Assembly: GCF_000238775.2 (NCBI RefSeq)
Contig: NZ_AFEJ02000001.1
Coordinates: forward strand, 3,968,001 to 4,032,000
Length of the DNA: 64,000 nucleotides
Origin: Acaryochloris sp. CCMEE 5410
Lineage (GTDB): Bacteria > Cyanobacteriota > Cyanobacteriia > Thermosynechococcales > Thermosynechococcaceae
Direction of reading: 5' to 3'
The position numbers and the translations under genes were made by a program. The notes below the pieces were generated by a model, which did not search any database, was not told where the DNA came from, and saw nothing but the letters and a program-made list of their open reading frames with translations. Positions 1 through 64,000 of this stretch are shown here, one piece after another (within the stretch, counting starts at the first letter, position 1; the number at the start of each line of letters is the position of its first letter).

Positions 1-1179
1 ATTAACGACCGGTTGGGTCACCTTATGGGCGACAAAGTGTTGATTCAGGTTGCCAATCGCCTGTCCACTTTGGCCGGTGATGCAACCTGCCTGGCTCGTT
101 TGGGGGGAGACGAATTCGTGTTGCTAACGGGGCAACTGACGGTCGCTGAAGCCTACAAACTGGCTCAGAACATCACGGCTACCTTTGCTCAACCCCTGCG
201 CATTCGCGAGACCGAAATCCCCATGTCGGCGAGTGTTGGCATCGTCTTAGGGGATGCATCCTATCAATCTGCGGATGACGTCGTTCGGGATGCTGATATT
301 GCCATGTATCGCGCTAAAGCAACGGGAAATTGCTATCAATTCTTCGACGAAAGAATGCGGACAGAGTATTTAGAAGGCTTGGAACTAGAACGAGAATTAG
401 AAACCGCTGTGCGGGAGAAACAGTTCCGCGTCAATTTTGAACCCATTATTGATATCCATCAGTCCGACATCTACTCGATTGAGTCGCTAGTGCGCTGGAT
501 TCATCCCGACAAGGGCATGATCTCGCCCGGCCGCTTTATTCCCCTGGCAGAAGAATTAGGGCTAGTGATAGATATCGACCGAATTGTCTTCGAGCAAACT
601 TGTAAGCAGTTTCGTCAATGGCGGGCTAGCGGCATCACCCGTCCTCAACAGAAGTTCAATGTCAATCTGTCCTGTGGCCAGCTGGAACGATCCGATATTA
701 TCCCCTTCCTCCTCAGCACTATTGATGTATCCGGTATCAGCCCCCACGACGTTGTGCTGGAAATTACGGAGAGCTACTTGCTGGCAGACTCTGTCCTGGT
801 AATGAAGAATCTAAATGAAATGAACGAGTTGGGATTTAGCATTTTTGTGGATGACTTTGGAACGGGATACTCATCCCTGAGTTATCTCGCCAAGTATCCC
901 ATCCACGGCATTAAGATTGATCGAAGTTTTGTCAGAGATCTGACAGAAAGCCCGGAAAGCAAAGAGTTAATTCGCTCTATGATTGCCATGGCCGATGCGT
1001 TGAATCTGCAAGTGGTGACTGAAGGGGTAGAAACCCTAGAGCAATTGCAGATCATGACGGAACTGGGCTGCCGCTATATTCAAGGCTTCTTATTTACACG
1101 CCCGATGAATGCCATGCAGGCCGCATCGTTTTTGGTGGATCAGCCGTATCGAGAGGTAGGTGCGATCGCACCCATGTAG
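1..1179 (+). CDS. GGDEF/EAL cyclic-di-GMP signalling protein (3' part)
   Basis: The gene enters from the left edge: in-frame codons upstream of the first possible start read INDRLGH, the conserved beginning of a GGDEF domain, so the true start lies outside. The GGDEF signature RLGGDEF is intact (diguanylate cyclase), but I see no RxxD inhibitory site five residues before it. An EAL phosphodiesterase domain follows, with the signature written ESLVRW rather than EALLRW; the glutamate is kept, as are EITE, DDFGTG and KID motifs. It probably makes and/or degrades c-di-GMP; net activity cannot be read. N-terminal sensory domains are not visible here. Confidence 0.93.
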   Translation: MNDRLGHLMGDKVLIQVANRLSTLAGDATCLARLGGDEFVLLTGQLTVAEAYKLAQNITATFAQPLRIRETEIPMSASVGIVLGDASYQSADDVVRDADIAMYRAKATGNCYQFFDERMRTEYLEGLELERELETAVREKQFRVNFEPIIDIHQSDIYSIESLVRWIHPDKGMISPGRFIPLAEELGLVIDIDRIVFEQTCKQFRQWRASGITRPQQKFNVNLSCGQLERSDIIPFLLSTIDVSGISPHDVVLEITESYLLADSVLVMKNLNEMNELGFSIFVDDFGTGYSSLSYLAKYPIHGIKIDRSFVRDLTESPESKELIRSMIAMADALNLQVVTEGVETLEQLQIMTELGCRYIQGFLFTRPMNAMQAASFLVDQPYREVGAIAPM

Positions 1180-1247
1180 CACGAACCTGAAGACTCCACA
1201 CAGGCTATGAGAGAGGTCACCCAAACTCATCATCAACCGGTGATGTT

Positions 1248-1643
1248 TCAAGACGAGACTTTATCGTCAGCAACGGATTCTTCAACGCTGAAGACGGTCA
1301 AATTCAGGGGGACTGATTCACCCAGCCAAGATGCATGGGTCGTGTGATCCGCTAAATCATTACCCGTTAAGGCATGGACAAAGACTGTTAAATCGTTACG
1401 ATTCTCTTCCAGCCACGGAATCAGTCGATCAAACTGGTCCTTACCAAAAGAAAGCTGACAGCTCCATCGAGGATGTGGCCCTACCAACTTTTGGTGAACT
1501 CGGCCCACCTGAATATCAAATCGCTCGCCTGCTTGGTGGCAAATAGATGAGGCTAACTCTACCGAGTCTGCGTCGAAATAGACATGGGCATGATAGTGGT
1601 CGTAATCGTTAGTCGGCCGCTTGGGGAGTGGAGAAGAAGGCAT
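1248..1643 (-). CDS. DOPA 4,5-dioxygenase family protein
   Basis: A 131-residue protein with the N-terminal motif YDHYHAHVYFD, a histidine-rich first strand typical of the DOPA 4,5-dioxygenase (aromatic ring-cleaving) family, and a later HPRWSCQLSF block also typical of it. Family members open catechol rings of DOPA-like compounds extradiol-fashion; the cyanobacterial substrate is unknown to me. It lies on the minus strand, convergent with the GGDEF/EAL gene, and begins a run of small minus-strand genes with gaps that suggest separate transcription. Length matches small bacterial family members. Confidence 0.8.
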   Translation of the reverse strand: MPSSPLPKRPTNDYDHYHAHVYFDADSVELASSICHQAGERFDIQVGRVHQKLVGPHPRWSCQLSFGKDQFDRLIPWLEENRNDLTVFVHALTGNDLADHTTHASWLGESVPLNLTVFSVEESVADDKVSS

Positions 1644-1711
1644 GGCACTGTAGAACTTGCTAAATGGACTAGGACTCGTCGGTCTTGTACCGTAAAGGAT
1701 TGGATGGCCCC

Positions 1712-2308
1712 TTAAACCGTATTTATCAGCTCCTCATATTCTTGCGAACTCAGTATTTGAGGAGTGGTGATGGGCAAACCAGAGTCCACTTTGAAGAAGG
1801 GCGTCTGTTGATAACTGCCATCGATACGTGCTTTCAGGATCATCAGCAGATTACGAATAATCGCTTTGACCTGACCCGTGGGCTTGGGCTTAGGATCTCC
1901 TTTGGCACCTGCTGTATTGACGTGGGCGCTTTCGGAGTTGCAGATGCCATCCAGTTTGACATCAGAAGATTCCAAGCAATTATGAACCACACCAACAAAG
2001 GACATCCTATGGCTCGGTAACGTATTGCCGATGGGAGTGTTGCAGCACGTGGTATACCAACGCAATAGCCCCGTTGCTGTCAGGCGCATACAGGCCAAAT
2101 ATTCGCCCCCTTGATCAAACGAGATATGCTTTGGCAGCATCTGAACGATCTCTGTGCCCCCCTGAGGGTCGAGAATTTCATTACTTCTGCCCAGGAAATG
2201 CGCAAATGCCTGACAGTCCCGACAATAACAGGTCACTCGGTTGATATTTTTAGGACGATTAACACGCCCTTGAACACGTCCACATTGACATTGGATGGAA
2301 TAAGCCAT
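1712..2308 (-). CDS. DUF6151 family protein (GFA-like zinc fold)
   Basis: A 198-residue protein. Cysteines near the N-terminus (CQCG, then CYCRDCQAF) and a later CCNTPIGN motif resemble the zinc-binding pattern of glutathione-dependent formaldehyde-activating (GFA/Mss4-like) folds. The blocks FLGR, GGTEIVQ, GLLRWYTTCC and IGNTLPSHRMSFVG match my memory of DUF6151. An SD-like purine run (GGAGAAGTAAAG) lies just before the ATG. Function is not established; a redox or thiol-adduct enzyme is possible by fold only. Confidence 0.75.
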   Translation of the reverse strand: MAYSIQCQCGRVQGRVNRPKNINRVTCYCRDCQAFAHFLGRSNEILDPQGGTEIVQMLPKHISFDQGGEYLACMRLTATGLLRWYTTCCNTPIGNTLPSHRMSFVGVVHNCLESSDVKLDGICNSESAHVNTAGAKGDPKPKPTGQVKAIIRNLLMILKARIDGSYQQTPFFKVDSGLPITTPQILSSQEYEELINTV

Positions 2309-2407
2309 TCTTTACTTCTCCGCAGAACTGAGCAACTGGTTGAAAGATAGCTATGGCTGGGAACCTCAAGCACCAAATCAGGAAATGACAAATATTATTG
2401 GATGCAG

Positions 2408-2785
2408 CTAGATGGTTTTAGGCAGTACAGCACAAAGTTCCAGCGCATGACCATCGGGGTCTTCAAAATAGACTGACTTCGCCGGAATCCAATCATGGAC
2501 GATGGGACCTTCCAAGGCAATGCCATTCTCCCGAAGCTGTTGTGCCGATTGCTCTATTTCAGATTCACGAACCGTGAACGCGAAATGTTGTGTAGGCCAG
2601 TGTCCCTGGTCCTCTTGCAACACGATCATGCCAGAGGAATCACCAGTTCGTAGAAATAGCCAGTTGCGCTGTTCATCTCGAAGACCCACTTTTAGGCCGA
2701 GGAGCTGACAGTAAAATGTCTCTGCCCTAGCGAGGTCGCGGACACGGATCGCAACTTCGTAAACACCGCGGATGGGAATCATCAA
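2408..2785 (-). CDS. VOC family protein (glyoxalase/bleomycin-resistance fold)
   Basis: A 125-residue protein with the two-module betaalphabetabetabeta pattern of the vicinal-oxygen-chelate superfamily: VRDLARAETFYCQLLGLKVG in the first half and YFEDPDGHALEL at the C-terminus. Possible metal-ligand positions remain in the QHFAF and HALEL segments, but the usual first-strand histidine is not evident. Members include glyoxalase I, dioxygenases and antibiotic-binding proteins; the substrate cannot be inferred. The initiator is one of two adjacent ATG codons. Confidence 0.85.
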   Translation of the reverse strand: MMIPIRGVYEVAIRVRDLARAETFYCQLLGLKVGLRDEQRNWLFLRTGDSSGMIVLQEDQGHWPTQHFAFTVRESEIEQSAQQLRENGIALEGPIVHDWIPAKSVYFEDPDGHALELCAVLPKTI

Positions 2786-2870
2786 CTGCCTCCCGAGGGT
2801 ACTGTTTTATCTTAACAAGATCGGCTAGTAGCCCTTTAACGCACGGTGAGATAGTTCGTTATGTTCGGCT

Positions 2871-3383
2871 TCACTCCTGTTTAACAAAAGGCACCAAGTG
2901 CATCATGTAATCTCGTTTGCCAATCGGTACACCTGCCATGCGCAGGATGTCGTAAGCAGTGACCAGATGGAAGTAGAAATTAGGGATGAGAAATTCGTGG
3001 ATATAGTCACCTCCCGACAGCTCAAGATAGAGATTATCGCCTAAGTCAACGCGCGTGATTTCAGCCAGTTTTTCATCTGCAACGCTAATGTCTATAAGCA
3101 TGCTTTGAGTATTGGCGATGTGCTCATAGGCTTGGGCAAGGGAGGTGACCTCTGGATCGAGATTATTCGCAGGTTGACCCTCACACCAGAGGGCGAAGTT
3201 TCGGGGTTGATTGCATGTGAAGGCAACCTGTGTACCGAAGGGCAGCATATCTGCCACGATTTGTTTTTGTAGGAAGGATTCATCCCTGAAATGGGTTTGA
3301 GCAGTCTTTAAAAGATGCTCGAGAGTTGCTAACCGGCTTTGAAAGAGGGTTTGAATTGAAGCGATAGCTTGACTGGACATCAT
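2871..3383 (-). CDS. DUF1993 family protein
   Basis: About 170 residues with an N-terminal helix (FQSRLATLEHLLKTAQ) and the core QIVADMLPFGTQVAFTCNQPR, which I recognise as DUF1993, a four-helix-bundle family distantly like DinB. The open frame extends four codons further to a TTG, but an SD-like AAGGAG lies inside that extension, immediately before ATG ATG, so I place the start at the first ATG. Function of the family is not established. It stands alone between the VOC gene and a lipoprotein gene. Confidence 0.78.
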   Translation of the reverse strand: MMSSQAIASIQTLFQSRLATLEHLLKTAQTHFRDESFLQKQIVADMLPFGTQVAFTCNQPRNFALWCEGQPANNLDPEVTSLAQAYEHIANTQSMLIDISVADEKLAEITRVDLGDNLYLELSGGDYIHEFLIPNFYFHLVTAYDILRMAGVPIGKRDYMMHLVPFVKQE

Positions 3384-3579
3384 ATGCTCCTTCAAAACTG
3401 ATTCTATAAAGTCTGTTGATTTAGCCTAACGATTTGTGGAGCATTAGGGGTTAAGTTTCTATGCTTGAAGCCACACTTTGCGCTTGGTGTGATCTCAGAA
3501 TCTTTTGAATTTCATGGATTTCAACCCAGCCCTGTGTTGCCGATAGTCCAAGTTCGTTCATTCCGTGTTTGCCAGTGTG

Positions 3580-4029
3580 CTACCAAAATCCCGGTGCTTC
3601 AGGGAGGGGTTGTTGTAAGGGATCAGCCAGCTGATGGAGTGTGCCGTCTTGGCTGGAGATATATGCTGAAGCGACCAGTTGATCCCAGTCAGGTGTCCAA
3701 ATAACGAGATCACGCAGCTGATCTTGATCGACATCTTGCCAGGAAAGATAGCCAGGTCGGATATCAAGCCAAAGATCGTTGTTAAATCGTGAACTAAGAG
3801 ATGTTTCGGTCCCGTTGGTAGAAATAATCAGCTGGGCAGGTCCATTATCTCCTTTGGTGAATGAAAAGGATTGGGTCTCGATGGTGACTGGGTGCTTCCC
3901 TACTTTGAAAGTATGAATTTGGTCATACTCCAGTGGTTGTATTGAATTAGCTGCTTGTTTCGTACAGCCGAAGCCAATAACCACTATCGCTGCAATTAGC
4001 CGGGCTAAACGAAGTGTTTGATGTTCCAT
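3580..4029 (-). CDS. Putative lipoprotein of unknown function
   Basis: A 149-residue protein beginning with a short positive region and a hydrophobic stretch (LIAAIVVIGFGC) that looks like a lipoprotein signal peptide with the lipidated cysteine near residue 22. The rest is rich in beta-forming and acidic segments, including DVDQDQLRDLVIWTPD, which resembles an acidic repeat seen in VCBS/FG-GAP-like proteins, though a single copy is not diagnostic. I do not recognise the family. It lies 39 bases downstream of the cysteine/cystine lyase gene on the same strand and may be co-transcribed. Confidence 0.6.
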   Translation of the reverse strand: MEHQTLRLARLIAAIVVIGFGCTKQAANSIQPLEYDQIHTFKVGKHPVTIETQSFSFTKGDNGPAQLIISTNGTETSLSSRFNNDLWLDIRPGYLSWQDVDQDQLRDLVIWTPDWDQLVASAYISSQDGTLHQLADPLQQPLPEAPGFW

Positions 4030-4068
4030 ACAGTATGTCCACCCGGTGCGTTAGCCCACGCCAGCCCG

Positions 4069-5250
4069 TCATGCCAATGCTTGCTCAATGGCCTGGACGA
4101 GTTGTTCCAATTCAGATTCCAAAGTCAGATAATGCACACAAGCTCTGACGCAATTAGGATCTGCGATCAGACGCACCATCATCTTTTGGCTTTCGAGCTG
4201 TTGTACAAAAGGACGATGGTTGCTGAAGCCTTCAATTTGGAAAGCGACTAAACCGGACTCTGGTGCGGTAGTGCGTAAACAAGTAATTTTTGGAATCGTG
4301 CTGAGCAGCTCCCACAAAATTTGACTGAGATGGACAATGCGTTGATAGCGATCCGTCGGCGTTCCCCACTGCTCCTGTAGTTCAATGGCAGCGGTTAACC
4401 CCGGAAACAGCGGAAAGGCAGAAGTCGCGACCTCATACCGACGACCATCTGGCTTCCACCCTGTTGGTTTACCCTGGACATCCATATCAATTCCACGCCA
4501 GCCGATAAAGGTGGGTTCTAAACGATCCAAAGAGGCTGCTCGAACATACAGCCCGCCTAACCCATCAGGGCCGCAGAACCACTTATGACCGGTAAAAGCA
4601 TAGAAATCGACATCCAATTCATCTACCTTGAGGGGCAATACCCCGACGGATTGGGCAGCATCCACTAAGATCGCCACGGTTGGTACGGCTTGTCGACAAG
4701 CGGCTGCCATAGCCGTGAGGGGTAAGACCTGACCAGTGTTCCATAGGATGTGACTCACGATAGCCAATCGTGTGTTGGGACGTAAATGCTCCACCATTAC
4801 CCCAATTGGATCACCCTCGTTCAGGGTCGCCATCAAGGGGAAGGTCGAGACTTCGACGCCATAGCGATGGCTGAGCTGTTGGGCCGTGGCGATGATGCCA
4901 GGATGTTCACAGTCCGACAGTAAAATGTGATCACCCGGTTGCCAGTTAAACCCCCACATGGCGATATTGCAGCCGCTGGATACGGATTCTGTCAGGGTGA
5001 TGGTGCTGGGAGAGACGTTGAGTTGAGATGCGATCGCACGTCTAGTACCTTCAACTTTCTCCGTCATCCAAGCCAATGCCCCCCCGGTAAACGGGCCAAG
5101 CTCTTGCATTTGGGTATAGGCAGACTGAATGGCAGTGAAAGCAGGCTGTGGCAGGGGGCCTTGGCCACCGTAGTTGAAGTACAGCTTATTCCCTAAAGCA
5201 GGAAATTGCTGTCGATGTACTTCTAAAGAATGCTGCTGTTCGGAGGTCAT
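4069..5250 (-). CDS. L-cysteine/cystine lyase (C-DES type), aminotransferase class V fold
   Basis: A 393-residue PLP enzyme that matches, segment by segment in my memory, the cyanobacterial C-DES lyase that cleaves cystine or cysteine to pyruvate, ammonia and (per)sulfide for Fe-S cluster assembly. Visible landmarks: YFNYGGQGPLP at the N-terminus, SDCEHPGI (His116 stacking on PLP), VDAAQS (Asp197), FTGHKWF with the Schiff-base lysine at 223, and GWR near 280. The SufS active-site cysteine loop is not apparent, favouring lyase over ordinary desulfurase. An SD-like AAGGAT precedes the ATG. Confidence 0.85.
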   Translation of the reverse strand: MTSEQQHSLEVHRQQFPALGNKLYFNYGGQGPLPQPAFTAIQSAYTQMQELGPFTGGALAWMTEKVEGTRRAIASQLNVSPSTITLTESVSSGCNIAMWGFNWQPGDHILLSDCEHPGIIATAQQLSHRYGVEVSTFPLMATLNEGDPIGVMVEHLRPNTRLAIVSHILWNTGQVLPLTAMAAACRQAVPTVAILVDAAQSVGVLPLKVDELDVDFYAFTGHKWFCGPDGLGGLYVRAASLDRLEPTFIGWRGIDMDVQGKPTGWKPDGRRYEVATSAFPLFPGLTAAIELQEQWGTPTDRYQRIVHLSQILWELLSTIPKITCLRTTAPESGLVAFQIEGFSNHRPFVQQLESQKMMVRLIADPNCVRACVHYLTLESELEQLVQAIEQALA

Positions 5251-5356
5251 ACCTATCCTTAGGGTTCAGGTCACAAGGCCAGCATACTAGCCTTTGCTAT
5301 TCTGCCTGATTTTGTCATCCTGTTAGATCGGCAAGTTCCGGGTGTGATGTGCTTGA

Positions 5357-5476
5357 TTAAAAATCTTGCTGGTTTTGATCGCTATCTGCAAACGCATCCG
5401 TCAGAATGCTATGCAAAAACAGGCCGAAATAGATTGATTGCCAGAGCAATATCCAGACAAGTGTATAGTCTTTCAT
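5357..5476 (-). CDS. Possible small membrane protein (39 aa)
   Basis: A 39-codon frame, ATG to TAA, with a strong SD sequence (GGAGG, seven bases before the ATG). The product begins MKDYTLVWILLWQSIYF and continues hydrophobic to about residue 25, followed by an acidic/Gln tail ending DQNQQDF: the shape of a single-pass membrane peptide. It ends about 106 bases before the cysteine/cystine lyase start on the same strand. A longer overlapping frame (5409-5657, minus) reads through the same DNA; I favour the short one because of its ribosome site. No homologue is recognised. Confidence 0.35.
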   Translation of the reverse strand: MKDYTLVWILLWQSIYFGLFLHSILTDAFADSDQNQQDF

Positions 5477-5973
5477 TCTTTCCTCCAAAATGTTTCCACG
5501 GTGTATGCTCAGGGACCCAGCAGGGAATATCCCGATACCAGAGAACCTGTTGTGAATCAGACGATTCGTAATTGACTGATTGGGGTGAATTTGAGGGCAA
5601 TGCTGCTAGCAATGAAGTTTGTTCAGAAAACTGTAACAACCTCAATACGCGAGTCAACCCTATTGTTCTAGCCAGCTAAAACCTAGCGATAGCTATCCAA
5701 GCAGCCGTTCAATATATGGGCCCTAGGCTGAATGCCAGAAGGTAGCGATTTTTGACTACCTTGATTGCTGTAAACATCTTGATCATACATAGATCTATAT
5801 ATAGCTTCAACTAATTATTGATTGATTTTTATCTATATCAAAATTAGAGGCTTGATTTTGACTTGAGCTAACTTGGGGTAGGACGCTGCATAAAATCAGC
5901 AACACTACCAATTCAAGTCGGACTAACCATCTCAGCTCTGGCTGAAGATATCGCCAGAGCTGAGATGATGTGA
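5477..5973. other. Intergenic, no supported gene
   Basis: About 500 bases between the small membrane frame and the HEAT-like remnant. AT-rich toward the right, with a short TATAGATCTATATATA palindrome-like stretch near 5790-5806. I see no coding signal with a credible start and no RNA gene. Confidence 0.4.
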
Positions 5974-6393
5974 ATCAATCCGCAAGCCAATGAAGAACAG
6001 GTTCTAGAAGCAGTACGGTATCTATTGTGCGATCGCGCATTTGCTCCAGCGCTATTGGAATATATCAGGGTCACCTCAGATTTGCCTGTGGCCAAACTAG
6101 AGTATTGGGAAAGAACCTTCCGGTATGAAATTGAGCTAGCATCCTACTCACAGCGTTTCTCGTGGAAGAGCCACCGTTTGCTCCCGTAGTTAGACTGCTG
6201 CAGTGGCGATGGATATCAGCGTGAAAAAGCATTGCGCGCTCTTAATAAAGGGGCACCTAATGCATTTCTGTGTGCTCTGGTTCTGCGGCGGTTAAATGAT
6301 TGGGTTCCACAGGTGCGAGCTGAGGCTCGTGAATATATTCCTGCGATGGCATCCTGTACTCAACCAAAATACTCTTCTGTAGACTTGCGGTAA
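5974..6393 (+). pseudogene. Remnant of a HEAT-repeat-like protein gene
   Basis: One frame reads NEEQVLEAVRYLLCDRAFA and continues as plausible helical protein to a TAG at 6187-6189; the same frame then resumes with QREKALRALNKG, LCALVLRRLNDWVPQVRAEA and ends at TAA 6391-6393. The helical pairs resemble HEAT/armadillo repeats. Between about 6160 and 6205 another frame (VEEPPFAPVVRLLQW) looks more protein-like, so the break probably includes two compensating frameshifts and not just a stop. There is no start codon at the left end: a stop lies just upstream, so the 5' part is lost too. Confidence 0.55.
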
Positions 6394-6410
6394 AGCGAAG
6401 TCGTTAAACT

Positions 6411-6451
6411 CGCAAAAAGTTATGAAGCATTTTTGCGAAAGCATTCATAAC
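6411..6451. repeat. Two overlapping, mutually exclusive inverted repeats
   Basis: CGCAAAAA (6411-6418) pairs with TTTTTGCG (6430-6437), and GTTATGAA (6419-6426) pairs with TTCATAAC (6444-6451). The loop of one contains an arm of the other, so only one can form at a time. They lie just past the HEAT-like remnant and just downstream of the minus-strand coiled-coil gene, where a terminator could sit. Confidence 0.4.
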
Positions 6452-6497
6452 ACATGGATATTTTCGAATAGGAGCTAGTTGAGCGTTGCTTCGCTTA

Positions 6498-7229
6498 TCA
6501 ACAGCTATTATCCTCGCATATTACGTTGTTCTGGGGAGGTATCGGCCATTTAATTGCGATAACAACTCCCAAAGTTGATACAGCAATCCCCAAAATGGCC
6601 AGAACTATAAAAAGCCAGAACTTTCTAGTTTCGGCTTCTTCTTCTTTTTTCTTTCTAGCTTGTTCGGCTTCAATCCTGGCTTGTTCGGCTGCTTTTTCCT
6701 CTTCAATCCTATCGTGTTCGCGAATAACTTCATCGAGTGCAACTTGGTCGATAAACTTGTAGTGTTTTATTATTGTCTCAAACCAACCATCGTAAATCTC
6801 TTCGTCATAGAGTTTTTGACGGTTCAGACCATCCCCACGGGACTGTGCAATAAGTTGTTCGACTTTGTTGAGATCCTCAAGAATTTCCAGTCTCTTTTGG
6901 CTGAGCACATTTACTGCTGCAACAGGATATTTCTCAATGAGTGCATCCATAGTGCGAGTAATCTGGATGAGTAAGCCATCTACGAGGTCATGATAAGCGT
7001 TGCGCAGGGCGTGATGTAACTCTTGCACGGAGGTATCGTATCTTTGTCGATCTTCATCAGATAGATGTTCAAATGATGCTTGATCGAGTAACTTAATAGC
7101 AGCCCGGAGAGCATATCGCATCTCGTTCAGAACTACGATGTCCGGAAATTCGCCGTCCGTAGTTTCGTACTCTTTGTAGCGGGTTCCTAACTTTTTATGT
7201 AGCTCAAGCGCATCTTCAAGTGCCCCCAT
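6498..7229 (-). CDS. Coiled-coil protein with C-terminal membrane anchor
   Basis: A 243-residue protein of unknown function. The first 160 residues are helical and charged (for example ALRAAIKLLDQASFEHL). Residues about 168-200 are a highly charged coiled coil (REHDRIEEEKAAEQARIEAE). Residues about 203-228 are hydrophobic and form one predicted membrane helix, ending in a short tail with two cysteines. The topology is that of a tail-anchored cytosolic protein. I do not recognise a family. It sits between a decayed gene and a small basic frame, in a region that looks like accessory DNA. Confidence 0.7.
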   Translation of the reverse strand: MGALEDALELHKKLGTRYKEYETTDGEFPDIVVLNEMRYALRAAIKLLDQASFEHLSDEDRQRYDTSVQELHHALRNAYHDLVDGLLIQITRTMDALIEKYPVAAVNVLSQKRLEILEDLNKVEQLIAQSRGDGLNRQKLYDEEIYDGWFETIIKHYKFIDQVALDEVIREHDRIEEEKAAEQARIEAEQARKKKEEEAETRKFWLFIVLAILGIAVSTLGVVIAIKWPIPPQNNVICEDNSC

Positions 7230-7272
7230 TTAGAAAACCTGTTCTTAACTACTGCTGCGGTTATCTGAATCT

Positions 7273-7464
7273 TTATTTCAAGTGTTTGTTGATACGCTTC
7301 AGCCGGTCAGAATGGGTACGTCTCCGTTCTGCCCATTCTGAAGAAGTAGCGAATGCTCTGCCTTGAATACGCAAGTTGCCACGGGCAAGGCGAACACTCG
7401 CAAAGGCACTTGCTTCATTGCGAATTGATTGCGCCCTGATGTCTTTACTACTCTTGTTCTTCAC
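7273..7464 (-). CDS. Small basic protein, uncertain
   Basis: A 63-residue frame starting MKNKSSKDIRAQ with many Arg and Lys and no hydrophobic segment. It lies 43 bases upstream of the coiled-coil gene on the same strand, so the two could be one transcript. No family is recognised; length and composition are compatible with a chance frame. Confidence 0.3.
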   Translation of the reverse strand: MKNKSSKDIRAQSIRNEASAFASVRLARGNLRIQGRAFATSSEWAERRRTHSDRLKRINKHLK

Positions 7465-8128
7465 TGCTTTTTTTAGGCCACATTATGTTCTGCTTATAAG
7501 CATTCAGCACCGCCTCAGTGCTTTTTAAATACCAGCATGACAAGTACCGGTACCGTAATGTTACCCTTTCTTGTTGCAAAATTGACACGGAGTACAATTC
7601 TAACATCACTCAGATCATAGTAGTGTTTGGTTTAGATTTGGGCTAGCAGTAAATGACATACTAATTTCATATTGATAGTGTGGAGATGACTACCGGGTTT
7701 AATGTTGGAGCTGATGAAACCAGTACAGTCTATTCTGCATTATGTGGAAATCGGTTGCGTAGAGCTTATCAAAAATGGATTAGGTTTAGTGCAGTGCGTT
7801 GAATGTAAAGCTTCAACCTAATGTGATGTGTGACTTTCCTGAAAGTATTGATACTCCGTTGTTACTGATCACAGCATGTAGCCAGAAGGAATGAGAAATC
7901 AACAGCTACAAGTATTGAGTCGTACATCGCCTAATCTACGAATTTATGTCTTACGTCAATAAATAGCCTCTTATACCTAACGGCATGCTAGCTCTCTGCA
8001 ATCACTATAGGGCATGGTTTTAGGGGGACTTAACAAGCGCTTATGAGAAATTCAGGTGCGAGAATGCCATTCCATAGCTCTCTACGATAGCCTGTAAGCA
8101 ATGCCACTCAAATAAAGGAGATTCTTCC
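7465..8128. other. Intergenic, no supported gene
   Basis: About 660 bases of low coding potential. It must hold the promoter of the SpoIIAA-like gene; an SD-like AAAGGAG lies at about 8114-8120. A 36-codon frame near 7704-7820 has no recognisable product. No repeats or hairpins stood out. Confidence 0.4.
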
Positions 8129-8863
8129 GTGATTGAGTATCGAAACAACCCCACAAGTAATGTTGTTGAACTGATTGTTGAGGGCAAGATTACCGAGGCT
8201 GATTTAGATCAAGCTATTGCTCGGCTGAAACTTGATATTTCCAAGCATGGCAAGCTTAAACTTCTGGAAGAGATCCGTAGTTTTGATGGCATAGATCCCA
8301 TTGCCCTGTGGAAAGATGCCCAGTTTGGCCTCAGTCATGTCAACGACTTTTCCCATGTTGCCGTCGTGGCAGAAGCAGAATGGGTGCGGACGATTGCTGC
8401 GGCATCTGATAATATTCTGTCTGCTCAGGTCAAAGCTTTTGCGCCCTCTCAACATGAAGCAGCCCGGACCTGGTTGCTGACGGTTCCTGAACCCAGTCAA
8501 GCGTCTGGTATGACTTACCGAAGCAGCAGTGAAAGCAACATCGTTGAGGTGATCATCGAGGGTACCATTACCGCTGCTGACTTTGATCGAGTTGTTCCCC
8601 AAATGAAAGCGGATTTGGCTAAGCATGGCAAAGTAAAAGTGCTGGAAGAGATTCGGAGCTTTGAAGGCATGGACCCAATGGCCTTGTGGAAGGATTTGCA
8701 GCAGGCATATATGGTCAAAGACATTACCCATGTGGCTTTGGTGGCCGATGCCCAGTGGATGCGAACGGTTGCCGAAGCGGTCAGCGCGATTTTCCCGGCT
8801 GAAATCAAAGCATTTGAGCGATCGCAAATTGATTTAGCCCGAGTTTGGCTAGCAGCGGCATAG
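8129..8863 (+). CDS. Tandem SpoIIAA-like (STAS-related) protein
   Basis: A 244-residue protein with a GTG start and a good SD (AAAGGAG). It is made of two copies of a roughly 115-residue SpoIIAA-like module: residues about 1-115 and 128-244. Equivalent motifs are VEGKITEADLDQ / IEGTITAADFDR, LLEEIRSFDGIDPIALWKD / VLEEIRSFEGMDPMALWKD, and SHVAVVAEAEWVRT / THVALVADAQWMRT. Single-module proteins are common in bacteria and bind lipids or partner proteins; their role is poorly known. The linker PEPSQASG is flexible. The duplication is clear at the protein level. Confidence 0.85.
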   Translation: MIEYRNNPTSNVVELIVEGKITEADLDQAIARLKLDISKHGKLKLLEEIRSFDGIDPIALWKDAQFGLSHVNDFSHVAVVAEAEWVRTIAAASDNILSAQVKAFAPSQHEAARTWLLTVPEPSQASGMTYRSSSESNIVEVIIEGTITAADFDRVVPQMKADLAKHGKVKVLEEIRSFEGMDPMALWKDLQQAYMVKDITHVALVADAQWMRTVAEAVSAIFPAEIKAFERSQIDLARVWLAAA

Positions 8864-8982
8864 CGTGTAAACCTTATCCACTCAAGATTGTCTGAAATGT
8901 GGGTGCTAGGATAGCGGCGAAGAGGTCCGGCTAATGTGGGTTGGATCAATCGTTCGTTTCACTAGGAAAGATAAAACCGTGG

Positions 8983-9488
8983 CGATGCTGCAGATGTACC
9001 CTAAAAGACTAAGCAGAAAATACTGGCAGTCTAGTTTACTCGTCCTTGCCATTTTTCTGGGTTTCATCTCTGATCAGGCGGAGGCTCAACGACCTAATAG
9101 AGTGCATTATTCAACTCAAGGTTGTGGTGATTTTCTAGCCCGGTGGGATAAAAAGCCAGCCACATTGAAGTTTGTGGTCTGCGAAACAGGAGAAATTCAG
9201 GAGGTTGGTGTTCTGACTTCTTCCTATACTGTCCAGGGCGCTGATGCCATCGAAATAGAGAAATTTTTGCAACGGGAATTTGGGATGGCTCCCCTCCGAT
9301 TCGCCTGTTGTGGATGGGAACCTGACACTGTAAAGGCGGCTCCTCCTTATGGACAATATGTAGATGAAATGGGCACTCAGTTTGAGGTTTCTATGTCTTC
9401 GGGAGAAACCCTATTGAATGACCGTGGAGCTTGGCATCAGATCCCTGAATTCCGTATTAAGGTAGAGACATACTTGGGAGAGTTTTGA
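8983..9488 (+). CDS. Exported DUF4952 domain protein
   Basis: About 168 residues from the ATG at 8983 (the frame is open to 8934). The N-terminus has basic residues then a hydrophobic stretch (SSLLVLAIFLGFISDQAEAQ) ending in an AEA-like signal peptidase site. The mature part carries CGDFLARWDKKPATLKFVVC, YTVQGADAIEIEKFL and APLRFACCGWEP, which match my memory of DUF4952, a family of unknown function found in many bacteria. Four cysteines suggest disulfides in the periplasm. The upstream in-frame ATG at 8934 would put the signal peptide too far from the N-terminus. Confidence 0.75.
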
Positions 9489-9525
9489 GGCCGCACGGCT
9501 TAATATCGCCTGATCAAGGAGCGCT

Positions 9526-10233
9526 ATGGAACCTGAAAAAGAGCAAGAAATTGCGAATTTAAGGGCTTTGAATTTGACACCAAAGCAGATTGCCCACAAG
9601 TTGGGATTGCGGGTGTCTGAGGTCTCAGCCGTGATTCGGGCGCAGGCAGAAGAACATGCCCTTGCTCATGGCAAAACGGCTACCCTTGATCCGTTGTTCG
9701 AGTGCTGGGCCAATGAAGGTGCAGTTGAACACTTCTTTGATAACCCAACGCCATCAACGGCAACCGTGGAAGATGAATCCCAGGGAATGGCGATTGTGAC
9801 GGTGACCCGGAAAGCCGGCCACAACCGTTTTGTGATTTGTACTTATCTGCTGGACTATTGGTGCTTAGGGCTTAAAGATACGATAGGTCCTCGTAAGTTC
9901 AGCACCCAAGACTATGCCTATTTTATTGACCAGGCGTATCAAGGATTTGATGAGCCGCCTCAAAAAATCTCTTTAGACCAAGCGCAAGCCATGGTTTATA
10001 GCGTAATTGATTATGCTGAGGGGCTAGGGTTCAAACCTCATCGAGATTTTCAAAACTCTAAAGCCCATTTAGGCGAATGGAATGGCCAAGGCAAACTAGA
10101 CTGTGGCCGTGATGGCAAACCCTGCTATTTTTGTGGTCCTTATGATGATCCGCATAAAATTTTGAAAACCCTCACTGAAAATGTGGGTGAAGATAATTTT
10201 GACTATGTGATCGAGGGTGAGTCTTATCGGTAA
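9526..10233 (+). CDS. Helix-turn-helix protein with C-terminal cysteine cluster
   Basis: A 235-residue protein. Residues about 10-40 (LRALNLTPKQIAHKLGLRVS) form a credible helix-turn-helix of the sigma-70 region 4/LuxR kind. The long C-terminal part is unlike known regulators I can name: it has VTVTRKAGHNRFVICTYLLD, a conserved-looking GFKPHRDFQNSKAHLGEW segment, and a Cys cluster (CGRDGKPCYFC) that might bind zinc. It starts 37 bases after the DUF4952 gene with SD-like AAGGAG. Could be a transcription factor, but the DNA target is unknown. Confidence 0.65.
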   Translation: MEPEKEQEIANLRALNLTPKQIAHKLGLRVSEVSAVIRAQAEEHALAHGKTATLDPLFECWANEGAVEHFFDNPTPSTATVEDESQGMAIVTVTRKAGHNRFVICTYLLDYWCLGLKDTIGPRKFSTQDYAYFIDQAYQGFDEPPQKISLDQAQAMVYSVIDYAEGLGFKPHRDFQNSKAHLGEWNGQGKLDCGRDGKPCYFCGPYDDPHKILKTLTENVGEDNFDYVIEGESYR

Positions 10234-10314
10234 ATTGTGGTGGGTATCAGCCATTAGTTGACGACGATTCCACAACCAGGCAGGATCGTCCAAGTGTTTA
10301 GTTGGCTGTGTCCT

Positions 10315-10704
10315 ATGTCCCATGATGTGATTCGTACCGATCATGCTCCTGCTCCGGTCGGTCCCTATAACCAAGCCATTCGTGCTCAAGGGGCAATGGT
10401 ATTCGCATCAGGGCAAATTGCCTTAGATCCCGCTTCGGGTGCTTTAGTGGGTGGTGATGATGTGGCCCAGCAGACGGAGCAAGTGATGAAAAATTTGGAG
10501 GCTGTCTTGACTGCGGCAGGCGTGGGCTGGGCCCAGGTGGTCAAAACGACGGTTTTCCTAGCAGATATGAATGATTTTGCTACGGTGAATGGTGTGTATG
10601 CCCGTTATTTTGATGAAGCCACTGCCCCCGCCCGTGCCTGTGTGGAAGTCGCCCGGTTACCTAAGGATGTCTTGGTCGAAATCGACTGTATTGCCGTAGC
10701 CTAG
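10315..10704 (+). CDS. RidA family reactive enamine/imine deaminase
   Basis: About 129 residues from ATG 10315: MSHDVIRTDHAPAPVGPYNQ, then ASGQIALDP, MKNLEAVLTAAG, KTTVFLADMNDFA and the C-terminal PARACVEVARLPKDVLVEID. This is the full RidA/YjgF/YER057c signature, with the substrate-binding arginine in PARACVEV. RidA hydrolyses 2-aminoacrylate and related enamines made by PLP enzymes, protecting those enzymes. The frame is open 19 codons upstream, but the family N-terminus matches the internal ATG. Confidence 0.95.
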   Translation: MSHDVIRTDHAPAPVGPYNQAIRAQGAMVFASGQIALDPASGALVGGDDVAQQTEQVMKNLEAVLTAAGVGWAQVVKTTVFLADMNDFATVNGVYARYFDEATAPARACVEVARLPKDVLVEIDCIAVA

Positions 10705-10849
10705 GGCCGTTGACCTGGAACCTAAACGGATCATCGTCAGTCGTAGGGAATTACGGCGACGCCAGCCCAGATTTTTAACTGAACTAGCGGTCTTGGGTTT
10801 TAAGTTGGCCAGTTCCCCTCACTCTGTCCACTTTATCCCTAATATCAGC

Positions 10850-12448
10850 ATGCGGTTTTTGAAGCGAAAACTCTATTGGGTGTTGGGTTTGTGTGCCTGT
10901 ACCTTGACTCTTCTGTTGGGCCACTTTTCCTCATTTAGCGCTGCCTATTCGCCCCAGTCTGCCCCAACCACGTTGCAGCCTCTGATTGCTTGGGGCACTC
11001 AAACCTTTGGGGGAGATGGACGCAAGGGTCGAGATGGAGCCAATGGTCGGAATGGGACGTCAGGTCAAGAAACCCAAATCCGCCTAACGGGTTCACCGAT
11101 GACGGTGGATGTGGCGGGTAGCTCTGGGACATCGGGACAAGATGGCCAGTTGGGTGAGAATGCCTATGGTTGTGATCACTCAGCTCAACCTGCCCATAAT
11201 CTGACAGGGGCTGATGGTGGACGAGGCGGTCGAGGCGGGGATGGTGGCCGTGGAGGGGATGGCGGTAAAGTTTGGATTTATTATGGTCAACCGGCTCAAC
11301 TGAAAGCCCTAACCCTAAATAATGCCGGGGGGCAAGGGGGGCAAGCGGGACTTGGCGCACCCGGTGGGTATGGATGCCGTTGCATCGATACCTCTTGGCA
11401 AGTGAACTATTGCGAGTGGCAGCGCTATCGCAAGCAGCGCGGCGTGGCTGATGCTCCCTGGATTAAAGATAAAACCAAAACCTATCCCTGTACCGGTAGC
11501 CAGAGGGCTGATCACAAACATCATCACCCAAAGCTAGATAAGGGCAATTCCCAGTGGGCCTATCGTTGGGAATATGGTGGTGTTTATAAGACTGAACATT
11601 TTCACTGTACGGGTGGAGCAGTGGGTAAAGACGGTCAGGATGGTCAAGCAGGTCGAGAAGGGCGATACGGCCAGGTGGTGATGGTTCCCCGTGAGGATAT
11701 TCCTCAAGAAAAGGTGCAGTACTATGCCCCGCTGGGACAACTGATGGGTCAGCAGGTGGACTTGGTGAAAAATATTTGGACGGAGAAGAGTGGATTGCGA
11801 TCGCAACTCCATCCCAATTCCAAGGTCCCTGATACCTATACCTATTTGGATTCCACCGCCCGTCTCAACTACCGTATCGATTGGAATGCACCTAAGTCAC
11901 CTACTGAATTAGAGGTGAGCGATACCAAAATAGGTGCAACCATTCAGGTGCAAAATAACCAAGGTCAACTGGATTTTGAGCTGCCGGGAACTCTGGAATA
12001 TACTCTGAAGCAACAGGACCCACTGACGGTCATGACCATTACGGGCGGGTTCTCACCCAATCGCGTCCAGTCCTTCCGTATCGATGAAGGGGCGAGCCAA
12101 CGGCAGGTAGGGCAGTTGGTATTGGTGGATGATGGGGATGTGCGATCGCTGCTCCAAAACACTAAACTGAAAGTCACTTGTCTCAGTAAACAATCTGCCA
12201 GTGGCCTGAAAACGGATACTTATCAAGTCCGCCATAGTGTAGAGCTGCGGGTGCCTCCGATGGGCCGATCCAGTGATGGTGTCAGGGTAGATAAGAATAT
12301 TTATACGTTGAATGTGCAACCCTTTTTCAGTGCATGGCTCAAACCGGGCTATGACATTCAATATCAAGTAGAGATTGAGCAAACGACCAAAAGTAATGCG
12401 GTCTATACCCAAACCCAAATTGCTAATTTGCCTGTCCCTCTGTCATAA
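10850..12448 (+). CDS. Exported protein with four collagen-like Gly-X-Y blocks
   Basis: About 532 residues from ATG 10850; an upstream TTG gives a longer frame but displaces the signal peptide (KRKLYWVLGLCACTLTLLLG). After the signal come short collagen-like blocks: GRKGRDGANGRNGTSGQ, GTSGQDGQLGE, GADGGRGGRGGDGGRGG and GKDGQDGQAGREGRYG, separated by Cys-containing and HKHHHPK-rich segments. The C-terminal 250 residues are beta-rich with repeated TYxV/DxxYxV strands. Bacterial collagen-like proteins are usually surface or extracellular. No known family is recognised for the C-terminal part. The histidine-rich segment could bind metal. Confidence 0.75.
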   Translation: MRFLKRKLYWVLGLCACTLTLLLGHFSSFSAAYSPQSAPTTLQPLIAWGTQTFGGDGRKGRDGANGRNGTSGQETQIRLTGSPMTVDVAGSSGTSGQDGQLGENAYGCDHSAQPAHNLTGADGGRGGRGGDGGRGGDGGKVWIYYGQPAQLKALTLNNAGGQGGQAGLGAPGGYGCRCIDTSWQVNYCEWQRYRKQRGVADAPWIKDKTKTYPCTGSQRADHKHHHPKLDKGNSQWAYRWEYGGVYKTEHFHCTGGAVGKDGQDGQAGREGRYGQVVMVPREDIPQEKVQYYAPLGQLMGQQVDLVKNIWTEKSGLRSQLHPNSKVPDTYTYLDSTARLNYRIDWNAPKSPTELEVSDTKIGATIQVQNNQGQLDFELPGTLEYTLKQQDPLTVMTITGGFSPNRVQSFRIDEGASQRQVGQLVLVDDGDVRSLLQNTKLKVTCLSKQSASGLKTDTYQVRHSVELRVPPMGRSSDGVRVDKNIYTLNVQPFFSAWLKPGYDIQYQVEIEQTTKSNAVYTQTQIANLPVPLS

Positions 12449-12877
12449 GTTGAAACTGCGCCTTTAGTTCAAGATCTCAGGTAATTTCAAAGCAATAGAG
12501 CGTGCTGTTGTCTACTTGGCTTATAGCGATGCTGTGCCACATATGGATAATCATTTAGCCTGGATTATTCATGACATTTTTCAGGAATCTCTGAAAGTCT
12601 TTCCTCATAGTGCTTTTGGCGATCTAAAGAGTGTAACGCTTTGATCTTTTTTAAGAATTTCTGAACTTCCTACCCATTAAGGGTTTGAGAAGATTTTTGT
12701 TGATCATCATGAATAATCCAGGTTAGATATGCTTGGAAGATCAAAGAATAGTTGTACTAACAATACGGCCTTGAAATTGAGAATCTAGAGGTTAAAACTT
12801 GGTAGTAATGTATTCGCTTAAGACTAAATAGACACACGCTATAGATTATTATTTCTATAACGTATGCTATAAGTGGG
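12449..12877. other. Intergenic with putative toxin-antitoxin control region
   Basis: About 430 bases after the collagen-like gene. The left part has no coding signal. The last 40 bases before the antitoxin start contain an inverted repeat and a repeated GCTATA element, described separately. Confidence 0.45.
12840..12859. promoter_or_regulatory. Candidate operator of the toxin-antitoxin operon
   Basis: A perfect 6+6 inverted repeat TATAGA-N8-TCTATA, 18 bases before the ATG at 12878. The element GCTATA occurs at its left edge and again at 12866-12871, giving a direct repeat that spans the likely promoter. Antitoxins commonly autoregulate through such sites; binding here is inferred. Confidence 0.5.
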
Positions 12878-13240
12878 ATGTCTATGAGGTGTGATATGCC
12901 TAGAGGAACCCACAAGAATTCTCTGCAAAACTTGACCCATGAAGGCCGACCGCTCGACTACGGAGAGCCTAAAACAGGGCATCGAGTCAGTGTTACCCAA
13001 ACTGGGTGGGAAAATGCAAAGCAGCTCATTAATTCGATGGGCATGTCCGTTTCTGAATTTTTAGAAGAATTGGGGCGAGGACGGGTTACCGTCATCCCTA
13101 CTCAAGATCTGGAAGCCATTGAGGATGTGATTGACTCAGCGTTATTGAGACATGCGATCACACAAGCGAATAACGAATTTATCTCTGCGGACCAACTTCT
13201 GGCTGATCGGGGGCTAACTCAGGCGGATTTGAATGACTGA
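12878..13240 (+). CDS. Antitoxin of a RelE/ParE-type toxin-antitoxin pair
   Basis: About 120 residues (115 if the ATG at 12896 is used, giving MPRGTHKNS). The middle section RVSVTQTGWENAKQLINSMG followed by MSVSEFLEELGRG looks like a small DNA-binding domain, and the C-terminal half (residues 75-120) is acidic and likely disordered until bound to toxin. Its stop codon overlaps the toxin start by eight bases, the usual translational coupling. The assignment rests on this overlap and on the toxin identity. Confidence 0.72.
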   Translation: MSMRCDMPRGTHKNSLQNLTHEGRPLDYGEPKTGHRVSVTQTGWENAKQLINSMGMSVSEFLEELGRGRVTVIPTQDLEAIEDVIDSALLRHAITQANNEFISADQLLADRGLTQADLND

Positions 13241-13502
13241 TTCATACAGTCTGCAGATTGCTAAGCCTGTTGTTAAATCCTTAAAGAAACTGCCTCTCAA
13301 GGTGTTTAAGCAAATTATGATCAAAGTCTTGGCATTGCAAGCAGACCCCAAACCTCAAGATTGCAAAGCGCTGAAAGGCTATCCTGGTGGTTATCGCGTG
13401 GACCAGGGAGAATATCGCATCCTCTATACCATTGAAGGGCAGACGGTATCGATCTTTCGGGTAGGCAAGCGCAATGACGGGGAAGTGTATCGGAATCTCT
13501 AG
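13233..13502 (+). CDS. RelE/ParE superfamily toxin
   Basis: An 89-residue protein with the RelE/ParE pattern: YSLQIAKPVVKSLKKLPLKV, CKALKGYPGGYRVDQGEYRI and the C-terminal VSIFRVGKRNDGEVY. The LKG-x-YRxxxGxYRI core and final GxRxxxxxY are typical of RelE-type ribosome-dependent mRNA interferases, though ParE-type gyrase poisons share the fold. It overlaps the antitoxin gene and is followed after five bases by mnmD, so run-on transcription into mnmD is possible. Confidence 0.88.
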   Translation: MTDSYSLQIAKPVVKSLKKLPLKVFKQIMIKVLALQADPKPQDCKALKGYPGGYRVDQGEYRILYTIEGQTVSIFRVGKRNDGEVYRNL

Positions 13503-13507
13503 CGGTT

Positions 13508-14404
13508 ATGGATAGTGCGGATCAGCTGACTCCCCAGCCTACTGGAGACGGTTCTTTTACGTTCTATTCCCAAGCGTTTGGAGAAGCCTTCCACAGTCAC
13601 TATGGTGCCCATCAGGAAGCAATGGGGAAGTTTGTCTATCCCACCTTGTTACCGGAAAAAGCAAAGCAGGGATCGGTCAAGATTCTAGATGTTTGCTATG
13701 GGTTGGGATATAACACCGCTGCGGCTTTGGAGACGATATGGCAGATGAATCCTGAGTGCCAGGTGCAAGTTTATGCCCTCGAACTGAATCCCGTGGTACC
13801 GAGAGCTGCGATGGCCGAAGGCCGGTCTTTGACCATCGCAAATGCCGGATTGCAAACGTGGTCCCCCCGAGTGCAGACCTATTTAAACACCTTGGCGCAA
13901 GATTTAGAGATTCAAGCTCCCGATTGTCAGGCGCACTTACTCATAGGTGATGCTCGCCAAACCCTTCAGGTCGTTCAGAAACAGCCATTTCTCGCAGATG
14001 CGATCTTTCTCGATCCGTTTTCTCCACCAAACTGTCCGCAGCTTTGGACGGTGGAGTTTTTTCAGCTGTTAAGTCAATGTCTGCATCCCCAAGGGCGCTT
14101 GGCGACGTATTCCTGTGCAGCGGCAGTGCGGACGGGATTGATGGCAGCAGGATTTGCGATCGCAGCGAGTCCCCCTGTAGGTCGGCGCACGACTGGAACT
14201 CTTGCCGGGTTTACCCTCACTGATTGTCTGGCCTTATCGCTTCAAGAGCAAGAGCATTTGCAAACAGTAGCTGCGATTCCTTATCACGATCCTCAGCTGA
14301 ACGATCCTGCCTCTACCATTCTGACTCGACGCCAGCAAGCGCAAAAACAGTCCTCTTTAGAACCCACCAAAGTTTGGAAAAAACGGTGGCAAAAGTCCTC
14401 CTAG
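13508..14404 (+). CDS. mnmD: tRNA (5-methylaminomethyl-2-thiouridine)-methyltransferase MnmD-like
   Basis: A 298-residue stand-alone MnmD, the SAM-dependent methyltransferase half of MnmC that finishes mnm5s2U at the tRNA wobble position. Visible: PTGDGSFTFYSQAFGEAFHS near the N-terminus, the SAM motif LDVCYGLGYNTAAALE, LLIGDAR, DAIFLDPFSPPNCPQLW with the catalytic-type DxFxP, and ASPPVGRRTTGTLA at the end of the Rossmann fold. The FAD-dependent C-terminal half of fused MnmC is absent, as is usual in cyanobacteria and Gram-positives. Confidence 0.9.
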   Translation: MDSADQLTPQPTGDGSFTFYSQAFGEAFHSHYGAHQEAMGKFVYPTLLPEKAKQGSVKILDVCYGLGYNTAAALETIWQMNPECQVQVYALELNPVVPRAAMAEGRSLTIANAGLQTWSPRVQTYLNTLAQDLEIQAPDCQAHLLIGDARQTLQVVQKQPFLADAIFLDPFSPPNCPQLWTVEFFQLLSQCLHPQGRLATYSCAAAVRTGLMAAGFAIAASPPVGRRTTGTLAGFTLTDCLALSLQEQEHLQTVAAIPYHDPQLNDPASTILTRRQQAQKQSSLEPTKVWKKRWQKSS

Positions 14405-14610
14405 GTAACAGTACATAAACAACTAAGACTTCCATGCCTCACCAAAGCCTGAAGTGATAGGCAAGAGAAGGCTCTAGGATCCAGTGATCCATCATGGCTG
14501 GGCTGATTAGGTTGTAATTGAGTGAAATAGAAGGGAAACTTACACGAAAGTGGGTTTAAAGTAAGGAATTAGCTTAGATATCGATGTATTTATTCTGAAA
14601 AAAAGAATTT

Positions 14611-15630
14611 ATGAGTCAGATTCAGATCGAAAGTGATTTAAGCCATGCTGATTTACTGCAGCTTGTCTGCCGTGGTTCTGATGTTTGGAATCAGTGGCGT
14701 ACTGAAAACTCCCATAAGAGTATTAACCTGCCTCTGGCAGACCTCAGCAATGCCAGCCTTAGCAATGCCAATCTCAGCCATATCAACTTCAGCTTTGCCA
14801 TCCTCGAAGGGGCCGATCTAAGTGGCGCTGATCTCAGAGGTACCGATCTGAGTGAAGCGAATCTAAATAATGCCCACCTTGCCCGTGCCAATCTCAAAGG
14901 TGCCAAAATTTTGGATGAAACGCAGATTGATCCGAAATGGAGGTTAGTCCATGCATTAGTGACAGAAGGTGGAGAAAGTAAAGATCTCTGCAACGTTAAC
15001 CTGCGTGCCGCCAATCTGCGGGATGCCATTCTCAGCAGTGCTGATCTAAGTGGGGCGAACCTCAGTTGGTCTGACCTTTGCGAGGCTAACCTCAGTGATG
15101 CCATCTTGAGGGATGCGAATCTGATTTTGGCGATGCTTGAACGTGCCAATCTCAATGGTGCGAACCTCAGCAATGCCAATCTTCGCACTGCGAACTTGAG
15201 TTATACCAACCTCAGCAGTGCAGACCTCTTCGGTGCTGATCTGTTTGTTGCCAACTTGAGCAGTGCCAACCTGCGAGAAGCTGACTTCAATGGTGCGAAC
15301 CTCAGCAACGCTAACTTGGATAGTGCCGACCTCAGCAATGCGAATCTCAGCAATGCCAACCTGATCGGTGCCGATCTGAGTCATGTGAATCTCAGCAACG
15401 CCAGTCTCCGAGGCTCTAACTTCAGCAATGCGAATCTCAGCAATGCCAACCTAGACGGTGCCGACTTGAGCAATGCTAATTTCCGAGGAACGAACCTCAG
15501 TGGTGCGAATCTCAGCAATGCCAATCTGATCGACGCCGATCTTTTGGATGCTAACCTCTTCAATGCCACCCTCGATGGTATTGACCTTTTTGAGACTACG
15601 CTCACGACATCAACTGGCGTCAGGCGATGA
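14611..15630 (+). CDS. Pentapeptide-repeat protein
   Basis: A 339-residue protein. Residues about 1-40 are a non-repeat cap (LLQLVCRGSDVWNQWR). Two pentapeptide blocks of the A(D/N)LSN type follow: residues about 42-97 and 130-325, separated by a non-repeat linker with DETQIDPKWRLVHALVTEGG. Such repeats fold as a right-handed quadrilateral beta-helix; two stacks hinged by the linker are expected. The leading helix plus two helices is a layout common in cyanobacteria. Some family members mimic DNA and bind gyrase, most have no known role. The opposite strand carries long shadow frames from the repeats. Confidence 0.92.
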   Translation: MSQIQIESDLSHADLLQLVCRGSDVWNQWRTENSHKSINLPLADLSNASLSNANLSHINFSFAILEGADLSGADLRGTDLSEANLNNAHLARANLKGAKILDETQIDPKWRLVHALVTEGGESKDLCNVNLRAANLRDAILSSADLSGANLSWSDLCEANLSDAILRDANLILAMLERANLNGANLSNANLRTANLSYTNLSSADLFGADLFVANLSSANLREADFNGANLSNANLDSADLSNANLSNANLIGADLSHVNLSNASLRGSNFSNANLSNANLDGADLSNANFRGTNLSGANLSNANLIDADLLDANLFNATLDGIDLFETTLTTSTGVRR

Positions 15631-15662
15631 TTCGAACAGGGTTTAAGGGTTAATTTCAGTCC

Positions 15663-16409
15663 TTACTGAGTGTCTAGAAACTTGTGATAATCCTTGGCAA
15701 TGGATTCCACTGCTGCTTCATACAGACGCTGTCCATGTTCTGGTGTCGCTAAAGATGGATCTGACCCCATACGTCCATCGGGGTAATGTTGGCGAAAATT
15801 GGTGGCGCCATAAATGGGATGCCCAGAGGCCACTTCAGCACTCAGAGGTGCATCTTTAATGGCTTCAGGATAGACAAATTGGGTGACAGCCACCTCGCTG
15901 GGGGTTGCGTGGGAGCCTTCGCGATTGCCGTAGAGTTCTTTCGCCAACTGATAGACCTGGGAATTCATATACCAGTTATTAAGACGACAGCGGGTTTGAT
16001 CCGCTTCCGGCAGATTTAAATCCGCAATTGTGGCGTAGGTTTCTGAAAAAGCCGCCTTCAGGGTGGCGACATTCCCTCCATGACCATTGATAAAGAAAAA
16101 TTGGCGAAATCCCGCCCGCGCCAGACTGACCAAATAATCCCGGATTACCAACAGGAGAGTAGACGGACGCAGACTCATACTGCCAGGAAATTCAGTATGG
16201 TGGAGGGCCATGCCGACATTAATCGTCGGACCCACCAGGGCTTCGGTTGCTTCTCCTACCCCTTTGGCAATCACCTCGGCACAAATGGCATCTGTGCCAA
16301 TCAACCCCGTGGGACCATGCTGCTCTGTGGAGCCAATCGGCATAATAATGCCTTGGGAACGTTGCAGATAAGTTTCAACTTCTAACCAGGTACAGAGATG
16401 AAGCTGCAT
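15663..16409 (-). CDS. Creatininase family protein
   Basis: About 248 residues. IIMPIGSTEQHGPTGLIGTDA near the N-terminus gives the Glu, His and Asp metal ligands of the creatininase fold, and FFINGHGGN supplies the second histidine; GSHATPSEVA is also typical. Family members hydrolyse cyclic or linear amides (creatinine, formamides in riboflavin/F420 pathways); the substrate here is unknown. I use the ATG with AGGAAG upstream; the frame is open seven codons further to 16430. It is convergent with the pentapeptide gene. Confidence 0.88.
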   Translation of the reverse strand: MQLHLCTWLEVETYLQRSQGIIMPIGSTEQHGPTGLIGTDAICAEVIAKGVGEATEALVGPTINVGMALHHTEFPGSMSLRPSTLLLVIRDYLVSLARAGFRQFFFINGHGGNVATLKAAFSETYATIADLNLPEADQTRCRLNNWYMNSQVYQLAKELYGNREGSHATPSEVAVTQFVYPEAIKDAPLSAEVASGHPIYGATNFRQHYPDGRMGSDPSLATPEHGQRLYEAAVESIAKDYHKFLDTQ

Positions 16410-16454
16410 AGGACTTCCTGTGGGGGACATGTCATTCTATTGTGCCAGGTCTGT

Positions 16455-17654
16455 CTAAACCTGGAGGCGAACTTCAGTCAAGCCCTGTCTGAGCTGTTGT
16501 TGTCGCCGCAGCCAAGAGGCTCGGATGATGGGGCTACTCAACGGTAAGGTCGCTTTGACGATCCCTCGTAATAGAGGGCTATGACGGAGGCGATCGCCTT
16601 GGGCAAGTTCCTCATTTTGCAAGGTTTGCGCCCGAATAATTTCTGGTTCTCGCTCGGCTTGAATGTTGGGTAAAGCCTGATCCAGCCTATCAAGGTCCAC
16701 GGAGCCTTGCAGTATCGGCACCAGATGATTCGCTGCCACAATCACATCCCGGAAGGCCATATTAATCCCTTGGGCTCGAATCGGCGACATGGGATGGGCG
16801 GCATCTCCTAAAATTAGCAGCCCTGGCATCGACCACTGGGGACAACGACCCACCACTACAGACAGCAAGAGTGGACGTTCAATCTCTTGAGTATGTTGAA
16901 GCAGGTGCTGTGCTAACCAAGGTGGGGAAGCAGCGGCAATCTTGGGAGGCCAATCTACCTGCTTCCAATCGGTTGGATCATCGTCATACAAAGCCCAGGC
17001 TAACTGTAAGCTGCCTTCTGCACTGCGAAATAAGCCCATTGTCTGGCGGCCATGCACGATGGCATAAAAGATATTCTCTGGGGGAAGGCAGGAGCTATCT
17101 GCTAGCTTGAACCACAGTAAATCAATGGAATGGGATAGGGTTTCCATCTCTAGGTTGGCCTGCTGACGGACGAGGGAATTGCGGCCATCTGCCCCGATTA
17201 CCAAATCTGCTTCTAAGGTGCGACCATCTCCTAGCTGGACGCCATTAATTCGATGCTCCTTGTGTAGTAATGCTTTGACAGCAGTGCCTGAAATCCACTC
17301 AAACTGAGGATGCTGTTGGGCCTGTTTGACGAGTGCCTCAAGTAAATTGGGTTGTGATACTAAGGTACAGGGCAGGGTATTGGCTTGGAACGGTTCGAGG
17401 GCTTGGAACATCCTGCGTCCTTCTAAGATATATTCCCAAGCCGTTAGGGCTTGGTGGGGTACTGTTTCAAGCAGACCCAACAATCCCATTTGCTCTAAAG
17501 CATCTAAGCCACTGGGCATCAGACCTTCACCCCGAAACGTTCGTCGAAAGTTGCGGGCTGCTTCTACCAATGTGACGTCAATTCCTCGCTGAACGAGTGT
17601 CAGTGCTAAAGCTGCCCCTGTGGGTCCAGCGCCGACAATGACAACCTTGGCCAT
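16455..17654 (-). CDS. FAD-dependent monooxygenase (UbiH/PHBH-like)
   Basis: A 399-residue flavoprotein: VVIVGAGPTGAALALTLVQRG dinucleotide fold at the N-terminus, LVIGADGRNSLVR (DG motif, about residue 155) and LLILGDAAHPMSPIRAQGIN (GD motif, about residue 275). This is the group A hydroxylase layout shared by ubiquinone-type and aromatic hydroxylases. The substrate is not deducible. It sits 45 bases upstream of the creatininase-like gene on the same strand and may form a two-gene unit with it. Confidence 0.9.
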   Translation of the reverse strand: MAKVVIVGAGPTGAALALTLVQRGIDVTLVEAARNFRRTFRGEGLMPSGLDALEQMGLLGLLETVPHQALTAWEYILEGRRMFQALEPFQANTLPCTLVSQPNLLEALVKQAQQHPQFEWISGTAVKALLHKEHRINGVQLGDGRTLEADLVIGADGRNSLVRQQANLEMETLSHSIDLLWFKLADSSCLPPENIFYAIVHGRQTMGLFRSAEGSLQLAWALYDDDPTDWKQVDWPPKIAAASPPWLAQHLLQHTQEIERPLLLSVVVGRCPQWSMPGLLILGDAAHPMSPIRAQGINMAFRDVIVAANHLVPILQGSVDLDRLDQALPNIQAEREPEIIRAQTLQNEELAQGDRLRHSPLLRGIVKATLPLSSPIIRASWLRRQQQLRQGLTEVRLQV

Positions 17655-18051
17655 AATTCGAAGTTTGATAGGGTCTCTTTCAACCTAACGGAATTGGCAG
17701 AAGGACAGAAAATTATTGCGAAATTGATAGGGGTAGGGGTATGACCGTCGCATCATTTTGAAAGATTCTCAGCGCTCTGCACTGAGAATTTAGGTCAGAC
17801 TCATGGTCTTCTCATACACATAAATTAAATTTGGGAAATAGTACTATTGAATTAAATTAAGAAATTCTTGATTGTTTGACCGATTTCATGGGCTTTGCTC
17901 TATAAAACTACTAGTTTGCTCAATTAAGCTCTTCTAAACAACAGGCTGTGATCTGTGTCATATCGCAAATTGCAATCGGTCACAGCTCCCCTTTGAATTA
18001 ATGGTGACGATAGAAAAAATTGCTCGTTTGCATTGATAAGGACGCCAGTTA
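17655..18051. other. Intergenic between divergent genes, with a CRP-like site
   Basis: About 400 AT-rich bases between the monooxygenase and the small plus-strand gene. It holds a CRP-type palindrome at 17947-17962 and must include both promoters. No other gene is seen. Confidence 0.45.
17947..17962. promoter_or_regulatory. CRP-like (SyCRP1-type) binding site candidate
   Basis: TGTGATCTGTGTCATA fits TGTGA-N6-TCACA with one mismatch in the right half-site. It lies about 90 bases before the ATG at 18052, a reasonable activator position. Cyanobacterial cAMP receptor proteins recognise this consensus; binding is inferred. Confidence 0.45.
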
Positions 18052-18273
18052 ATGGACACACTCAAAATTAATCCAAAAATTCTGGCTGCTGTCTTTGCAA
18101 GTGTCGTCATCATTGCTGATTTGGTGCCTGCCCCCAATCTTGGACCGGGGCTGATCGTGTCGTCTTATAACTGGGCTGCTTCGCAGGTGCAGTCACCCAC
18201 GGATACTCAGCACGCCAATCAAAAGATACGAGCAAAGCGATCGCAATCCCGTAACCCTGCCTACAACCAATAA
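18052..18273 (+). CDS. Small secreted or membrane protein, unknown
   Basis: A 73-residue frame: MDTLKINPKILAAVFASVV with a hydrophobic segment through about residue 28, a central NLGPGLIVSSYNWAASQ, and a basic, Gln/Ser-rich C-terminus. An AAGGACG purine run lies nine bases upstream of the ATG. It may be an exported peptide or single-pass protein. It has a hairpin downstream and a CRP-like site upstream, which together support a real gene. No family recognised. Confidence 0.5.
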   Translation: MDTLKINPKILAAVFASVVIIADLVPAPNLGPGLIVSSYNWAASQVQSPTDTQHANQKIRAKRSQSRNPAYNQ

Positions 18274-18318
18274 CGATCAGATAACGCTGCTGCTGAATCT
18301 GTGTCTTCAAAACATTCA

Positions 18319-18351
18319 GTCGTCAGGCATAGCAGCTGCATGCCTGACGAC
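18319..18351. terminator. Hairpin between convergent genes
   Basis: A perfect 12-bp stem, GTCGTCAGGCAT (18319-18330) with ATGCCTGACGAC (18340-18351), loop of nine bases. It lies between the stop of the small plus-strand gene and the stop of the minus-strand flavodoxin-like gene, so it can serve both. No clear T-run follows on either strand. Confidence 0.6.
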
Positions 18352-18362
18352 CGCCATTAGCT

Positions 18363-19121
18363 CTATCGTTTATGCTCTGGATTCTTAAAGTCTGTTTTAC
18401 ACCCTGCATCCCAGGCATCCGGTAAATTGCCGTGGGCAGGAATTCCGCCATTGTCCTTCAGTAGGCGAGCCATATGCATACAGTTCCAGGCTAAGAAAGT
18501 GGTATTGCGGTTGGTGAAATCATTCTCGGGTCCCCCTGATCCTGGATCGAGATAAGAAGGGCCGGGACCGACTTCCCCTAGCCAACCAGCATCCACTTGG
18601 GGTGGAATGGTATAGCCAATATGAGAGAGGGAAAACAGAATATTCATGGCGCAATGTTTTACTCCGTCCTCATTGCCTGTGATTAAGGTTGCGCCTACTT
18701 TGCCGTAATCTCGATATTGGCCTTTGTCGTTGAGGAGATGGGTGTAGCCATACATTCGCTCCAAAACTCGGTTACAAACGGAGCTTTTCTCCCCCAGCCA
18801 CACGGAGGTACACAGCACCAAAATATCTGTGGTATCCACTTCTTTCTGAATTTGAGGCCAGTCATCTTTATCCCATTCATCGGTTTGGGACATATCTAAG
18901 CCCAAGCCCGCCGGTATATCATAATCCACGGGACGAATAATCTTCGTTTCCACCCCATTGGCTTCAAAAATCCTTTGGGCAATCTTAATTACCCCTTCGG
19001 TATGGGATAAAACGGGGGTGCGATTGAGGGTGCAGTTGAGAAATAGGGCCTTGAGATCGTCATATTTGGCTGGGGCGTTTTGGCATTGGTGCTGAGTGAT
19101 GTTTGTAAGCTGTTCAGACAT
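18363..19121 (-). CDS. Flavodoxin-fold NAD(P)H-dependent oxidoreductase
   Basis: About 252 residues from the ATG with AAGAGGA upstream (the frame is open to 19151). DLKALFLNCTLNRTPVLSHTE resembles the FMN-phosphate loop of NADPH-dependent FMN reductases, and DILVLCTSVWLGEKSSVCNRVLERM is the second flavin-binding region; TLITGNEDGVKHCAMNIL continues the fold. It likely binds FMN and shuttles electrons. It begins 52 bases after the Rieske-ThDP gene on the same strand, so the two are probably co-transcribed and may be functional partners. Confidence 0.82.
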   Translation of the reverse strand: MSEQLTNITQHQCQNAPAKYDDLKALFLNCTLNRTPVLSHTEGVIKIAQRIFEANGVETKIIRPVDYDIPAGLGLDMSQTDEWDKDDWPQIQKEVDTTDILVLCTSVWLGEKSSVCNRVLERMYGYTHLLNDKGQYRDYGKVGATLITGNEDGVKHCAMNILFSLSHIGYTIPPQVDAGWLGEVGPGPSYLDPGSGGPENDFTNRNTTFLAWNCMHMARLLKDNGGIPAHGNLPDAWDAGCKTDFKNPEHKR

Positions 19122-19173
19122 AATTCCTCTTGCATAGGTGTATGTGTTCAAAAGTGCAGCCGAGCCAGAACGC

Positions 19174-21126
19174 CTAAATCAATTCTGGGTCAGACATGAT
19201 TTCTACGAGGGCAGGCCCCTGATAAGCCAGGGCCTGGGCCATGGCATCATCCAGTTCGTCCAGTTGGGTAACTCGGATCCCGAATCCACCGCAATTCTGA
19301 GCATATTGGGAAAAATCAGGATTGTGTAAGGAGGTTTGCCAGACATCCCATTCTCCCGCTCTCTGCTCCTTAGAAATTTTGCCCAACTGATCGTTATGAA
19401 GGAGGATATGGGTGATATTCATCTGGTACTTCACGGCAGTGGTAAATTCCGCCAAATATTGTCCAAACCCACCATCTCCAGACACAGAAACAATCGGGCG
19501 TTGATGGCCTGCAGCCGCCCAAGCACCCATGGCAGCCGGGAAGGCAAACCCGATGGACCCGAGATATCCCGACATTAAAACGGACTGGGTCTGACACTCA
19601 AAATAGCGACCAAAGGAATAGGTATTGTTACCCACATCCACCGCAATGACAGCATGAGCGGGAACCCATCGCGTCATGGCGGCAAAAATAGCGGCGGAGT
19701 TTAGTCCTTCCCCTCGGTTATCGAGTTCTCGACGGGCTTTTTCTGCCCGCCAGATAGCCCAACGTTCGGCGATTTCAGACTGCACATCTTCTGTCTTCAC
19801 CTGCCCCGTGAGGGCGGTCTTGAGCTGCTCCACCACAATACTAATTTCTCCCCAAACAGGTACTTCGATGGGATGAAATTTACCTAGGGCCAGCGGATCA
19901 AAATCCACCTGAATAATCGGTTTACCCGGATAGATGCCCGTGTGGTTGGAAAAAGAAGCCCCCAACACCAGCAGCACATCCGCCTCATTCATAAACCAGC
20001 TGGCAATGGGAGTGCCGCTGCGCCCCAATACCCCACATCCCAGGGGATGGTCATCGGCAATCTGTCCTTTCCCTTTAAAGGTCGTTAGGACGGGCGCACC
20101 CAAAAGTTCAGCCAGTTCTATCACCGCAGGCATATGAAACCGAGCGCCATGACCCACAATAATGACTGGGCGGCGAGATTGTTTCAGTTTGTTAATGGCC
20201 TGCTGTAAAGATTCCGGGGGTGGCGCGATTTGCAGCGGGGTAATACGTCCGGTGGGTGTTGCTGCAGGCACATCAACAGCAGGCTGGACTTGAATCTCAT
20301 CGGGGAAGATTAGGTGAGAGACATTGCGTTCTAGGAGGGCATGCTTGATGGCCAGGGTCATCAATTCGGCATGCTTGCTGTGACTGAGGACCGTTTGACT
20401 CCAAGCCGCCACTCCACTAAAGGCGGCAGATAAATCACATTCTTGAAAGTTACCAGTTCCCAAGACTTGAGAGTTGACCTGTCCGGTTAAGGCCAAGATG
20501 GGGGCGCGATCGACTTTGGCATCCCACATTCCGGTTAGCAGGTTGGTGGCACCGGGGCCAGCAATGGTCAAACAGGCAGCGGGGGTCCCCGTAAGTTTGG
20601 CATAGGCGGAGGCGGCAAAGGCCGCGGCTCCTTCATGGCGAATACCAATATAGGTGAGCTTGCCCTGTTCTTCTTGACGGCGTAGGGCATCAGCCAGTCC
20701 TAAATTTGAATGACCCACCATACCAAACACATGGGTAACGCCCCAATTCACCATGGTTTCAGCCATGACATCGCTAACGGTGCGGATGTGCGGTTTTTCC
20801 ACGGGTAAACCCACATAGATACCGTCATCACGCACCTCAACCGGGAAGGTTTCGAGGGCATCATCGACCTCCAAGTCACCGGGCGGTTGACCTGTCAGTG
20901 GGCAATAATCCCACCCATGCCAAGGACAGCGCAACAGGCCATTTTCAATAGAGCCTTCGCCGAGGGGGCCGCCTTGATGGGGACAGCGATTATCAAGAGC
21001 ACCATATTGGCCTTGGTGATGGGTTAAGGCCAGACTTTTATGACCTGCAACGACGGTTTTGACCCGACCTTCGGGTAGTTCGTCTAGGTCTAAGACCCGA
21101 AACCACTCAGGGGTTATCTCAGGCAT
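19174..21126 (-). CDS. Rieske [2Fe-2S] domain fused to a ThDP-dependent enzyme
   Basis: A 650-residue fusion with a clear SD (AAGGAG). Residues about 5-108 are a Rieske ferredoxin: ligands Cys48, His50, Cys67 and His70 in CPHQG and CPWHGW. Residues about 115-650 form an acetolactate synthase/pyruvate oxidase-type enzyme: catalytic glutamate in RHEGAAAFAASAYAKLTG (Glu164-165), the PYR domain through about 280, a central domain (VIIVGHGARFH), and the PP domain with GDGGFGQYLAEF and HND at the Mg-ThDP site. It is likely to decarboxylate a 2-oxo acid, with the cluster passing electrons onward. Substrate unknown. The downstream flavodoxin-like gene fits as an electron acceptor. Confidence 0.9.
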   Translation of the reverse strand: MPEITPEWFRVLDLDELPEGRVKTVVAGHKSLALTHHQGQYGALDNRCPHQGGPLGEGSIENGLLRCPWHGWDYCPLTGQPPGDLEVDDALETFPVEVRDDGIYVGLPVEKPHIRTVSDVMAETMVNWGVTHVFGMVGHSNLGLADALRRQEEQGKLTYIGIRHEGAAAFAASAYAKLTGTPAACLTIAGPGATNLLTGMWDAKVDRAPILALTGQVNSQVLGTGNFQECDLSAAFSGVAAWSQTVLSHSKHAELMTLAIKHALLERNVSHLIFPDEIQVQPAVDVPAATPTGRITPLQIAPPPESLQQAINKLKQSRRPVIIVGHGARFHMPAVIELAELLGAPVLTTFKGKGQIADDHPLGCGVLGRSGTPIASWFMNEADVLLVLGASFSNHTGIYPGKPIIQVDFDPLALGKFHPIEVPVWGEISIVVEQLKTALTGQVKTEDVQSEIAERWAIWRAEKARRELDNRGEGLNSAAIFAAMTRWVPAHAVIAVDVGNNTYSFGRYFECQTQSVLMSGYLGSIGFAFPAAMGAWAAAGHQRPIVSVSGDGGFGQYLAEFTTAVKYQMNITHILLHNDQLGKISKEQRAGEWDVWQTSLHNPDFSQYAQNCGGFGIRVTQLDELDDAMAQALAYQGPALVEIMSDPELI

Positions 21127-21634
21127 AGGTTGTACTCCTTATGGAACGAGTGGCGATGGCTGGACCATCACTTTTTTTCAGGCTGATGCTAGTTGATAGG
21201 CTCCAGTCTGAGTATGCAGGTTGGGTGGCGTATTCAGATGATAATTTGCTGAAGTCCGGAGAGGAAGTAGGCAAGGTTTGCCTAAAAATATGCTGAGTAT
21301 GGCGATTCTCATCGGTGAAAATGCCCCCTTGTACAGATCGACAATGATATTTCCATAGCAAGAGGTTGGGTGAGTTGATGCAGTGTAACGGTGGATGAGT
21401 CTCTTTCCATTAGCCTGCAATCAGGTTTTGGGCCGTTATCCCCTAGGCCGTGTTTATCGCAAGATAGAACTCTCCCAGCTCAAGTATTGGGTTGCGATCG
21501 CAAAGTAAGACCGTTCCACAAAGGCTGCGGCAATGCCCTTGTGCTACCCAAGGCATAGGAATTGATGGCCGATTGCAAACGTTTAATCTGAAAGCTTAAA
21601 ATCGATAACCAAACTCAAACAGTGGTGTTGTCGT
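21127..21634. other. Intergenic, no supported gene
   Basis: About 500 bases between the fusion gene and the acyltransferase gene, both on minus. One HIP1 octamer is at about 21495. Two overlapping minus-strand frames here have poor composition and no recognisable product. It should hold the promoter of the fusion gene. Confidence 0.4.
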
Positions 21635-22339
21635 TCATGCCCCAATCCCATGGCGGGTTCCCCAATGCTGCTGTTGCAAAGTGTCCATGGCCTGTCGGGT
21701 GGTGGTCATCAGTTCCCTGACCCCGCTGGTGGGAAAAATGGGTTTGTCCAACACCACGTTGACCGCTTGGTATTGAGGAATATGCTGAATTAGCGTTAAA
21801 TCATGGGATTGGCCGATATGACTTTGCAGTTTGGGGGGAATGGTGAGACGAGTTAGCTGTTCCTGTTGGGGGCAGATCATCATGGGCACAATCGGAACTT
21901 GGGCTTTCAGCGCGAGAACGGCAAAGCCCCGATGAAAGTCAGCTAGGGGAGCCGCAAAATCATTCTGAAAAATATAGCGTTCACCTTCGGGAAAAATCCC
22001 CAGCAAGGCGCCGCGAGACAGAACCCCTAGGGCTTGTTTAAAAGAACTGGGCTTCACCGGACCGTCCACCTCCATCAGTACCATGCCCGTCCGCTGAATG
22101 AGCCAATGGGTGATGGGAAGCTCCTGCATATAGGCTGCGGTCACCCAGGAGATATAGCGGGGAATCGCCACGCTGACAATCGACGGATCAATATTAGAGC
22201 GATGGTTGCACACCAAAATGCCTGCCCCCGTCGGTAAATGCTCTAGGCCGATCACCTCTAAGTTAATGCGACGGCGGAGCCAAGGGGCGAGTAGCCAGCG
22301 ACAGGCATGATAAAACCGTTGTTGGGATACAGAGGTCAT
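21635..22339 (-). CDS. 1-acyl-sn-glycerol-3-phosphate acyltransferase-like (PlsC family)
   Basis: About 234 residues. ILVCNHRSNIDPSI holds the HX4D catalytic motif and LLGIFPEGERY the FPEG glycerol-phosphate-binding motif; VPIVPMMICP is the usual third block. The enzyme acylates lysophosphatidate or a related acceptor at the membrane. I start it at the ATG whose ATGA overlaps the stop of the upstream VWA gene, the signature of translational coupling; a further twelve codons upstream are open. It is the last gene of the pyk-led minus-strand run. The name PlsC is family-level only. Confidence 0.87.
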   Translation of the reverse strand: MTSVSQQRFYHACRWLLAPWLRRRINLEVIGLEHLPTGAGILVCNHRSNIDPSIVSVAIPRYISWVTAAYMQELPITHWLIQRTGMVLMEVDGPVKPSSFKQALGVLSRGALLGIFPEGERYIFQNDFAAPLADFHRGFAVLALKAQVPIVPMMICPQQEQLTRLTIPPKLQSHIGQSHDLTLIQHIPQYQAVNVVLDKPIFPTSGVRELMTTTRQAMDTLQQQHWGTRHGIGA

Positions 22340-23508
22340 TGCGAAGCGGTGACAATCTCTTCTTTGGCGGCCCATTGGCCGATATCTTGGCGTTGGATGG
22401 CTGCAGCCATTAAGTCTGCAAACTTATCGGGCGTGCAAGCAAAGGCAGGAATACCCAGGGTGGCAAACTTCGCAGCATTGCTATGGTCAAAATAAGGGGC
22501 ACCATCATCACTCAGGGCCAATAGGGTCACCATCTGCACCCCTGAATTGACGAGAGAGGCAACCCGCTTGAGCATCGCTTCCCGATTTCCCCCTTCATAC
22601 AAATCGCTAATGAGGACAAGGATCGTTTCTTCCGGTCTGCGAATTAAGCCTTGGCAATAGCCTAAGGCGCGGTTGATATCCGTGCCGCCCCCCAGTTGAG
22701 TGCCAAACAAAACATCCACTGGGTCTTGCAGCAGATCTGTTAAATCGACGATGGCCGTATCGAAAACGACCAGCTGGGTTTTGACAGCGGGGAGAGATGT
22801 TAAGACTGCCGCAAAGATACTGGCATAGACCACAGAAGTGGCCATCGAGCCGCTTTGATCCACACAGAGGACAATATCGCGGAGGGCCGAGCGCTTGCGA
22901 CCAAAGCCAATCCGAGTTTCAGGAATAATCGTGCGATAGTTTGGTTGATAATGACGCAGGTTAGCCCGAATGGTCCGATGCCAGTCAATTTCGTGATGGC
23001 GCGGGCGACGATTGCGAATCGATCGATTTAAACTGCCCTGGACAGCCTGCTGCATGGGGTTAGCAAGCTGGCGCAGCAAGTCTTCGACCACCCGCTGTAC
23101 TACGAGGCGTGCTGTTTCTTTCGTTTTGCTGGGCATCACCTGATTGAGGGACAGCAGATTGGCCACTAAATGCACATCCGGTTCGACTGCCGCTAGCATT
23201 TCTGGCTCCAGTAGCATCTGTTGTAAGTTCAGCCGTTCCAGGGCATCCTGCTGCATCACGCGGACAATGGAACTGGGAAAGTAACTGCGAATATCCCCCA
23301 GCCAGCGGGCGACTTTGGGGGATGAACTGCCTAAGCCGCCAGAACGTTTTCCCTGGGACTCGTACAGAGCTGCCAAGGTTTGATCCATCGCCGTATCTTG
23401 GGTATCGAGGGTTAACCCACCCTCTGTACTGATTCCATCTGCCTCACCTCCCCCAAGGATGAGCCGCCAGCGCCGATTGCGTTCGGAATGATTCTGAGAC
23501 TCTGCCAT
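22336..23508 (-). CDS. VWA domain (CoxE-like) protein
   Basis: A 390-residue protein. The C-terminal half is a von Willebrand A domain: IVLCVDQSGSMATSVVYA gives the DxSxS MIDAS motif, GTQLGGGTDINRALG the conserved Thr-Asp, and ILVLISDLYEGG the third strand. The N-terminal half is helical (QALERLNLQQMLLEP). Such CoxE-like proteins often pair with a MoxR AAA ATPase to insert metals or assemble complexes; no MoxR gene is in this window, which is odd. Cytoplasmic by sequence. Coupled to the downstream acyltransferase by ATGA. Confidence 0.85.
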   Translation of the reverse strand: MAESQNHSERNRRWRLILGGGEADGISTEGGLTLDTQDTAMDQTLAALYESQGKRSGGLGSSSPKVARWLGDIRSYFPSSIVRVMQQDALERLNLQQMLLEPEMLAAVEPDVHLVANLLSLNQVMPSKTKETARLVVQRVVEDLLRQLANPMQQAVQGSLNRSIRNRRPRHHEIDWHRTIRANLRHYQPNYRTIIPETRIGFGRKRSALRDIVLCVDQSGSMATSVVYASIFAAVLTSLPAVKTQLVVFDTAIVDLTDLLQDPVDVLFGTQLGGGTDINRALGYCQGLIRRPEETILVLISDLYEGGNREAMLKRVASLVNSGVQMVTLLALSDDGAPYFDHSNAAKFATLGIPAFACTPDKFADLMAAAIQRQDIGQWAAKEEIVTASQ

Positions 23509-23535
23509 AGCTTATTCAAAAAGAGATGACCCGGT

Positions 23536-24504
23536 TTATTCAGAAGGTGATGAGACTAATGTCGGAATGACCTCAGTCGGGGGAGCAGCCTTGGAGTATA
23601 AGGTTTCTGAAGAAGCAATATGATGGTCAGCATCGACCCAAACGAGCTGTACGTCCGTGACCTGATGGCCTTGCAGCGTCACTAAGGAGAAATTACGCTG
23701 CAGTCCTTGCTCGGTTTTGATAATCCGTGGCACACAGGCAGCATTGAGATAGACGGTGCCTGCCGCATCGACACAGAGGCGCTTGCGCTGAACGGCTTTA
23801 GTGTGACGGAGATTATGGTGCATATGGCCGAAGGTGACGAGGGGAACGCGCTTACCGGTGGTTCGGGTGGTTGCGATCGCATCTCGCAAATCCGGGTCAC
23901 CAAAATCGCCACCTAGCTGCTTCCAGTCCTTCCCACAGGGATCTTCTGCTTGATCACCCAAACCGGAAGGACCATTATGTCCTAGAAAAATAATCGTTTC
24001 CGAAGAGGCTTGGGCCGCAGCATTGGCAATCTGGGCGGTGGACTCTGCAAAATTGTTGACACCAAAGCGGTCGCGATAAAATCCGGCACAGCGCCAGTCG
24101 GGGCCGCCCCAGCTAAACGGTCGCCCCCCCACAACGCTGAGATCAAGCTGGGGAAAAGTACGGTGGGTATAGCCCACATGGGCCTCGGCGAGCAGGTCTA
24201 ACTGCTGCTGAACCCAATCTTCCTTGCTGCGATCGTAGGGACAATTTTTGGTCCCCCAGGGTGTAGCCGTATACCAGGCATCATGGTTGCCAAAGGAGGC
24301 AGCATAGGGCAGTTCTAACATGGAGACGGCCTGGACCACGTCCACCGCTTCATTGCCAAAATCCCCCACAAACAGCACTAAATCGACGCCGAGCTGAGCC
24401 AACGCCCTAGGATCCGCTTCATCCCAAGCGTCATGAATATCCCCAATCACAGCAATTTTGATGGATGGAGAACTAGGGAGAGAAGTAGAGAGTGGCTCAG
24501 TCAT
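23536..24504 (-). CDS. TIGR04168 family metallophosphoesterase
   Basis: A 322-residue calcineurin-type phosphoesterase. Metal and active-site motifs in order: AVIGDIHDAWDEAD, LVLFVGDFGNE, ASFGNHDAWY, FLGHNGPSGLG and VTFGHMHHNLRH. The extended linker after GNHD and the HNGPSGLG block match TIGR04168, a family I know from cyanobacteria and plastids with unknown substrate. It is ten bases downstream of the DUF4346 gene and 27 bases upstream of the VWA gene, inside the pyk-plsC run. Confidence 0.88.
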   Translation of the reverse strand: MTEPLSTSLPSSPSIKIAVIGDIHDAWDEADPRALAQLGVDLVLFVGDFGNEAVDVVQAVSMLELPYAASFGNHDAWYTATPWGTKNCPYDRSKEDWVQQQLDLLAEAHVGYTHRTFPQLDLSVVGGRPFSWGGPDWRCAGFYRDRFGVNNFAESTAQIANAAAQASSETIIFLGHNGPSGLGDQAEDPCGKDWKQLGGDFGDPDLRDAIATTRTTGKRVPLVTFGHMHHNLRHTKAVQRKRLCVDAAGTVYLNAACVPRIIKTEQGLQRNFSLVTLQGHQVTDVQLVWVDADHHIASSETLYSKAAPPTEVIPTLVSSPSE

Positions 24505-24514
24505 TCATATGAGT

Positions 24515-24898
24515 TTAGTCTTGGATATATTCTTGGTCCTGGGCTAGGGCAATTTCGGCCCGGATAAACTCACGGCCCAAATAGGCCGCGTGATCGAGCT
24601 TGGTTACCAGGCAAGTTTGCGGCTCTTCAAAAATTGCAATACAGAGTTCCTTGGCCGTCTTAGCGCGGAACTTGGCATCGGGCTTGCGTTCCACCTTGCC
24701 TCGACAGGATAAGGGTTCTCCCGTATCTGGGTCGACGGCTAAGCCTTTGTCATCAATGTCATTGGCATAGTGATCCGCACAAATGGCTGGGGCTTGCCGA
24801 TCGAGATAAATCAAAAAGTAGCCACCGGGATCTAAAGCAATAAAGCGTTGAGATAACTGGTTATTAATGGCAGCTTGATCGCTAACAATGGTGTTCAT
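24515..24898 (-). CDS. DUF4346 domain protein
   Basis: A 127-residue protein: LDPGGYFLIYLDRQAPAICA, ADHYANDIDDKGLAVDP and KTAKELCIAIFEEPQTCLVT. This matches my memory of DUF4346, conserved in cyanobacteria. The C-terminal LDHAAYLGREFIRAE is likely a helix. Function unknown. It is 81 bases after pyk and ten bases before the phosphoesterase gene. Confidence 0.75.
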   Translation of the reverse strand: MNTIVSDQAAINNQLSQRFIALDPGGYFLIYLDRQAPAICADHYANDIDDKGLAVDPDTGEPLSCRGKVERKPDAKFRAKTAKELCIAIFEEPQTCLVTKLDHAAYLGREFIRAEIALAQDQEYIQD

Positions 24899-24979
24899 GA
24901 ACTAAAAGCATCGAGTGGGTAGGATGCGACTCCAAGATCCAGTCTAGTACGTGAACTCCAATTAGGTGTATTGGTGGGG

Positions 24980-26755
24980 TTAGCTTTGGGCTTGCGACGT
25001 CATGGTGCCCGAGTAGACCAACCCTTTTTTCATATCTAACGTGAGGTGGGTGCCATCCCGAATCATCCGAGTTGCATTTTCAACCCCGACGATGACTGGA
25101 ATTCGCAACCGCAGCCCTAATACGGCAGCGTGACTGTCCATACCGCCGACTTCAGTAATGATGCCAGCGGCTTTGCGAATGGCATCGACATGGCTAGCGT
25201 CAGTTTCCTTCGCGACTAAAATATCGCCCCGATTAAAGCCTTTAACGCCGTTGGATGCTGTAATGACCCGAGCTAAGCCACTCACAGAGCCATTGCCAAT
25301 GCCAGTTCCCTGACCCATGACAGCAGTGACAATCTCGACTTTGATAAAGTCCGTGGACCCCGCGACCCCCTGGAGGGTGCCTGCAGTCACCACCACTAAG
25401 TCGCCTTCTTCCACTAAGCCTTTCTCCTGGGCCACATTGAGAGAGGCTTGTAGGGTTTCATCAATGGAGGGCAAATTGAGAACCAGCAACGGCTGTACAC
25501 CCCAAACCATTTGCAGTTGACGAGCGACCTCTACATGGGGCGTCACAGCCAGAATGGGAATATTGGGCCGATATTTGGAAACGTTGCGTCCGGTCGATCC
25601 AGTTTTGGTAAAGGTGAGAATCGCTTTGGCTTTGAGCTGAGTGGCGATATGTCCAACGGCTTGGCTAATGGCACTGGGAATGGCAGTTTCTGAGGTGTCT
25701 AGGGCAGTACGATTTTGAATATTTTTCTCATAATCAATCCGCTCCGCGATTTTGGCCATGGTAGCCACCGCTTCCACAGGATAGTTGCCGACAGCGGCTT
25801 CATTGGACAGCATCACCGCATCAGTGCCGTCCAAAATGGCGTTGGCCACGTCAGAGACCTCTGCCCGCGTGGGTCTGGGGGAATTGACCATGCTATCCAG
25901 CATCTGCGTGGCCGTAATCACAGGAATGCCGAGACGGTTCGCCGTGGCAATCAACCGCTTTTGCAGAATCGGGACATCCTCCGCAGGCAGCTCAACCCCT
26001 AAGTCACCCCGAGCAATCATTACCCCATCACATAGGCTGAGAATCTCTTCCATCTGGGTGATGGCTTCATGTTTTTCGATCTTGGCAATGACTGGAGTGG
26101 ATTTACCCGCGTTGGCGATGATTTCTTTGATCTCGATGACGTCGGCGGGGTTGCGGACAAAGCTCAGGGCAATCCAATCGACACCATGGGTTAGGCCAAA
26201 TTGTAAATCTTCGCGATCTTTATCGGTCAGTGCCTTAACGGATAAATAAACCCCTGGGAAATTGACGCCTTTGGAGTCAGACAGCTTCCCTCCCACAACC
26301 ACACGACAATGCAAGGTCTTAGAAACGGTATCTACGGACTCAACGACCATCTCCACGCGGCCATCATCCAGAAGAATTGTAGCGCCTACAGATACTTCAT
26401 CGGCCAACTTGGAATATGTGACCATGCTGCTGGTTTGAGTGCCTGGGATGGTCTGGCTGGTAAGGGCAAAGGGATCACCATTTTTGAGGGTGATGGGGCC
26501 GTCCGCGAATTTACCAAGACGAATTTTAGGCCCTTGCAGGTCTTGCAGGATGGCAACGGGCTGGTTCATCTCATAGGACAGTTGCCGAATCAGACGAATG
26601 GATCGTAGATGATCGTCATGGGTGCCGTGGGAAAAGTTGAGTCGGAGGGTGGTGGCTCCTGCTTCTATGACCGCCCGCAGCATATCTGGTTTGGAGATGG
26701 CTGGCCCTACGGTGGCCACAATTTTAGTACGACGGTCGGTCTCAGGCAAGGACAT
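24980..26755 (-). CDS. pyk: Pyruvate kinase with C-terminal PEP-utiliser domain
   Basis: About 591 residues from ATG 26755; the frame continues to a TTG four codons earlier. RTKIVATVGPA at the N-terminus, ILQDLQGPKIRLG, the active-site VIAKIEKHEAI and DGVMIARGDLGVE, and PVITATQMLDSM are all present. The last 110 residues (GDILVAKETDASHVDAIRKA, GGMDSHAAVLG, IPVIVG) are a PEP-utiliser mobile domain, an extension known in Bacillus and cyanobacterial enzymes. It converts PEP and ADP to pyruvate and ATP. First gene of a five-gene minus-strand run. Confidence 0.97.
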   Translation of the reverse strand: MSLPETDRRTKIVATVGPAISKPDMLRAVIEAGATTLRLNFSHGTHDDHLRSIRLIRQLSYEMNQPVAILQDLQGPKIRLGKFADGPITLKNGDPFALTSQTIPGTQTSSMVTYSKLADEVSVGATILLDDGRVEMVVESVDTVSKTLHCRVVVGGKLSDSKGVNFPGVYLSVKALTDKDREDLQFGLTHGVDWIALSFVRNPADVIEIKEIIANAGKSTPVIAKIEKHEAITQMEEILSLCDGVMIARGDLGVELPAEDVPILQKRLIATANRLGIPVITATQMLDSMVNSPRPTRAEVSDVANAILDGTDAVMLSNEAAVGNYPVEAVATMAKIAERIDYEKNIQNRTALDTSETAIPSAISQAVGHIATQLKAKAILTFTKTGSTGRNVSKYRPNIPILAVTPHVEVARQLQMVWGVQPLLVLNLPSIDETLQASLNVAQEKGLVEEGDLVVVTAGTLQGVAGSTDFIKVEIVTAVMGQGTGIGNGSVSGLARVITASNGVKGFNRGDILVAKETDASHVDAIRKAAGIITEVGGMDSHAAVLGLRLRIPVIVGVENATRMIRDGTHLTLDMKKGLVYSGTMTSQAQS

Positions 26756-26895
26756 GTATGATTTCAAAAAAGTTTAGGCAGTAAGATGAACAATCAACAG
26801 GGTTGCCCATCAACTTAACAGTTTAGGCTGAGACGTTACCCCAAGCGAATTTTTGGCGGAATTCCTATGGACAGATCGATGATACGGAGATCAGA

Positions 26896-27339
26896 GTGAA
26901 GTTAACTACGAGGGGACACTACAGTGTAAAGGCGTTGCTGGATTTGAGTTTGCAGCCTAATTTTGGACCGGCATCGGTGAATGCGATCGCACAACGGCAG
27001 TCTCTCCCAGCCCCCTATTTGGAAAAGCTGCTGATTGAGTTGCGACAAGCGGGGTTAGTGCGGTCTGTGCGGGGTTCGAAAGGAGGCTATCAGTTGGCAC
27101 GCCCTCCGGTGCAAATTTCCCTGGGCCATATCTTGGAGGCGGTGGGAGAAACGGTTGAACCCTTTACGGAACAGTCGGCTGCAACCCAGCAGGCAGAAGA
27201 TTGGGTCACCCTGACCCTTTGGAAACGCCTACACCAAAAACTAAAGGAATCCCTTTACAGTATTTCCCTAGAAGATCTGTATTTTGATGCCCGTAGTTGG
27301 CAAGCTGCCCAGGGCGCAGAAACTAGTTTTGTGGTCTAA
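26896..27339 (+). CDS. Rrf2 family transcriptional regulator, cysteine-free
   Basis: A 147-residue protein with a GTG start. KLTTRGHYSVKALLDLS and the winged helix VNAIAQRQSLPAPYLEKLL plus VRSVRGSKGGYQLAR are typical Rrf2. The protein contains no cysteine at all, so it cannot hold the three-Cys Fe-S cluster of IscR or NsrR. It would sense something else or act constitutively. It is divergent from pyk with about 140 bases between the starts. Confidence 0.92.
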   Translation: MKLTTRGHYSVKALLDLSLQPNFGPASVNAIAQRQSLPAPYLEKLLIELRQAGLVRSVRGSKGGYQLARPPVQISLGHILEAVGETVEPFTEQSAATQQAEDWVTLTLWKRLHQKLKESLYSISLEDLYFDARSWQAAQGAETSFVV

Positions 27340-27396
27340 GGACTGTAATTGAAGCTATCTAATTGACCCGTAAAATTAAGTATTTCAGAGATTAAA

Positions 27397-28662
27397 TTAG
27401 TCTGAAGAATCTGGGGCGACTATCGTTGATAAATCTGGAGTGATGGTTGCAAGAATGACTATATCTTGAAAATCATAGGAATCATCACCGGGGCTACCAC
27501 TGCCTAATTCAAATAGAAAAATAACTTGGTTGTCGGCAATGGTCACCCTTTGGTTGGTATCAATATAGCCTTGAGTAATTGTAGAAATAGGTAACTGATT
27601 ACCGTAAGGTGTATAGTCCGGAATTGAATCCCCATTCTGTAGTGTTAAAACACGATTAGAATTATTGTCCGATGATACAGAAATGTTTGGAGAACATGAT
27701 CCACCAGTGGTTGATGCACCATCAGTGGCTAATTCAGTTCCGGGCGCTACTGAGATATTCGTTTGCGCACCTAAAGGAGCCACTGTTGAGAGCGCAGATT
27801 GGCTGATTTGCTGGCCAAGAGTGAGTTCATAAGCTGCTGAAGTATTGATGGGGGGGCCGCCTACACCACAAGTTATTTCACTCCCTAAGACCCTAATATC
27901 CATCTTAGATTTTTCTAAGATCGTTACTGTGGGGGCATTGGTGGGAGAACGACCTGTTACGGTAACAATCCGCGAATTACGGGTTGCAACTGTTGTGTTA
28001 GCGGTATAGAGATCAGAACCCTGCAATGGAGTATCGTACACTCCAGCATGAAACAGTTTAGCCATTTTGCCTGTGGAATCTACACAAGCTCCAAACCCCA
28101 AGTTGCCATTCGCAGTCCAGTTTGTGTCTGGGCAGCTAGGAGAAGTACTATTGTCCTGAATGGAATCAATCAGTGGTTCATGACTCCAGTTAGCTAGGTC
28201 GGATGGATCTGCATAGGTGCCATCACCATTGTGCTTTGGTCCCCATCTATACACTACTTGGGGACCTAACCATAAGTTGTTAGGGGATGGAGCGGTGTAA
28301 TAAACGACTGACTGCTGGACATTAGTAAAAGCTGGCATTTTCAGCATAAGAACTGGCTCAGCTCCACTGGGTAAAGCGGTATTAAAACCTGGAGGAGCTG
28401 GTTCGTTGTCTGCATCGAGAAGAATTCTGTCAGCATGACGAACTTCGGTAGCCATGAAATCTAAAGAGCGATTGAGTTCGACTCTTCTCTCATTTTGAGC
28501 GTTGGCAACTTGGCTAGAGCGGAAGATAGAGACTAATCCAAACCCACCTATGGCTACAACGCCTAAGCTAATTACAGCCGCAACTAATAACTCAGGGAGT
28601 GTAAATCCTTGTGAGGTGCGTTTTTGATAAATGGCCTGTTTTATAGAGAATTTAGTTTTCAC
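27397..28662 (-). CDS. PilW-like minor pilin / pseudopilin
   Basis: A 421-residue prepilin with a GTG start. The leader ends at Gly19 followed by FTLPELLVAAVISLGVVAIGGFG, a class III signal with Glu at +5 and a long hydrophobic helix. After the helix, NAQNERRVELNRSLDFMATEVRHAD is typical of PilW/PilJ-like proteins. The large C-terminal domain is Thr/Ser/Gly-rich with four cysteines. It is last in the minus-strand pilin set. Alternative: an HpsC-type pseudopilin for polysaccharide export. Confidence 0.8.
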   Translation of the reverse strand: MKTKFSIKQAIYQKRTSQGFTLPELLVAAVISLGVVAIGGFGLVSIFRSSQVANAQNERRVELNRSLDFMATEVRHADRILLDADNEPAPPGFNTALPSGAEPVLMLKMPAFTNVQQSVVYYTAPSPNNLWLGPQVVYRWGPKHNGDGTYADPSDLANWSHEPLIDSIQDNSTSPSCPDTNWTANGNLGFGACVDSTGKMAKLFHAGVYDTPLQGSDLYTANTTVATRNSRIVTVTGRSPTNAPTVTILEKSKMDIRVLGSEITCGVGGPPINTSAAYELTLGQQISQSALSTVAPLGAQTNISVAPGTELATDGASTTGGSCSPNISVSSDNNSNRVLTLQNGDSIPDYTPYGNQLPISTITQGYIDTNQRVTIADNQVIFLFELGSGSPGDDSYDFQDIVILATITPDLSTIVAPDSSD

Positions 28663-28910
28663 TTATATCGATTGCGAATAAAATCATGAATAGGACATTT
28701 TTTGTCAAAGTTCACAGTACTTGAATGGCTTTGAGAAAGCTGTTATTCAAATCACGAAATTGACATAGGCATTATTTTTATGCCGTTGGAAAAATAATTT
28801 TACCATTGTTATAGAAAGTTTGGCTTGCCCTGAAAGCACCTGACAAATCAACTGTGTGTTGATGCTAAGTACTCCTAAAAGAAGCTGATGATGGGTTCTT
28901 AGTAGTTCAC

Positions 28911-29489
28911 TTATGATGAATGGCAATTACTTGCGTCTGCCTGGGCGGTAGTGGGTGGATGATTTCCTCTAAATTCACCCATTCTAATAATTCCAATTCC
29001 TGCAGTAATCGCTAGACAACGCATCCCTTGAGATTGATCGGGATGGAAAAACACTAAGACATTACCGGAAAAGGTCGATCCTTTCGGGGAAAACTGTATA
29101 TCGTCGTTGGTTGCAGCGATCAAAGTGACAGCAGAGGGACTTGTGCCTCCACCCAGTTGTGTTAAATCCCGTGTTCCTGTTGGTAAGCAGCTTTGAGGAT
29201 TGGCTGTGATAGAAGAACTACTAATGCTAAGGCTACATTGTTGACTGGTGCGAATGGCGGTTGCTTGGGCTTCTTTTAGGGCTCCCTCTACTTGTTTGGA
29301 AACATCTTCTATTCTTTTGTTGTTGATCCAGCCTAAAAAGCTAGGAGCTGCTAGGGCAGCAAATATGCCTGAAATCACTACGATCGCTAGGACTTCAGGC
29401 AATGAAAACCCAGAGCTTTTGTGCTGATATTGAGGCAATATCATGAAATTTTCTTGCGAGTTATCATTATCGAAATCAACTAAGGGCAT
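28911..29489 (-). CDS. FimT/GspH-like minor pilin
   Basis: A 192-residue prepilin: leader ending at Gly27, then FSLPEVLAIVVISGIFAALA with Glu at +5, and a C-terminal GspH-like domain (KQVEGALKEAQATAIRTSQQC, DIQFSPKGSTFSGNVLVF). Its ATG overlaps the stop of the PilV-like gene by ten bases, so translation is likely coupled. A second ATG at 29444 would give a 12-residue leader before the cleavage glycine, which is also plausible. Confidence 0.82.
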   Translation of the reverse strand: MPLVDFDNDNSQENFMILPQYQHKSSGFSLPEVLAIVVISGIFAALAAPSFLGWINNKRIEDVSKQVEGALKEAQATAIRTSQQCSLSISSSSITANPQSCLPTGTRDLTQLGGGTSPSAVTLIAATNDDIQFSPKGSTFSGNVLVFFHPDQSQGMRCLAITAGIGIIRMGEFRGNHPPTTAQADASNCHSS

Positions 29490-29980
29490 TCAAGCGATTT
29501 ATCAGGAATGACCTTAGTTTGAACGACAGCAATAGGGATATTATCAGCAGATACAACTTGATATTCCAGGCTCAGTACATTGAATGGAGCATCAGAGGGG
29601 AGATCTGGGGTACGTATAAGGGTATATGGCCGATTACCAATAGCGCTCAGTTTGTCAGTATCTACTGGTGCATTTGCATTAATTTCATCTTGCAAGAGAG
29701 CCGCATATCCTGATGTGTTATCAATAGCCTGACAGGCTGGTAGGTTAACGTTTTCACCTAAACCGAATCGCTTGGCTTTAAATCGAACCCTTTCTATATC
29801 TTCTTGGATCCAGGTTGTGGCTTCACTTAGTTCTTGACCTTTTACTTTAAAGACAGTAGCAGTCACTAATGCTTGCATGGCAGTGCTAATAAAGCCTACG
29901 ATGACCAATAGACCTACTAACACTTCCACAAGAGTAAAGCCAGTATCGTGATGATGGCGATGTCCAGATACTAATTTCAT
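29480..29980 (-). CDS. PilV-like minor pilin
   Basis: A 166-residue prepilin with leader HRHHHDTG (Gly14) then FTLVEVLVGLLVIVGFISTA, Glu at +5. The mature part EATTWIQEDIERVRFKAKRFG resembles PilV/GspI-type minor pilins. Two cysteines near residue 79 and the C-terminus could form a disulfide. It lies 197 bases downstream of the PilX-like gene and overlaps the FimT-like gene. Confidence 0.8.
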   Translation of the reverse strand: MKLVSGHRHHHDTGFTLVEVLVGLLVIVGFISTAMQALVTATVFKVKGQELSEATTWIQEDIERVRFKAKRFGLGENVNLPACQAIDNTSGYAALLQDEINANAPVDTDKLSAIGNRPYTLIRTPDLPSDAPFNVLSLEYQVVSADNIPIAVVQTKVIPDKSLECP

Positions 29981-30177
29981 AAAAAGTTTCCTTTACTCTT
30001 CTCTTGGGTCACACTTGTTATTGATTTAAATCAAATCTCTGACTTGAAAATATTGAACGCTTCGACAAAATGGTTGGTTAATATGTTTTCTGAAATCTAG
30101 ATATCTCCCGGAGTATTAATTTTGGATAGCCATGACATTTATTTGATATGAAAAGCTGTAGTTGTTGTAAATAATGC

Positions 30178-31440
30178 TTAGCTTGTTGAACGCTCTTGAG
30201 TCTCCCAAGCGTTAATTGGCCCAAGCTGAAGAGGGTAATCTGATAAAAAATCATTCCATGAAGGTCGTGAGGGTCTAGCATTCAACGTTGGGCTGCTACT
30301 ACTACTACCCCACTTTTTAACCCAAAATATGCCTGTAATTCTTTGCCCTGGCTCACATACTGTTGGAGAACCTAATGCCCCAGCTTGAACAGTATAATCT
30401 GGTGCATGAATAAAGACGTTGCAAATTCTGATCTCTTCGCCAATCGTTATGGTTTTAGTACCACTAGTCCCTTCGCCATATATTTTGACGTCTAAGGGAG
30501 AGCAATTGGTAAATGAGTTGTCTGGTTTGATGCATGTGATGTTATCAGAAGTGTCTTCAAGGGTAATGTCTCCCTCAACTCTTAACTCGATTTTTTCACC
30601 CGCTTTGACGGTTAGTTTTGAGTCAAAGGTATCGACCTGATACTTATAGACTCCATTATCCTGGATATCAGCTGGGCGAGGTAGTGCTTCATCGGGTAAA
30701 GCAGCTGTTAAATCGTTTAATTTCAAAGGGTCAGATATGGCAGGTATGGCAGGTATGGTAAAAGTACTTGATTGGATGGGACTGGCAGATGAACAAGGAC
30801 CAACAACTAGTACCTCAGGATCCACTTGACTCGTATTGGCATCAGTAGCAACCCAAAGATTGGCTATTGGAGCTGGACTGACTGGGAAACTGACTTTTAA
30901 TTCTGATACTGATTTGCTGGGTTGACCCTCATTAACCCGGCCTTGAACTATGGCAACTCCTGACCCGTCATAATTAAGTAAGCGGTATTCACCTTGGCTG
31001 AGGTCATCATCGTCTACATTTGTCCATTCTCTATTTGCCAAGTTGATGATCTCCCCTCTTCTGTCCACATCACATGCAGACAAGATATTGGGAATATTAT
31101 TGGGTAAGGCCCAGCTCTCTATAGAGCTGCCACTGTCTGAACAGGTACCATCTGCATTTCTAGTGGGGGGAGTGTTCAAATCTGTCGTGCAAGCAGGATA
31201 ATTTGCGATCGCACGATGTTGATTGATTAACGCTCGGATTTCATTGACCCCGGTTTCTGCAGCGTTGAGGCTTTTGGCGGTATCTTTTTGTGCGATCGCA
31301 CTCACCTGACTATCTTGCGATCGCAAAAGCATCGTCAATCCCACTAACAGGATAATCAGCCCCATGCCAATTGCAACAGGCAATGCAAACCCTGCTTGTT
31401 TATTACGGCATTCTAGACAATATTTAATCCATAGCTTCAT
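30178..31440 (-). CDS. PilX/GspK-like membrane-anchored pilin protein
   Basis: About 420 residues from ATG 31440 (a TTG six codons earlier is unlikely). Gly17 is followed by FALPVAIGMGLIILLVGLTM, a prepilin-like helix without Glu at +5, as in GspK and PilX. SLNAAETGVNEIRALINQ is the PilX-type motif. A disordered Asn/Ser/Pro-rich middle and a cysteine-containing C-terminal domain follow. It would be the tip-complex component initiating assembly, by analogy. First gene of the minus-strand pilin set, closest to the CRP-like site. Confidence 0.75.
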   Translation of the reverse strand: MKLWIKYCLECRNKQAGFALPVAIGMGLIILLVGLTMLLRSQDSQVSAIAQKDTAKSLNAAETGVNEIRALINQHRAIANYPACTTDLNTPPTRNADGTCSDSGSSIESWALPNNIPNILSACDVDRRGEIINLANREWTNVDDDDLSQGEYRLLNYDGSGVAIVQGRVNEGQPSKSVSELKVSFPVSPAPIANLWVATDANTSQVDPEVLVVGPCSSASPIQSSTFTIPAIPAISDPLKLNDLTAALPDEALPRPADIQDNGVYKYQVDTFDSKLTVKAGEKIELRVEGDITLEDTSDNITCIKPDNSFTNCSPLDVKIYGEGTSGTKTITIGEEIRICNVFIHAPDYTVQAGALGSPTVCEPGQRITGIFWVKKWGSSSSSPTLNARPSRPSWNDFLSDYPLQLGPINAWETQERSTS

Positions 31441-31458
31441 GGGTGACAATCTCTGCAA

Positions 31459-32349
31459 ACACAGGTATAAAGTAGTCTTTTACAATAGACCACTTACATT
31501 GTTATATAAACTATATCGAATATTCTTCTAAAAATTAAGTATTTTCTCCCATGTCAAGCAACAATTTTGCATATAGCTATATTGAGAAGTTACCTTAATC
31601 TATGATTTGGTCATAACTTAGAGGCTTGGGCAACGAAAGGCATTATTTTTACGACAGAAAACAAAAATAATATTTTGAATCTCTATAAATAAAAATAAGA
31701 GCTCGTGATCTAGATCACACAAGTTCGTGATTTCGATTTCTAGACTAGACTCTCAAGAAAAATAATTTCTCCTTCTCTGTAGTCTTGGACTTCAACTATT
31801 TTCACTTCATTTGGCGTAAAACCCATAAGGTCAATTTTTGAATGCCTATAATGGCTATCTTTGAATACTTATCAGTCATATAATCCGGCGACCAAAAGCA
31901 TCATTAAAGGTCATGATTTTTTATTACCATATTTATTGAATTGGTATTGTTTTTATGATCTTAATTTTTGAATTTATCTCTATGGCTGGTGGCTTTTATT
32001 ATTTCTGAGAAAAATATTTTTATTGGCCGTATAGTTTAGTGTCTAAAAAGTATGACTTCTGAGACTTCCGGGATATCACTGAGGTGACCAAGAAAGATTT
32101 TCTTTATATTAACTGATAGGGATTGCAAAATCATACAGCAATATCTACTGGCCCTACGTTAGTCCCTCGGTGTTTGGGAGCACCTGAGACCAACCTAGGA
32201 TTGAATCAAGGAGGACCCATCAGGTGAACTTGAAATTCTTTCGCATGGCTACTTGCGTGATCTACTAAGTCTCAGACTTCAGTTACTTATCCGTGATCAA
32301 TTCCATCGAAGTTGCGTCCATCCTAGGTATTAAGAATAGAGAGCATCCC
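31459..32349. other. Divergent promoter region of the pilin cluster
   Basis: About 890 AT-rich bases between the PilX-like and GspH-like genes, with no supported gene. It must contain the start points for both divergent sets; the CRP-type palindrome is at 31704-31719. The frame at 32293-32349 is open but I place the GspH-like start at 32350. Confidence 0.5.
31704..31719. promoter_or_regulatory. CRP-like (SyCRP1-type) site, 14-bp perfect palindrome
   Basis: CGTGATCTAGATCACA differs from TGTGA-N6-TCACA at only the first base, and its inner 14 bases, GTGATCTAGATCAC, are a perfect palindrome. It is about 265 bases upstream of the PilX-like start and about 630 before the GspH-like start. In Synechocystis, SyCRP1 regulates motility and pilus-associated genes, which makes this placement suggestive. 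Binding is inferred. Confidence 0.62.
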
Positions 32350-32898
32350 ATGTGTCGGAAAAACTTGTCATTGGTACTTTACAACCATTTGATTCAGCAA
32401 CGACAAACAGCCAAACCTAATTCTGGTTTGTCGCTAATTGAACTTGTAGTGGTCATTGGTTTGACAGCGCTTCTCGCTGCTTTTGCTGCACCTGCTATTA
32501 CCTTTGGCACCAATCCACTGAGAGATACTTCGAACCGAATGGTAGCTAACTTTAGACTAGCCAGGGCAAAAGCAATGTCTAAAACTTCTGCCTATCGTAT
32601 TCGCCCTCTATCTGTTGAACAACTCATTGTAGAGCAGGCCAAGAACTGCAACGCTACCACTTGGACAACAGCCACTGAATTTGTGGCAGAGGATCTGAAA
32701 TTTGACTCACCGACTGAAGTGATAGCAGCACAGGTTGATGGTTCAGGGGTTACTAACACGGGTTGGCAGTTGTGCTTCAACAGTAGAGGCAGAGCAGATA
32801 TGACTTTAGAACTAACCCTTAAGGATATGAATACTAATCAGCAACGAACCTTAGAAATTTTTCTTGGAGGGAATGCTGAGCTAAGTGAGATTAGTTGA
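32350..32898 (+). CDS. GspH/FimT-like pseudopilin
   Basis: About 182 residues from ATG 32350. Leader ends at Gly26, then LSLIELVVVIGLTALLAAFA with Glu at +5. The GspH-like domain has RMVANFRLARAKAMSKTSAY, CFNSRGRADMTLELTL and a final LEIFLGGNAELSE. It is clearly a paralogue of the detached gene at 38435-39343 (shared FxLARAKAM, AYRI/VxP, CFxSRGxAD). It leads the plus-strand set. Confidence 0.8.
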   Translation: MCRKNLSLVLYNHLIQQRQTAKPNSGLSLIELVVVIGLTALLAAFAAPAITFGTNPLRDTSNRMVANFRLARAKAMSKTSAYRIRPLSVEQLIVEQAKNCNATTWTTATEFVAEDLKFDSPTEVIAAQVDGSGVTNTGWQLCFNSRGRADMTLELTLKDMNTNQQRTLEIFLGGNAELSEIS

Positions 32899-32943
32899 AG
32901 AAATACTCAAAAAACCCCATGAATATTGAAGCAGGTTGTTGTT

Positions 32944-33420
32944 ATGAGAACTAAAGCGAACGGTAAGATTTACACTTACCTTTTGGGTCACGTGCAGTCT
33001 TTGAGACATCGTGAGCAAGGACTCACTTTAGTAGAAGCAGTAGTCTCCATACTGATCTTTTTTATTGCTATAGGTGGCATTGTCCCTATTTCGTTGAACT
33101 ATTCTCTTGCTGCCATTCGAAATGAGCAGAAGACTGGAGCTATAGCCATATCGCAACAGATTATGGACGAGCTTCGCCAAGTAGATGCTTCAACTTTACC
33201 TGATGGTAACACTACTGAAACTACGTTACCAACTGGGACTTCTGGTGCTTCTTTAGCCGATGTTTCATTTATGGGTAAATCCTACAGTTCTCAAATTACG
33301 TATTGTCAAACTTCTAGTGCTAGTTACTGTGATGCAAACTCAAGACATATCAAAATCGAAGTGTTTCGAGATGGTCAATCAATTTATGAAGTTGAGACTG
33401 TCTACACGAAGTTCGAATAG
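32944..33420 (+). CDS. HpsB-like / PilV-like pseudopilin
   Basis: About 158 residues from ATG 32944 (a TTG six codons earlier is less likely). Leader ends REQG, then LTLVEAVVSILIFFIAIGGI with Glu at +5; mature part NEQKTGAIAISQQIMDELRQVD and a two-cysteine C-terminus. Its place between GspH-like and PilW-like genes and ahead of an HpsA-like gene matches the HpsB pseudopilin of the hormogonium polysaccharide system as I remember it. Its 3' end overlaps the next gene by 35 bases. Confidence 0.75.
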   Translation: MRTKANGKIYTYLLGHVQSLRHREQGLTLVEAVVSILIFFIAIGGIVPISLNYSLAAIRNEQKTGAIAISQQIMDELRQVDASTLPDGNTTETTLPTGTSGASLADVSFMGKSYSSQITYCQTSSASYCDANSRHIKIEVFRDGQSIYEVETVYTKFE

Positions 33421-34411
33421 TGGATTCACGTTAGTCGAACTGCTGGTAACTACGCTGATCTCAACCATTATTTTGGGAGCATCGTTGTCTTTGATTGTTG
33501 ACCAACGCAAACAGTTTCTCACCGATCAAAATCGAACCCAAACGAGCCAGAACCTAAGAGCAGGAATGGACTTGATTGGGACTGATATCAAGTTAACCGG
33601 TGAACGCTTGGAAGAAGATTTTGAGCAACCTGGTGTGATGCTGATTGATGCAAGTCATGCCAATAACACCTCTGATTCAGATGAATTGATACTTCAGCGT
33701 AAGCTTATTCCTGAAAAGCTAGGTGTTTGTGCAGATGTTGCAGCTGGTGCAACCAGTATTGCTGTCTCTACTGCTTCAGGTTCAGGTCTTTGTATTTTTT
33801 CCAGTAATGAAACCCCTACTGCAGATGGACTGACAGACCTTCTCAATATTTTCCGAGATTATCGTTGTGAGGAGGATGGGGCTGCAGGTTGTGCAAGAAC
33901 AACAGCACTTACCGGAAGTAATTGTGATGGGGAATGTACCTGGGCGTATATCTATAATCCTAGTACTAACTCGGGTGAATTCTTCCAATATGCCTTTGAA
34001 GAAGCAGATAGTACTGACCCCGAACTGAATCGGATTTATCTTGGTGGAACTGCAACTCTAGCTTCAGCTTACCCCGCTGCTGATAATCCTGAAATTTATC
34101 TTCTAGAGGAAAGGGAATATAGGTTGAACGGTGATGTTTTAGAACTAGTCGTTAATCGGCAAGATAGCGATGCACTGCGCTTGATTAATGAAGTTCAAAA
34201 TTTCGAAGTCACTATTCAAGCATCAGGTGTATCTAATTCTTCTTTTAATCCAAACAGCGTGCCCTCTACGGCCCTGAATTGGCAAAATATTGAGCATATT
34301 GAGGTGGAACTAAAGACTAATAATCCATCCCAATCTGATTTGATAACGCTAGCAGAAGATAAGCGCACATTAACCTCCAGATTTTTCCCACGTAATATTA
34401 TCTCCAAATAA
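33386..34411 (+). CDS. HpsC-like / PilW-like pseudopilin
   Basis: About 341 residues from ATG 33386, which gives a short leader (MKLRLSTRSSNSG) before FTLVELLVTTLISTIILGAS, Glu at +5. The frame is open much further upstream but that part lies inside the HpsB-like gene. NLRAGMDLIGTDIKLTGERL after the helix is PilW-like. The C-terminal domain has cysteines grouped around residues 150-190. It ends nine bases before the HpsA-like gene. Confidence 0.78.
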   Translation: MKLRLSTRSSNSGFTLVELLVTTLISTIILGASLSLIVDQRKQFLTDQNRTQTSQNLRAGMDLIGTDIKLTGERLEEDFEQPGVMLIDASHANNTSDSDELILQRKLIPEKLGVCADVAAGATSIAVSTASGSGLCIFSSNETPTADGLTDLLNIFRDYRCEEDGAAGCARTTALTGSNCDGECTWAYIYNPSTNSGEFFQYAFEEADSTDPELNRIYLGGTATLASAYPAADNPEIYLLEEREYRLNGDVLELVVNRQDSDALRLINEVQNFEVTIQASGVSNSSFNPNSVPSTALNWQNIEHIEVELKTNNPSQSDLITLAEDKRTLTSRFFPRNIISK

Positions 34412-34420
34412 TTCCTAGCC

Positions 34421-36709
34421 ATGAAACGTCAGCCTGAAAAGTTCCAAAAATCCTTATTTTACCTATATCTGTGTTTACAGAAACGACAGCAGATGGAGGG
34501 AGGCTACAGTTTAGTGGTCACGATTGCCATGCTGATCATTCTATCTACACTCCTGATCAGTGCAGCAATTATTAGTAAGGTAGATACTATTAGTACGAAT
34601 GCCTCAGCAAAAAGCAACATTGGTTTTTATGCTGCTGAAGCAGGACTCAATATTCGGGCACAGGAAATTAGGACGACATTTGAGGGCTTTAACCGTCCTT
34701 CAGGAACTTCACCTACTTCATGGCAAGACTGTGTGAATAAAACGGCAGGTGCACAAGGTACCCTCGATTTTGGTTGTGATTTAGATCCTTTCCAAGGACA
34801 AGAAGTCTGGACTTATGTGGAAGAATTTCCGAATAATCCGAGACCAACTACCGTGGCTGATGGACCTTTTGCTGGTTTATCTGCCCAGGAATATATATAC
34901 GATGTTTTTTCTGTAGCAACTAACGAAGATACGATAACTAATGAAAAAGCACCATCTGCCATCTTGGGAATGAGATTCAAAAGCCGTTTAGTACCGCTGT
35001 TTCAGTTTGCGGCTTTTTATGAACAGGATATGGACTTTGCTATTCCTCCTAGTATGACGGTGAATGGTAGGGTGCACAGTAATAACGACTTGTACCTGGA
35101 TGCCAGTAGCAGTGGTACTTTTACGATTAATGGCCAAGTCAGTGCAGTAGGAAAGCTATACCGAGGTGAGAAAATTGATGATGATTGCAGTGGTACCGTC
35201 CGAATCAATGATGGCTCAAGTAATCGAACTCTAGGGTGTAGTGGTAGTCGACAAGAGTATACGCAAAGCGATGTTGAAACGCCTTGGAATGGCAATATCA
35301 ATGTTGGTATTGATAAATTAACGGTGCCCGAACCTGATCAGTTTGACGCAGAGGCTGGAAAACTTTATTGGGATAGATCTGATTTAAGAATAGCCCTTGT
35401 GTTGGATTCGAGTGGTGATCCAACTGGTATTGAGGTCCAAGACGTAGATGGCTCCTCAAACAGCACAGCTACAGCTAGCTTGAATAGCTGTGCGGCTGAT
35501 GGTATTACCACAACATTGCAAAATGAGAATGGTAGTGATGCTAACTACGAAGCAGACGATACGGAAGTAAATATAACGAACGGCACAGGGAGTCAATTTA
35601 TAGATGGCGATGTTGTGGTTGTCGGTAATGATATTGACAGCAATGTTGTAACGTCTGTCGATCCCGATGAACTGGAGTTTACGAGACGTCTTGGTCATAG
35701 CTATCAAACTACTTTTCCTAGTTCTGGAGATACTGTTCGCAAGGCTGTTGTTTCCACTTCTGACACCTTTTATAACTATCGAGAGAAAGAGGGCAGCTCG
35801 GGTACAGAGCAAGGTAGATATATCCGCATGCTGGACGTCAACATGGGAGCCTTGTTGGATTGTGTGCATTCAGAAAGCTTGATGGGGTCAAAAGCCCTAG
35901 ACGACGATACAGATGGGGGACTCGTTTGGTTCTTTACAGTCAAAGGACCAGACTCTAATACAGATGTGACTGCAAGTGGTACTCCCAACAACTATGGTGT
36001 TCGGATGTACAATGCTGAGACATTAGCATCTACGATATCTGGAGCCCCTGATATTCAGGGATTAACCGTTGTTTCAGATCAAGCTATTTATACTCGGGGA
36101 GATTACAACCGACTCAATAAAAAACCAGCTGCCATTCTAGGTGATACGATTAATGTCCTTTCCGACAACTGGAAGATGGACGATTCAAATGGTCGTATTT
36201 ACGATTCTTCTGATATTCCTGGACCTGAAGATGATTCTTCCTACGATGTTATTGTTGGGAGCAGCCGTCAAGCAAGCTCGACTACCATTAATGCTGCTTT
36301 TTTAGCAGGTATTGATATTTCTGGCGGTGTCAATCGGAGTGGACAAGATGGTGGATGGAGCTCTTCGGGTGGAGGATGGAATAACTATCCTCGTTTTCAT
36401 GAAAGATGGTCTGGGGCAACCTTAACTTATCGAGGATCAATGGTCACCTTAGGATCACCACGACGGGTAAATGGTCCGTTCTGTGGTAGTCAATCCATTA
36501 ATTCAAGCTGCAATATCTATACCCCCCCAACTCGTAACTGGGATTATGATACAGATTACGATAATGCAGCGAATTTACCTCCGTTAACTCCCCAAGCGGT
36601 ATACCTAGAGCAAGAATTTTTCCAACGTGAGTTTGATGCTTCTGCTACAAAAACTAGGAAGCACCTTATTGCGGCCTTACCTCTTATTCAGCCGAGCTTT
36701 ACATTTTAA
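34421..36709 (+). CDS. HpsA-like hormogonium polysaccharide protein
   Basis: A 762-residue protein. MEGG at 25-28 is followed by YSLVVTIAMLIILSTLLISA, a prepilin-like helix without Glu at +5. SNIGFYAAEAGLNIRAQEIR and FEGFNRPSGTSP follow, and PSMTVNGRVHSNNDLYLDAS sits mid-protein; these match my memory of HpsA, needed for extracellular polysaccharide and motility in filamentous cyanobacteria. The mature part is Ser/Asp/Gly-rich and exported. A strong terminator follows. The GspH-HpsB-HpsC-HpsA order is what I expect for this locus. Confidence 0.75.
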   Translation: MKRQPEKFQKSLFYLYLCLQKRQQMEGGYSLVVTIAMLIILSTLLISAAIISKVDTISTNASAKSNIGFYAAEAGLNIRAQEIRTTFEGFNRPSGTSPTSWQDCVNKTAGAQGTLDFGCDLDPFQGQEVWTYVEEFPNNPRPTTVADGPFAGLSAQEYIYDVFSVATNEDTITNEKAPSAILGMRFKSRLVPLFQFAAFYEQDMDFAIPPSMTVNGRVHSNNDLYLDASSSGTFTINGQVSAVGKLYRGEKIDDDCSGTVRINDGSSNRTLGCSGSRQEYTQSDVETPWNGNINVGIDKLTVPEPDQFDAEAGKLYWDRSDLRIALVLDSSGDPTGIEVQDVDGSSNSTATASLNSCAADGITTTLQNENGSDANYEADDTEVNITNGTGSQFIDGDVVVVGNDIDSNVVTSVDPDELEFTRRLGHSYQTTFPSSGDTVRKAVVSTSDTFYNYREKEGSSGTEQGRYIRMLDVNMGALLDCVHSESLMGSKALDDDTDGGLVWFFTVKGPDSNTDVTASGTPNNYGVRMYNAETLASTISGAPDIQGLTVVSDQAIYTRGDYNRLNKKPAAILGDTINVLSDNWKMDDSNGRIYDSSDIPGPEDDSSYDVIVGSSRQASSTTINAAFLAGIDISGGVNRSGQDGGWSSSGGGWNNYPRFHERWSGATLTYRGSMVTLGSPRRVNGPFCGSQSINSSCNIYTPPTRNWDYDTDYDNAANLPPLTPQAVYLEQEFFQREFDASATKTRKHLIAALPLIQPSFTF

Positions 36710-36752
36710 GTTTTACTGACAAGGAATTTTCCCAAATTCATGCATTAATTAG

Positions 36753-36795
36753 AAAGTGTGAGTTAGATTTATTTCTAACTCACACTTTTTTATTT
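36753..36795 (+). terminator. Rho-independent terminator of the pilin/HpsA operon
   Basis: A perfect 15-bp stem, AAAGTGTGAGTTAGA (36753-36767) with TCTAACTCACACTTT (36774-36788), six-base loop, followed by TTTATTTTAT. It starts 43 bases after the HpsA-like stop. Confidence 0.85.
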
Positions 36796-38273
36796 TATAA
36801 AATTAAAACTATATAATAGATATGAGTCTGGCACCAAATCTAACTTTCTAAACTGCGCAATGATTAATTCAATAATAAGTCAGAAAGGTGATTGAAACTT
36901 CACTATAATACAGCGCTCAAATACGTTCAGGCTCCATAAAATGCAAGAGCAAGAGTTGTTGAATTGATTAGAAAAATATAATTTATTATAACAATCCTGA
37001 ATTACTTGATTTCTATCAAAGATCTTATAAATCTTTAGATTTTTAGTATGTCAGGGTATATAGAGAAAGTGGAGTATTGATTGTTCGCTAACTGATTAAA
37101 ATCAGATTGTAATTGTACTATCTGACAATAATCTGCTTTTCTGGAAAATCAATAATGGCATTGATTTAAAAATCCTAGAATAGTGGTTGGAGTATTAATA
37201 TATAAGCCAGGCCAGAATTGACTTCGACTTTTGGTTATAAAGTAAATTCTAATACTTAGAGATTAGCTATGGAACCTTCTTTAATCGAAGTATTTACCCT
37301 AAATATTCATCTTTTTCGCTAATAATTGAGGTATCATACCATATGCAATTGTTTGTAAATATCTCAGAATAGAAGTAAACATGTTGCACTCTAGACTGGA
37401 TTAATACCAGCATTTACCATTGCTATGTATAGATTTTACCGAACAAGAACTTAAAGCTATTGCTTGCAAAGTTTTCTAGATATTCAATCTAGTGAATCCA
37501 ATATCTCTCTGTTTTGTCGGCAGCAAACTAATTCACTGTCTGCTATCAAGTTGTGTAACAATTTAAGGATAGCTGTTAATCCTGACTTTACTACTGTATT
37601 GAGAGAATTAATGTTGGAATTCACCCAAAATGTAAGTTTGGTATTCCAAGTTTTATTGATCTAAAATGACGAATGAGAAAGATATAACAGCTTGGCCTTC
37701 TCATAGGCAGAGTCATATTTATATTGCGTAATCTAGCTGAGCTTCAATGCGCTTGGTTGCCTACTAGCATTGTTGCATGAATCGATCCTTTTCCTACTTA
37801 ATAATCTTGAGACTTCCACACTTGCACCAGTATATCGGTAGAGCTATATCTTGGCACTGCTTTCTTAAGGTGTGCTAAGACTATCACATCTAAATCCAGA
37901 AAGACTTCTAGAACTTTTCGTGTGGTACCCGCTTAAATATTCTACTGGCAAGGAGTCTCATAGATTTATCATTGCTTAAGAGAACATTGTCCATATCTTA
38001 GGGGCATTGCTTATGGGATTGAGGCAACAAAACTAAACCATACCGATATGCTTGATAGTTTCGATTGACCCACTGATTACTCTGATTAATCTCTACTTCT
38101 GAAGAGAGCTAAATATCTGCTTTTATGGCATTCTAAGTTGAATATTGTTGGGGTTGAAAACTGTACTTTTTAGGCATAATGAGTGGCTGTTTACTACTAT
38201 GTAAATGCTCTTATACGAGGTAGTTAAGAGAAATTTTTTAAATCTTTTTAGCCTAAGATATTACATGCTTTTT

Positions 38274-38340
38274 GCAAAGAAAAGAATCGATAGAACACTT
38301 ATAAAAATCAGTTCTATCGATTCTTTTTTATACTCTTTGC
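38274..38340 (-). terminator. Long hairpin downstream of the detached GspH gene
   Basis: A perfect 16-bp stem, AAAGAATCGATAGAAC (38281-38296) with GTTCTATCGATTCTTT (38311-38326), loop of 14 bases. An outer GCAAAGA / TCTTTGC pair (38274-38280 and 38334-38340) extends it imperfectly. On the minus strand it is about 95 bases past the gene ending at 38435 and could terminate it. The length and outer arms would also suit a small palindromic element. Confidence 0.5.
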
Positions 38341-38434
38341 ATAGCGAGTACTGCTTAGCAAATATTGTATGTCACTGTAGAAGTATTATTGCTTTAGCAA
38401 AATAAGATCTAGCAACAAGAGATTTTAGATCCTA

Positions 38435-39343
38435 CTACTTGTTCTTGTTCTTGTTTTTATCCGAGAATTGGGTCTCCCAATTCTCATAGCTCCCATGGTA
38501 ATTGTAGCTGTTATCGCTGCTTTGGTTGTTGGGGTTGCTATTGATACTGCAGTTTGTCTTTTCGCCTAGGCTATTAGTACAGTTGGCCTTCTTATCCTTG
38601 CCGGAACTGCTGGGGTTACTAGCAATACTAGAGCTGCTGGGGTTACTAGCAGTACTAGAGCTGCTGGAGCTGCTAGTAGTACTAGAGCTGCTGGAGCTGC
38701 TAGCAGTACTAGAGCTGCTGGAGCTGCTAGAACTACTACTCGAAGACAGAGTAGAGGTTGTTGCACTAGCAACCGTTGTTGTACCGAGAGACGCATCTTT
38801 GCTCATGGCAATTGTCCCCCCTCTAAAAATTTCAACTTCCGCTTGTTTCTGATTATTTGCTAATGTCAGCTTCAGGTTTTTATCTGCACTCCCTCGACTG
38901 TCAAAGCAAACACTCCAATTAGCAGTATTGGAACCACTATTTTCAGTAGCCTCAGTAATTGCTACTCCATTTTCAAGGGTTAAATCCTCACTCACAAAAC
39001 TGGATTCTGTTTCCCAAGATCCAGATGGTGCATCGCAAGAATTTGCCTTCTCAACAATCATTTCTGTGCTTGAGCTAGAAATTGGTTTAACTCGATAGGC
39101 AGCAGTTTTGAACATAGCCTTAGAACGGGCCATCTTTAAATTTGCTGATACACGAGAGGCAGAGTCTTGAACAGGATTCTGGCCAATTGAGCCAATGCCC
39201 CGTACAGAAAAAGCAGCTACGAGACCTGTGATAGCGAGTACCGCCATGACCTCAACCATGCTAATGCCAGCTTCGGTGTTAGATGATTTTGGGAACTTAG
39301 TAGCACGGGAATATAATTTGTAGACAGAGGTGTGGTAGTTCAT
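38435..39343 (-). CDS. GspH/FimT-like pseudopilin with serine-repeat tail
   Basis: A 302-residue prepilin. Leader ends EAG (Gly26), then ISMVEVMAVLAITGLVAAFS with Glu at +5. Residues 27-185 are a GspH domain closely related to the gene at 32350 (SANLKMARSKAMFKTAAYRV, CFDSRGSADKNLKLTL). Residues about 195-245 are almost only Ser with Thr, Ala, Asn and Pro, encoded by a 27-bp tandem repeat, and a hydrophilic tail rich in Asn, Lys and Asp follows. The Ser tract may be a flexible stalk or a glycosylation site. Probably surface-displayed or low-abundance pilin. Confidence 0.8.
   Translation of the reverse strand: MNYHTSVYKLYSRATKFPKSSNTEAGISMVEVMAVLAITGLVAAFSVRGIGSIGQNPVQDSASRVSANLKMARSKAMFKTAAYRVKPISSSSTEMIVEKANSCDAPSGSWETESSFVSEDLTLENGVAITEATENSGSNTANWSVCFDSRGSADKNLKLTLANNQKQAEVEIFRGGTIAMSKDASLGTTTVASATTSTLSSSSSSSSSSSSSTASSSSSSSTTSSSSSSSTASNPSSSSIASNPSSSGKDKKANCTNSLGEKTNCSINSNPNNQSSDNSYNYHGSYENWETQFSDKNKNKNK
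38601..38735. repeat. 27-bp tandem repeat, five copies
   Basis: Five adjacent 27-base units starting at 38601, 38628, 38655, 38682 and 38709, differing by a few bases. On the minus strand each encodes nine residues of the form STASSSSSS or SIASNPSSS. The unit is a multiple of three, so copy-number change would alter tail length without breaking the frame. Confidence 0.85.
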
Positions 39344-40124
39344 GACGGGTACTCAATACTTAATTTTCAAACTTGCAAGTAGGTGATACTTAAAGTATTG
39401 ACAATTAATTGGTGGAATCTGACAAGTAATTAAAAAAATTATTTTTACGTATAAAATATGATGACAATCTAAAAAATAAATGATAAAGTCTCACACAATT
39501 AAATAAAATCTGCCTGAGATATATTGTGCTAAAGGGTTATTTTTGTGCTAATTGTGTATATCAATGAAACCGCTCTTCAGAGCTTATTCTTGGAGTGGAG
39601 ATGAAATCACCTCAAAACCCATGCTGTGAAACAGAACTAGCAGTTTTAAATTTGAGCATATATTTATAACAACTATTTATTCCGCGAAACCTTTGCCGAT
39701 TAGGCGATCTCTGAGAAAGAATTTACCAGGCAATTTAACTGAGATTCTTACTGAATGAAATGTTATTCAATCAATGTTGGTAAAGTCTTTGATAGAAATC
39801 ACCTTAGTCTTTAGCCTAGTGTTTAAATTTAATTTGTAAATAACCTCTTAGAGGATTTCAAGGCTCGCTTGCAGTTTTACTCTCAAAAGAGCTTATATAA
39901 GAATTACGGCCAAATGATAGAGGCAATTTGCAGGGGGCATCGGTATCGTGTATCTTATGAAACTTGTCTCCAGTGCAAAAGAGTTTTGCTTCAGCAGCTC
40001 TCAAACCACACAAACAGCGGAGTATTGGAGCTTTTTCAGTGCCTTGTAGTTAGACTGTGATGAATATCAGATTAAACCTGGGGCAAACGCAGACAAGTTT
40101 AGTTTTGCTAGAACTGGCAAGCCA
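39344..40124. other. Intergenic, no supported gene
   Basis: About 780 bases between the divergent GspH-like and cbiB genes. The left half is very AT-rich. A 63-codon plus frame (39869-40060) has no recognised product. I looked for a cobalamin riboswitch before cbiB and could not make one out. Confidence 0.4.
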
Positions 40125-41144
40125 GTGATCAATTTTGATACTGGAGTAGCTTTTGACCAGCCGTTAGCCATCATGGTGCTGATCAGTGCAGCAGTGCTTG
40201 ATTTTGCCATTGGAGATCCTTGGTGGTGTCCTCATCCTGTGCAAATGATGGGCTGGATCGTTCAGCGCTATACCAAGGGAGCATTGCGGTGGTGGAATGA
40301 ACCGTGGCAACTGCGGATAGCGGGTATACATTTGACGATTGCCCTGGTCTGTAGTGTGAGCTTGGGCAGCTGGCTACTGTTTTATGGGTTAGATCGGTGG
40401 GCTTGGCCGGTGAGTTTGGGATTAGAAGTTATTTTACTCGCCAGTTGTTTTGCAGGACGTAGTTTACATGATGCAGCCGTTGATGTTCTCAAACCGTTAG
40501 GACAAGCGGATTTAACGGTGGCGAGATCGCGGCTGCGTCGCTATGTCGGAAGAGACACAGATACCTTAGCAGAGCAAGATATCTTAAGAGCTTTACTGGA
40601 GACTATTGCAGAGAATGCCACGGATGGTGTGATGGCTCCTTTGTTTTATGCCCTAGTCGGCCTTGCCATTCCTGGAGTAGGGCCTGTGCCTGTGGCATTG
40701 TTCTACAAGGCAGTTAGTACATTGGATTCTATGATTGGGTATCGCACGGCCCCTTACACTGATCTGGGTTGGTTTAGTGCGCGTCTTGATGATGTTTTGA
40801 CCTGGTTCCCTTGTCGATTGATGGTGCTGACGGTGGGGTTGTTATCGGGAAAACTCAAGTCTGTCTGGGTGATCGGTTGGCGAGATGCTCGTAAGGACCC
40901 TAGCCCTAACTCAGGTTGGAGTGAATGTGCCTATGCTGCCATTTTGGGTGTGCAGTTGGGGGGACAAAATTGGTACCGGGGTGTGGCTAAGTTGAAGCCG
41001 CTGCTGGGCAATCCCCTGCAACGAATTACTGAGAAGCATATCGAGGTGGCGATTCGCCTGACCCGCAATTGCTTTTTGATGTGGTTGGGATTGGCAGTGG
41101 CCTTCACTTGGTTGACAATGCCAACCCCTTTGTCCTGGGGCTAA
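40125..41144 (+). CDS. cbiB: Adenosylcobinamide-phosphate synthase CbiB
   Basis: About 339 residues from the GTG at 40125, or 323 from the ATG at 40173 (MVLISAAVLDFAIGDP), which fits the usual N-terminus better; neither has a clear SD. FAIGDPWWCPHPVQMMGWIV, GRDTDTLAEQDILRALLETIAENATDGVMAPLFYALVG and MIGYRT are family hallmarks. Several membrane helices are evident. It attaches aminopropanol phosphate to cobyric acid in B12 (or pseudo-B12) synthesis. Convergent with mltA. Confidence 0.92.
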   Translation: MINFDTGVAFDQPLAIMVLISAAVLDFAIGDPWWCPHPVQMMGWIVQRYTKGALRWWNEPWQLRIAGIHLTIALVCSVSLGSWLLFYGLDRWAWPVSLGLEVILLASCFAGRSLHDAAVDVLKPLGQADLTVARSRLRRYVGRDTDTLAEQDILRALLETIAENATDGVMAPLFYALVGLAIPGVGPVPVALFYKAVSTLDSMIGYRTAPYTDLGWFSARLDDVLTWFPCRLMVLTVGLLSGKLKSVWVIGWRDARKDPSPNSGWSECAYAAILGVQLGGQNWYRGVAKLKPLLGNPLQRITEKHIEVAIRLTRNCFLMWLGLAVAFTWLTMPTPLSWG

Positions 41145-41149
41145 TGGTA

Positions 41150-42328
41150 TCAGTTGTCTTTGAGCAGTAAATAATAGAGCTGCCCGGATCCTGTCATGAC
41201 TCCTGCCCGTTCTTTTGCTTTTGCCCCAGTCCCCATAAAAATATCTACCCGGCCTGGACCCTTGATGGCGCTGCCCGTATCGTGATCCAGCACAAATCGA
41301 CTGACATCTTTGAATTCCAACGTCTGGCTGGCATTGTAGTAGGGCAAGTTGGTTTGAATCAGCGCCAGTGCACCCGGGGGCATCAGCGATTTATCCGTAG
41401 CAATGGACCGCTCATCGGTGACGGGGACATTTAGATTGCCCATGGGAGGTGAGCCAAAGGTTTCCTGAAAGAAAACAAAGCTTTTGTTTTTGGGAATGTA
41501 GAGATCTAAATCTTGAGGATTCTCTTCGAAGTACTGGAGGACGACGGGAAGACTCAATTCCTCTAGAGTGAATTTGCCATCGGCAATTAAAGCTTTACCG
41601 ATACTGGTGTAGGGATGAGCGGTTTTGCCAGCGTAACCGACAGTCATTTCTGTGCCATCTGTTAATCCGAGGCGGGCGGATCCTTGGACTTGCACGAGGA
41701 ATGCCTGGATGCGATCGCGCAGCCATACCAACTCCAATCCCTTCAACGGCCCTTGAGAAGCTTGCAAACCATCCGACCCCTCTAGCTCTGCTCGGGTGGG
41801 ATGGGGCTTAGGCCATTGCTTTAAATCTGCTGGAGCTTGATATAGGGGATAGCGAAACTCGGCGGTGGGTTGGCGGCTTGCGGGATAGGTCGCTTCGTAA
41901 TATCCCGTAAAATCGACATTACCCTTTTGGTCATTGCCGATGGATTGATAAAACTGAAACTCACGCTTGACCGCTGTTTCGAGTGCTTTTGGAGACTTCG
42001 CTTGCACCACCAACTGGCGAAACCGACGCAGGCTACGGGAAACGCGATCGCGGGTAATCCCTGGAACTTTGTAGTCTTGGTAATCCTTCTGGGCTTTGTC
42101 AGTCCCTAAGTACTCCAAGCTATGATCAATCGCTGTCAGTAACGCTTTATAGTCACCTTTCTGACCATTGACTTTTTTCCATAACTGTTGGTCCTTTGCT
42201 AAACCCTTGGGTAGTTGATCTGTAGAAACGACCGTTAAGGGTAGAGGGTCCACCGGGGGTGTTGCCGCCGTGAGCGGCGTGGTGGCAGCGGTACACCCCA
42301 AAAGCAAAGGCAGAGTCAGAAAAAACAT
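41150..42328 (-). CDS. mltA: MltA-type lytic murein transglycosylase, lipoprotein
   Basis: A 392-residue protein. The N-terminal FFLTLPLLLGC is a lipoprotein signal with a very early cysteine. The MltA domain shows FTGYYEATYPASRQP, TMTVGYAGKTAHPYTSIGKAL and NKSFVFFQE. The C-terminal 3D domain FVLDHDTGSAIKGPGRVDIF with GTG after it carries the Asp residues of the active site. It cleaves glycan strands of peptidoglycan to 1,6-anhydromuramyl products at the outer membrane. Its stop is five bases from that of cbiB. Confidence 0.92.
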   Translation of the reverse strand: MFFLTLPLLLGCTAATTPLTAATPPVDPLPLTVVSTDQLPKGLAKDQQLWKKVNGQKGDYKALLTAIDHSLEYLGTDKAQKDYQDYKVPGITRDRVSRSLRRFRQLVVQAKSPKALETAVKREFQFYQSIGNDQKGNVDFTGYYEATYPASRQPTAEFRYPLYQAPADLKQWPKPHPTRAELEGSDGLQASQGPLKGLELVWLRDRIQAFLVQVQGSARLGLTDGTEMTVGYAGKTAHPYTSIGKALIADGKFTLEELSLPVVLQYFEENPQDLDLYIPKNKSFVFFQETFGSPPMGNLNVPVTDERSIATDKSLMPPGALALIQTNLPYYNASQTLEFKDVSRFVLDHDTGSAIKGPGRVDIFMGTGAKAKERAGVMTGSGQLYYLLLKDN

Positions 42329-42347
42329 GCAGTCAAACCATCAGAAC

Positions 42348-42599
42348 TTAATAACGGTCGACGCTAGATAAGAAAACAGGTTCCACACGAATGGCCGTAA
42401 TACTAGAGGGCCGGATCACCATATACTCCCCCTGGATATTTTTGATGGGGACGTTAATGAATTCCTTGGAGTCAGACTTGGGAACTAGCTCGTTGCTGTA
42501 CCACTGCTGAAATTCTTGAATGGTTGCAAACCGAACCTCTTCTTTGTGGCCCCCTTCGATAAACAGGTGGACCGCATATTCGTTGGCAGTTCTTGGCAT
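42348..42599 (-). CDS. Conserved small protein of unknown function
   Basis: An 83-residue protein: YAVHLFIEGGHKEEVRFATI, FQQWYSNELVPKSDS and a final IRPSSITAIRVEPVF. The mix of short strands and one helix is that of a small cytosolic alpha/beta protein. It is 19 bases upstream of mltA on the same strand, so likely one transcript. I think it is conserved among cyanobacteria but cannot name a family. Confidence 0.7.
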   Translation of the reverse strand: MPRTANEYAVHLFIEGGHKEEVRFATIQEFQQWYSNELVPKSDSKEFINVPIKNIQGEYMVIRPSSITAIRVEPVFLSSVDRY

Positions 42600-43228
42600 T
42601 GTTGGGTGTTGTGATGTACTCCGAGCTAATTATGGACAAAAACTAGCGCAAACATAACGAATTGCAAGAACTTATTGTCCAAACCGATTTCAACAACGGG
42701 TAGGAGCTAGAGTAAACCTCCTCCTCATAGGTCGCTGCAGATGTCTGAGTGATAGACAGATATGAACTTTTCATATTATGGGAATAGTTTTAGAGGGCGG
42801 GATTGATCTAGCTCAAGGTTGACTAAGAGTGACCGCATGATCACTCTTATCTGAAATTTGGCACTGTTCATCGGTCGATAAAGTAGGGAATACTGGGGGG
42901 TTATGGAGGTAATATCTAATAAAAAGCCCATGAATTTTTAATGTATTTATGAATTAAAACTTTATGCAAAAGTTTTCTCGTTAAAGGTTAAGTATCTGCG
43001 AACATCCATGTACTGAGATGAATATCGAAATTAGCTCTAAGTATTGATTGAGCTCAGCTGAGCGGATGTTATACCATTTACGAAAATACTAATTTATTCG
43101 TTAAAATAAAAAAAGTTCCCTGTGCTGATAATGTGTGTCAATCGATGGTAAAAACTGATCTAATCCTGAGGATATTAAGAATCTCAGCGGCCAGTTTCAA
43201 CCGTTCTAATTCAGGTCAGCAAAGCAAT
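42600..43228. other. Intergenic between divergent genes, with an inverted repeat
   Basis: About 630 bases, AT-rich on the right. Contains a perfect 9-bp inverted repeat at 42824-42849 and should hold promoters for the minus-strand mltA pair and for the sensor GGDEF/EAL gene. No other gene is seen. Confidence 0.45.
42824..42849. promoter_or_regulatory. Perfect inverted repeat, candidate operator
   Basis: TAAGAGTGA and TCACTCTTA flank an eight-base spacer (CCGCATGA). It lies about 225 bases before the minus-strand small gene and about 380 before the sensor gene. The spacing of half-sites suits a dimeric regulator; no T-run supports a terminator. Confidence 0.45.
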
Positions 43229-43552
43229 ATGGACCATAAAAGGTATGGCTGGCTGTGGAAGATAGCAATTGTGCCATCCCTTGCTGTTGGCTTTCTAGCG
43301 GCAATGCCGAATGCTATCGCAGAAGAGAATATTTTAGTGATCCATTCTTATCACCCAGAACTGTCTTGGACGGATCAAGTTAAACAGGGGATTGACCAAT
43401 CTTTTCAAAAACATCGGCCAGATGCAAAAGTTTTCCATGAATATCTAGATAGCAAACGTCTGCCAGCGCTAGAACATTCTCAAAACTTTCTAGCGTTGAT
43501 TCAAAAAAAATATCAAAACATACCCATAGATGCCCTAATGGTGTCGGATGAT
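43229..43552 (+). pseudogene. 5' part of a sensor GGDEF/EAL gene, cut by an IS
   Basis: From ATG 43229 the protein has a signal peptide (IVPSLAVGFLAAMPNAIAEE) followed by NILVIHSYHPELSWTDQVKQ, the start of a periplasmic ABC-type substrate-binding domain often found as a sensor. It runs 108 codons to the insertion point; the frame then enters the IS and stops at 43600. The rest of the gene continues at 44727 in the same frame. Whether the N-terminal fragment is made is unknown, but it lacks the signalling domains. Confidence 0.88.
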
Positions 43553-44716
43553 CAGGGTTGTTTTACGTTACTCCTAGAAAAAATAGGATGGTTCTACTGA
43601 CCAACAGTAGAGAGACCGATGAGCCATCTAATCGATACTTTGAAGCAAGTCCCGGATTTCCGCAGTGCCCATGGCCGTATTCATCCGTTATGGCTGCTGT
43701 TGCTATTGATGGTGATGGGCATGCTTGCTGGATATCAAGGGTACCGTCCGTTAGAAACCTTTGTGAGCGATTATCGCCAGCCTTTAAGTGAGCTATTGGG
43801 GCTTGAGAGCCTCGAAGTTCCGTCTCACTGTACCTTTCGTCGAGTGATGAAGGGGCTTGACTTCCAAGCGTTGAGCCACCAATTTGAAGCATGGATGCTC
43901 TCGAAAGCCCAGACTCACTCTCCCGATAATTATGCAGCCTCCATTGATGGCAAACGGATTCGTCAGGGGCTGACAGATGCCAAGGGGAAGCAGCGTTTTG
44001 TAGGGTTGGTGAGTTTATTTGCGGTGGAAGCAGGCATCACCCTCAAGCTCGAAGCCCTCACTCAGGAGGATAATAGCGAAATCAAAGTCGTGCAGGCACT
44101 GTTGGAAACCCTTCAACTCGATGGCTTGCTGATTACCATGGATGCCTTACACGCCCAAAAAACACTTGAGAAGATTGTGGCCTCGGGTAACGACTATCTT
44201 GTGGCGGTCAAATCCAATCAGGGAAGACTTTACGACCACCTCCAGACTTACTTTGAGTGTCTTAAACCCATGGCTGAGCACATCCACTCCGCCCAAAGTA
44301 GAGGACGAGATGAACATCGGTGTATACAGGTTTATGAGCCTGTCGGCATAGCCCTACAAGAATGGGAGGCAATTCGCTCTGTGCTTTGTGTCCAACGATG
44401 GGGCACTCGCAAAGGAAAGGAGTATCACAATACGGCCTATTACATCAGTTCAGCTGCCACCTCACCCCAGCATTGGCAATCTCTGGTCCGAGAACATTGG
44501 GGCATTGAAAATCGGTTGCATTGGCCGAAGGATGTTGTTTTGGCGAAGATGATTATCGACTCGAAGATGAACAAGCACTGCTCAATTGGTCAGTGCTTAG
44601 AACTATTGGGATTAATATCCTGCGGCTAAACGACTATCAATCCCTCAAAACCGCGATGACTAAGCTGGCTAATCGGGTCGATATTATTTTTTCGCTGCTA
44701 ACTTAAAACAGCCCTG
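43553..44716 (+). mobile_element. ISAs1-family insertion sequence (1164 bp)
   Basis: Left end CAGGGTTGTTTTACGTTA (43553-43570) matches the reverse complement of the right end, CAGGGCTGTTTTAAGTTA (44699-44716), at 16 of 18 bases. The flanks are an exact 10-bp direct repeat, GTCGGATGAT, at 43543-43552 and 44717-44726: the target-site duplication. One transposase frame fills the element. Size, repeat length and duplication length agree with ISAs1 elements. Confidence 0.94.
43619..44706 (+). pseudogene. ISAs1-family transposase, frameshifted
   Basis: The main frame (43619-44629) carries FRSAHGRIHPLWLLLLLMVM, IDGKRIRQGLTDAKG, GLLITMDALHAQKT and VREHWGIENRLHWPKDVV, all ISAs1/H-repeat transposase features (DDE fold). 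After PKDVV it runs into an unrelated 30-residue tail. The true C-terminus (FGEDDYRLEDEQALLN through to the stop at 44706) is in another frame. Adding one T to the run at 44538-44541 would join them, so a one-base deletion is likely. The final glutamate of the DDE triad may be affected. Confidence 0.85.
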
Positions 44717-44780
44717 GTCGGATGATCCGGGCCTCAAATTAATCCTACAATTTCGAGATCAATATTTCCCAAAGATACCG

Positions 44781-47213
44781 ATGGTGTTTTTAGGGATTAA
44801 TCATGTGCAACCCGAACTCTACAAGATTCCTGGATTGACGGGCGTATTTGAAAAACATAGCCTGGCTGAAACAGTGCAGGCAGCCAAGCAGCTGACGGGT
44901 ACTGATGGCTTAATTATCATTAATGATTCCACCGAAACCGGACAAGCCAACGTCAAACGCATTGATGCCTTAAAAAAAGTCCCCAATATCCCTAAGACGA
45001 TCCAAATTATTAGCGATGTTACCCCTCAAGAATTACCCCAAAGGTTATCCGCTTATCCCCCGACTTGGCCAGTGGTGCCCCTGGGGCAACTCCGTCTCAA
45101 TAAAAAAGATGGAGAGTTGATTAACTTTGAGGCCGATACGCAAATCTTAAAGTCTAAAGTGCCTAATCCCATCTTCACAGAGACCTCTATGCGCGTGGGG
45201 GCAGGAGCGATTGGTGGCAAGGTCCTGGAAGGAGGCGCTCATGCGGACCAGGCCGTACAATTGGTGGATCAAATTCTAGATGGAACGAATCCAGCTGACT
45301 TAGAGCCGATTGCAGAATCAACCAACTTGTGGGTATTCGATGCAAGAGAATTAGAACGTTTTCAGATCAAGCCTCAGCGTTTACCTGCTGGCAGTACGAT
45401 TCGATATCGCCAACCCTCATTTTATGAACAGTATCAAAGTGCGGTATGGGTCGTCATCGGCGTCTGTTCCAGTTCCTTGGTGATTATTGCCTTGCTCGTG
45501 GAGGTCCTACGCAGACGGGCACAAGTCGAGAAAACCCTACGGGAGAATGAAAAACGCTATCGAGATTTAGCCGAAGTGGGTGCCAATACCTTTTGGGAAC
45601 TGGATATCAACCTAAATCTATCCTATGTGTCCGATCTTCAAGGCCACCAAACATCAGCCATATCCTCTCAGGTTCTTGGTTCGCCTTTAACGGATGTGTT
45701 TGCAGATGAAGAGATTTTTGAATTTAATACCAAGCGTCTAGAAACGATTCTGCACTGGCGTCGTCCGATTCGCGACTTTATCTTCTTTGCCAAAGAAGAC
45801 AACCAAGAGATGCGAATTTTTAAGCTGAATGGCAAGCCTATTGTGGATGATGCTCAACTGTTTCAAGGGTATCGCGGTATTCAGCGGGATATTACAGAAG
45901 AGTATTTTCTAACCAAAAAAATTGCGTATCAAGCAGCCTATGACAGTTTAACTAACTTGTTGAATCGGTCTGAGTTTGATAGTCGGTTACAGGAATCGGT
46001 CAATCTTGCGAAAGAAGACGACACTCAGTATGTGTTGTGCTACTTGGATCTGGACCAATTCAAATTGGTGAACGATACCGCAGGGCACATCGTCGGTGAT
46101 CAATTACTCACAGACTTGGCACACCTCCTTAAACAAGCGCTGCGACCAGATGATGTCCTGGGACGATTGGGTGGAGATGAATTTGGATTATTGATGCAAG
46201 ATTGCACCTTGGAAGAAGCGCAGGCCTTCTGCGAAAAGTTGGTGACCCAAGTCCAGAATTTCCGCTTTCAATGGCGAGATAGTCAATTTAGAGTAGGGGT
46301 CAGTGTGGGGATTGTCGCCTTTACGGATGCAAGCTATTCAGCCGAAGAACTGTTAAGTCGAGCTGATCTAGCCTGTTATAAGGCCAAGGATGCAGGGCGC
46401 GGGCGAGTTTATGTTGCCAATCAAAACGATCGCGAGCTGGACCACTTCCAACTGCAAATGGCGCATATTGCCGATATTCCCCAGGCCATTGAGGAAGACC
46501 GTTTGTTCTTAGTCAAGCAGCCCATTCAGAGTATTCGCCAACCGACCTCTTTGCATCGCCATTATGAAATTCTGTTGCGATTGAGAGATGGCAAAAACAA
46601 TATTATTGGCCCTGGATTATTTATCCCTGCTGCAGAACGCTATGGGGTGATTGCCCTGATTGATAACTGGGTGCTAGAAAACACCCTCAATCAGTATTAT
46701 CAATGTGGCTTAGAGGATGAGATGGTTTCCATCAATCTTTCAGGCGCGAGCATTAATGACGATCGGGCCACCGCCAAGGTGATTGCACTTATTACTCAAT
46801 CGAGTGTCCCACCCAGCAATATTTGCATCGAGATTACAGAAACAGCCACTATTGCTCAGCTCGATCAAGCCTTGCGGTTTATTGAGCCTTTAAAGGAGAT
46901 TGGGGTGAAGTTTGCCCTAGATGACTTTGGCAGTGGCGTGTCGTCCCTAAGCTATTTGAAGAGTCTTCCGGTAGACTATCTCAAAATCGATGGCAGTTTG
47001 ATCAAGAATATTGCTGTCGTAGAAAGCGATCGCGAAATTATTTATTTGATTAATGAGCTAGCCCATAAGCGAGGTATGAAGACGATTGCTGAATTTGTTG
47101 AGAATGAGCAGATTTTAGAACAATTGCGCATTATTGGCGTGGACTATGCCCAAGGTTATGGCATCGGCAAGCCCGAGCCGTTAATGGCTCCCAATCAGGT
47201 GATGGCTAGCTGA
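44781..47213 (+). CDS. 3' part of the IS-split sensor GGDEF/EAL protein
   Basis: Sequence homologous to the gene resumes at 44727 (PGLKLILQFRDQYFPKIPM); an ATG at 44781 could restart it. It holds the rest of the periplasmic binding domain, a membrane helix (AVWVVIGVCSSSLVIIALLV), a PAS domain, a GGDEF domain with intact RLGGDEF and an RxxD inhibitory site (RPDD), and an EAL domain whose signature is YEILLRL with DDFGSG and KIDGS motifs kept. Without a signal peptide the fragment would insert differently, but the cytoplasmic enzymes could still work if expressed. The rebuilt protein would be about 936 residues. Confidence 0.9.
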   Translation: MVFLGINHVQPELYKIPGLTGVFEKHSLAETVQAAKQLTGTDGLIIINDSTETGQANVKRIDALKKVPNIPKTIQIISDVTPQELPQRLSAYPPTWPVVPLGQLRLNKKDGELINFEADTQILKSKVPNPIFTETSMRVGAGAIGGKVLEGGAHADQAVQLVDQILDGTNPADLEPIAESTNLWVFDARELERFQIKPQRLPAGSTIRYRQPSFYEQYQSAVWVVIGVCSSSLVIIALLVEVLRRRAQVEKTLRENEKRYRDLAEVGANTFWELDINLNLSYVSDLQGHQTSAISSQVLGSPLTDVFADEEIFEFNTKRLETILHWRRPIRDFIFFAKEDNQEMRIFKLNGKPIVDDAQLFQGYRGIQRDITEEYFLTKKIAYQAAYDSLTNLLNRSEFDSRLQESVNLAKEDDTQYVLCYLDLDQFKLVNDTAGHIVGDQLLTDLAHLLKQALRPDDVLGRLGGDEFGLLMQDCTLEEAQAFCEKLVTQVQNFRFQWRDSQFRVGVSVGIVAFTDASYSAEELLSRADLACYKAKDAGRGRVYVANQNDRELDHFQLQMAHIADIPQAIEEDRLFLVKQPIQSIRQPTSLHRHYEILLRLRDGKNNIIGPGLFIPAAERYGVIALIDNWVLENTLNQYYQCGLEDEMVSINLSGASINDDRATAKVIALITQSSVPPSNICIEITETATIAQLDQALRFIEPLKEIGVKFALDDFGSGVSSLSYLKSLPVDYLKIDGSLIKNIAVVESDREIIYLINELAHKRGMKTIAEFVENEQILEQLRIIGVDYAQGYGIGKPEPLMAPNQVMAS

Positions 47214-47973
47214 CGGATTTTTCCCACAGCGTGGTCAAGACAGGGATGGTCAAATAGTCAGCCCCTCCGCTGTCACCAGCCAGATATGTGCAGGGTTGAT
47301 CTGGACTGCCGAGATGATTGATCACGAGTAATGCCCCAGCAAAGTCTTGATGTTGGGTATAGTCATTGACGGTAATAATGGGACGGCATCCAGCAGCACA
47401 GGCGGCCTGACAACCGACTTGGGAATCTTCAAAGACCAGGCAATCCGTTGGTTCTAAGGCGAGTTGGTTGAGTGCATAGTGGTAAATATCGGGAGCTGGC
47501 TTTTTGGCTGGGACCATATCTCCTGCGGCAATGGTTTCGAACCAGCTCAGGCTAGTTTTGTCCAAGGTCTGTTCTAGGAGAGTGATGACATTGGGGAGGT
47601 CGCTGGTGGTTGCGATCGCAAGCCGTATTCCCTCCACTCTCGCGTCCCGCAGCAATCGTTCAACCCCAGGCCGCAGCGGAATTGTACCCTGGCTGAGCAA
47701 GGCCTGGTAATGGCTATTTTTAGCTGCATGCAGGTCGGCAATAAAGCCCTGCAAATCGTGGGGCTGCTGCCAATCCGGGCAAAAGTGCTGGATATAATGA
47801 CGAATGCGCTCTTTGCCCCCCGCTACTTGTAGAAGCTGTCCATATTGCTCCACGGACCAGTGCCACTCTAATCCGGCCTCTGCGAAGGCTTGGTTGAAAG
47901 CCACACGATGTCCATCCCGCTCGGTGTTCGCCAGGGTGCCGTCTACATCAAAAATGAGGGCTTGGAGAGACAA
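47206..47973 (-). CDS. HAD superfamily phosphatase, CbbY-like
   Basis: A 255-residue HAD hydrolase: ALIFDVDGTLANTERDGHRVAF (catalytic Asp pair DVDG), a C1 cap, LAIATTSDLPNVITLLEQTL (motif II), AKKPAPDIYHYALNQL (motif III) and CLVFEDSQVGCQAACAAG (motif IV). This is the CbbY/CbbZ/GpmB-like group; red-type CbbY dephosphorylates xylulose-1,5-bisphosphate, a Rubisco inhibitor, though cyanobacterial members are less defined. Its 3' end overlaps the convergent EAL gene by eight bases. Confidence 0.9.
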   Translation of the reverse strand: MSLQALIFDVDGTLANTERDGHRVAFNQAFAEAGLEWHWSVEQYGQLLQVAGGKERIRHYIQHFCPDWQQPHDLQGFIADLHAAKNSHYQALLSQGTIPLRPGVERLLRDARVEGIRLAIATTSDLPNVITLLEQTLDKTSLSWFETIAAGDMVPAKKPAPDIYHYALNQLALEPTDCLVFEDSQVGCQAACAAGCRPIITVNDYTQHQDFAGALLVINHLGSPDQPCTYLAGDSGGADYLTIPVLTTLWEKSVS

Positions 47974-48064
47974 GGGTGCGATCGCAAATCATCTTCTTCA
48001 ACCTATCAAATAATAGGTAGGATATCGCCGAATAAATAGGTATAAGACGAGTGCCCGTTTGGCT

Positions 48065-48634
48065 CTATTTGGGCTCCATATAGATTTGCGTGACATAGTA
48101 GGTTTGTCCCTTACGCCAAATGCCTACACCTGTCTCCTGCATTTCCGGTAGCAAAATATTTTTACGATGGCCGGGACTTCTCATCCAGCTTTCGACGGAT
48201 AAACCGACAGGATCTGAAGATCGAATACATTTCATCAGATTTTCACCAATGAGATATGCCCGCAATCCTAACGCCTCGACTCGACGGCGATGGTTGCGAC
48301 CCTGGGGATCAATATGGCTGTAAAAGTTATATTGAGCCATTTGCTGGCTATGGGAACGGGCCACTAAGGACAATCTGGGATTGAGTTGTAAGGCCGGTAA
48401 ACCTTGATGTTGGCGTTTTTGATTGATCCGTTGTAAGACCTCAGTCTCCATCTGAGCGATGGTGCTGGATTGAGCAGGTAGAGTTGAGGCACTGGTGCCT
48501 AAAGATGGCGTATGTAGGGTTTGGGATAAACTTGGCGTTGCAATAAGGCTAAGGCCTAAGGCCAAGCTGAGAGACCAGCCCCATCGCCTCGCAATAGGCC
48601 AATGGCAAGCCTGATGCCCCTGATTGATGTGCAT
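48065..48634 (-). CDS. Exported CAP-domain (SCP/PR1-like) protein
   Basis: About 189 residues from ATG 48634, which has a G-rich SD-like run upstream; the frame is open to 48745. A signal peptide (WGWSLSLALGLSLIATPS) precedes a CAP domain: ARSHSQQMAQYNFYSHIDPQ, LIGENLMKCI, SVESWMRSPGHRKNILLPEM. The His and Glu of the CAP cavity are kept. Bacterial CAP proteins are secreted; roles are poorly known and include peptidoglycan or membrane interaction. Confidence 0.88.
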   Translation of the reverse strand: MHINQGHQACHWPIARRWGWSLSLALGLSLIATPSLSQTLHTPSLGTSASTLPAQSSTIAQMETEVLQRINQKRQHQGLPALQLNPRLSLVARSHSQQMAQYNFYSHIDPQGRNHRRRVEALGLRAYLIGENLMKCIRSSDPVGLSVESWMRSPGHRKNILLPEMQETGVGIWRKGQTYYVTQIYMEPK

Positions 48635-49317
48635 GAATTGATTCCCCCCGGAATAGACAAAAACAGGCAACGATCTGGCTAATGAAATGAGTATGGCAAG
48701 TTCATGTTTGCGATCGTGTCTTTGTAAGCCAGACTTTTTGTCCAACTTGCGTATAACTTTGACACCAATAAGTGAAGAACTCGGTAATTCTGACTAGAAA
48801 AACCGATAGATGCCCATAGGGAATAACCGACTGATTTTAGAAGTGATCAGTCTACAATTGCGATACTCAGAAATTAGTTGATAAGAGCCTGTCTTACCCT
48901 TAGGGTAGACATTTTGGCTTTCTATTTGAACATATAAAAATAATTTAATTTGCAGGACTAAAATAAATTAACTGACAGCTGCTTAGGGTCATCCATCTCA
49001 ACCTTAGTTATCAGGATAAAATTTAAAATTGTATAGGAGATAACACTATTGGTTTGAGGCTATTCAATTTGTTGAAATAACAAATTAGTTCTCTATTTCT
49101 TGCTAAAAATAACCGTAATGTGTGAGGTATGGCTCCCTGAAGGCTTAAGGCTGTCAGTGATCTCGTAAACACTGCAGATCTAGGCTGTATATCGACGAAG
49201 TGATTGATGTAGTCTATATTTGCGTCACGCTAAGATGAAGTGAGTTAACTGCCATTCGCTGTGGGACACTCTTATAGAAGTAGAAGTCACAGCTAGCATT
49301 ACACAGGAGATGCCTTC
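48635..49317. other. Intergenic between divergent genes
   Basis: About 680 bases between the CAP and gatC genes, AT-rich in the middle. SD-like AGGAGA precedes gatC. No gene, repeat or hairpin with a T-run was seen. Confidence 0.4.
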
Positions 49318-49608
49318 ATGCTGGAGCGTGCAGAAGTCGATAAAGTCGCCCATTTGGCCCGCCTATCCCTCACGGATGCTGAATCAGAACAGTTCACCAC
49401 TCAGTTAGGGGATATCCTCGACTATTTTGAGCAACTGAGCGAGCTAGATGTGGCGGAGGTCGAGCCAACCACCCGAGCCATTGACGTTAGCAATGTCACC
49501 CGCGTTGATAATCTGACTCCCTATGATGATCGAGAGTCTATTCTGGCCTGTGCACCAGCCCAGGAAGATGAGTATTTCAAAGTGCCCAAAATCATGGGTG
49601 AAGGTTGA
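49318..49608 (+). CDS. gatC: Aspartyl/glutamyl-tRNA amidotransferase subunit C
   Basis: A 96-residue protein with the whole GatC pattern: VDKVAHLARLSLTDAESEQF, ILDYFEQLSELDVAEVEPTT, and ILACAPAQEDEYFKVPKIM. GatC stabilises the GatAB complex that amidates misacylated Glu-tRNA(Gln) or Asp-tRNA(Asn). GatA and GatB are not adjacent, as often in cyanobacteria. Confidence 0.95.
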   Translation: MLERAEVDKVAHLARLSLTDAESEQFTTQLGDILDYFEQLSELDVAEVEPTTRAIDVSNVTRVDNLTPYDDRESILACAPAQEDEYFKVPKIMGEG

Positions 49609-49801
49609 TTGGCCAGCGGGTGGACTTCCGAATCGTTGCCCTTTCTCACAAAAATATTTGAATTCCTGGATTAGAGATCTGTACCATAGATAAGGACATA
49701 CTTCTCCTAGACTGCCTCTAGTGAGTGATGTCGGTTACAAATCAGCAGGCTCCACCATTTTTGGGTTGTAGTCGTTTTCTCAGAAGGAACCGTTACGCAA
49801 T

Positions 49802-50986
49802 ATGCCAACCATTGAAACCCGCACCGAACCCATGGTCATTAACATGGGCCCTCAGCACCCTTCCATGCACGGGGTTCTGAGACTTATGGTGACCCTAGAT
49901 GGTGAGAATGTCGTCGATTGCGAACCGGTGATTGGCTATTTGCACCGCGGCATGGAAAAAATTGCCGAGAGTCGCTCCAACATCATGTTCGTTCCCTATG
50001 TCAGCCGCTGGGATTATGCGGCAGGCATGTTTAACGAAGCCATCACGGTCAATGCGCCCGAACGCTTAGCCGATATCAAGGTGCCCAAACGTGCCAGCTA
50101 CATCCGCGTGATTATGCTGGAATTGAATCGGATTGCCAATCACCTGCTTTGGTTGGGTCCCTTCCTCGCAGACGTGGGAGCCCAAACCCCCTTCTTTTAC
50201 ATTTTCCGGGAACGGGAAATGATTTACGACTTGTTTGAAGCCGTAAGTGGCATGCGCTTCATCAATAACAACTACTTCCGTATGGGCGGTGTTGCGGCTG
50301 ACCTCACCTATGGTTGGGTCTCCAAATGCCTAGACTTTTGTGATTACTTTCTGCCCAAAGTCGATGAGTATGAGCGTCTGATTACGAACAACCCCATTTT
50401 TATCCGACGTCTTGATGGTGTGGGTACCATTAGCCGCGAAGATGCGATTAATTGGGGGTTATCGGGGCCGATGCTGCGAGGATCAGGCGTTAAGTGGGAT
50501 CTGCGTCGGGTTGATCATTACGAATGCTATGACGACTTCGATTGGGAAGTCCAGTGGGAAACCAAAGGAGATTGCCTAGCCCGCTATTATCTGCGGATTC
50601 GCGAAATGCGAGAATCCGTCAAAATTATTAAGCAAGCCCTTGAACATCTACCCGGCGGCCCCTACGAAAACTTGGAAGCCAAGCGGATGATGGAAGGCCG
50701 CAAATCAGAGTGGAACTCCTTTGAATATCAGTTCTTGGGTAAGAAGCTTGCCCCCACCTTCAAAATTCCAGAGGGTGAACTCTATGCCAGAGTCGAAACG
50801 GGTAAAGGTGAACTTGGCATTTATCTAATTGGCGATGAGAATGTCTTCCCTTGGCGATGGAAGATTCGCGCCCCTGATTTCAACAATTTGCAGGTCTTGC
50901 CCCAGTTGCTCAAAGGCATGAAGGTTGCTGATATTGTGGCGATTCTGGGTAGTATTGACGTGATTATGGGATCCGTCGATCGCTAA
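49802..50986 (+). CDS. ndhH: NAD(P)H-quinone oxidoreductase subunit H
   Basis: A 394-residue protein: [59 protein letters not shown] and the C-terminal [20 protein letters not shown]. This is the 49-kDa-type subunit of cyanobacterial and plastid NDH-1, a peripheral-arm protein near the quinone site. NDH-1 works in respiration, cyclic electron flow and CO2 uptake. SD-like AAGGAA precedes the ATG. It may be transcribed with the methyltransferase that follows. Confidence 0.98.
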
Positions 50987-51043
50987 GGACGGCTGCTTAA
51001 CTTTCCATCGCAAGAGGCTTCTGGCTGAGTGGAGGGTGATCCG

Positions 51044-51712
51044 ATGTCTAACGCATCTAAACGGATTCAAGAGATGCAGACGTATTATCACCATCGTGCT
51101 GCTGAGTATGATGTCTCTATGGGCTATGACCAGCCTGAAGGGGTGGCTCAATTAGCCGATGTCATTGAGCGCCTCAGGCAGTTGGTGGCGGGCAAACGAG
51201 TGCTAGAGATAGCCTGTGGCCCTGGTTTTTGGACGGAACAGATTTATGATTGCACCCACTCTGTTTTAGCCACGGATTACAACTCAAGTACGTTGGATCA
51301 GGCGGCCCTTAAGCAACTTCCCCCTGACAAAGTTCAGTATCAGCAGGCTGATGCTTATCAGCTCGCCAATCTCCCTTGTGATTTTGAGGTTGTCCTCGCG
51401 GTAGATTGGTTGGCTCATGTGCCGATGTCAAGAATGCGAGATTTTTTGTGTGGCTTGCATCAGCATGTGCATGGCCAAGTGGTGTTTTGCGATCAGCTTC
51501 CGGGTGCTCAATCTTGGACAGGCCAGTACGATGCTGAAGGCAATCATCTACAATCACGGTATTTGAAGGATGATGCCACCTATACCGTCATCAAGCATTT
51601 CTTCTCGGATGCAGACATCTCAGCTATATTTTCTGAATTCCAGGTGAATGTTGCGATAGATCGTTATCCTGATGCTCGGAGAATGGTGTTGTCATATGCG
51701 TTAACCCCCTAG
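51044..51712 (+). CDS. Class I SAM-dependent methyltransferase
   Basis: About 222 residues from ATG 51044, which has GGAGGG upstream (a GTG five codons earlier is also open). VAGKRVLEIACGPGFWTEQI is the SAM-binding motif I, ATDYNSSTLDQA motif II region, and FEVVLAVDWLAHVPMSRMRD motif IV region. Substrate unknown; a small-molecule methyltransferase is likely. It begins 57 bases after ndhH. Confidence 0.88.
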   Translation: MSNASKRIQEMQTYYHHRAAEYDVSMGYDQPEGVAQLADVIERLRQLVAGKRVLEIACGPGFWTEQIYDCTHSVLATDYNSSTLDQAALKQLPPDKVQYQQADAYQLANLPCDFEVVLAVDWLAHVPMSRMRDFLCGLHQHVHGQVVFCDQLPGAQSWTGQYDAEGNHLQSRYLKDDATYTVIKHFFSDADISAIFSEFQVNVAIDRYPDARRMVLSYALTP

Positions 51713-52461
51713 GCCATTCAGCGCATACTGAGCAGGATAGTATTGCAGCTTGGATAGGCAATCAAAGGGATAGAGCATCTCATCAGGAAGAACTGAGGTA
51801 GTGGCACAGGTATGGCCTGTGACTGCCTAGATTCTTTGTAATCGCATCACTATGTTGATCTTTTAGAACGGAATATCCATGTGCGATCGCAAGTGGCTCC
51901 AGTATTCATATACCCAGGGCTATGGTTCTGGCGGGTGATGGAAATGTCATGCACTCATGATATTGATTTCGAGTCCTGTACGGACATAATAAGACGCTAA
52001 ATTTATTTCTACTGCAACAGAAAAACGAGACTTAAAGTTATTCCATTAGAGGAAGCCTATTAAAGTAAATGGGTTGAGCCAATTTAATCAATTATCCAAA
52101 TAAGTTTGAATATAAAAAGAGATTTTTATCAAGTTGATTAAATAATTTTATTTGTATCAATTAATACAAATAAAGAGTGATTATGACTACAAATTATTTC
52201 AGCCCCTTGTCTTACTATATTAAAAATATAATTTCCTTCTATCTGTTGATTCTATTTTGCTCAAGATATTGATCTGTATAGATTATTTATAATCACATCT
52301 TAAATCAGGTTTAACCTATGTATACATTAGGATTGAACCTTTTCTTTTGTGCTTTCTCTCCTCAGGATAGCAATGGTTTTGTGTTCAGAATTTAAATGGG
52401 CATTGAAAATAATAATCTTGATTAAACAGCCAGTAAATACAATTTTCTCGTTGTAAGTGCT
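51713..52461. other. AT-rich intergenic stretch, no supported gene
   Basis: About 750 bases. The right two thirds are strongly AT-rich compared with the genes on both sides. A HIP1 octamer is near 51882. No gene or hairpin terminator is evident. Confidence 0.4.
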
Positions 52462-53289
52462 ATGAAAATAACACGTATACTGAATAAAATTGATCGACGT
52501 TTTCATCCTTCTCATATCTATGCACTTCAGCCAGATCATGATTTGCTGAGAGAGAATAGAACCTATAGAGAAGCGAAAGATATTGTTCTTTTGTCTTATC
52601 CCAGATCTGGCAATACATGGCTGAGACGATTGCTAGCTAACTCGATTTTGGAAGCTCAACAATACCCATCTTCCATTCAATCTGATATTCCTTTTGAAAC
52701 AGTGGTCCCGTCGATTTATACGCAAAGTATCAAACCACCCTGTTTGCACCGTTATGATGAGGTCTGCCACCGCATTGTTAAAAGCCATGAGCATAGAGAT
52801 GCACGAAAACATAAGACGGTCTATTTATTTCGGAACCCTGTGGATACATTGGTCTCCTGGCATCACTTCGTTTCCAATTCTCCGAGCCTCTTACAGCAAT
52901 TTCCTTGGGTGGTAGATCTTTCTATTGATGAGTTTTGCCTGAATGCCGTAGACGGCTGGGCCAAGCATATTCAACAGACGCGTCACTATAAGGACATCTT
53001 GTTGGTGGAATACGAACACTTATTTCAGTACCCCCATCAGATGCTGGCCAATATTTTGGATTTTTGTCGTATTCCCCGGAGCAATATTGATCTAGATCAG
53101 ATTATTGACAACCAATCGATTCGCAAACTCAAGTCCGTGACCCATTCCCAAGAGCTGAGAAAAGGCGGAGTGGGACATGGCGAAGTTGAATTGCGACCCA
53201 GTACCGTCACTGAGCTACGGCAGTATCAGCAAATGCTCAATGTTACCTGGAAACCCCAAGTGGAACGTAGTCTGATGACTACAATGTAG
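52462..53289 (+). CDS. Sulfotransferase domain protein
   Basis: A 275-residue protein: IVLLSYPRSGNTWLRRLLAN is the PAPS 5'-phosphosulfate loop, and KTVYLFRNPVDTLVSWHHF the 3'-phosphate-binding region; KDILLVEYEHLFQYP and a C-terminal RKGGVGHG-type loop fit cytosolic/sulfotransfer_1 enzymes. It probably transfers sulfate from PAPS to a hydroxyl of a carbohydrate, lipid or small molecule; acceptor unknown. The 5' flank is AT-rich, a hint of transfer, but the gene is not obviously different in codon use. Confidence 0.87.
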   Translation: MKITRILNKIDRRFHPSHIYALQPDHDLLRENRTYREAKDIVLLSYPRSGNTWLRRLLANSILEAQQYPSSIQSDIPFETVVPSIYTQSIKPPCLHRYDEVCHRIVKSHEHRDARKHKTVYLFRNPVDTLVSWHHFVSNSPSLLQQFPWVVDLSIDEFCLNAVDGWAKHIQQTRHYKDILLVEYEHLFQYPHQMLANILDFCRIPRSNIDLDQIIDNQSIRKLKSVTHSQELRKGGVGHGEVELRPSTVTELRQYQQMLNVTWKPQVERSLMTTM

Positions 53290-53443
53290 ATTCAGCATTA
53301 GGCTGAACTCATCTGTCATAGATGGCGAGGTGAGTCCAAGCTCGTGACCAGCTCGTTCTTGTTCCGGTTTGGAAAAGAATAGTATTTGCCTGGGCAACGC
53401 GATGATTCTGGGTGGGATTGGGCTGTGTCCCAAACTACTGTTC

Positions 53444-55057
53444 TTATGGAGGATCTTCGTTAGGTGCAGAACTAGGAGAGGTAGGGGTTGGTAGTGGCAC
53501 AGGTATCACGACGGGAGATTGTATCGGTGAGGGTTCTGGGCTAGGGCTGAGAGTCGGTTCTTCTGGCTGGGTAGGGTCTGGGCTGGGGCTCGGCTCTAAT
53601 GTGGGTTCAGGGGGTTCCGTGGGGGTTGGGGTCGGAGTGGGTGTAGGGCGCTCTAAGTCAGTGATTTTGCGCTTAGCAGCGAAGTAAATGGGATCTGCTC
53701 GCCTATCCCAATAAGGATTTTGGGGCAACTTAAACGCCAAGTCTCGGGCAACGTGCCATCGTTTGGCATCAAAGGCCGTTTTGGCGCGATTGAATAGGTC
53801 TTGTTGTTGTTGCCATGCCGTTTGCCAGGTCTGGATTTGGGTTTGGGCTGCTTCGGCGCTGTCGCTGTTGCTGGGAATCTGGGTTGCGATCGCAATGGCT
53901 GCATCTAAATCTCCAGACTGTCGGGCTTCTTGTTGGGCCTGCTCTAAGAGCGCTGCACCATTATCAACATTGGCAACTTCGGGTTGAAGAAACGGGAATA
54001 GCTCGTCCGTCACCCCCCAGTAGGTAAGGCCGACCATGCCTAGACCCATGACCAAGGCCATCGCGCCAAAGCCGAACACCCAGGGGGCACAGCCAGATGA
54101 TTTTGCGACAGGTGGGGATGGGCGCTGTGGTGGACGGGCAGGCGTCGGTGAAGCAACCACTTGGGTGGGCTCTAGGGCCGATGTTGCTGACTCTAGGGGA
54201 GGCGTGAAGGGCTTAGGCGAGAACTGTACGGCTGTTTGATCAGGGGTCTGATGGAGGGCTTGTAACGCATCAGCAGCGGTTTGATAGCGCAACTTAAAAT
54301 ACGGGCGCACCATTTGAGTGAGGACCTGGGCTAATGCATCACTCACCGCCGCCTGATCTCGCCAAATCAGTTCACCATCGACATCTTCTTGAAATTGGGA
54401 GGGGGGCCTGCCAGTCAGGGCTTGAATACCAATAATCCCTAGAGAATACAGGTCGCTGTTGGCACGGGGTTTTCCTTGACTTTGCTCACTGGCCATATAT
54501 CCGGGAGTGCCCACAACCACGGTGATATTGGTTTGTGGATTGGTGACTAAGCCTTGGTTACGGACCTGCTTGACAGACCCAAAATCGACCAAGACCAGCT
54601 TCTGATCGGCTCGACGACGGATAATATTTTCGGGTTTGATATCGCGATGAATCACCCCTTGGCTATGGATAAAGTCCAAGACTTCTAAAACTTCGGACAG
54701 CAAGGATTTGACTTGGGATTCGGGCCACTTTTCCCCTAGAACCAGCTCATCTGTGAGCGGGGCTCCCTCAATCAGTTCTTGGACTAGGAAAAAGTCTTGA
54801 TCTTGCTCAAAAAAGGCGAGCAGTCGGGGAACTTGATGGTGATGGCCCAACTGTTCTAAGGTTTCAGCTTCACTGCGAAATAGGCGGCGAGCCACTTCTA
54901 AAAACTCTGGGTCGCTGCTGGCAGGCTGTAGCAATTTAACGACACAGGAGGGATTGCCGGGGCGTCTTGTATCCTCAGCAATATAGGTTTGCCCAAAGCC
55001 CCCTACCCCCAGAGACTGTATGATGCGATAGCGCCCATCTAACGTTTGCCCAATCAT
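53444..55057 (-). CDS. Serine/threonine protein kinase with membrane anchor and Pro-rich tail
   Basis: A 537-residue protein. Kinase domain at residues about 10-270: LGVGGFGQTYIAED (P-loop), Lys41, HRDIKPENI (Asp139), VDFGSVK (DFG 158-160) and GTPGYMASEQ. A Pro-rich linker leads to one membrane helix (VFGFGAMALVMGLGMVGLTYW, about 328-350), then a helical extracytoplasmic part and a tail of PTPTPTEPPEPTLEPSPSPD-like repeats. It should sense outside signals and phosphorylate cytoplasmic proteins. It lies four bases after the B12-binding-type gene, on the same strand. Confidence 0.93.
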   Translation of the reverse strand: MIGQTLDGRYRIIQSLGVGGFGQTYIAEDTRRPGNPSCVVKLLQPASSDPEFLEVARRLFRSEAETLEQLGHHHQVPRLLAFFEQDQDFFLVQELIEGAPLTDELVLGEKWPESQVKSLLSEVLEVLDFIHSQGVIHRDIKPENIIRRRADQKLVLVDFGSVKQVRNQGLVTNPQTNITVVVGTPGYMASEQSQGKPRANSDLYSLGIIGIQALTGRPPSQFQEDVDGELIWRDQAAVSDALAQVLTQMVRPYFKLRYQTAADALQALHQTPDQTAVQFSPKPFTPPLESATSALEPTQVVASPTPARPPQRPSPPVAKSSGCAPWVFGFGAMALVMGLGMVGLTYWGVTDELFPFLQPEVANVDNGAALLEQAQQEARQSGDLDAAIAIATQIPSNSDSAEAAQTQIQTWQTAWQQQQDLFNRAKTAFDAKRWHVARDLAFKLPQNPYWDRRADPIYFAAKRKITDLERPTPTPTPTPTEPPEPTLEPSPSPDPTQPEEPTLSPSPEPSPIQSPVVIPVPLPTPTSPSSAPNEDPP

Positions 55058-55061
55058 GTTT

Positions 55062-55982
55062 TTAGTGAAACTTTAGCCATCCATGCCCAGCATAACGGGG
55101 AGGAAAGATATGGGGATGAAATATCTCCGCTAAAAGTTCCATAGAATCCACGAGTCGAGGGCCGGGGCGATTGAAATATTGATTGCCATCCGTAAGATAT
55201 ACTTGCTGGTTTTGTACGGCCTGTAGCTGCTGCCATTGGGGCTGTTGGGCCAGCTCTTGAGTCGCCTGGGCTGTTTGCTGCAGATTAAAGCCACAGGGCA
55301 TGCAGATAATCATATCTGGATTGGCCGCAAGCAGTTGTTCCCAAGTTAGCCAGCTCGAATGTTGACCAATTGTTCCTAGACAGGGATCGCCTCCGGCCAG
55401 ATTCACCAGTTCGGGGACCCAGTTTCCTGCAATCATCAGTGGGTCGGTCCATTCAATACAGGCAATGGTGGGGCGATGCTCAATGTTTTGGCGCTGCTGA
55501 CAGGCTTTAATGCGTGCCTGGAGCTGCTGAAGGATCGATTGGCTGTCGCATCCTAGGGCAGTAGCAACTCGTTCCATATCCTGCCAAACATGGGCTAACA
55601 GACTGGGCTGTAGGGAAATCACCTGGGTGGTTTGGTCTGTAATCTGTATGAGGGCCTGCTCAACCTCCGCTAGACTCACTGCGCAGACGTCGCATTGAGC
55701 TTGGGTGACAATATGGGTTGGCTTAAGCTGTTGGAGCTGCTCTAAATCTAAACGATAAATGCCGAGGGCCGACTGCAACAGCTCCATGACTTGATTATGG
55801 ATATCCCGGCTGGGCTGTTCGGCATTGAGATTGGCGACCGTGCAAACCGGGAGAGTTTGCACCTGTTCTGGATAGTCACATTCATGGGAGCGGCCCACTA
55901 AATGGCTACCGCATCCCAAAGCCGCTACGATTTCTGTCCCACTCGGGATTAGAGAAACAATCCGCAGGTCTGACCGTGACAT
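55062..55982 (-). CDS. Cobalamin-binding-type (BtuF-like) protein
   Basis: A 306-residue protein of the helical-backbone metal-binding/BtuF superfamily: RIVSLIPSGTEIVAALGCGS, LVGRSHECDYP, VTQAQCDVCAVSLAEVE and MICMPCGFN. It resembles the cobalamin-binding proteins of cyanobacteria and archaea. Unlike a normal periplasmic binding protein I see no signal peptide, so it may be cytoplasmic or the start may be further upstream. No B12 ABC transporter is next to it. Shared transcript with the kinase is likely. Confidence 0.8.
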   Translation of the reverse strand: MSRSDLRIVSLIPSGTEIVAALGCGSHLVGRSHECDYPEQVQTLPVCTVANLNAEQPSRDIHNQVMELLQSALGIYRLDLEQLQQLKPTHIVTQAQCDVCAVSLAEVEQALIQITDQTTQVISLQPSLLAHVWQDMERVATALGCDSQSILQQLQARIKACQQRQNIEHRPTIACIEWTDPLMIAGNWVPELVNLAGGDPCLGTIGQHSSWLTWEQLLAANPDMIICMPCGFNLQQTAQATQELAQQPQWQQLQAVQNQQVYLTDGNQYFNRPGPRLVDSMELLAEIFHPHIFPPRYAGHGWLKFH

Positions 55983-55992
55983 TCAGGTGTGC

Positions 55993-56211
55993 TTACTCAA
56001 TCGTGATCGACTGAGGTCCGCCACTATTAGACTGAGGAGGGTTATCGGTAGGGTCAGAATCATTGTGAGGTCCCCTCTTTTGATCCAACCAACTTTTGAC
56101 GGGATCGTCATTGAGATCTAGGCGGAAAAGACCTGAAGCAAACCCTCCCATAAAGGCAACGGGTTTACTCACAAATTCTTGAAACAGGGGCGTTAATTCG
56201 TCCAAAAACAT
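55993..56211 (-). CDS. Small conserved protein of unknown function
   Basis: A 72-residue protein: an N-terminal helix (FLDELTPLFQEFVSKPVAFM), a Gly/Phe-rich middle and a disordered C-terminus rich in Asn, Asp, Pro and Ser. It ends ten bases before the BtuF-like gene starts, so the two are likely co-transcribed. Family not recognised, though short proteins like this are common in cyanobacteria. Confidence 0.6.
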   Translation of the reverse strand: MFLDELTPLFQEFVSKPVAFMGGFASGLFRLDLNDDPVKSWLDQKRGPHNDSDPTDNPPQSNSGGPQSITIE

Positions 56212-56290
56212 CTCTGTGTCTCATTCGGGTTACTACTGTAATGGTAACGCGACTCCCTGGATCAATTGCTGCTAATTTGTCGTCCTTAAG

Positions 56291-56677
56291 TTAAGCGGCC
56301 TGCTGCTGTTGGGCGCGATAAACCTGGGAGTAGGTATTTATTAAAGGCATTCCGTAGGCAGACACCACATGAAAAGCCTGATTGTGGGTATGGAGTTGGG
56401 ACTGCACATAGGGACTTTGAGCAATCAGAGCACAGGCTCGTTCAGGAGGCTCACCTTGAATTAACGCTTCTGCCAATACGCCCCGATCTAGAGTTGCTCC
56501 CATGTCTGGATATAAAGAGACGATGGAATAATACTCGTCATAGGTTGACCCTAGACAAAGACACCCGAGATCATGATGGGCTGCATGGGCGAGTTCAACG
56601 TAGCGATTCCGTATGGTTGAGCAGGATGGTGTCTGGGTATCGAGCACGGAAGCCTCCTCGAAAGTGCAGGTTGTCAT
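56291..56677 (-). CDS. Protein of unknown function (128 aa)
   Basis: A 128-residue soluble protein with RNRYVELAHAAHHDLGCLCL, YDEYYSIVSLYPDMGATLDR and a Gln-rich end. Five cysteines lie in the first 45 residues. It appears helical. I cannot name a family. Its upstream DNA has an inverted repeat followed by a tandem repeat, suggesting regulation. Confidence 0.6.
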   Translation of the reverse strand: MTTCTFEEASVLDTQTPSCSTIRNRYVELAHAAHHDLGCLCLGSTYDEYYSIVSLYPDMGATLDRGVLAEALIQGEPPERACALIAQSPYVQSQLHTHNQAFHVVSAYGMPLINTYSQVYRAQQQQAA

Positions 56678-56710
56678 TGGGGCTGATGGATTTGAAGCAA
56701 AATTAGGGAA

Positions 56711-56742
56711 GGATAGTTATCCCCAGTGAAGAATAACTATCC
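56711..56742. promoter_or_regulatory. Perfect 10-bp inverted repeat upstream of a minus-strand gene
   Basis: GGATAGTTAT (56711-56720) and ATAACTATCC (56733-56742), 12-base spacer. It is 33 bases upstream of the ATG at 56677 (minus strand), so it could be an operator or a 5' leader hairpin. Confidence 0.5.
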
Positions 56743-56779
56743 CTGAGTGCAAGTGAGACTATCTCTGAGTGCAAGTGAG
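56736..56779. repeat. 22-bp tandem duplication
   Basis: Two adjacent 22-base copies, ACTATCCCTGAGTGCAAGTG-type, at 56736-56757 and 56758-56779, differing by one C/T. The first copy shares bases with the right arm of the inverted repeat. Confidence 0.7.
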
Positions 56780-56920
56780 GTTTAATCACTTAAGATAGCC
56801 ATGGGTCTAATGTCGCAGTTCCTACCGAGGCTTGGCATCGTAAAACTACTGAATTCTATGGCGCAAAAATTGCGCTCAAAACGACGTCCAGCTTCAGGAA
56901 TTAGAGGCCTTCCGTAATCT

Positions 56921-56934
56921 CCGTATATATACGG
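56921..56934. promoter_or_regulatory. 14-bp perfect palindrome
   Basis: CCGTATATATACGG is a perfect palindrome in the 290-base gap between the GPH transporter stop and the 56677 gene start. A dimeric regulator site is possible; the TATATA core could also be a -10-like element. Confidence 0.35.
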
Positions 56935-56968
56935 TTGTTTGGATCAAATTTTGTCTTAAGAGTAAGAA

Positions 56969-58411
56969 CTACTGTTCATCTAGCACATCCATTTGAGGAG
57001 GGGCGTGATGGGTCGTGTTCTCTAGTCCCAAACGTCGCTCTCGTAGTTTCAACAAGATTTCAGCATGGACTTCCCGAGAAATGGGATAGAAATAAGCGAG
57101 TAGCAGACCAACCAATAGAATTAAGGTGGGGAGCGGTCCAATGGCAATTCGAATCGCCAGTAAGGCCGAATCCGGCTGGATTGGCAGGGCTTCACCGGGG
57201 GTAGGTGAGATAAACCCAGAGCTTTCCAAGGCCAGGCCGACTAAAAAGAGGCCCAAAGCAAGTCCTAACTTTTGCAGGAAAACCATAAAGGCATAGAAAA
57301 TGCCTTCCCGGCGTTTGCCTGTTTTGAGCTCATCTAGCTCAATCACATCTGGCAGCATGGACCATGGAATCAAATAGGCGGTGGCGACCCCAACGCCAGC
57401 CATCATACTCAGGACATATAGGCCGACAATTTGACCGGGCTGGAGGAAGAATAGGCCACTTTGGGCAATAATCCAGAGGGACATGCCCATGAAATAGACC
57501 ATGCGTTTGCCGATTCTCTCGCTAATACTGCTCCAGACAAACAACATAATGATGGCGACGACCTGAACCAGCAGAGCAACCTGAAAATAAGCATCCTGCT
57601 TCATCCAGCTGGTGACGTAATAGGGAATGATGGCAGCCGTTAGCTGAAAGGCTAGCCAAGAACAGAGATAAATGCCAATCACGAATAAAAACGGACGATT
57701 GGACAAGGCAATTTTCACTTGTTCCAGCATGGGAATCTGTTCTGCAGTTTCTGAGGTATAGCGTTCTTCTGTGCCCCAAACACACCAATAGAGGGGTAAG
57801 ACGGATAGAACTGCACAGCCAAGGCCAATGGCAAAATATTGCTGACTGGGATTCTCAAACCAGTTAGCGCTAAGAGAAGCAATCGCTAGAGCCAGAATAC
57901 TTCCACTAATGGAGAAGGCAAATCGAAAACTATTCAGACTGGTTCGCTCGTTATAGTCTTGGGTTAATTCGGGAGTCAGGGCTGTATAGGGTAAATTGAC
58001 GGCTGTGAATGCGATGTTAAAAAACACAGCAATCATGGTGTAGTAGGCAAATAAGGCCCATTGGTTGATCTCAGCATTGGCTGAAAAATGAGGAACAACC
58101 CACTGCAAGACAAAAAATAAACCAAAAGGGATAGATCCCCACAGCATCCAGGAATGACGGCGTCCCCATCGGGATTTCGTCCGATCGCTTAAGACACCAA
58201 TGATGGGATCATTGATGGCATCGCTAATTTTGCCAACCAAGAGAACGATTCCTGCTAGTCCTGGCCTGAGACCCGCAACATTGGTGAGAAAAAAGAGTAG
58301 CGAAAAAACCAGGAGGGTCGCGGTAATTCCGGGTCCCATATCTCCAGCACCATAGGCTAACTTGGTCTTGAAACTTAATTTTCCAGAATCGGGAGATATG
58401 GGGTCATTCAT
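56969..58411 (-). CDS. GPH-family sugar:cation symporter (MFS)
   Basis: A 480-residue protein with about twelve membrane helices. LAYGAGDMGPGITATLL at the N-terminus, GKISDAINDPIIGVLSDRTKSRWGRRHSWMLWG (helix 2-3 loop) and NLPYTALTPELTQDYNERTSLNSFR identify the glycoside-pentoside-hexuronide:cation symporter family. It takes up a sugar or glycoside with Na+ or H+; the substrate is unknown. The gene stands alone. Confidence 0.9.
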   Translation of the reverse strand: MNDPISPDSGKLSFKTKLAYGAGDMGPGITATLLVFSLLFFLTNVAGLRPGLAGIVLLVGKISDAINDPIIGVLSDRTKSRWGRRHSWMLWGSIPFGLFFVLQWVVPHFSANAEINQWALFAYYTMIAVFFNIAFTAVNLPYTALTPELTQDYNERTSLNSFRFAFSISGSILALAIASLSANWFENPSQQYFAIGLGCAVLSVLPLYWCVWGTEERYTSETAEQIPMLEQVKIALSNRPFLFVIGIYLCSWLAFQLTAAIIPYYVTSWMKQDAYFQVALLVQVVAIIMLFVWSSISERIGKRMVYFMGMSLWIIAQSGLFFLQPGQIVGLYVLSMMAGVGVATAYLIPWSMLPDVIELDELKTGKRREGIFYAFMVFLQKLGLALGLFLVGLALESSGFISPTPGEALPIQPDSALLAIRIAIGPLPTLILLVGLLLAYFYPISREVHAEILLKLRERRLGLENTTHHAPPQMDVLDEQ

Positions 58412-58533
58412 GGTGTTACAAGATCATCTATGACCTCCAATTGTGCCCTACTCTTTGTCAATTGCCATAACTTCTCATCAAAATCTCATGCGAACGGCTC
58501 TGGAGAGTGGCCTGCTTTGAGCTGCTGGATGGC

Positions 58534-58788
58534 TTAAAACTCGGTCTCATCTCCCAGTTCTTCGATCAGAAGTTCCATTTGGCCTTGTCGATCTGCCAAG
58601 AAGGCTTCACATTGACGCAGATAAGTAATCGCGGCTGCAAAGCGCTCAAAAACATCGGCTAAATCTAACTGCCCCGTCTCAATTTCCGTAATGATGGTTT
58701 CGACTTCGCGAATCGTCTCTTCATACCGCCAGTCTTGAGGAAGTTCAACTCCGTTTGGAGCCGCCGATGTATCGTTGTTACCTTTCAT
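58534..58788 (-). CDS. xseB: Exodeoxyribonuclease VII small subunit
   Basis: An 84-residue helical protein: RYEETIREVETIITEIETGQ, LDLADVFERFAAAITYLRQC and a short acidic end, the XseB pattern. It binds XseA in a high multiplicity. Its start overlaps the xseA stop by 11 bases, giving coupled translation. Confidence 0.92.
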   Translation of the reverse strand: MKGNNDTSAAPNGVELPQDWRYEETIREVETIITEIETGQLDLADVFERFAAAITYLRQCEAFLADRQGQMELLIEELGDETEF

Positions 58789-60034
58789 GATCCGCTTCCT
58801 GGGGTGAAGACTGCAATGCCGTGACGCGAGCAGTAAAGTGGCCTTCTGCTAACTCTACCTTGAGTTCTTGATCGACTTGTAGCTGTTGTGTACTACGGAC
58901 AATTTGCTGGTCGGTGGTTTGGACGAGGGCATATCCTCGTTTAAGCACTTGGGTGGGGTCTAGAGAAGTGAGCTGTTGCTGTAAAAGCTGTTGATGCTGC
59001 TGAGCCTGTCCTAATCGATGTTTAATGGCGTGGAGAAGGTGGTTTTGCAGCCGCGATCGCAACACCTGTTCCCGTTCAAACTGACGATCTATCTGCAGCC
59101 GCCGTAGGCGCGTTTTTTGATACAGCAAATGCTCATGGGCAACATCGAGCTGGCGCGTGAGAATAATGTAGAGTCGGGCAATACAATTGCGATAGTCTGT
59201 TTGCCAGTCTGTTAGACGGGGAATGCACTCAGCGGCGGCTGTCGGTGTATGGGCACATACATCGGCCACCAGATCAGCTAGGGTCTCATCTCGCTGATGC
59301 CCAATGCCAGAAATGACTGGAATGGGGCACTCTGCAATGGCCCGCACCACCCGCTCATCATTGAAACAAGCTAAGTCTTCGGTTGCGCCTCCGCCTCGGG
59401 CCACAATCAAGACCTCGGCTCTACCGTCTTTAATCACCCGTTCAATGGCTAGCACGATTGCTTCTGGCGCTTGTTTACCCTGTACTTTGGTTGGGGAGAA
59501 TAGCACTTTTAACCCGGGATGCTGGGCCTTCAGCGTGCGTTTAATATCACCCCAAGCCGCAGCTTGATGGGAGGTGACCACCCCAACCGTTTGGGGATAG
59601 GTTGGGAGGGCTTGTTTTTGGAGAGGGTCGAATAGGCCCTCGCGGGTTAAGCGGTCTCGGAGCTGCTGGTAGCGCAGGGAGCGTAATCCTTCCCCGGCGG
59701 GAAATAATTGCCAGGCCATCAGCTGATATTGGCCCCGTTGGGGGTACACCCGAATACGGCCTAACGCCAGAATCTGCTCACCCACCTCTGGTTCGATGAC
59801 GAGCTGGTCACAGTAGCTATTCCAAATCACACAGTGAATAGAGGCAGCTTCCTGCTGATCTTGGAGGGTAAAGAAGAAGCCACTGCGATGCCGGGCTGCA
59901 CTGGAGACCTCGCCTTCGACCCAAACTTGGACTAAATATGAATCATCTTCCAGTAGCGCCTGAATATAATCCGTTAACCCTTTAACGGACAACACTTCCG
60001 GTGGAACTAATAAATTGGGCTGATACGATGTCAT
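58778..60034 (-). CDS. xseA: Exodeoxyribonuclease VII large subunit
   Basis: A 418-residue protein: an N-terminal OB fold (VQVWVEGEVSSAARHRSGFF), the catalytic core with VGVVTSHQAAAWGDI, VLIVARGGGATEDLACFNDE and PVISGIGHQRDETLADLVAD, then coiled-coil helices and the short RGYALVQ segment. It cuts single-stranded DNA to oligonucleotides with XseB. Confidence 0.96.
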   Translation of the reverse strand: MTSYQPNLLVPPEVLSVKGLTDYIQALLEDDSYLVQVWVEGEVSSAARHRSGFFFTLQDQQEAASIHCVIWNSYCDQLVIEPEVGEQILALGRIRVYPQRGQYQLMAWQLFPAGEGLRSLRYQQLRDRLTREGLFDPLQKQALPTYPQTVGVVTSHQAAAWGDIKRTLKAQHPGLKVLFSPTKVQGKQAPEAIVLAIERVIKDGRAEVLIVARGGGATEDLACFNDERVVRAIAECPIPVISGIGHQRDETLADLVADVCAHTPTAAAECIPRLTDWQTDYRNCIARLYIILTRQLDVAHEHLLYQKTRLRRLQIDRQFEREQVLRSRLQNHLLHAIKHRLGQAQQHQQLLQQQLTSLDPTQVLKRGYALVQTTDQQIVRSTQQLQVDQELKVELAEGHFTARVTALQSSPQEADHER

Positions 60035-60124
60035 TGCAGGTTTCTCGTTCAGACGATAGGACTCAGGCGATAGAACTATAAAGCAGGCAATCTAGCCTTC
60101 TGACCCCATGACATCTGGTCTTAA

Positions 60125-62059
60125 CTAACCGCCAGGCTTGGGAAACGTACTAGGTGACTTAAAGTATTCCACCTGTTGATCTGCCAGAGCTTTGCTCATA
60201 AAGTCGCGCCAGACTGGTGCGGCATAGCTCCCCCCTGAAGCCCCTCTTCCCATGGGAGAATAGTTATCATTTCCGGCCCACACTGCCGTGGCTAATTGCG
60301 GCACATAACCCACAAACCAAACATCTCGCTCAGAAGACGTGGTTCCCGTTTTACCCGCAGCCGGTCGGCCAATTTGAGCTGAGGTGCCTGTCCCGCCATT
60401 GATGACCGCCTGCAGGGATTGGGTTAAAGCGGCAGATGCCCATGGATCGAGCACTAACTTGGGCTGGGGAGTATTATCTAGGATTAAGCGTCCGCTGCTA
60501 TCGGTGACTTGGGCAATGGCTGTAGTTTCAGATTGCCAGCCGTTATTCGCAAACGTTGCATAAGCTGAAGCCATTTCGAGCGGCGTTAAGTCTACAGAAC
60601 CTAACGGCAGTGAAATCACCGGAGGGATGGGGCTTTTAATGCCCAGCACCCGACAAATATCAATCACTTTCTCCACCCCGACCTTTTGGCCTAGGACAAC
60701 AGCGGGAATATTACGGGAGGTGGCCAAGGCTTGTCGTAAAGACATGGACCCTCCAAAGGTTTTGTCGTAGTTTAAGGGTGTATAGCCTTGTGCGGTTCCA
60801 TCATTAAAGGTGACCTTGGTGTCATTAATGACGCTGCTGGGCGTATATTTACCGGACGCATAAGCGGCGTAGTAGACAAAGGGTTTAAACGCGGATCCTG
60901 GTTGGCGAATAGATTGGGTCGCCCGATTAAATTCACTTTTTTGGCTATCGACTCCCCCGACAATCGCTTTGATAAAGTGGGTGCGAGGATCAACCGCGAC
61001 CAACGCCATTTGATCCGCTGCATAGGAGATGCGCTGTTGTCCCCATTTCACCGAATCTTCGGCAATTTCCTGCATTTTGATGTCGATGGTGGTTTGAATC
61101 CGCATGCCCCCTTTACTCAAGGCATCGCGGCCAAATCGACGAGTCAATTCTTTAATAACCGTGTTGGTGATGTAGGGAGAGCGGCTGAGTTGAAAGGAGG
61201 TGACCTTACCGAATTTCAAAGGTGTGTCTAAAGCCGCTTGCTCTTCTTCTTCGGTAATCCAGGTCAGTTTTTTCATTCGATTGAGAACCACCGCTTGTCG
61301 CCGTTTGGCAATCTCAAGGGTTTCATCGGTGACGGAGTCAAAATCAAAGGGACTAAAGCTTTCAGGGGCTTGGATAATGCCCGCCATCATGGCTGATTCT
61401 GCGAGGTTCAGCTCTGATGATGATTTATTGAAATAGCTGCGGGCGGCAGTTTCAACGCCGTAGGTGTTATGTCCCCAATACACTTGATTGAGGTACATTT
61501 CTAAAATTTCATCTTTTTTGAACAGCTTCTCTAGCCGCATGGCTAGAACCGCCTCTGCAACCTTCCGGCCCAGTTCTTGCCTAGGGGTCAAAAACAGGTT
61601 TTTGACCAGCTGCATGGTTAAGGTAGAAGCACCCTGGACGGTTTCTCCAGCCTGAATGTTGGTGACCGTGGCCCGGAGGATACCGTAGGGATTAATCCCA
61701 TCATGTTTATAGAAGTTGCTGTCTTCAATGGCTAACACGGCTAACTTCAAATGGGGCGAAATATTATCTAAGGGAACGACTTCACGGTTTTCTTCATCGT
61801 GGAGGCTGGCCAGAATTTTGCCATTAATATCGTAAATATGGGTGGTCTCGTTGGGGATGTAACCCTTTAGGGACCGAACGTCCGGTAAATTGCGAAAGCT
61901 AATGGCGACCCCCATTAAGCTACCGGCTGCAGCGGCGCTAGCCAGCATCGTCGTGATCAGAATTGTGGAACCCGCTGCTTTGCCAATCCCCCCAATAAAA
62001 CTGGTGCCTTTAGAAAAGCGGTTGGGGTTTTTGGGGCTGGCAGTTTGTGATAGAGACAC
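60125..62059 (-). CDS. Class A penicillin-binding protein (PBP1A-like)
   Basis: A 644-residue bifunctional enzyme. Membrane helix near residues 27-55. GT51 transglycosylase: AVLAIEDSNFYKHDGINPYG with the catalytic Glu, GASTLTMQLVKNLFL and KDEILEMYLNQVYWGHNTYG. Transpeptidase: RQPGSAFKPFVYYA (SxxK), the SxN region in ATSRNIP, and GKTGTTSSERDVWFVGY (KTG). It polymerises and cross-links peptidoglycan. It is divergent from tyrS with about 360 bases between. The name mrcA would be over-precise. Confidence 0.95.
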   Translation of the reverse strand: MSLSQTASPKNPNRFSKGTSFIGGIGKAAGSTILITTMLASAAAAGSLMGVAISFRNLPDVRSLKGYIPNETTHIYDINGKILASLHDEENREVVPLDNISPHLKLAVLAIEDSNFYKHDGINPYGILRATVTNIQAGETVQGASTLTMQLVKNLFLTPRQELGRKVAEAVLAMRLEKLFKKDEILEMYLNQVYWGHNTYGVETAARSYFNKSSSELNLAESAMMAGIIQAPESFSPFDFDSVTDETLEIAKRRQAVVLNRMKKLTWITEEEEQAALDTPLKFGKVTSFQLSRSPYITNTVIKELTRRFGRDALSKGGMRIQTTIDIKMQEIAEDSVKWGQQRISYAADQMALVAVDPRTHFIKAIVGGVDSQKSEFNRATQSIRQPGSAFKPFVYYAAYASGKYTPSSVINDTKVTFNDGTAQGYTPLNYDKTFGGSMSLRQALATSRNIPAVVLGQKVGVEKVIDICRVLGIKSPIPPVISLPLGSVDLTPLEMASAYATFANNGWQSETTAIAQVTDSSGRLILDNTPQPKLVLDPWASAALTQSLQAVINGGTGTSAQIGRPAAGKTGTTSSERDVWFVGYVPQLATAVWAGNDNYSPMGRGASGGSYAAPVWRDFMSKALADQQVEYFKSPSTFPKPGG

Positions 62060-62420
62060 AGGAGATTCACATCCTCTTTTGGAAAGTTTGAAACAATGAC
62101 CACTCAGGAATCATACTAGCAATTTTGGCCCAGAGGACCAGGAGGTCTATGAATAGTGGGTGCAACGGCAACACTAGCAGAGTGAGCGCTTAAAATTGAG
62201 GTTGAGCATAGCTTACCATCCCTATTTAGTGGACTACTATAATTTCCTTTGGCGCAAAAAAATAATGCTATTTTGCATTGTGCAGACCATGATAGTTTCT
62301 TGGCTATTTCTTAAGATGAGTTGTGCTGCAATGGCATACTAGAATTTGCTTTTCAGTCGCAAGAGCGATTGACGGCGATATGGGCGATTGCCCTTTGTTT
62401 ATCCTTACTATTACTCACCT
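62060..62420. other. Divergent promoter region
   Basis: About 360 bases between the penicillin-binding protein and tyrS starts. A T-rich segment lies around 62240-62280. The tyrS frame is open back to 62388 but lacks an ATG before 62421. No T-box or other riboswitch was recognised. Confidence 0.4.
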
Positions 62421-63635
62421 ATGGCAGATGCAGTGTCTTCGTTGCTCCAGAGGGGCGTTAGCGATATTTTCCCCGATAATGCTGATTCACAACAAGAGGA
62501 TGACAATTTAGCCTATCGCTTGGAAAACGCGGATCAACCGCTGCGCATCAAGCTGGGCATTGACCCCACGGGCACGGATCTCCATTTAGGCCATAGCCTT
62601 CCGATTCGTAAACTGCGGGCGTTTCAGGATTTAGGCCATAAAGCCGTTTTGATTATTGGCGATTTTACGGCGCGGGTGGGTGATCCAACGGGTAAATCTG
62701 AGGTTCGACGTCAGCTGACAGAAGCAGAGGTGCAGCATAATATTCAGACCTACCTAGATCAGATCAAGCCGATTTTGGATTTTGAGACCCCTGATCGGTT
62801 AGAGGTTCGCTACAACTCAGAGTGGTTGTCCAAAATCGATTTGGCAAAGACCTTAGAACTGCTGACTACAATGACCGTGGGGCAAATGCTGGCGAAAGAA
62901 GGATTTGCCGAACGCTATCAGCAGGGGACGCCCGTTTATTTACATGAATTTCTATACCCTTTGTTGCAGGGCTATGACTCGGTAGCAGTCGAAGCGGATG
63001 TGGAACTTGGGGGAACCGATCAGAAATTTAATATTGCCATTGGTCGAGATTTACAGCGGCATTTTGGCCTGCGCCCCCAGTTTGGTCTACTCACCCCGAT
63101 TCTATTGGGGACGGATGGGGTGCAAAAGATGTCCAAGTCATTGAATAACTATGTGGGCTTGGCTGAAGATGCGGTCAGTATGTACTCCAAGTTGGAGAAA
63201 ATGCCGGATGCGCTGCTGCCTGAGTACTTTGAACATCTAACCGATTTGTCCCTTAAAGAGTTACCGGAGAGTCCTCGAGAGCAGCAAAAGCTGTTGGCCC
63301 ATACTGTGGTGAGCCAGTATCACAGTGTTGCGATCGCAAATGAAACCCAACAATCCCTAGCTGCAATGGTGACCCAGGGAGATATGAGTCAAACCGATGT
63401 TATTCCTGAATATTCGTTGGCGGAGGTGACGTTCCCGGCCAAGCTGTTCTATTTGCTGAGTGCCAGCGGATTATGTTCTAGCAGTAGTGATGCCCGTCGC
63501 CAAATTAAGGGCGGAGCTGTGAAGTTAGATGGCACTAAAATCACCGTGGTTGATCAAACGTATAAACAGCCTGACGATCTGATCGGGATGGTCTTACAAG
63601 TGGGTAAAAAGAAGTTTATTCGGTTTATCGCCTGA
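62421..63635 (+). CDS. tyrS: Tyrosyl-tRNA synthetase
   Basis: About 404 residues from ATG 62421 (a TTG 11 codons upstream is less likely). [20 protein letters not shown] holds the HIGH-like HLGHS motif, [16 protein letters not shown] the tyrosine-adenylate site, and [10 protein letters not shown] the KMSKS loop. The C-terminal S4 domain ([20 protein letters not shown]) binds tRNA. The layout is that of the TyrZ-like bacterial group. Confidence 0.96.
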
Positions 63636-63720
63636 CTAGGTACGGAAGTTTAGAGTCTCTACTCGTAGATGTGAAGACCTCTGGCGGTTCGAGCGAGAGG
63701 ATAAACTAGAGACATCCACG

Positions 63721-64000
63721 ATGGGCGGTATCATGCTGGCAATCGAATTAGACTTGCAACCGGCTGATTTAGAACTCAGTGATGAACAGTTTTACCATCT
63801 TTGCCAAGGAAATCGAGATCTGCGTCTAGAAAGAACTGCAGCAGGAAAGTTAGTGATTATGCCACCCACGGGATGGGGGACTGGAAACCGTAATCTAAGA
63901 CTCGGGCAACGGCTCGGCAATTGGGCAGATGAAGATGGAACCGGAATTGTGTTTGATTCCTCTACTGGGTTTCGGTTGCCTAACGGTGCGATTCGCTCGC
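63721..64000 (+). CDS. Uma2 family (DUF820) protein, 5' part
   Basis: An open frame from ATG 63721 (second ATG 63733) runs off the window. The translation LELSDEQFYHLCQGNRDLRL, AGKLVIMPPTGWGTGNRNLR, LGNWADEDGTGIVFDSSTGF, RLPNGAIRS is the Uma2 family, a PD-(D/E)XK nuclease-like group very numerous in cyanobacteria and of unclear role. The catalytic core beyond this point is outside the window. Confidence 0.88.
   Translation, partial: MGGIMLAIELDLQPADLELSDEQFYHLCQGNRDLRLERTAAGKLVIMPPTGWGTGNRNLRLGQRLGNWADEDGTGIVFDSSTGFRLPNGAIRS

What the first reader, a model, noticed from the sequence alone, without database searches (positions are those of the whole stretch)
19174..21126. Rieske ferredoxin fused to the N-terminus of a ThDP decarboxylase
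All four Rieske ligands (Cys48, His50, Cys67, His70) and the ThDP catalytic Glu and GDG...ND motifs are intact in a single 650-residue chain. ThDP enzymes of this fold usually use FAD or no redox partner; an in-line [2Fe-2S] cluster suggests that oxidation of the decarboxylation intermediate feeds electrons into the cluster. A flavodoxin-like protein is encoded 52 bases downstream on the same strand, a natural next carrier.
Basis: partly seen in the sequence, partly recalled or inferred. Interest (0 to 1): 0.68.

Follow-up and report, generated by a model that had tools for sequence, protein, structure and literature searches.

The report
Rieske-fused pyruvate-oxidase-like enzyme family
A cyanobacterial gene fuses an electron-carrying iron-sulphur (Rieske) domain to a vitamin-B1-dependent enzyme; the same unnamed fusion, strongly conserved, turns up in many bacterial phyla and in salt-loving archaea, often near other Rieske-bearing redox proteins, and so probably marks an undescribed electron-transfer route.

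Summary
In detail: one intact 650-aa ORF on the MINUS strand (21126..19174), Rieske at residues 7-81 and a complete POX/AHAS-type ThDP enzyme at 116-643. It is not a one-off. The 80 best relatives (of 457 candidates; the rest not seen) are the same fusion, 65-97% identical, in 18 named phyla/candidate phyla; five plasmids (four haloarchaea, one mycobacterium) carry it at 57-65%. Rieske ligands, catalytic Glu and GDG..N are invariant in 81 of 81. The nearest unfused relatives seen are ~35% identical. The fold is closest, narrowly, to truncated E. coli PoxB, but F lacks PoxB's C-terminal tail and has Lys (81 of 81) for PoxB Phe465. The downstream flavodoxin-like gene is linked in only 10 of 81 loci, so it is not the general partner. 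Best reading: a Rieske-coupled 2-oxo-acid oxidoreductase tied to that membrane protein. Substrate, flavin and electron direction are undetermined.

The parts
19174..21126 (-). Rieske-ThDP fusion gene ('F'), 650 aa, ATG start at 21126
20884..21108 (-). Rieske [2Fe-2S] domain, residues 7-81; ligands Cys48 (20985-20983), His50 (20979-20977), Cys67 (20928-20926), His70 (20919-20917)
   Evidence: Pfam PF00355 60.7 bits; ligands invariant in 81 of 81; nearest solved: T4moC 1vm9, BphF 1fqt
20428..20781 (-). ThDP enzyme N-terminal (PYR) domain, residues 116-233, with Glu165 (= PoxB Glu50 by the alignment) and His139 (= PoxB Asp27)
   Evidence: PF02776; alignment to 3eya; both invariant in 81 of 81
19822..20208 (-). 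ThDP enzyme middle domain, residues 307-435 (the FAD/ADP-binding domain in relatives; ligand here untested)
   Evidence: PF00205
19198..19638 (-). ThDP enzyme C-terminal (PP) domain, residues 497-643, GDG(550-552)...N578; Lys583 at the position of PoxB Phe465
   Evidence: PF02775; alignment to 3eya; invariant in 81 of 81
18363..19121 (-). FMN_red/flavodoxin-fold protein ('FMNr'), 252 aa from ATG at 19121 (262 aa if from the TTG at 19151); AGAGGA just upstream of the ATG
   Evidence: PF03358 32.3 bits, cut-off 24; nearest solved 5mji 'BRAMP domain protein'; sequence; linked to F in 10 of 81 loci
18317..18353 (-). terminator-like hairpin, 15 pairs, just after FMNr
   Evidence: consensus match only; number of such sites in the stretch is not above shuffles; tail AATGTTTTGA is weak

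Best explanation
F is a cytosolic ThDP enzyme of the pyruvate-oxidase/PoxB fold that oxidises (decarboxylates) a 2-oxo acid or a related carbonyl substrate. Electrons from the ThDP-bound carbanion/enamine leave one at a time through its own N-terminal Rieske [2Fe-2S] cluster, directly or via a flavin in the middle domain. In many lineages the next carrier is a ferric-reductase-like (haem-type) membrane protein with a C-terminal, probably cytosolic Rieske domain (FRD), which would link to the quinone pool; this replaces the tail with which PoxB meets the membrane. A second Rieske fusion (Rieske + GltS-type FMN/[3Fe-4S] domain, GS) uses the same chain in many organisms; in the window's genome GS is absent and a flavodoxin-fold protein is encoded directly after F. 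Shown: the fusion, invariant ligands and motifs, conservation, neighbours, co-occurrence; predicted: fold. Inferred: redox role, direction, partners, quinone link. Guessed: substrate (invariant His139 and Lys583 suggest an anionic substrate, possibly a dicarboxylic 2-oxo acid).
For: Ligands and catalytic motifs invariant in 81 of 81, mean column identity 72% in 31 rows: cluster and active site under strong constraint. Fold: best VIA match C-terminally truncated PoxB 3eya_D, Z 40.7, 516 aligned, rmsd 2.8, with BbmA 8xod/8x3x (39.7, 39.6), CsmA 8x3z (39.0) and PQO 9ev6 (38.8) close behind; best NCBIfam score is pyruvate oxidase PRK08611, 395 bits against 310 for the next. The Rieske part resembles soluble Rieske ferredoxins. 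F ends about where PoxB's tail begins (alignment to PoxB residue 527 of 572). FRD is linked in 13 of 81 loci; in 199 genomes of the Acidobacteriota sample it is in 13 of 14 with F and 5 of 185 without; in 292 cyanobacteria it is in the only F-bearing genome (the window's own) and 3 of 291 others. Of the Rieske matches in the window's genome, FRD's scores best against F (68 bits). GS lies within 6 kb in 41 of 81 loci (40 on the same strand, 40 upstream, 32 within 400 bp) and elsewhere in 22 of 39 genomes without linked GS. 126 unassigned neighbours show no recurrent Pfam family (at most 3 of 126).
Against: No experiment; substrate unknown. FRD was found in only 26 of 49 F-bearing genomes searched (mostly MAGs, completeness not given), not in 5 of the 13 cyanobacterial ones among them, and also in genomes without F, so the link is not obligatory. 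PoxB Phe465 (recalled as near FAD/ThDP) is Lys583 here, and F is under the curated cut-off of each of the 25 NCBIfam models shown (of 58 matched). AHAS, HACL and HKA-synthase structures, not described as oxidases, match nearly as well, so a carboligase is not excluded. Retention of the FAD pocket was not tested. The model has pLDDT < 50 at 221-231 and 582-588, loops that include Lys583. In the Acidobacteriota sample GS is in only 8 of 14 F genomes.
Confidence: 0.45

Rival explanations
1. Non-oxidative ThDP carboligase/lyase (AHAS-, HACL- or HKA-synthase-like); the Rieske domain serves as a redox sensor or a structural/regulatory cap.
For: AHAS-, HACL- and HKA-synthase structures are nearly as close in fold; PoxB Phe465 is replaced by Lys in 81 of 81.
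Against: All four cluster ligands are invariant; repeated linkage or co-occurrence with other Rieske, FMN and ferric-reductase-like proteins points to electron traffic.
Confidence: 0.25
2. Electron flow runs inwards: Rieske delivers electrons to the ThDP site or a flavin for a reductive or oxygen-activating reaction (detoxification or stress response). Linked cation/proton antiporters and flavodoxin-fold proteins recall the KefG/KefC electrophile-response pairing (recalled).
For: Antiporter within 6 kb in 11 of 81 loci and near F on the Halorarius and M. abscessus plasmids; genes annotated as merA, DsrE, peroxiredoxin or TauE near F on haloarchaeal plasmids.
Against: No substrate evidence; stress-like neighbours were only read from annotations of four plasmids; no such family recurs among the 126 other neighbours of the 80 loci.
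Confidence: 0.15
3. One reading: F passes electrons to the adjacent FMN protein as the main next carrier.
For: Same strand, 52-base gap; FMNr next to F in 9 cyanobacterial loci (window included) and one Solirubrobacteraceae MAG, and about 2 kb from F on an M. abscessus plasmid, 59% identical to the window's.
Against: FMNr in only 14 of 50 F genomes; so at most a lineage-specific partner.
Confidence: 0.2
4. Assembly or annotation artefact, or a one-off fusion.
For: None found.
Against: 81 of 81 loci from many assemblies keep one chain, plus plasmid records, four of the five at 62-65%.
Confidence: 0.01

Closest known systems
E. coli PoxB / C. glutamicum PQO (pyruvate:quinone oxidoreductase, FAD + ThDP)
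   Same: Three-domain ThDP fold over residues 114-650, Z 40.7 / 38.8; catalytic Glu and GDG..N.
   Different: F has an N-terminal Rieske domain, no counterpart of PoxB's last ~45 residues, Lys583 for Phe465, His139 for Asp27, about 24-27% identity; under the NCBIfam cut-offs.
BbmA/CsmA (ThDP-dependent HKA synthases), AHAS, 2-hydroxyacyl-CoA lyase/synthase
   Same: Fold nearly as close (Z about 37-39.7); 22-30% identity.
   Different: No Rieske domain in the matched chains; described as synthases/lyases, not oxidases.
Soluble Rieske-type ferredoxins of aromatic oxygenase systems (T4moC, BphF)
   Same: C-x-H...C-x-x-H ligands; closest solved relatives of residues 1-112.
   Different: Those are separate small proteins that feed oxygenases (recalled); here the domain is fused to a ThDP enzyme.
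PFOR/OFOR (2-oxo acid:ferredoxin oxidoreductases)
   Same: Works-like comparison only: ThDP plus an iron-sulphur electron exit.
   Different: Other domains and [4Fe-4S] clusters (recalled; abstract of PMC5020499); no such domain in F.
MsrQ / NOX-type ferric reductase domain proteins (for the partner FRD)
   Same: FRD has the PF01794 domain and weak MsrQ similarity (48 bits, cut-off 130).
   Different: FRD carries a C-terminal Rieske domain, and no FAD/NAD(P)H domain was detected in the four FRDs scanned.

Membership tests
PoxB/PQO pyruvate:quinone oxidoreductase | ThDP fold with catalytic Glu and GDG...N | tested here: met
PoxB/PQO pyruvate:quinone oxidoreductase | C-terminal membrane/lipid-binding tail | tested here: not met
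   Alignment ends at PoxB 527 of 572; F ends 5 residues later. The role of the tail is recalled
PoxB/PQO pyruvate:quinone oxidoreductase | Score above the curated NCBIfam cut-offs | tested here: not met
   PRK08611 395 vs 742; PRK09124 304.6 vs 792; PRK06457 304.5 vs 788
PoxB/PQO pyruvate:quinone oxidoreductase | Bound FAD | not testable with these tools
   Middle domain present (PF00205), but relatives bind FAD or ADP in this domain; no ligand prediction
Acetohydroxyacid synthase (AHAS/ALS) | Score above NCBIfam cut-offs for AHAS large subunits | tested here: not met
   TIGR00118 291 vs 538; PRK08322 283 vs 509 (25 of 58 matches shown)
Rieske-type [2Fe-2S] ferredoxin domain | Pfam Rieske above cut-off with CxH/CxxH ligands | tested here: met
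   60.7 vs 20.3 bits; ligands in 81 of 81
Rieske-type [2Fe-2S] ferredoxin domain | Assembled [2Fe-2S] cluster with Rieske spectrum | not testable with these tools
   needs purified protein
PFOR/OFOR | POR-type domains with [4Fe-4S] ferredoxin domain | tested here: not met
   only TPP_enzyme N/M/C and Rieske families
Glutamate synthase (partner GS) | FMN-binding GltS domain with [3Fe-4S] cysteines | tested here: met
   PF01645 in the three GS scanned; C-x5-C-x4-CP in 41 of 41 GS; the role of these Cys is recalled
Glutamate synthase (partner GS) | N-terminal glutaminase domain | tested here: not met
   Rieske domain instead; no amidotransferase family in the three GS scanned; about 540-570 aa

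The most novel reading that the evidence does not exclude
An undescribed 'multi-Rieske' redox module of bacteria and haloarchaea: unrelated cytosolic enzymes (a PoxB-fold ThDP oxidoreductase and a GltS-type FMN enzyme) each carry their own Rieske domain, by which they connect to one shared Rieske-tailed b-type membrane cytochrome, so that 2-oxo acid (and perhaps glutamate/2-oxoglutarate) oxidation feeds the quinone pool without NAD+ or free ferredoxin.
Probability: 0.3. Interest if true: 0.85.

Novelty: new variant of a known kind. Interest (0 to 1): 0.62.

Why it matters
ThDP enzymes of the POX/AHAS family are known to hand electrons to FAD, O2 or quinone (recalled); an in-line Rieske cluster would be a new electron exit. 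The family is strongly conserved (65-97% in the 80 relatives kept, from 18 named phyla/candidate phyla; 57-65% on plasmids of four haloarchaea and one mycobacterium), yet the plasmid annotation calls all five only 'thiamine pyrophosphate-binding protein', and six paper searches that paired 'Rieske' with ThDP-enzyme terms brought no description. The co-occurring Rieske-FMN and Rieske-membrane fusions make the question 'what runs through these Rieske domains' directly testable with four proteins.

Tried and rejected
Artefact or one-off fusion: rejected. Note that the 80 relatives are the best of 457 and were matched with the fusion as query, so '81 of 81' says nothing about the 377 not kept.

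Strict exclusion of FMNr and GS: suggested by loci (0 of 81 with both linked), rejected genome-wide: 3 of 14 FMNr-bearing genomes also have GS (G333, G319, G323).

GS in the window's own genome: only ordinary GltB-type matches (34-37%, frames of 1547 and 1569 aa) were found. DUF5996 (c2) is not in the window's genome.

The 1608-aa 'fusion' in L048 looks like read-through of a GC-rich upstream frame, not a real protein (judged by eye). ORFs named c4 lie antisense to F. In 4 of 41 GS rows no Rieske motif was found (L019, L023, L042, L052); all four are cut at a contig start (positions 1-2), so 37 of the 37 others have it.

In the Acidobacteriota GS count I dropped 4 of the 17 listed genomes (G413, G451, G505, G511; 43-49% identical, E 5.6e-91 to 1.2e-109); with them GS without F is 9 of 185 rather than 5. 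Three of the five kept (G342, G358, G372) align only from GS residue 136 on and may lack the Rieske domain. FRD counts include two partial matches without F, G525 and G529. Fisher p-values ignore the relatedness of genomes.

Substrate from neighbours: the 126 unassigned neighbours share no family (at most 3 of 126). The FAD-monooxygenase and creatininase genes downstream in the window (17654-16455, 16430-15663) were considered; in the nearest relative L009 the gene after FMNr is glycerol-3-phosphate dehydrogenase-like on the other strand, so I left them out. Folds: the VIA list holds only chains that match the ThDP part, so the Rieske part was tested by sequence only.

Papers: ten searches, four of them on partners (12, 40: the 5mji family; 53: FRD; 60: GS). 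Of the five papers listed, I read passages of four (PMC5676040, PMC6037941, PMC5020499, PMC10653896) and saw only the listing of PMC10326533; none of these passages describes the fusion.

Full report
Observation. The + strand of 19174-21126 does not read as a gene. The minus strand holds one ORF, 650 aa, ATG at 21126. Pfam finds Rieske at 7-81 and the complete ThDP enzyme (N 116-233, M 307-435, C 497-643), all above cut-off.

Conservation. One scan of genome contigs gave 457 candidates that encode a relative; the best 80 were kept and match over essentially the full length (from residue 1-10 to 648-650) at 65-97% identity of the best segment. The other 377 were not seen; one of the six search peptides lies in the Rieske domain, so not all of them need be fusions. 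In a 31-row alignment the mean column identity is 72%. In all 81 F sequences (80 + window) Cys48, His50, Cys67, His70, His139, Glu165, Phe227, Gln228, Gly550-Asp551-Gly552, Asn578, Lys583 and Glu587 are invariant. A tree of the 81 (quick search, SH-aLRT only) puts the 13 named cyanobacterial rows and the window in one clade (100) among 18 named phyla/groups; Acidobacteriota, Myxococcota and Planctomycetota are split. In plasmids, the five best of 124 matching records are the fusion at 57-65% (four haloarchaea, one Mycobacteroides abscessus); the next rows start at residue 115-116 and are at most 35% identical (15 of 124 rows listed). In 292 sampled cyanobacteria only the window's genome has the fusion; the other matches (E <= 1e-60) begin at residue 93 or later and are 28-34% identical. 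So the family looks discrete: I saw no unfused relative between about 36% and 57%.

Anatomy. NCBIfam's best score is pyruvate oxidase PRK08611 (395 bits, cut-off 742). AF2: pLDDT 87.1, pTM 0.85, but loops 221-231 and 582-588 are under 50. Foldseek ranks HACS, L. plantarum pyruvate oxidase and PoxB chains together; VIA ranks PoxB 3eya_D first (Z 40.7) with BbmA 8xod (39.7), CsmA 8x3z (39.0) and truncated PQO 9ev6 (38.8) close behind, so 'PoxB-like' rests on a narrow margin plus the NCBIfam score. The alignment gives Glu165 = PoxB Glu50, His139 = PoxB Asp27, Lys583 = PoxB Phe465, and F ends about where PoxB's C-terminal tail begins. That Phe465 lies near FAD/ThDP and that the tail binds lipid are recalled. 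The Rieske domain is nearest to T4moC and BphF, soluble Rieske ferredoxins (low potential: recalled); there is no extra Cys beside the ligands as in bc1-type Rieske proteins (sequence; the rule is recalled).

Neighbours. Iterated HMMs on the 80 loci plus window (counts within about 6 kb, above score limits): GS in 41 of 81 (40 on the same strand, 40 upstream, 32 within 400 bp), DUF5996 (c2; family) in 22, FRD 13, FRDb 13, c7 13, antiporter (PF00999) 11, FMNr 10, c8 5, p130 5, CA 4 (carbonic-anhydrase-like: name recalled). Several loci are cut by contig ends, so these are lower bounds. GS = Rieske + PF01645, also in two haloarchaeal plasmids; C-x5-C-x4-CP in 41 of 41, Rieske ligands in 37 of 37 rows not cut at a contig start. 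FRD = ferric-reductase-like membrane domain + Rieske, 7 invariant His outside the Rieske ligands in 14 rows (one gap per column allowed); my hydropathy scan found five clear membrane segments, where I expect six from the family (recalled); a cytosolic Rieske domain is my inference from loop charges. Control: 126 other neighbours within 1.2 kb of F (110 aa or more) share no Pfam family (at most 3 of 126).

Genome-wide. Of 39 genomes without linked GS, 22 have GS elsewhere (E < 1e-100); the 17 without include all ten cyanobacterial ones among the 39. FRD: 26 of 49 F genomes, 8 of the 13 cyanobacterial ones among them. FMNr: 14 of 50. Acidobacteriota (phylum of G303, 199 genomes): F 14; FRD 18, of which 13 with F; GS 13 at E < 1e-120, of which 8 with F (4 weaker rows dropped, see Tried and rejected); Fisher 1.4e-15 and 6.3e-8, not corrected for relatedness. 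Cyanobacteria, 292 genomes: FRD in 4, one of them the window's own. The window's genome has FRD about 1.7 Mb away on the same contig (L004), no Rieske-GS and no DUF5996.

Window operon. FMNr follows F by 52 bases with AGAGGA upstream of its ATG; a 15-pair hairpin follows FMNr, though such sites are no commoner here than in shuffles. An FMNr 59% identical to the window's lies about 2 kb from F on the M. abscessus plasmid, next to an antiporter gene. FMNr is thus a recurring but lineage-limited partner.

Reading. A conserved in-line Rieske domain on a PoxB-fold ThDP enzyme is well supported by sequence; that it exchanges electrons with a Rieske-tailed membrane protein is supported by co-occurrence only. 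Thermodynamically (recalled potentials) electron export from a ThDP intermediate to a Rieske cluster is easy. If GS keeps GltS chemistry it would act near the glutamate/2-oxoglutarate couple; this is conjecture.

Literature. Ten full-text searches of open PMC papers, six of them pairing Rieske with ThDP-enzyme terms, listed five papers; passages of four were read and none describes the fusion. Most subscription papers and all preprints are outside that library, so this is no proof of novelty.

Noticed in passing
L117, L120 (Salinirubellus and Halorarius plasmids); L116, L118: Haloarchaeal plasmids carry F with Rieske-GltS proteins (L117, L120) and a Na+/H+ antiporter (L120), amid genes annotated as merA, DsrE, TauE, peroxiredoxin or sensor kinase; may be a redox/stress island.
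   Followed up: partly
L041, L066, L070, L040 (Nitrospirota): A carbonic-anhydrase-like protein gene follows F directly in 4 loci (name recalled, no family search).
   Followed up: no
L004:2562-3083(-), 1477-2538(-), 710-1474(-): Three-gene set in the window's genome: 173-aa protein, FRD-Rieske, 254-aa protein; the first and last have no Pfam match. FRDb proteins accompany FRD in other phyla.
   Followed up: partly
G181, G189, G221 (cyanobacterial family f19): FRD-Rieske matches in three sampled cyanobacteria without F; FRD must have other partners there.
   Followed up: no
L005:103-1821(-): A 572-aa protein in the window's genome whose start matches F's Rieske domain (40% over residues 10-109), fused to a long region that is not the ThDP enzyme.
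   Followed up: no
window 14611-15630(+): 339-aa protein of pentapeptide-like repeats (A[N/D]LSNANL), seen in the ORF list only.
   Followed up: no
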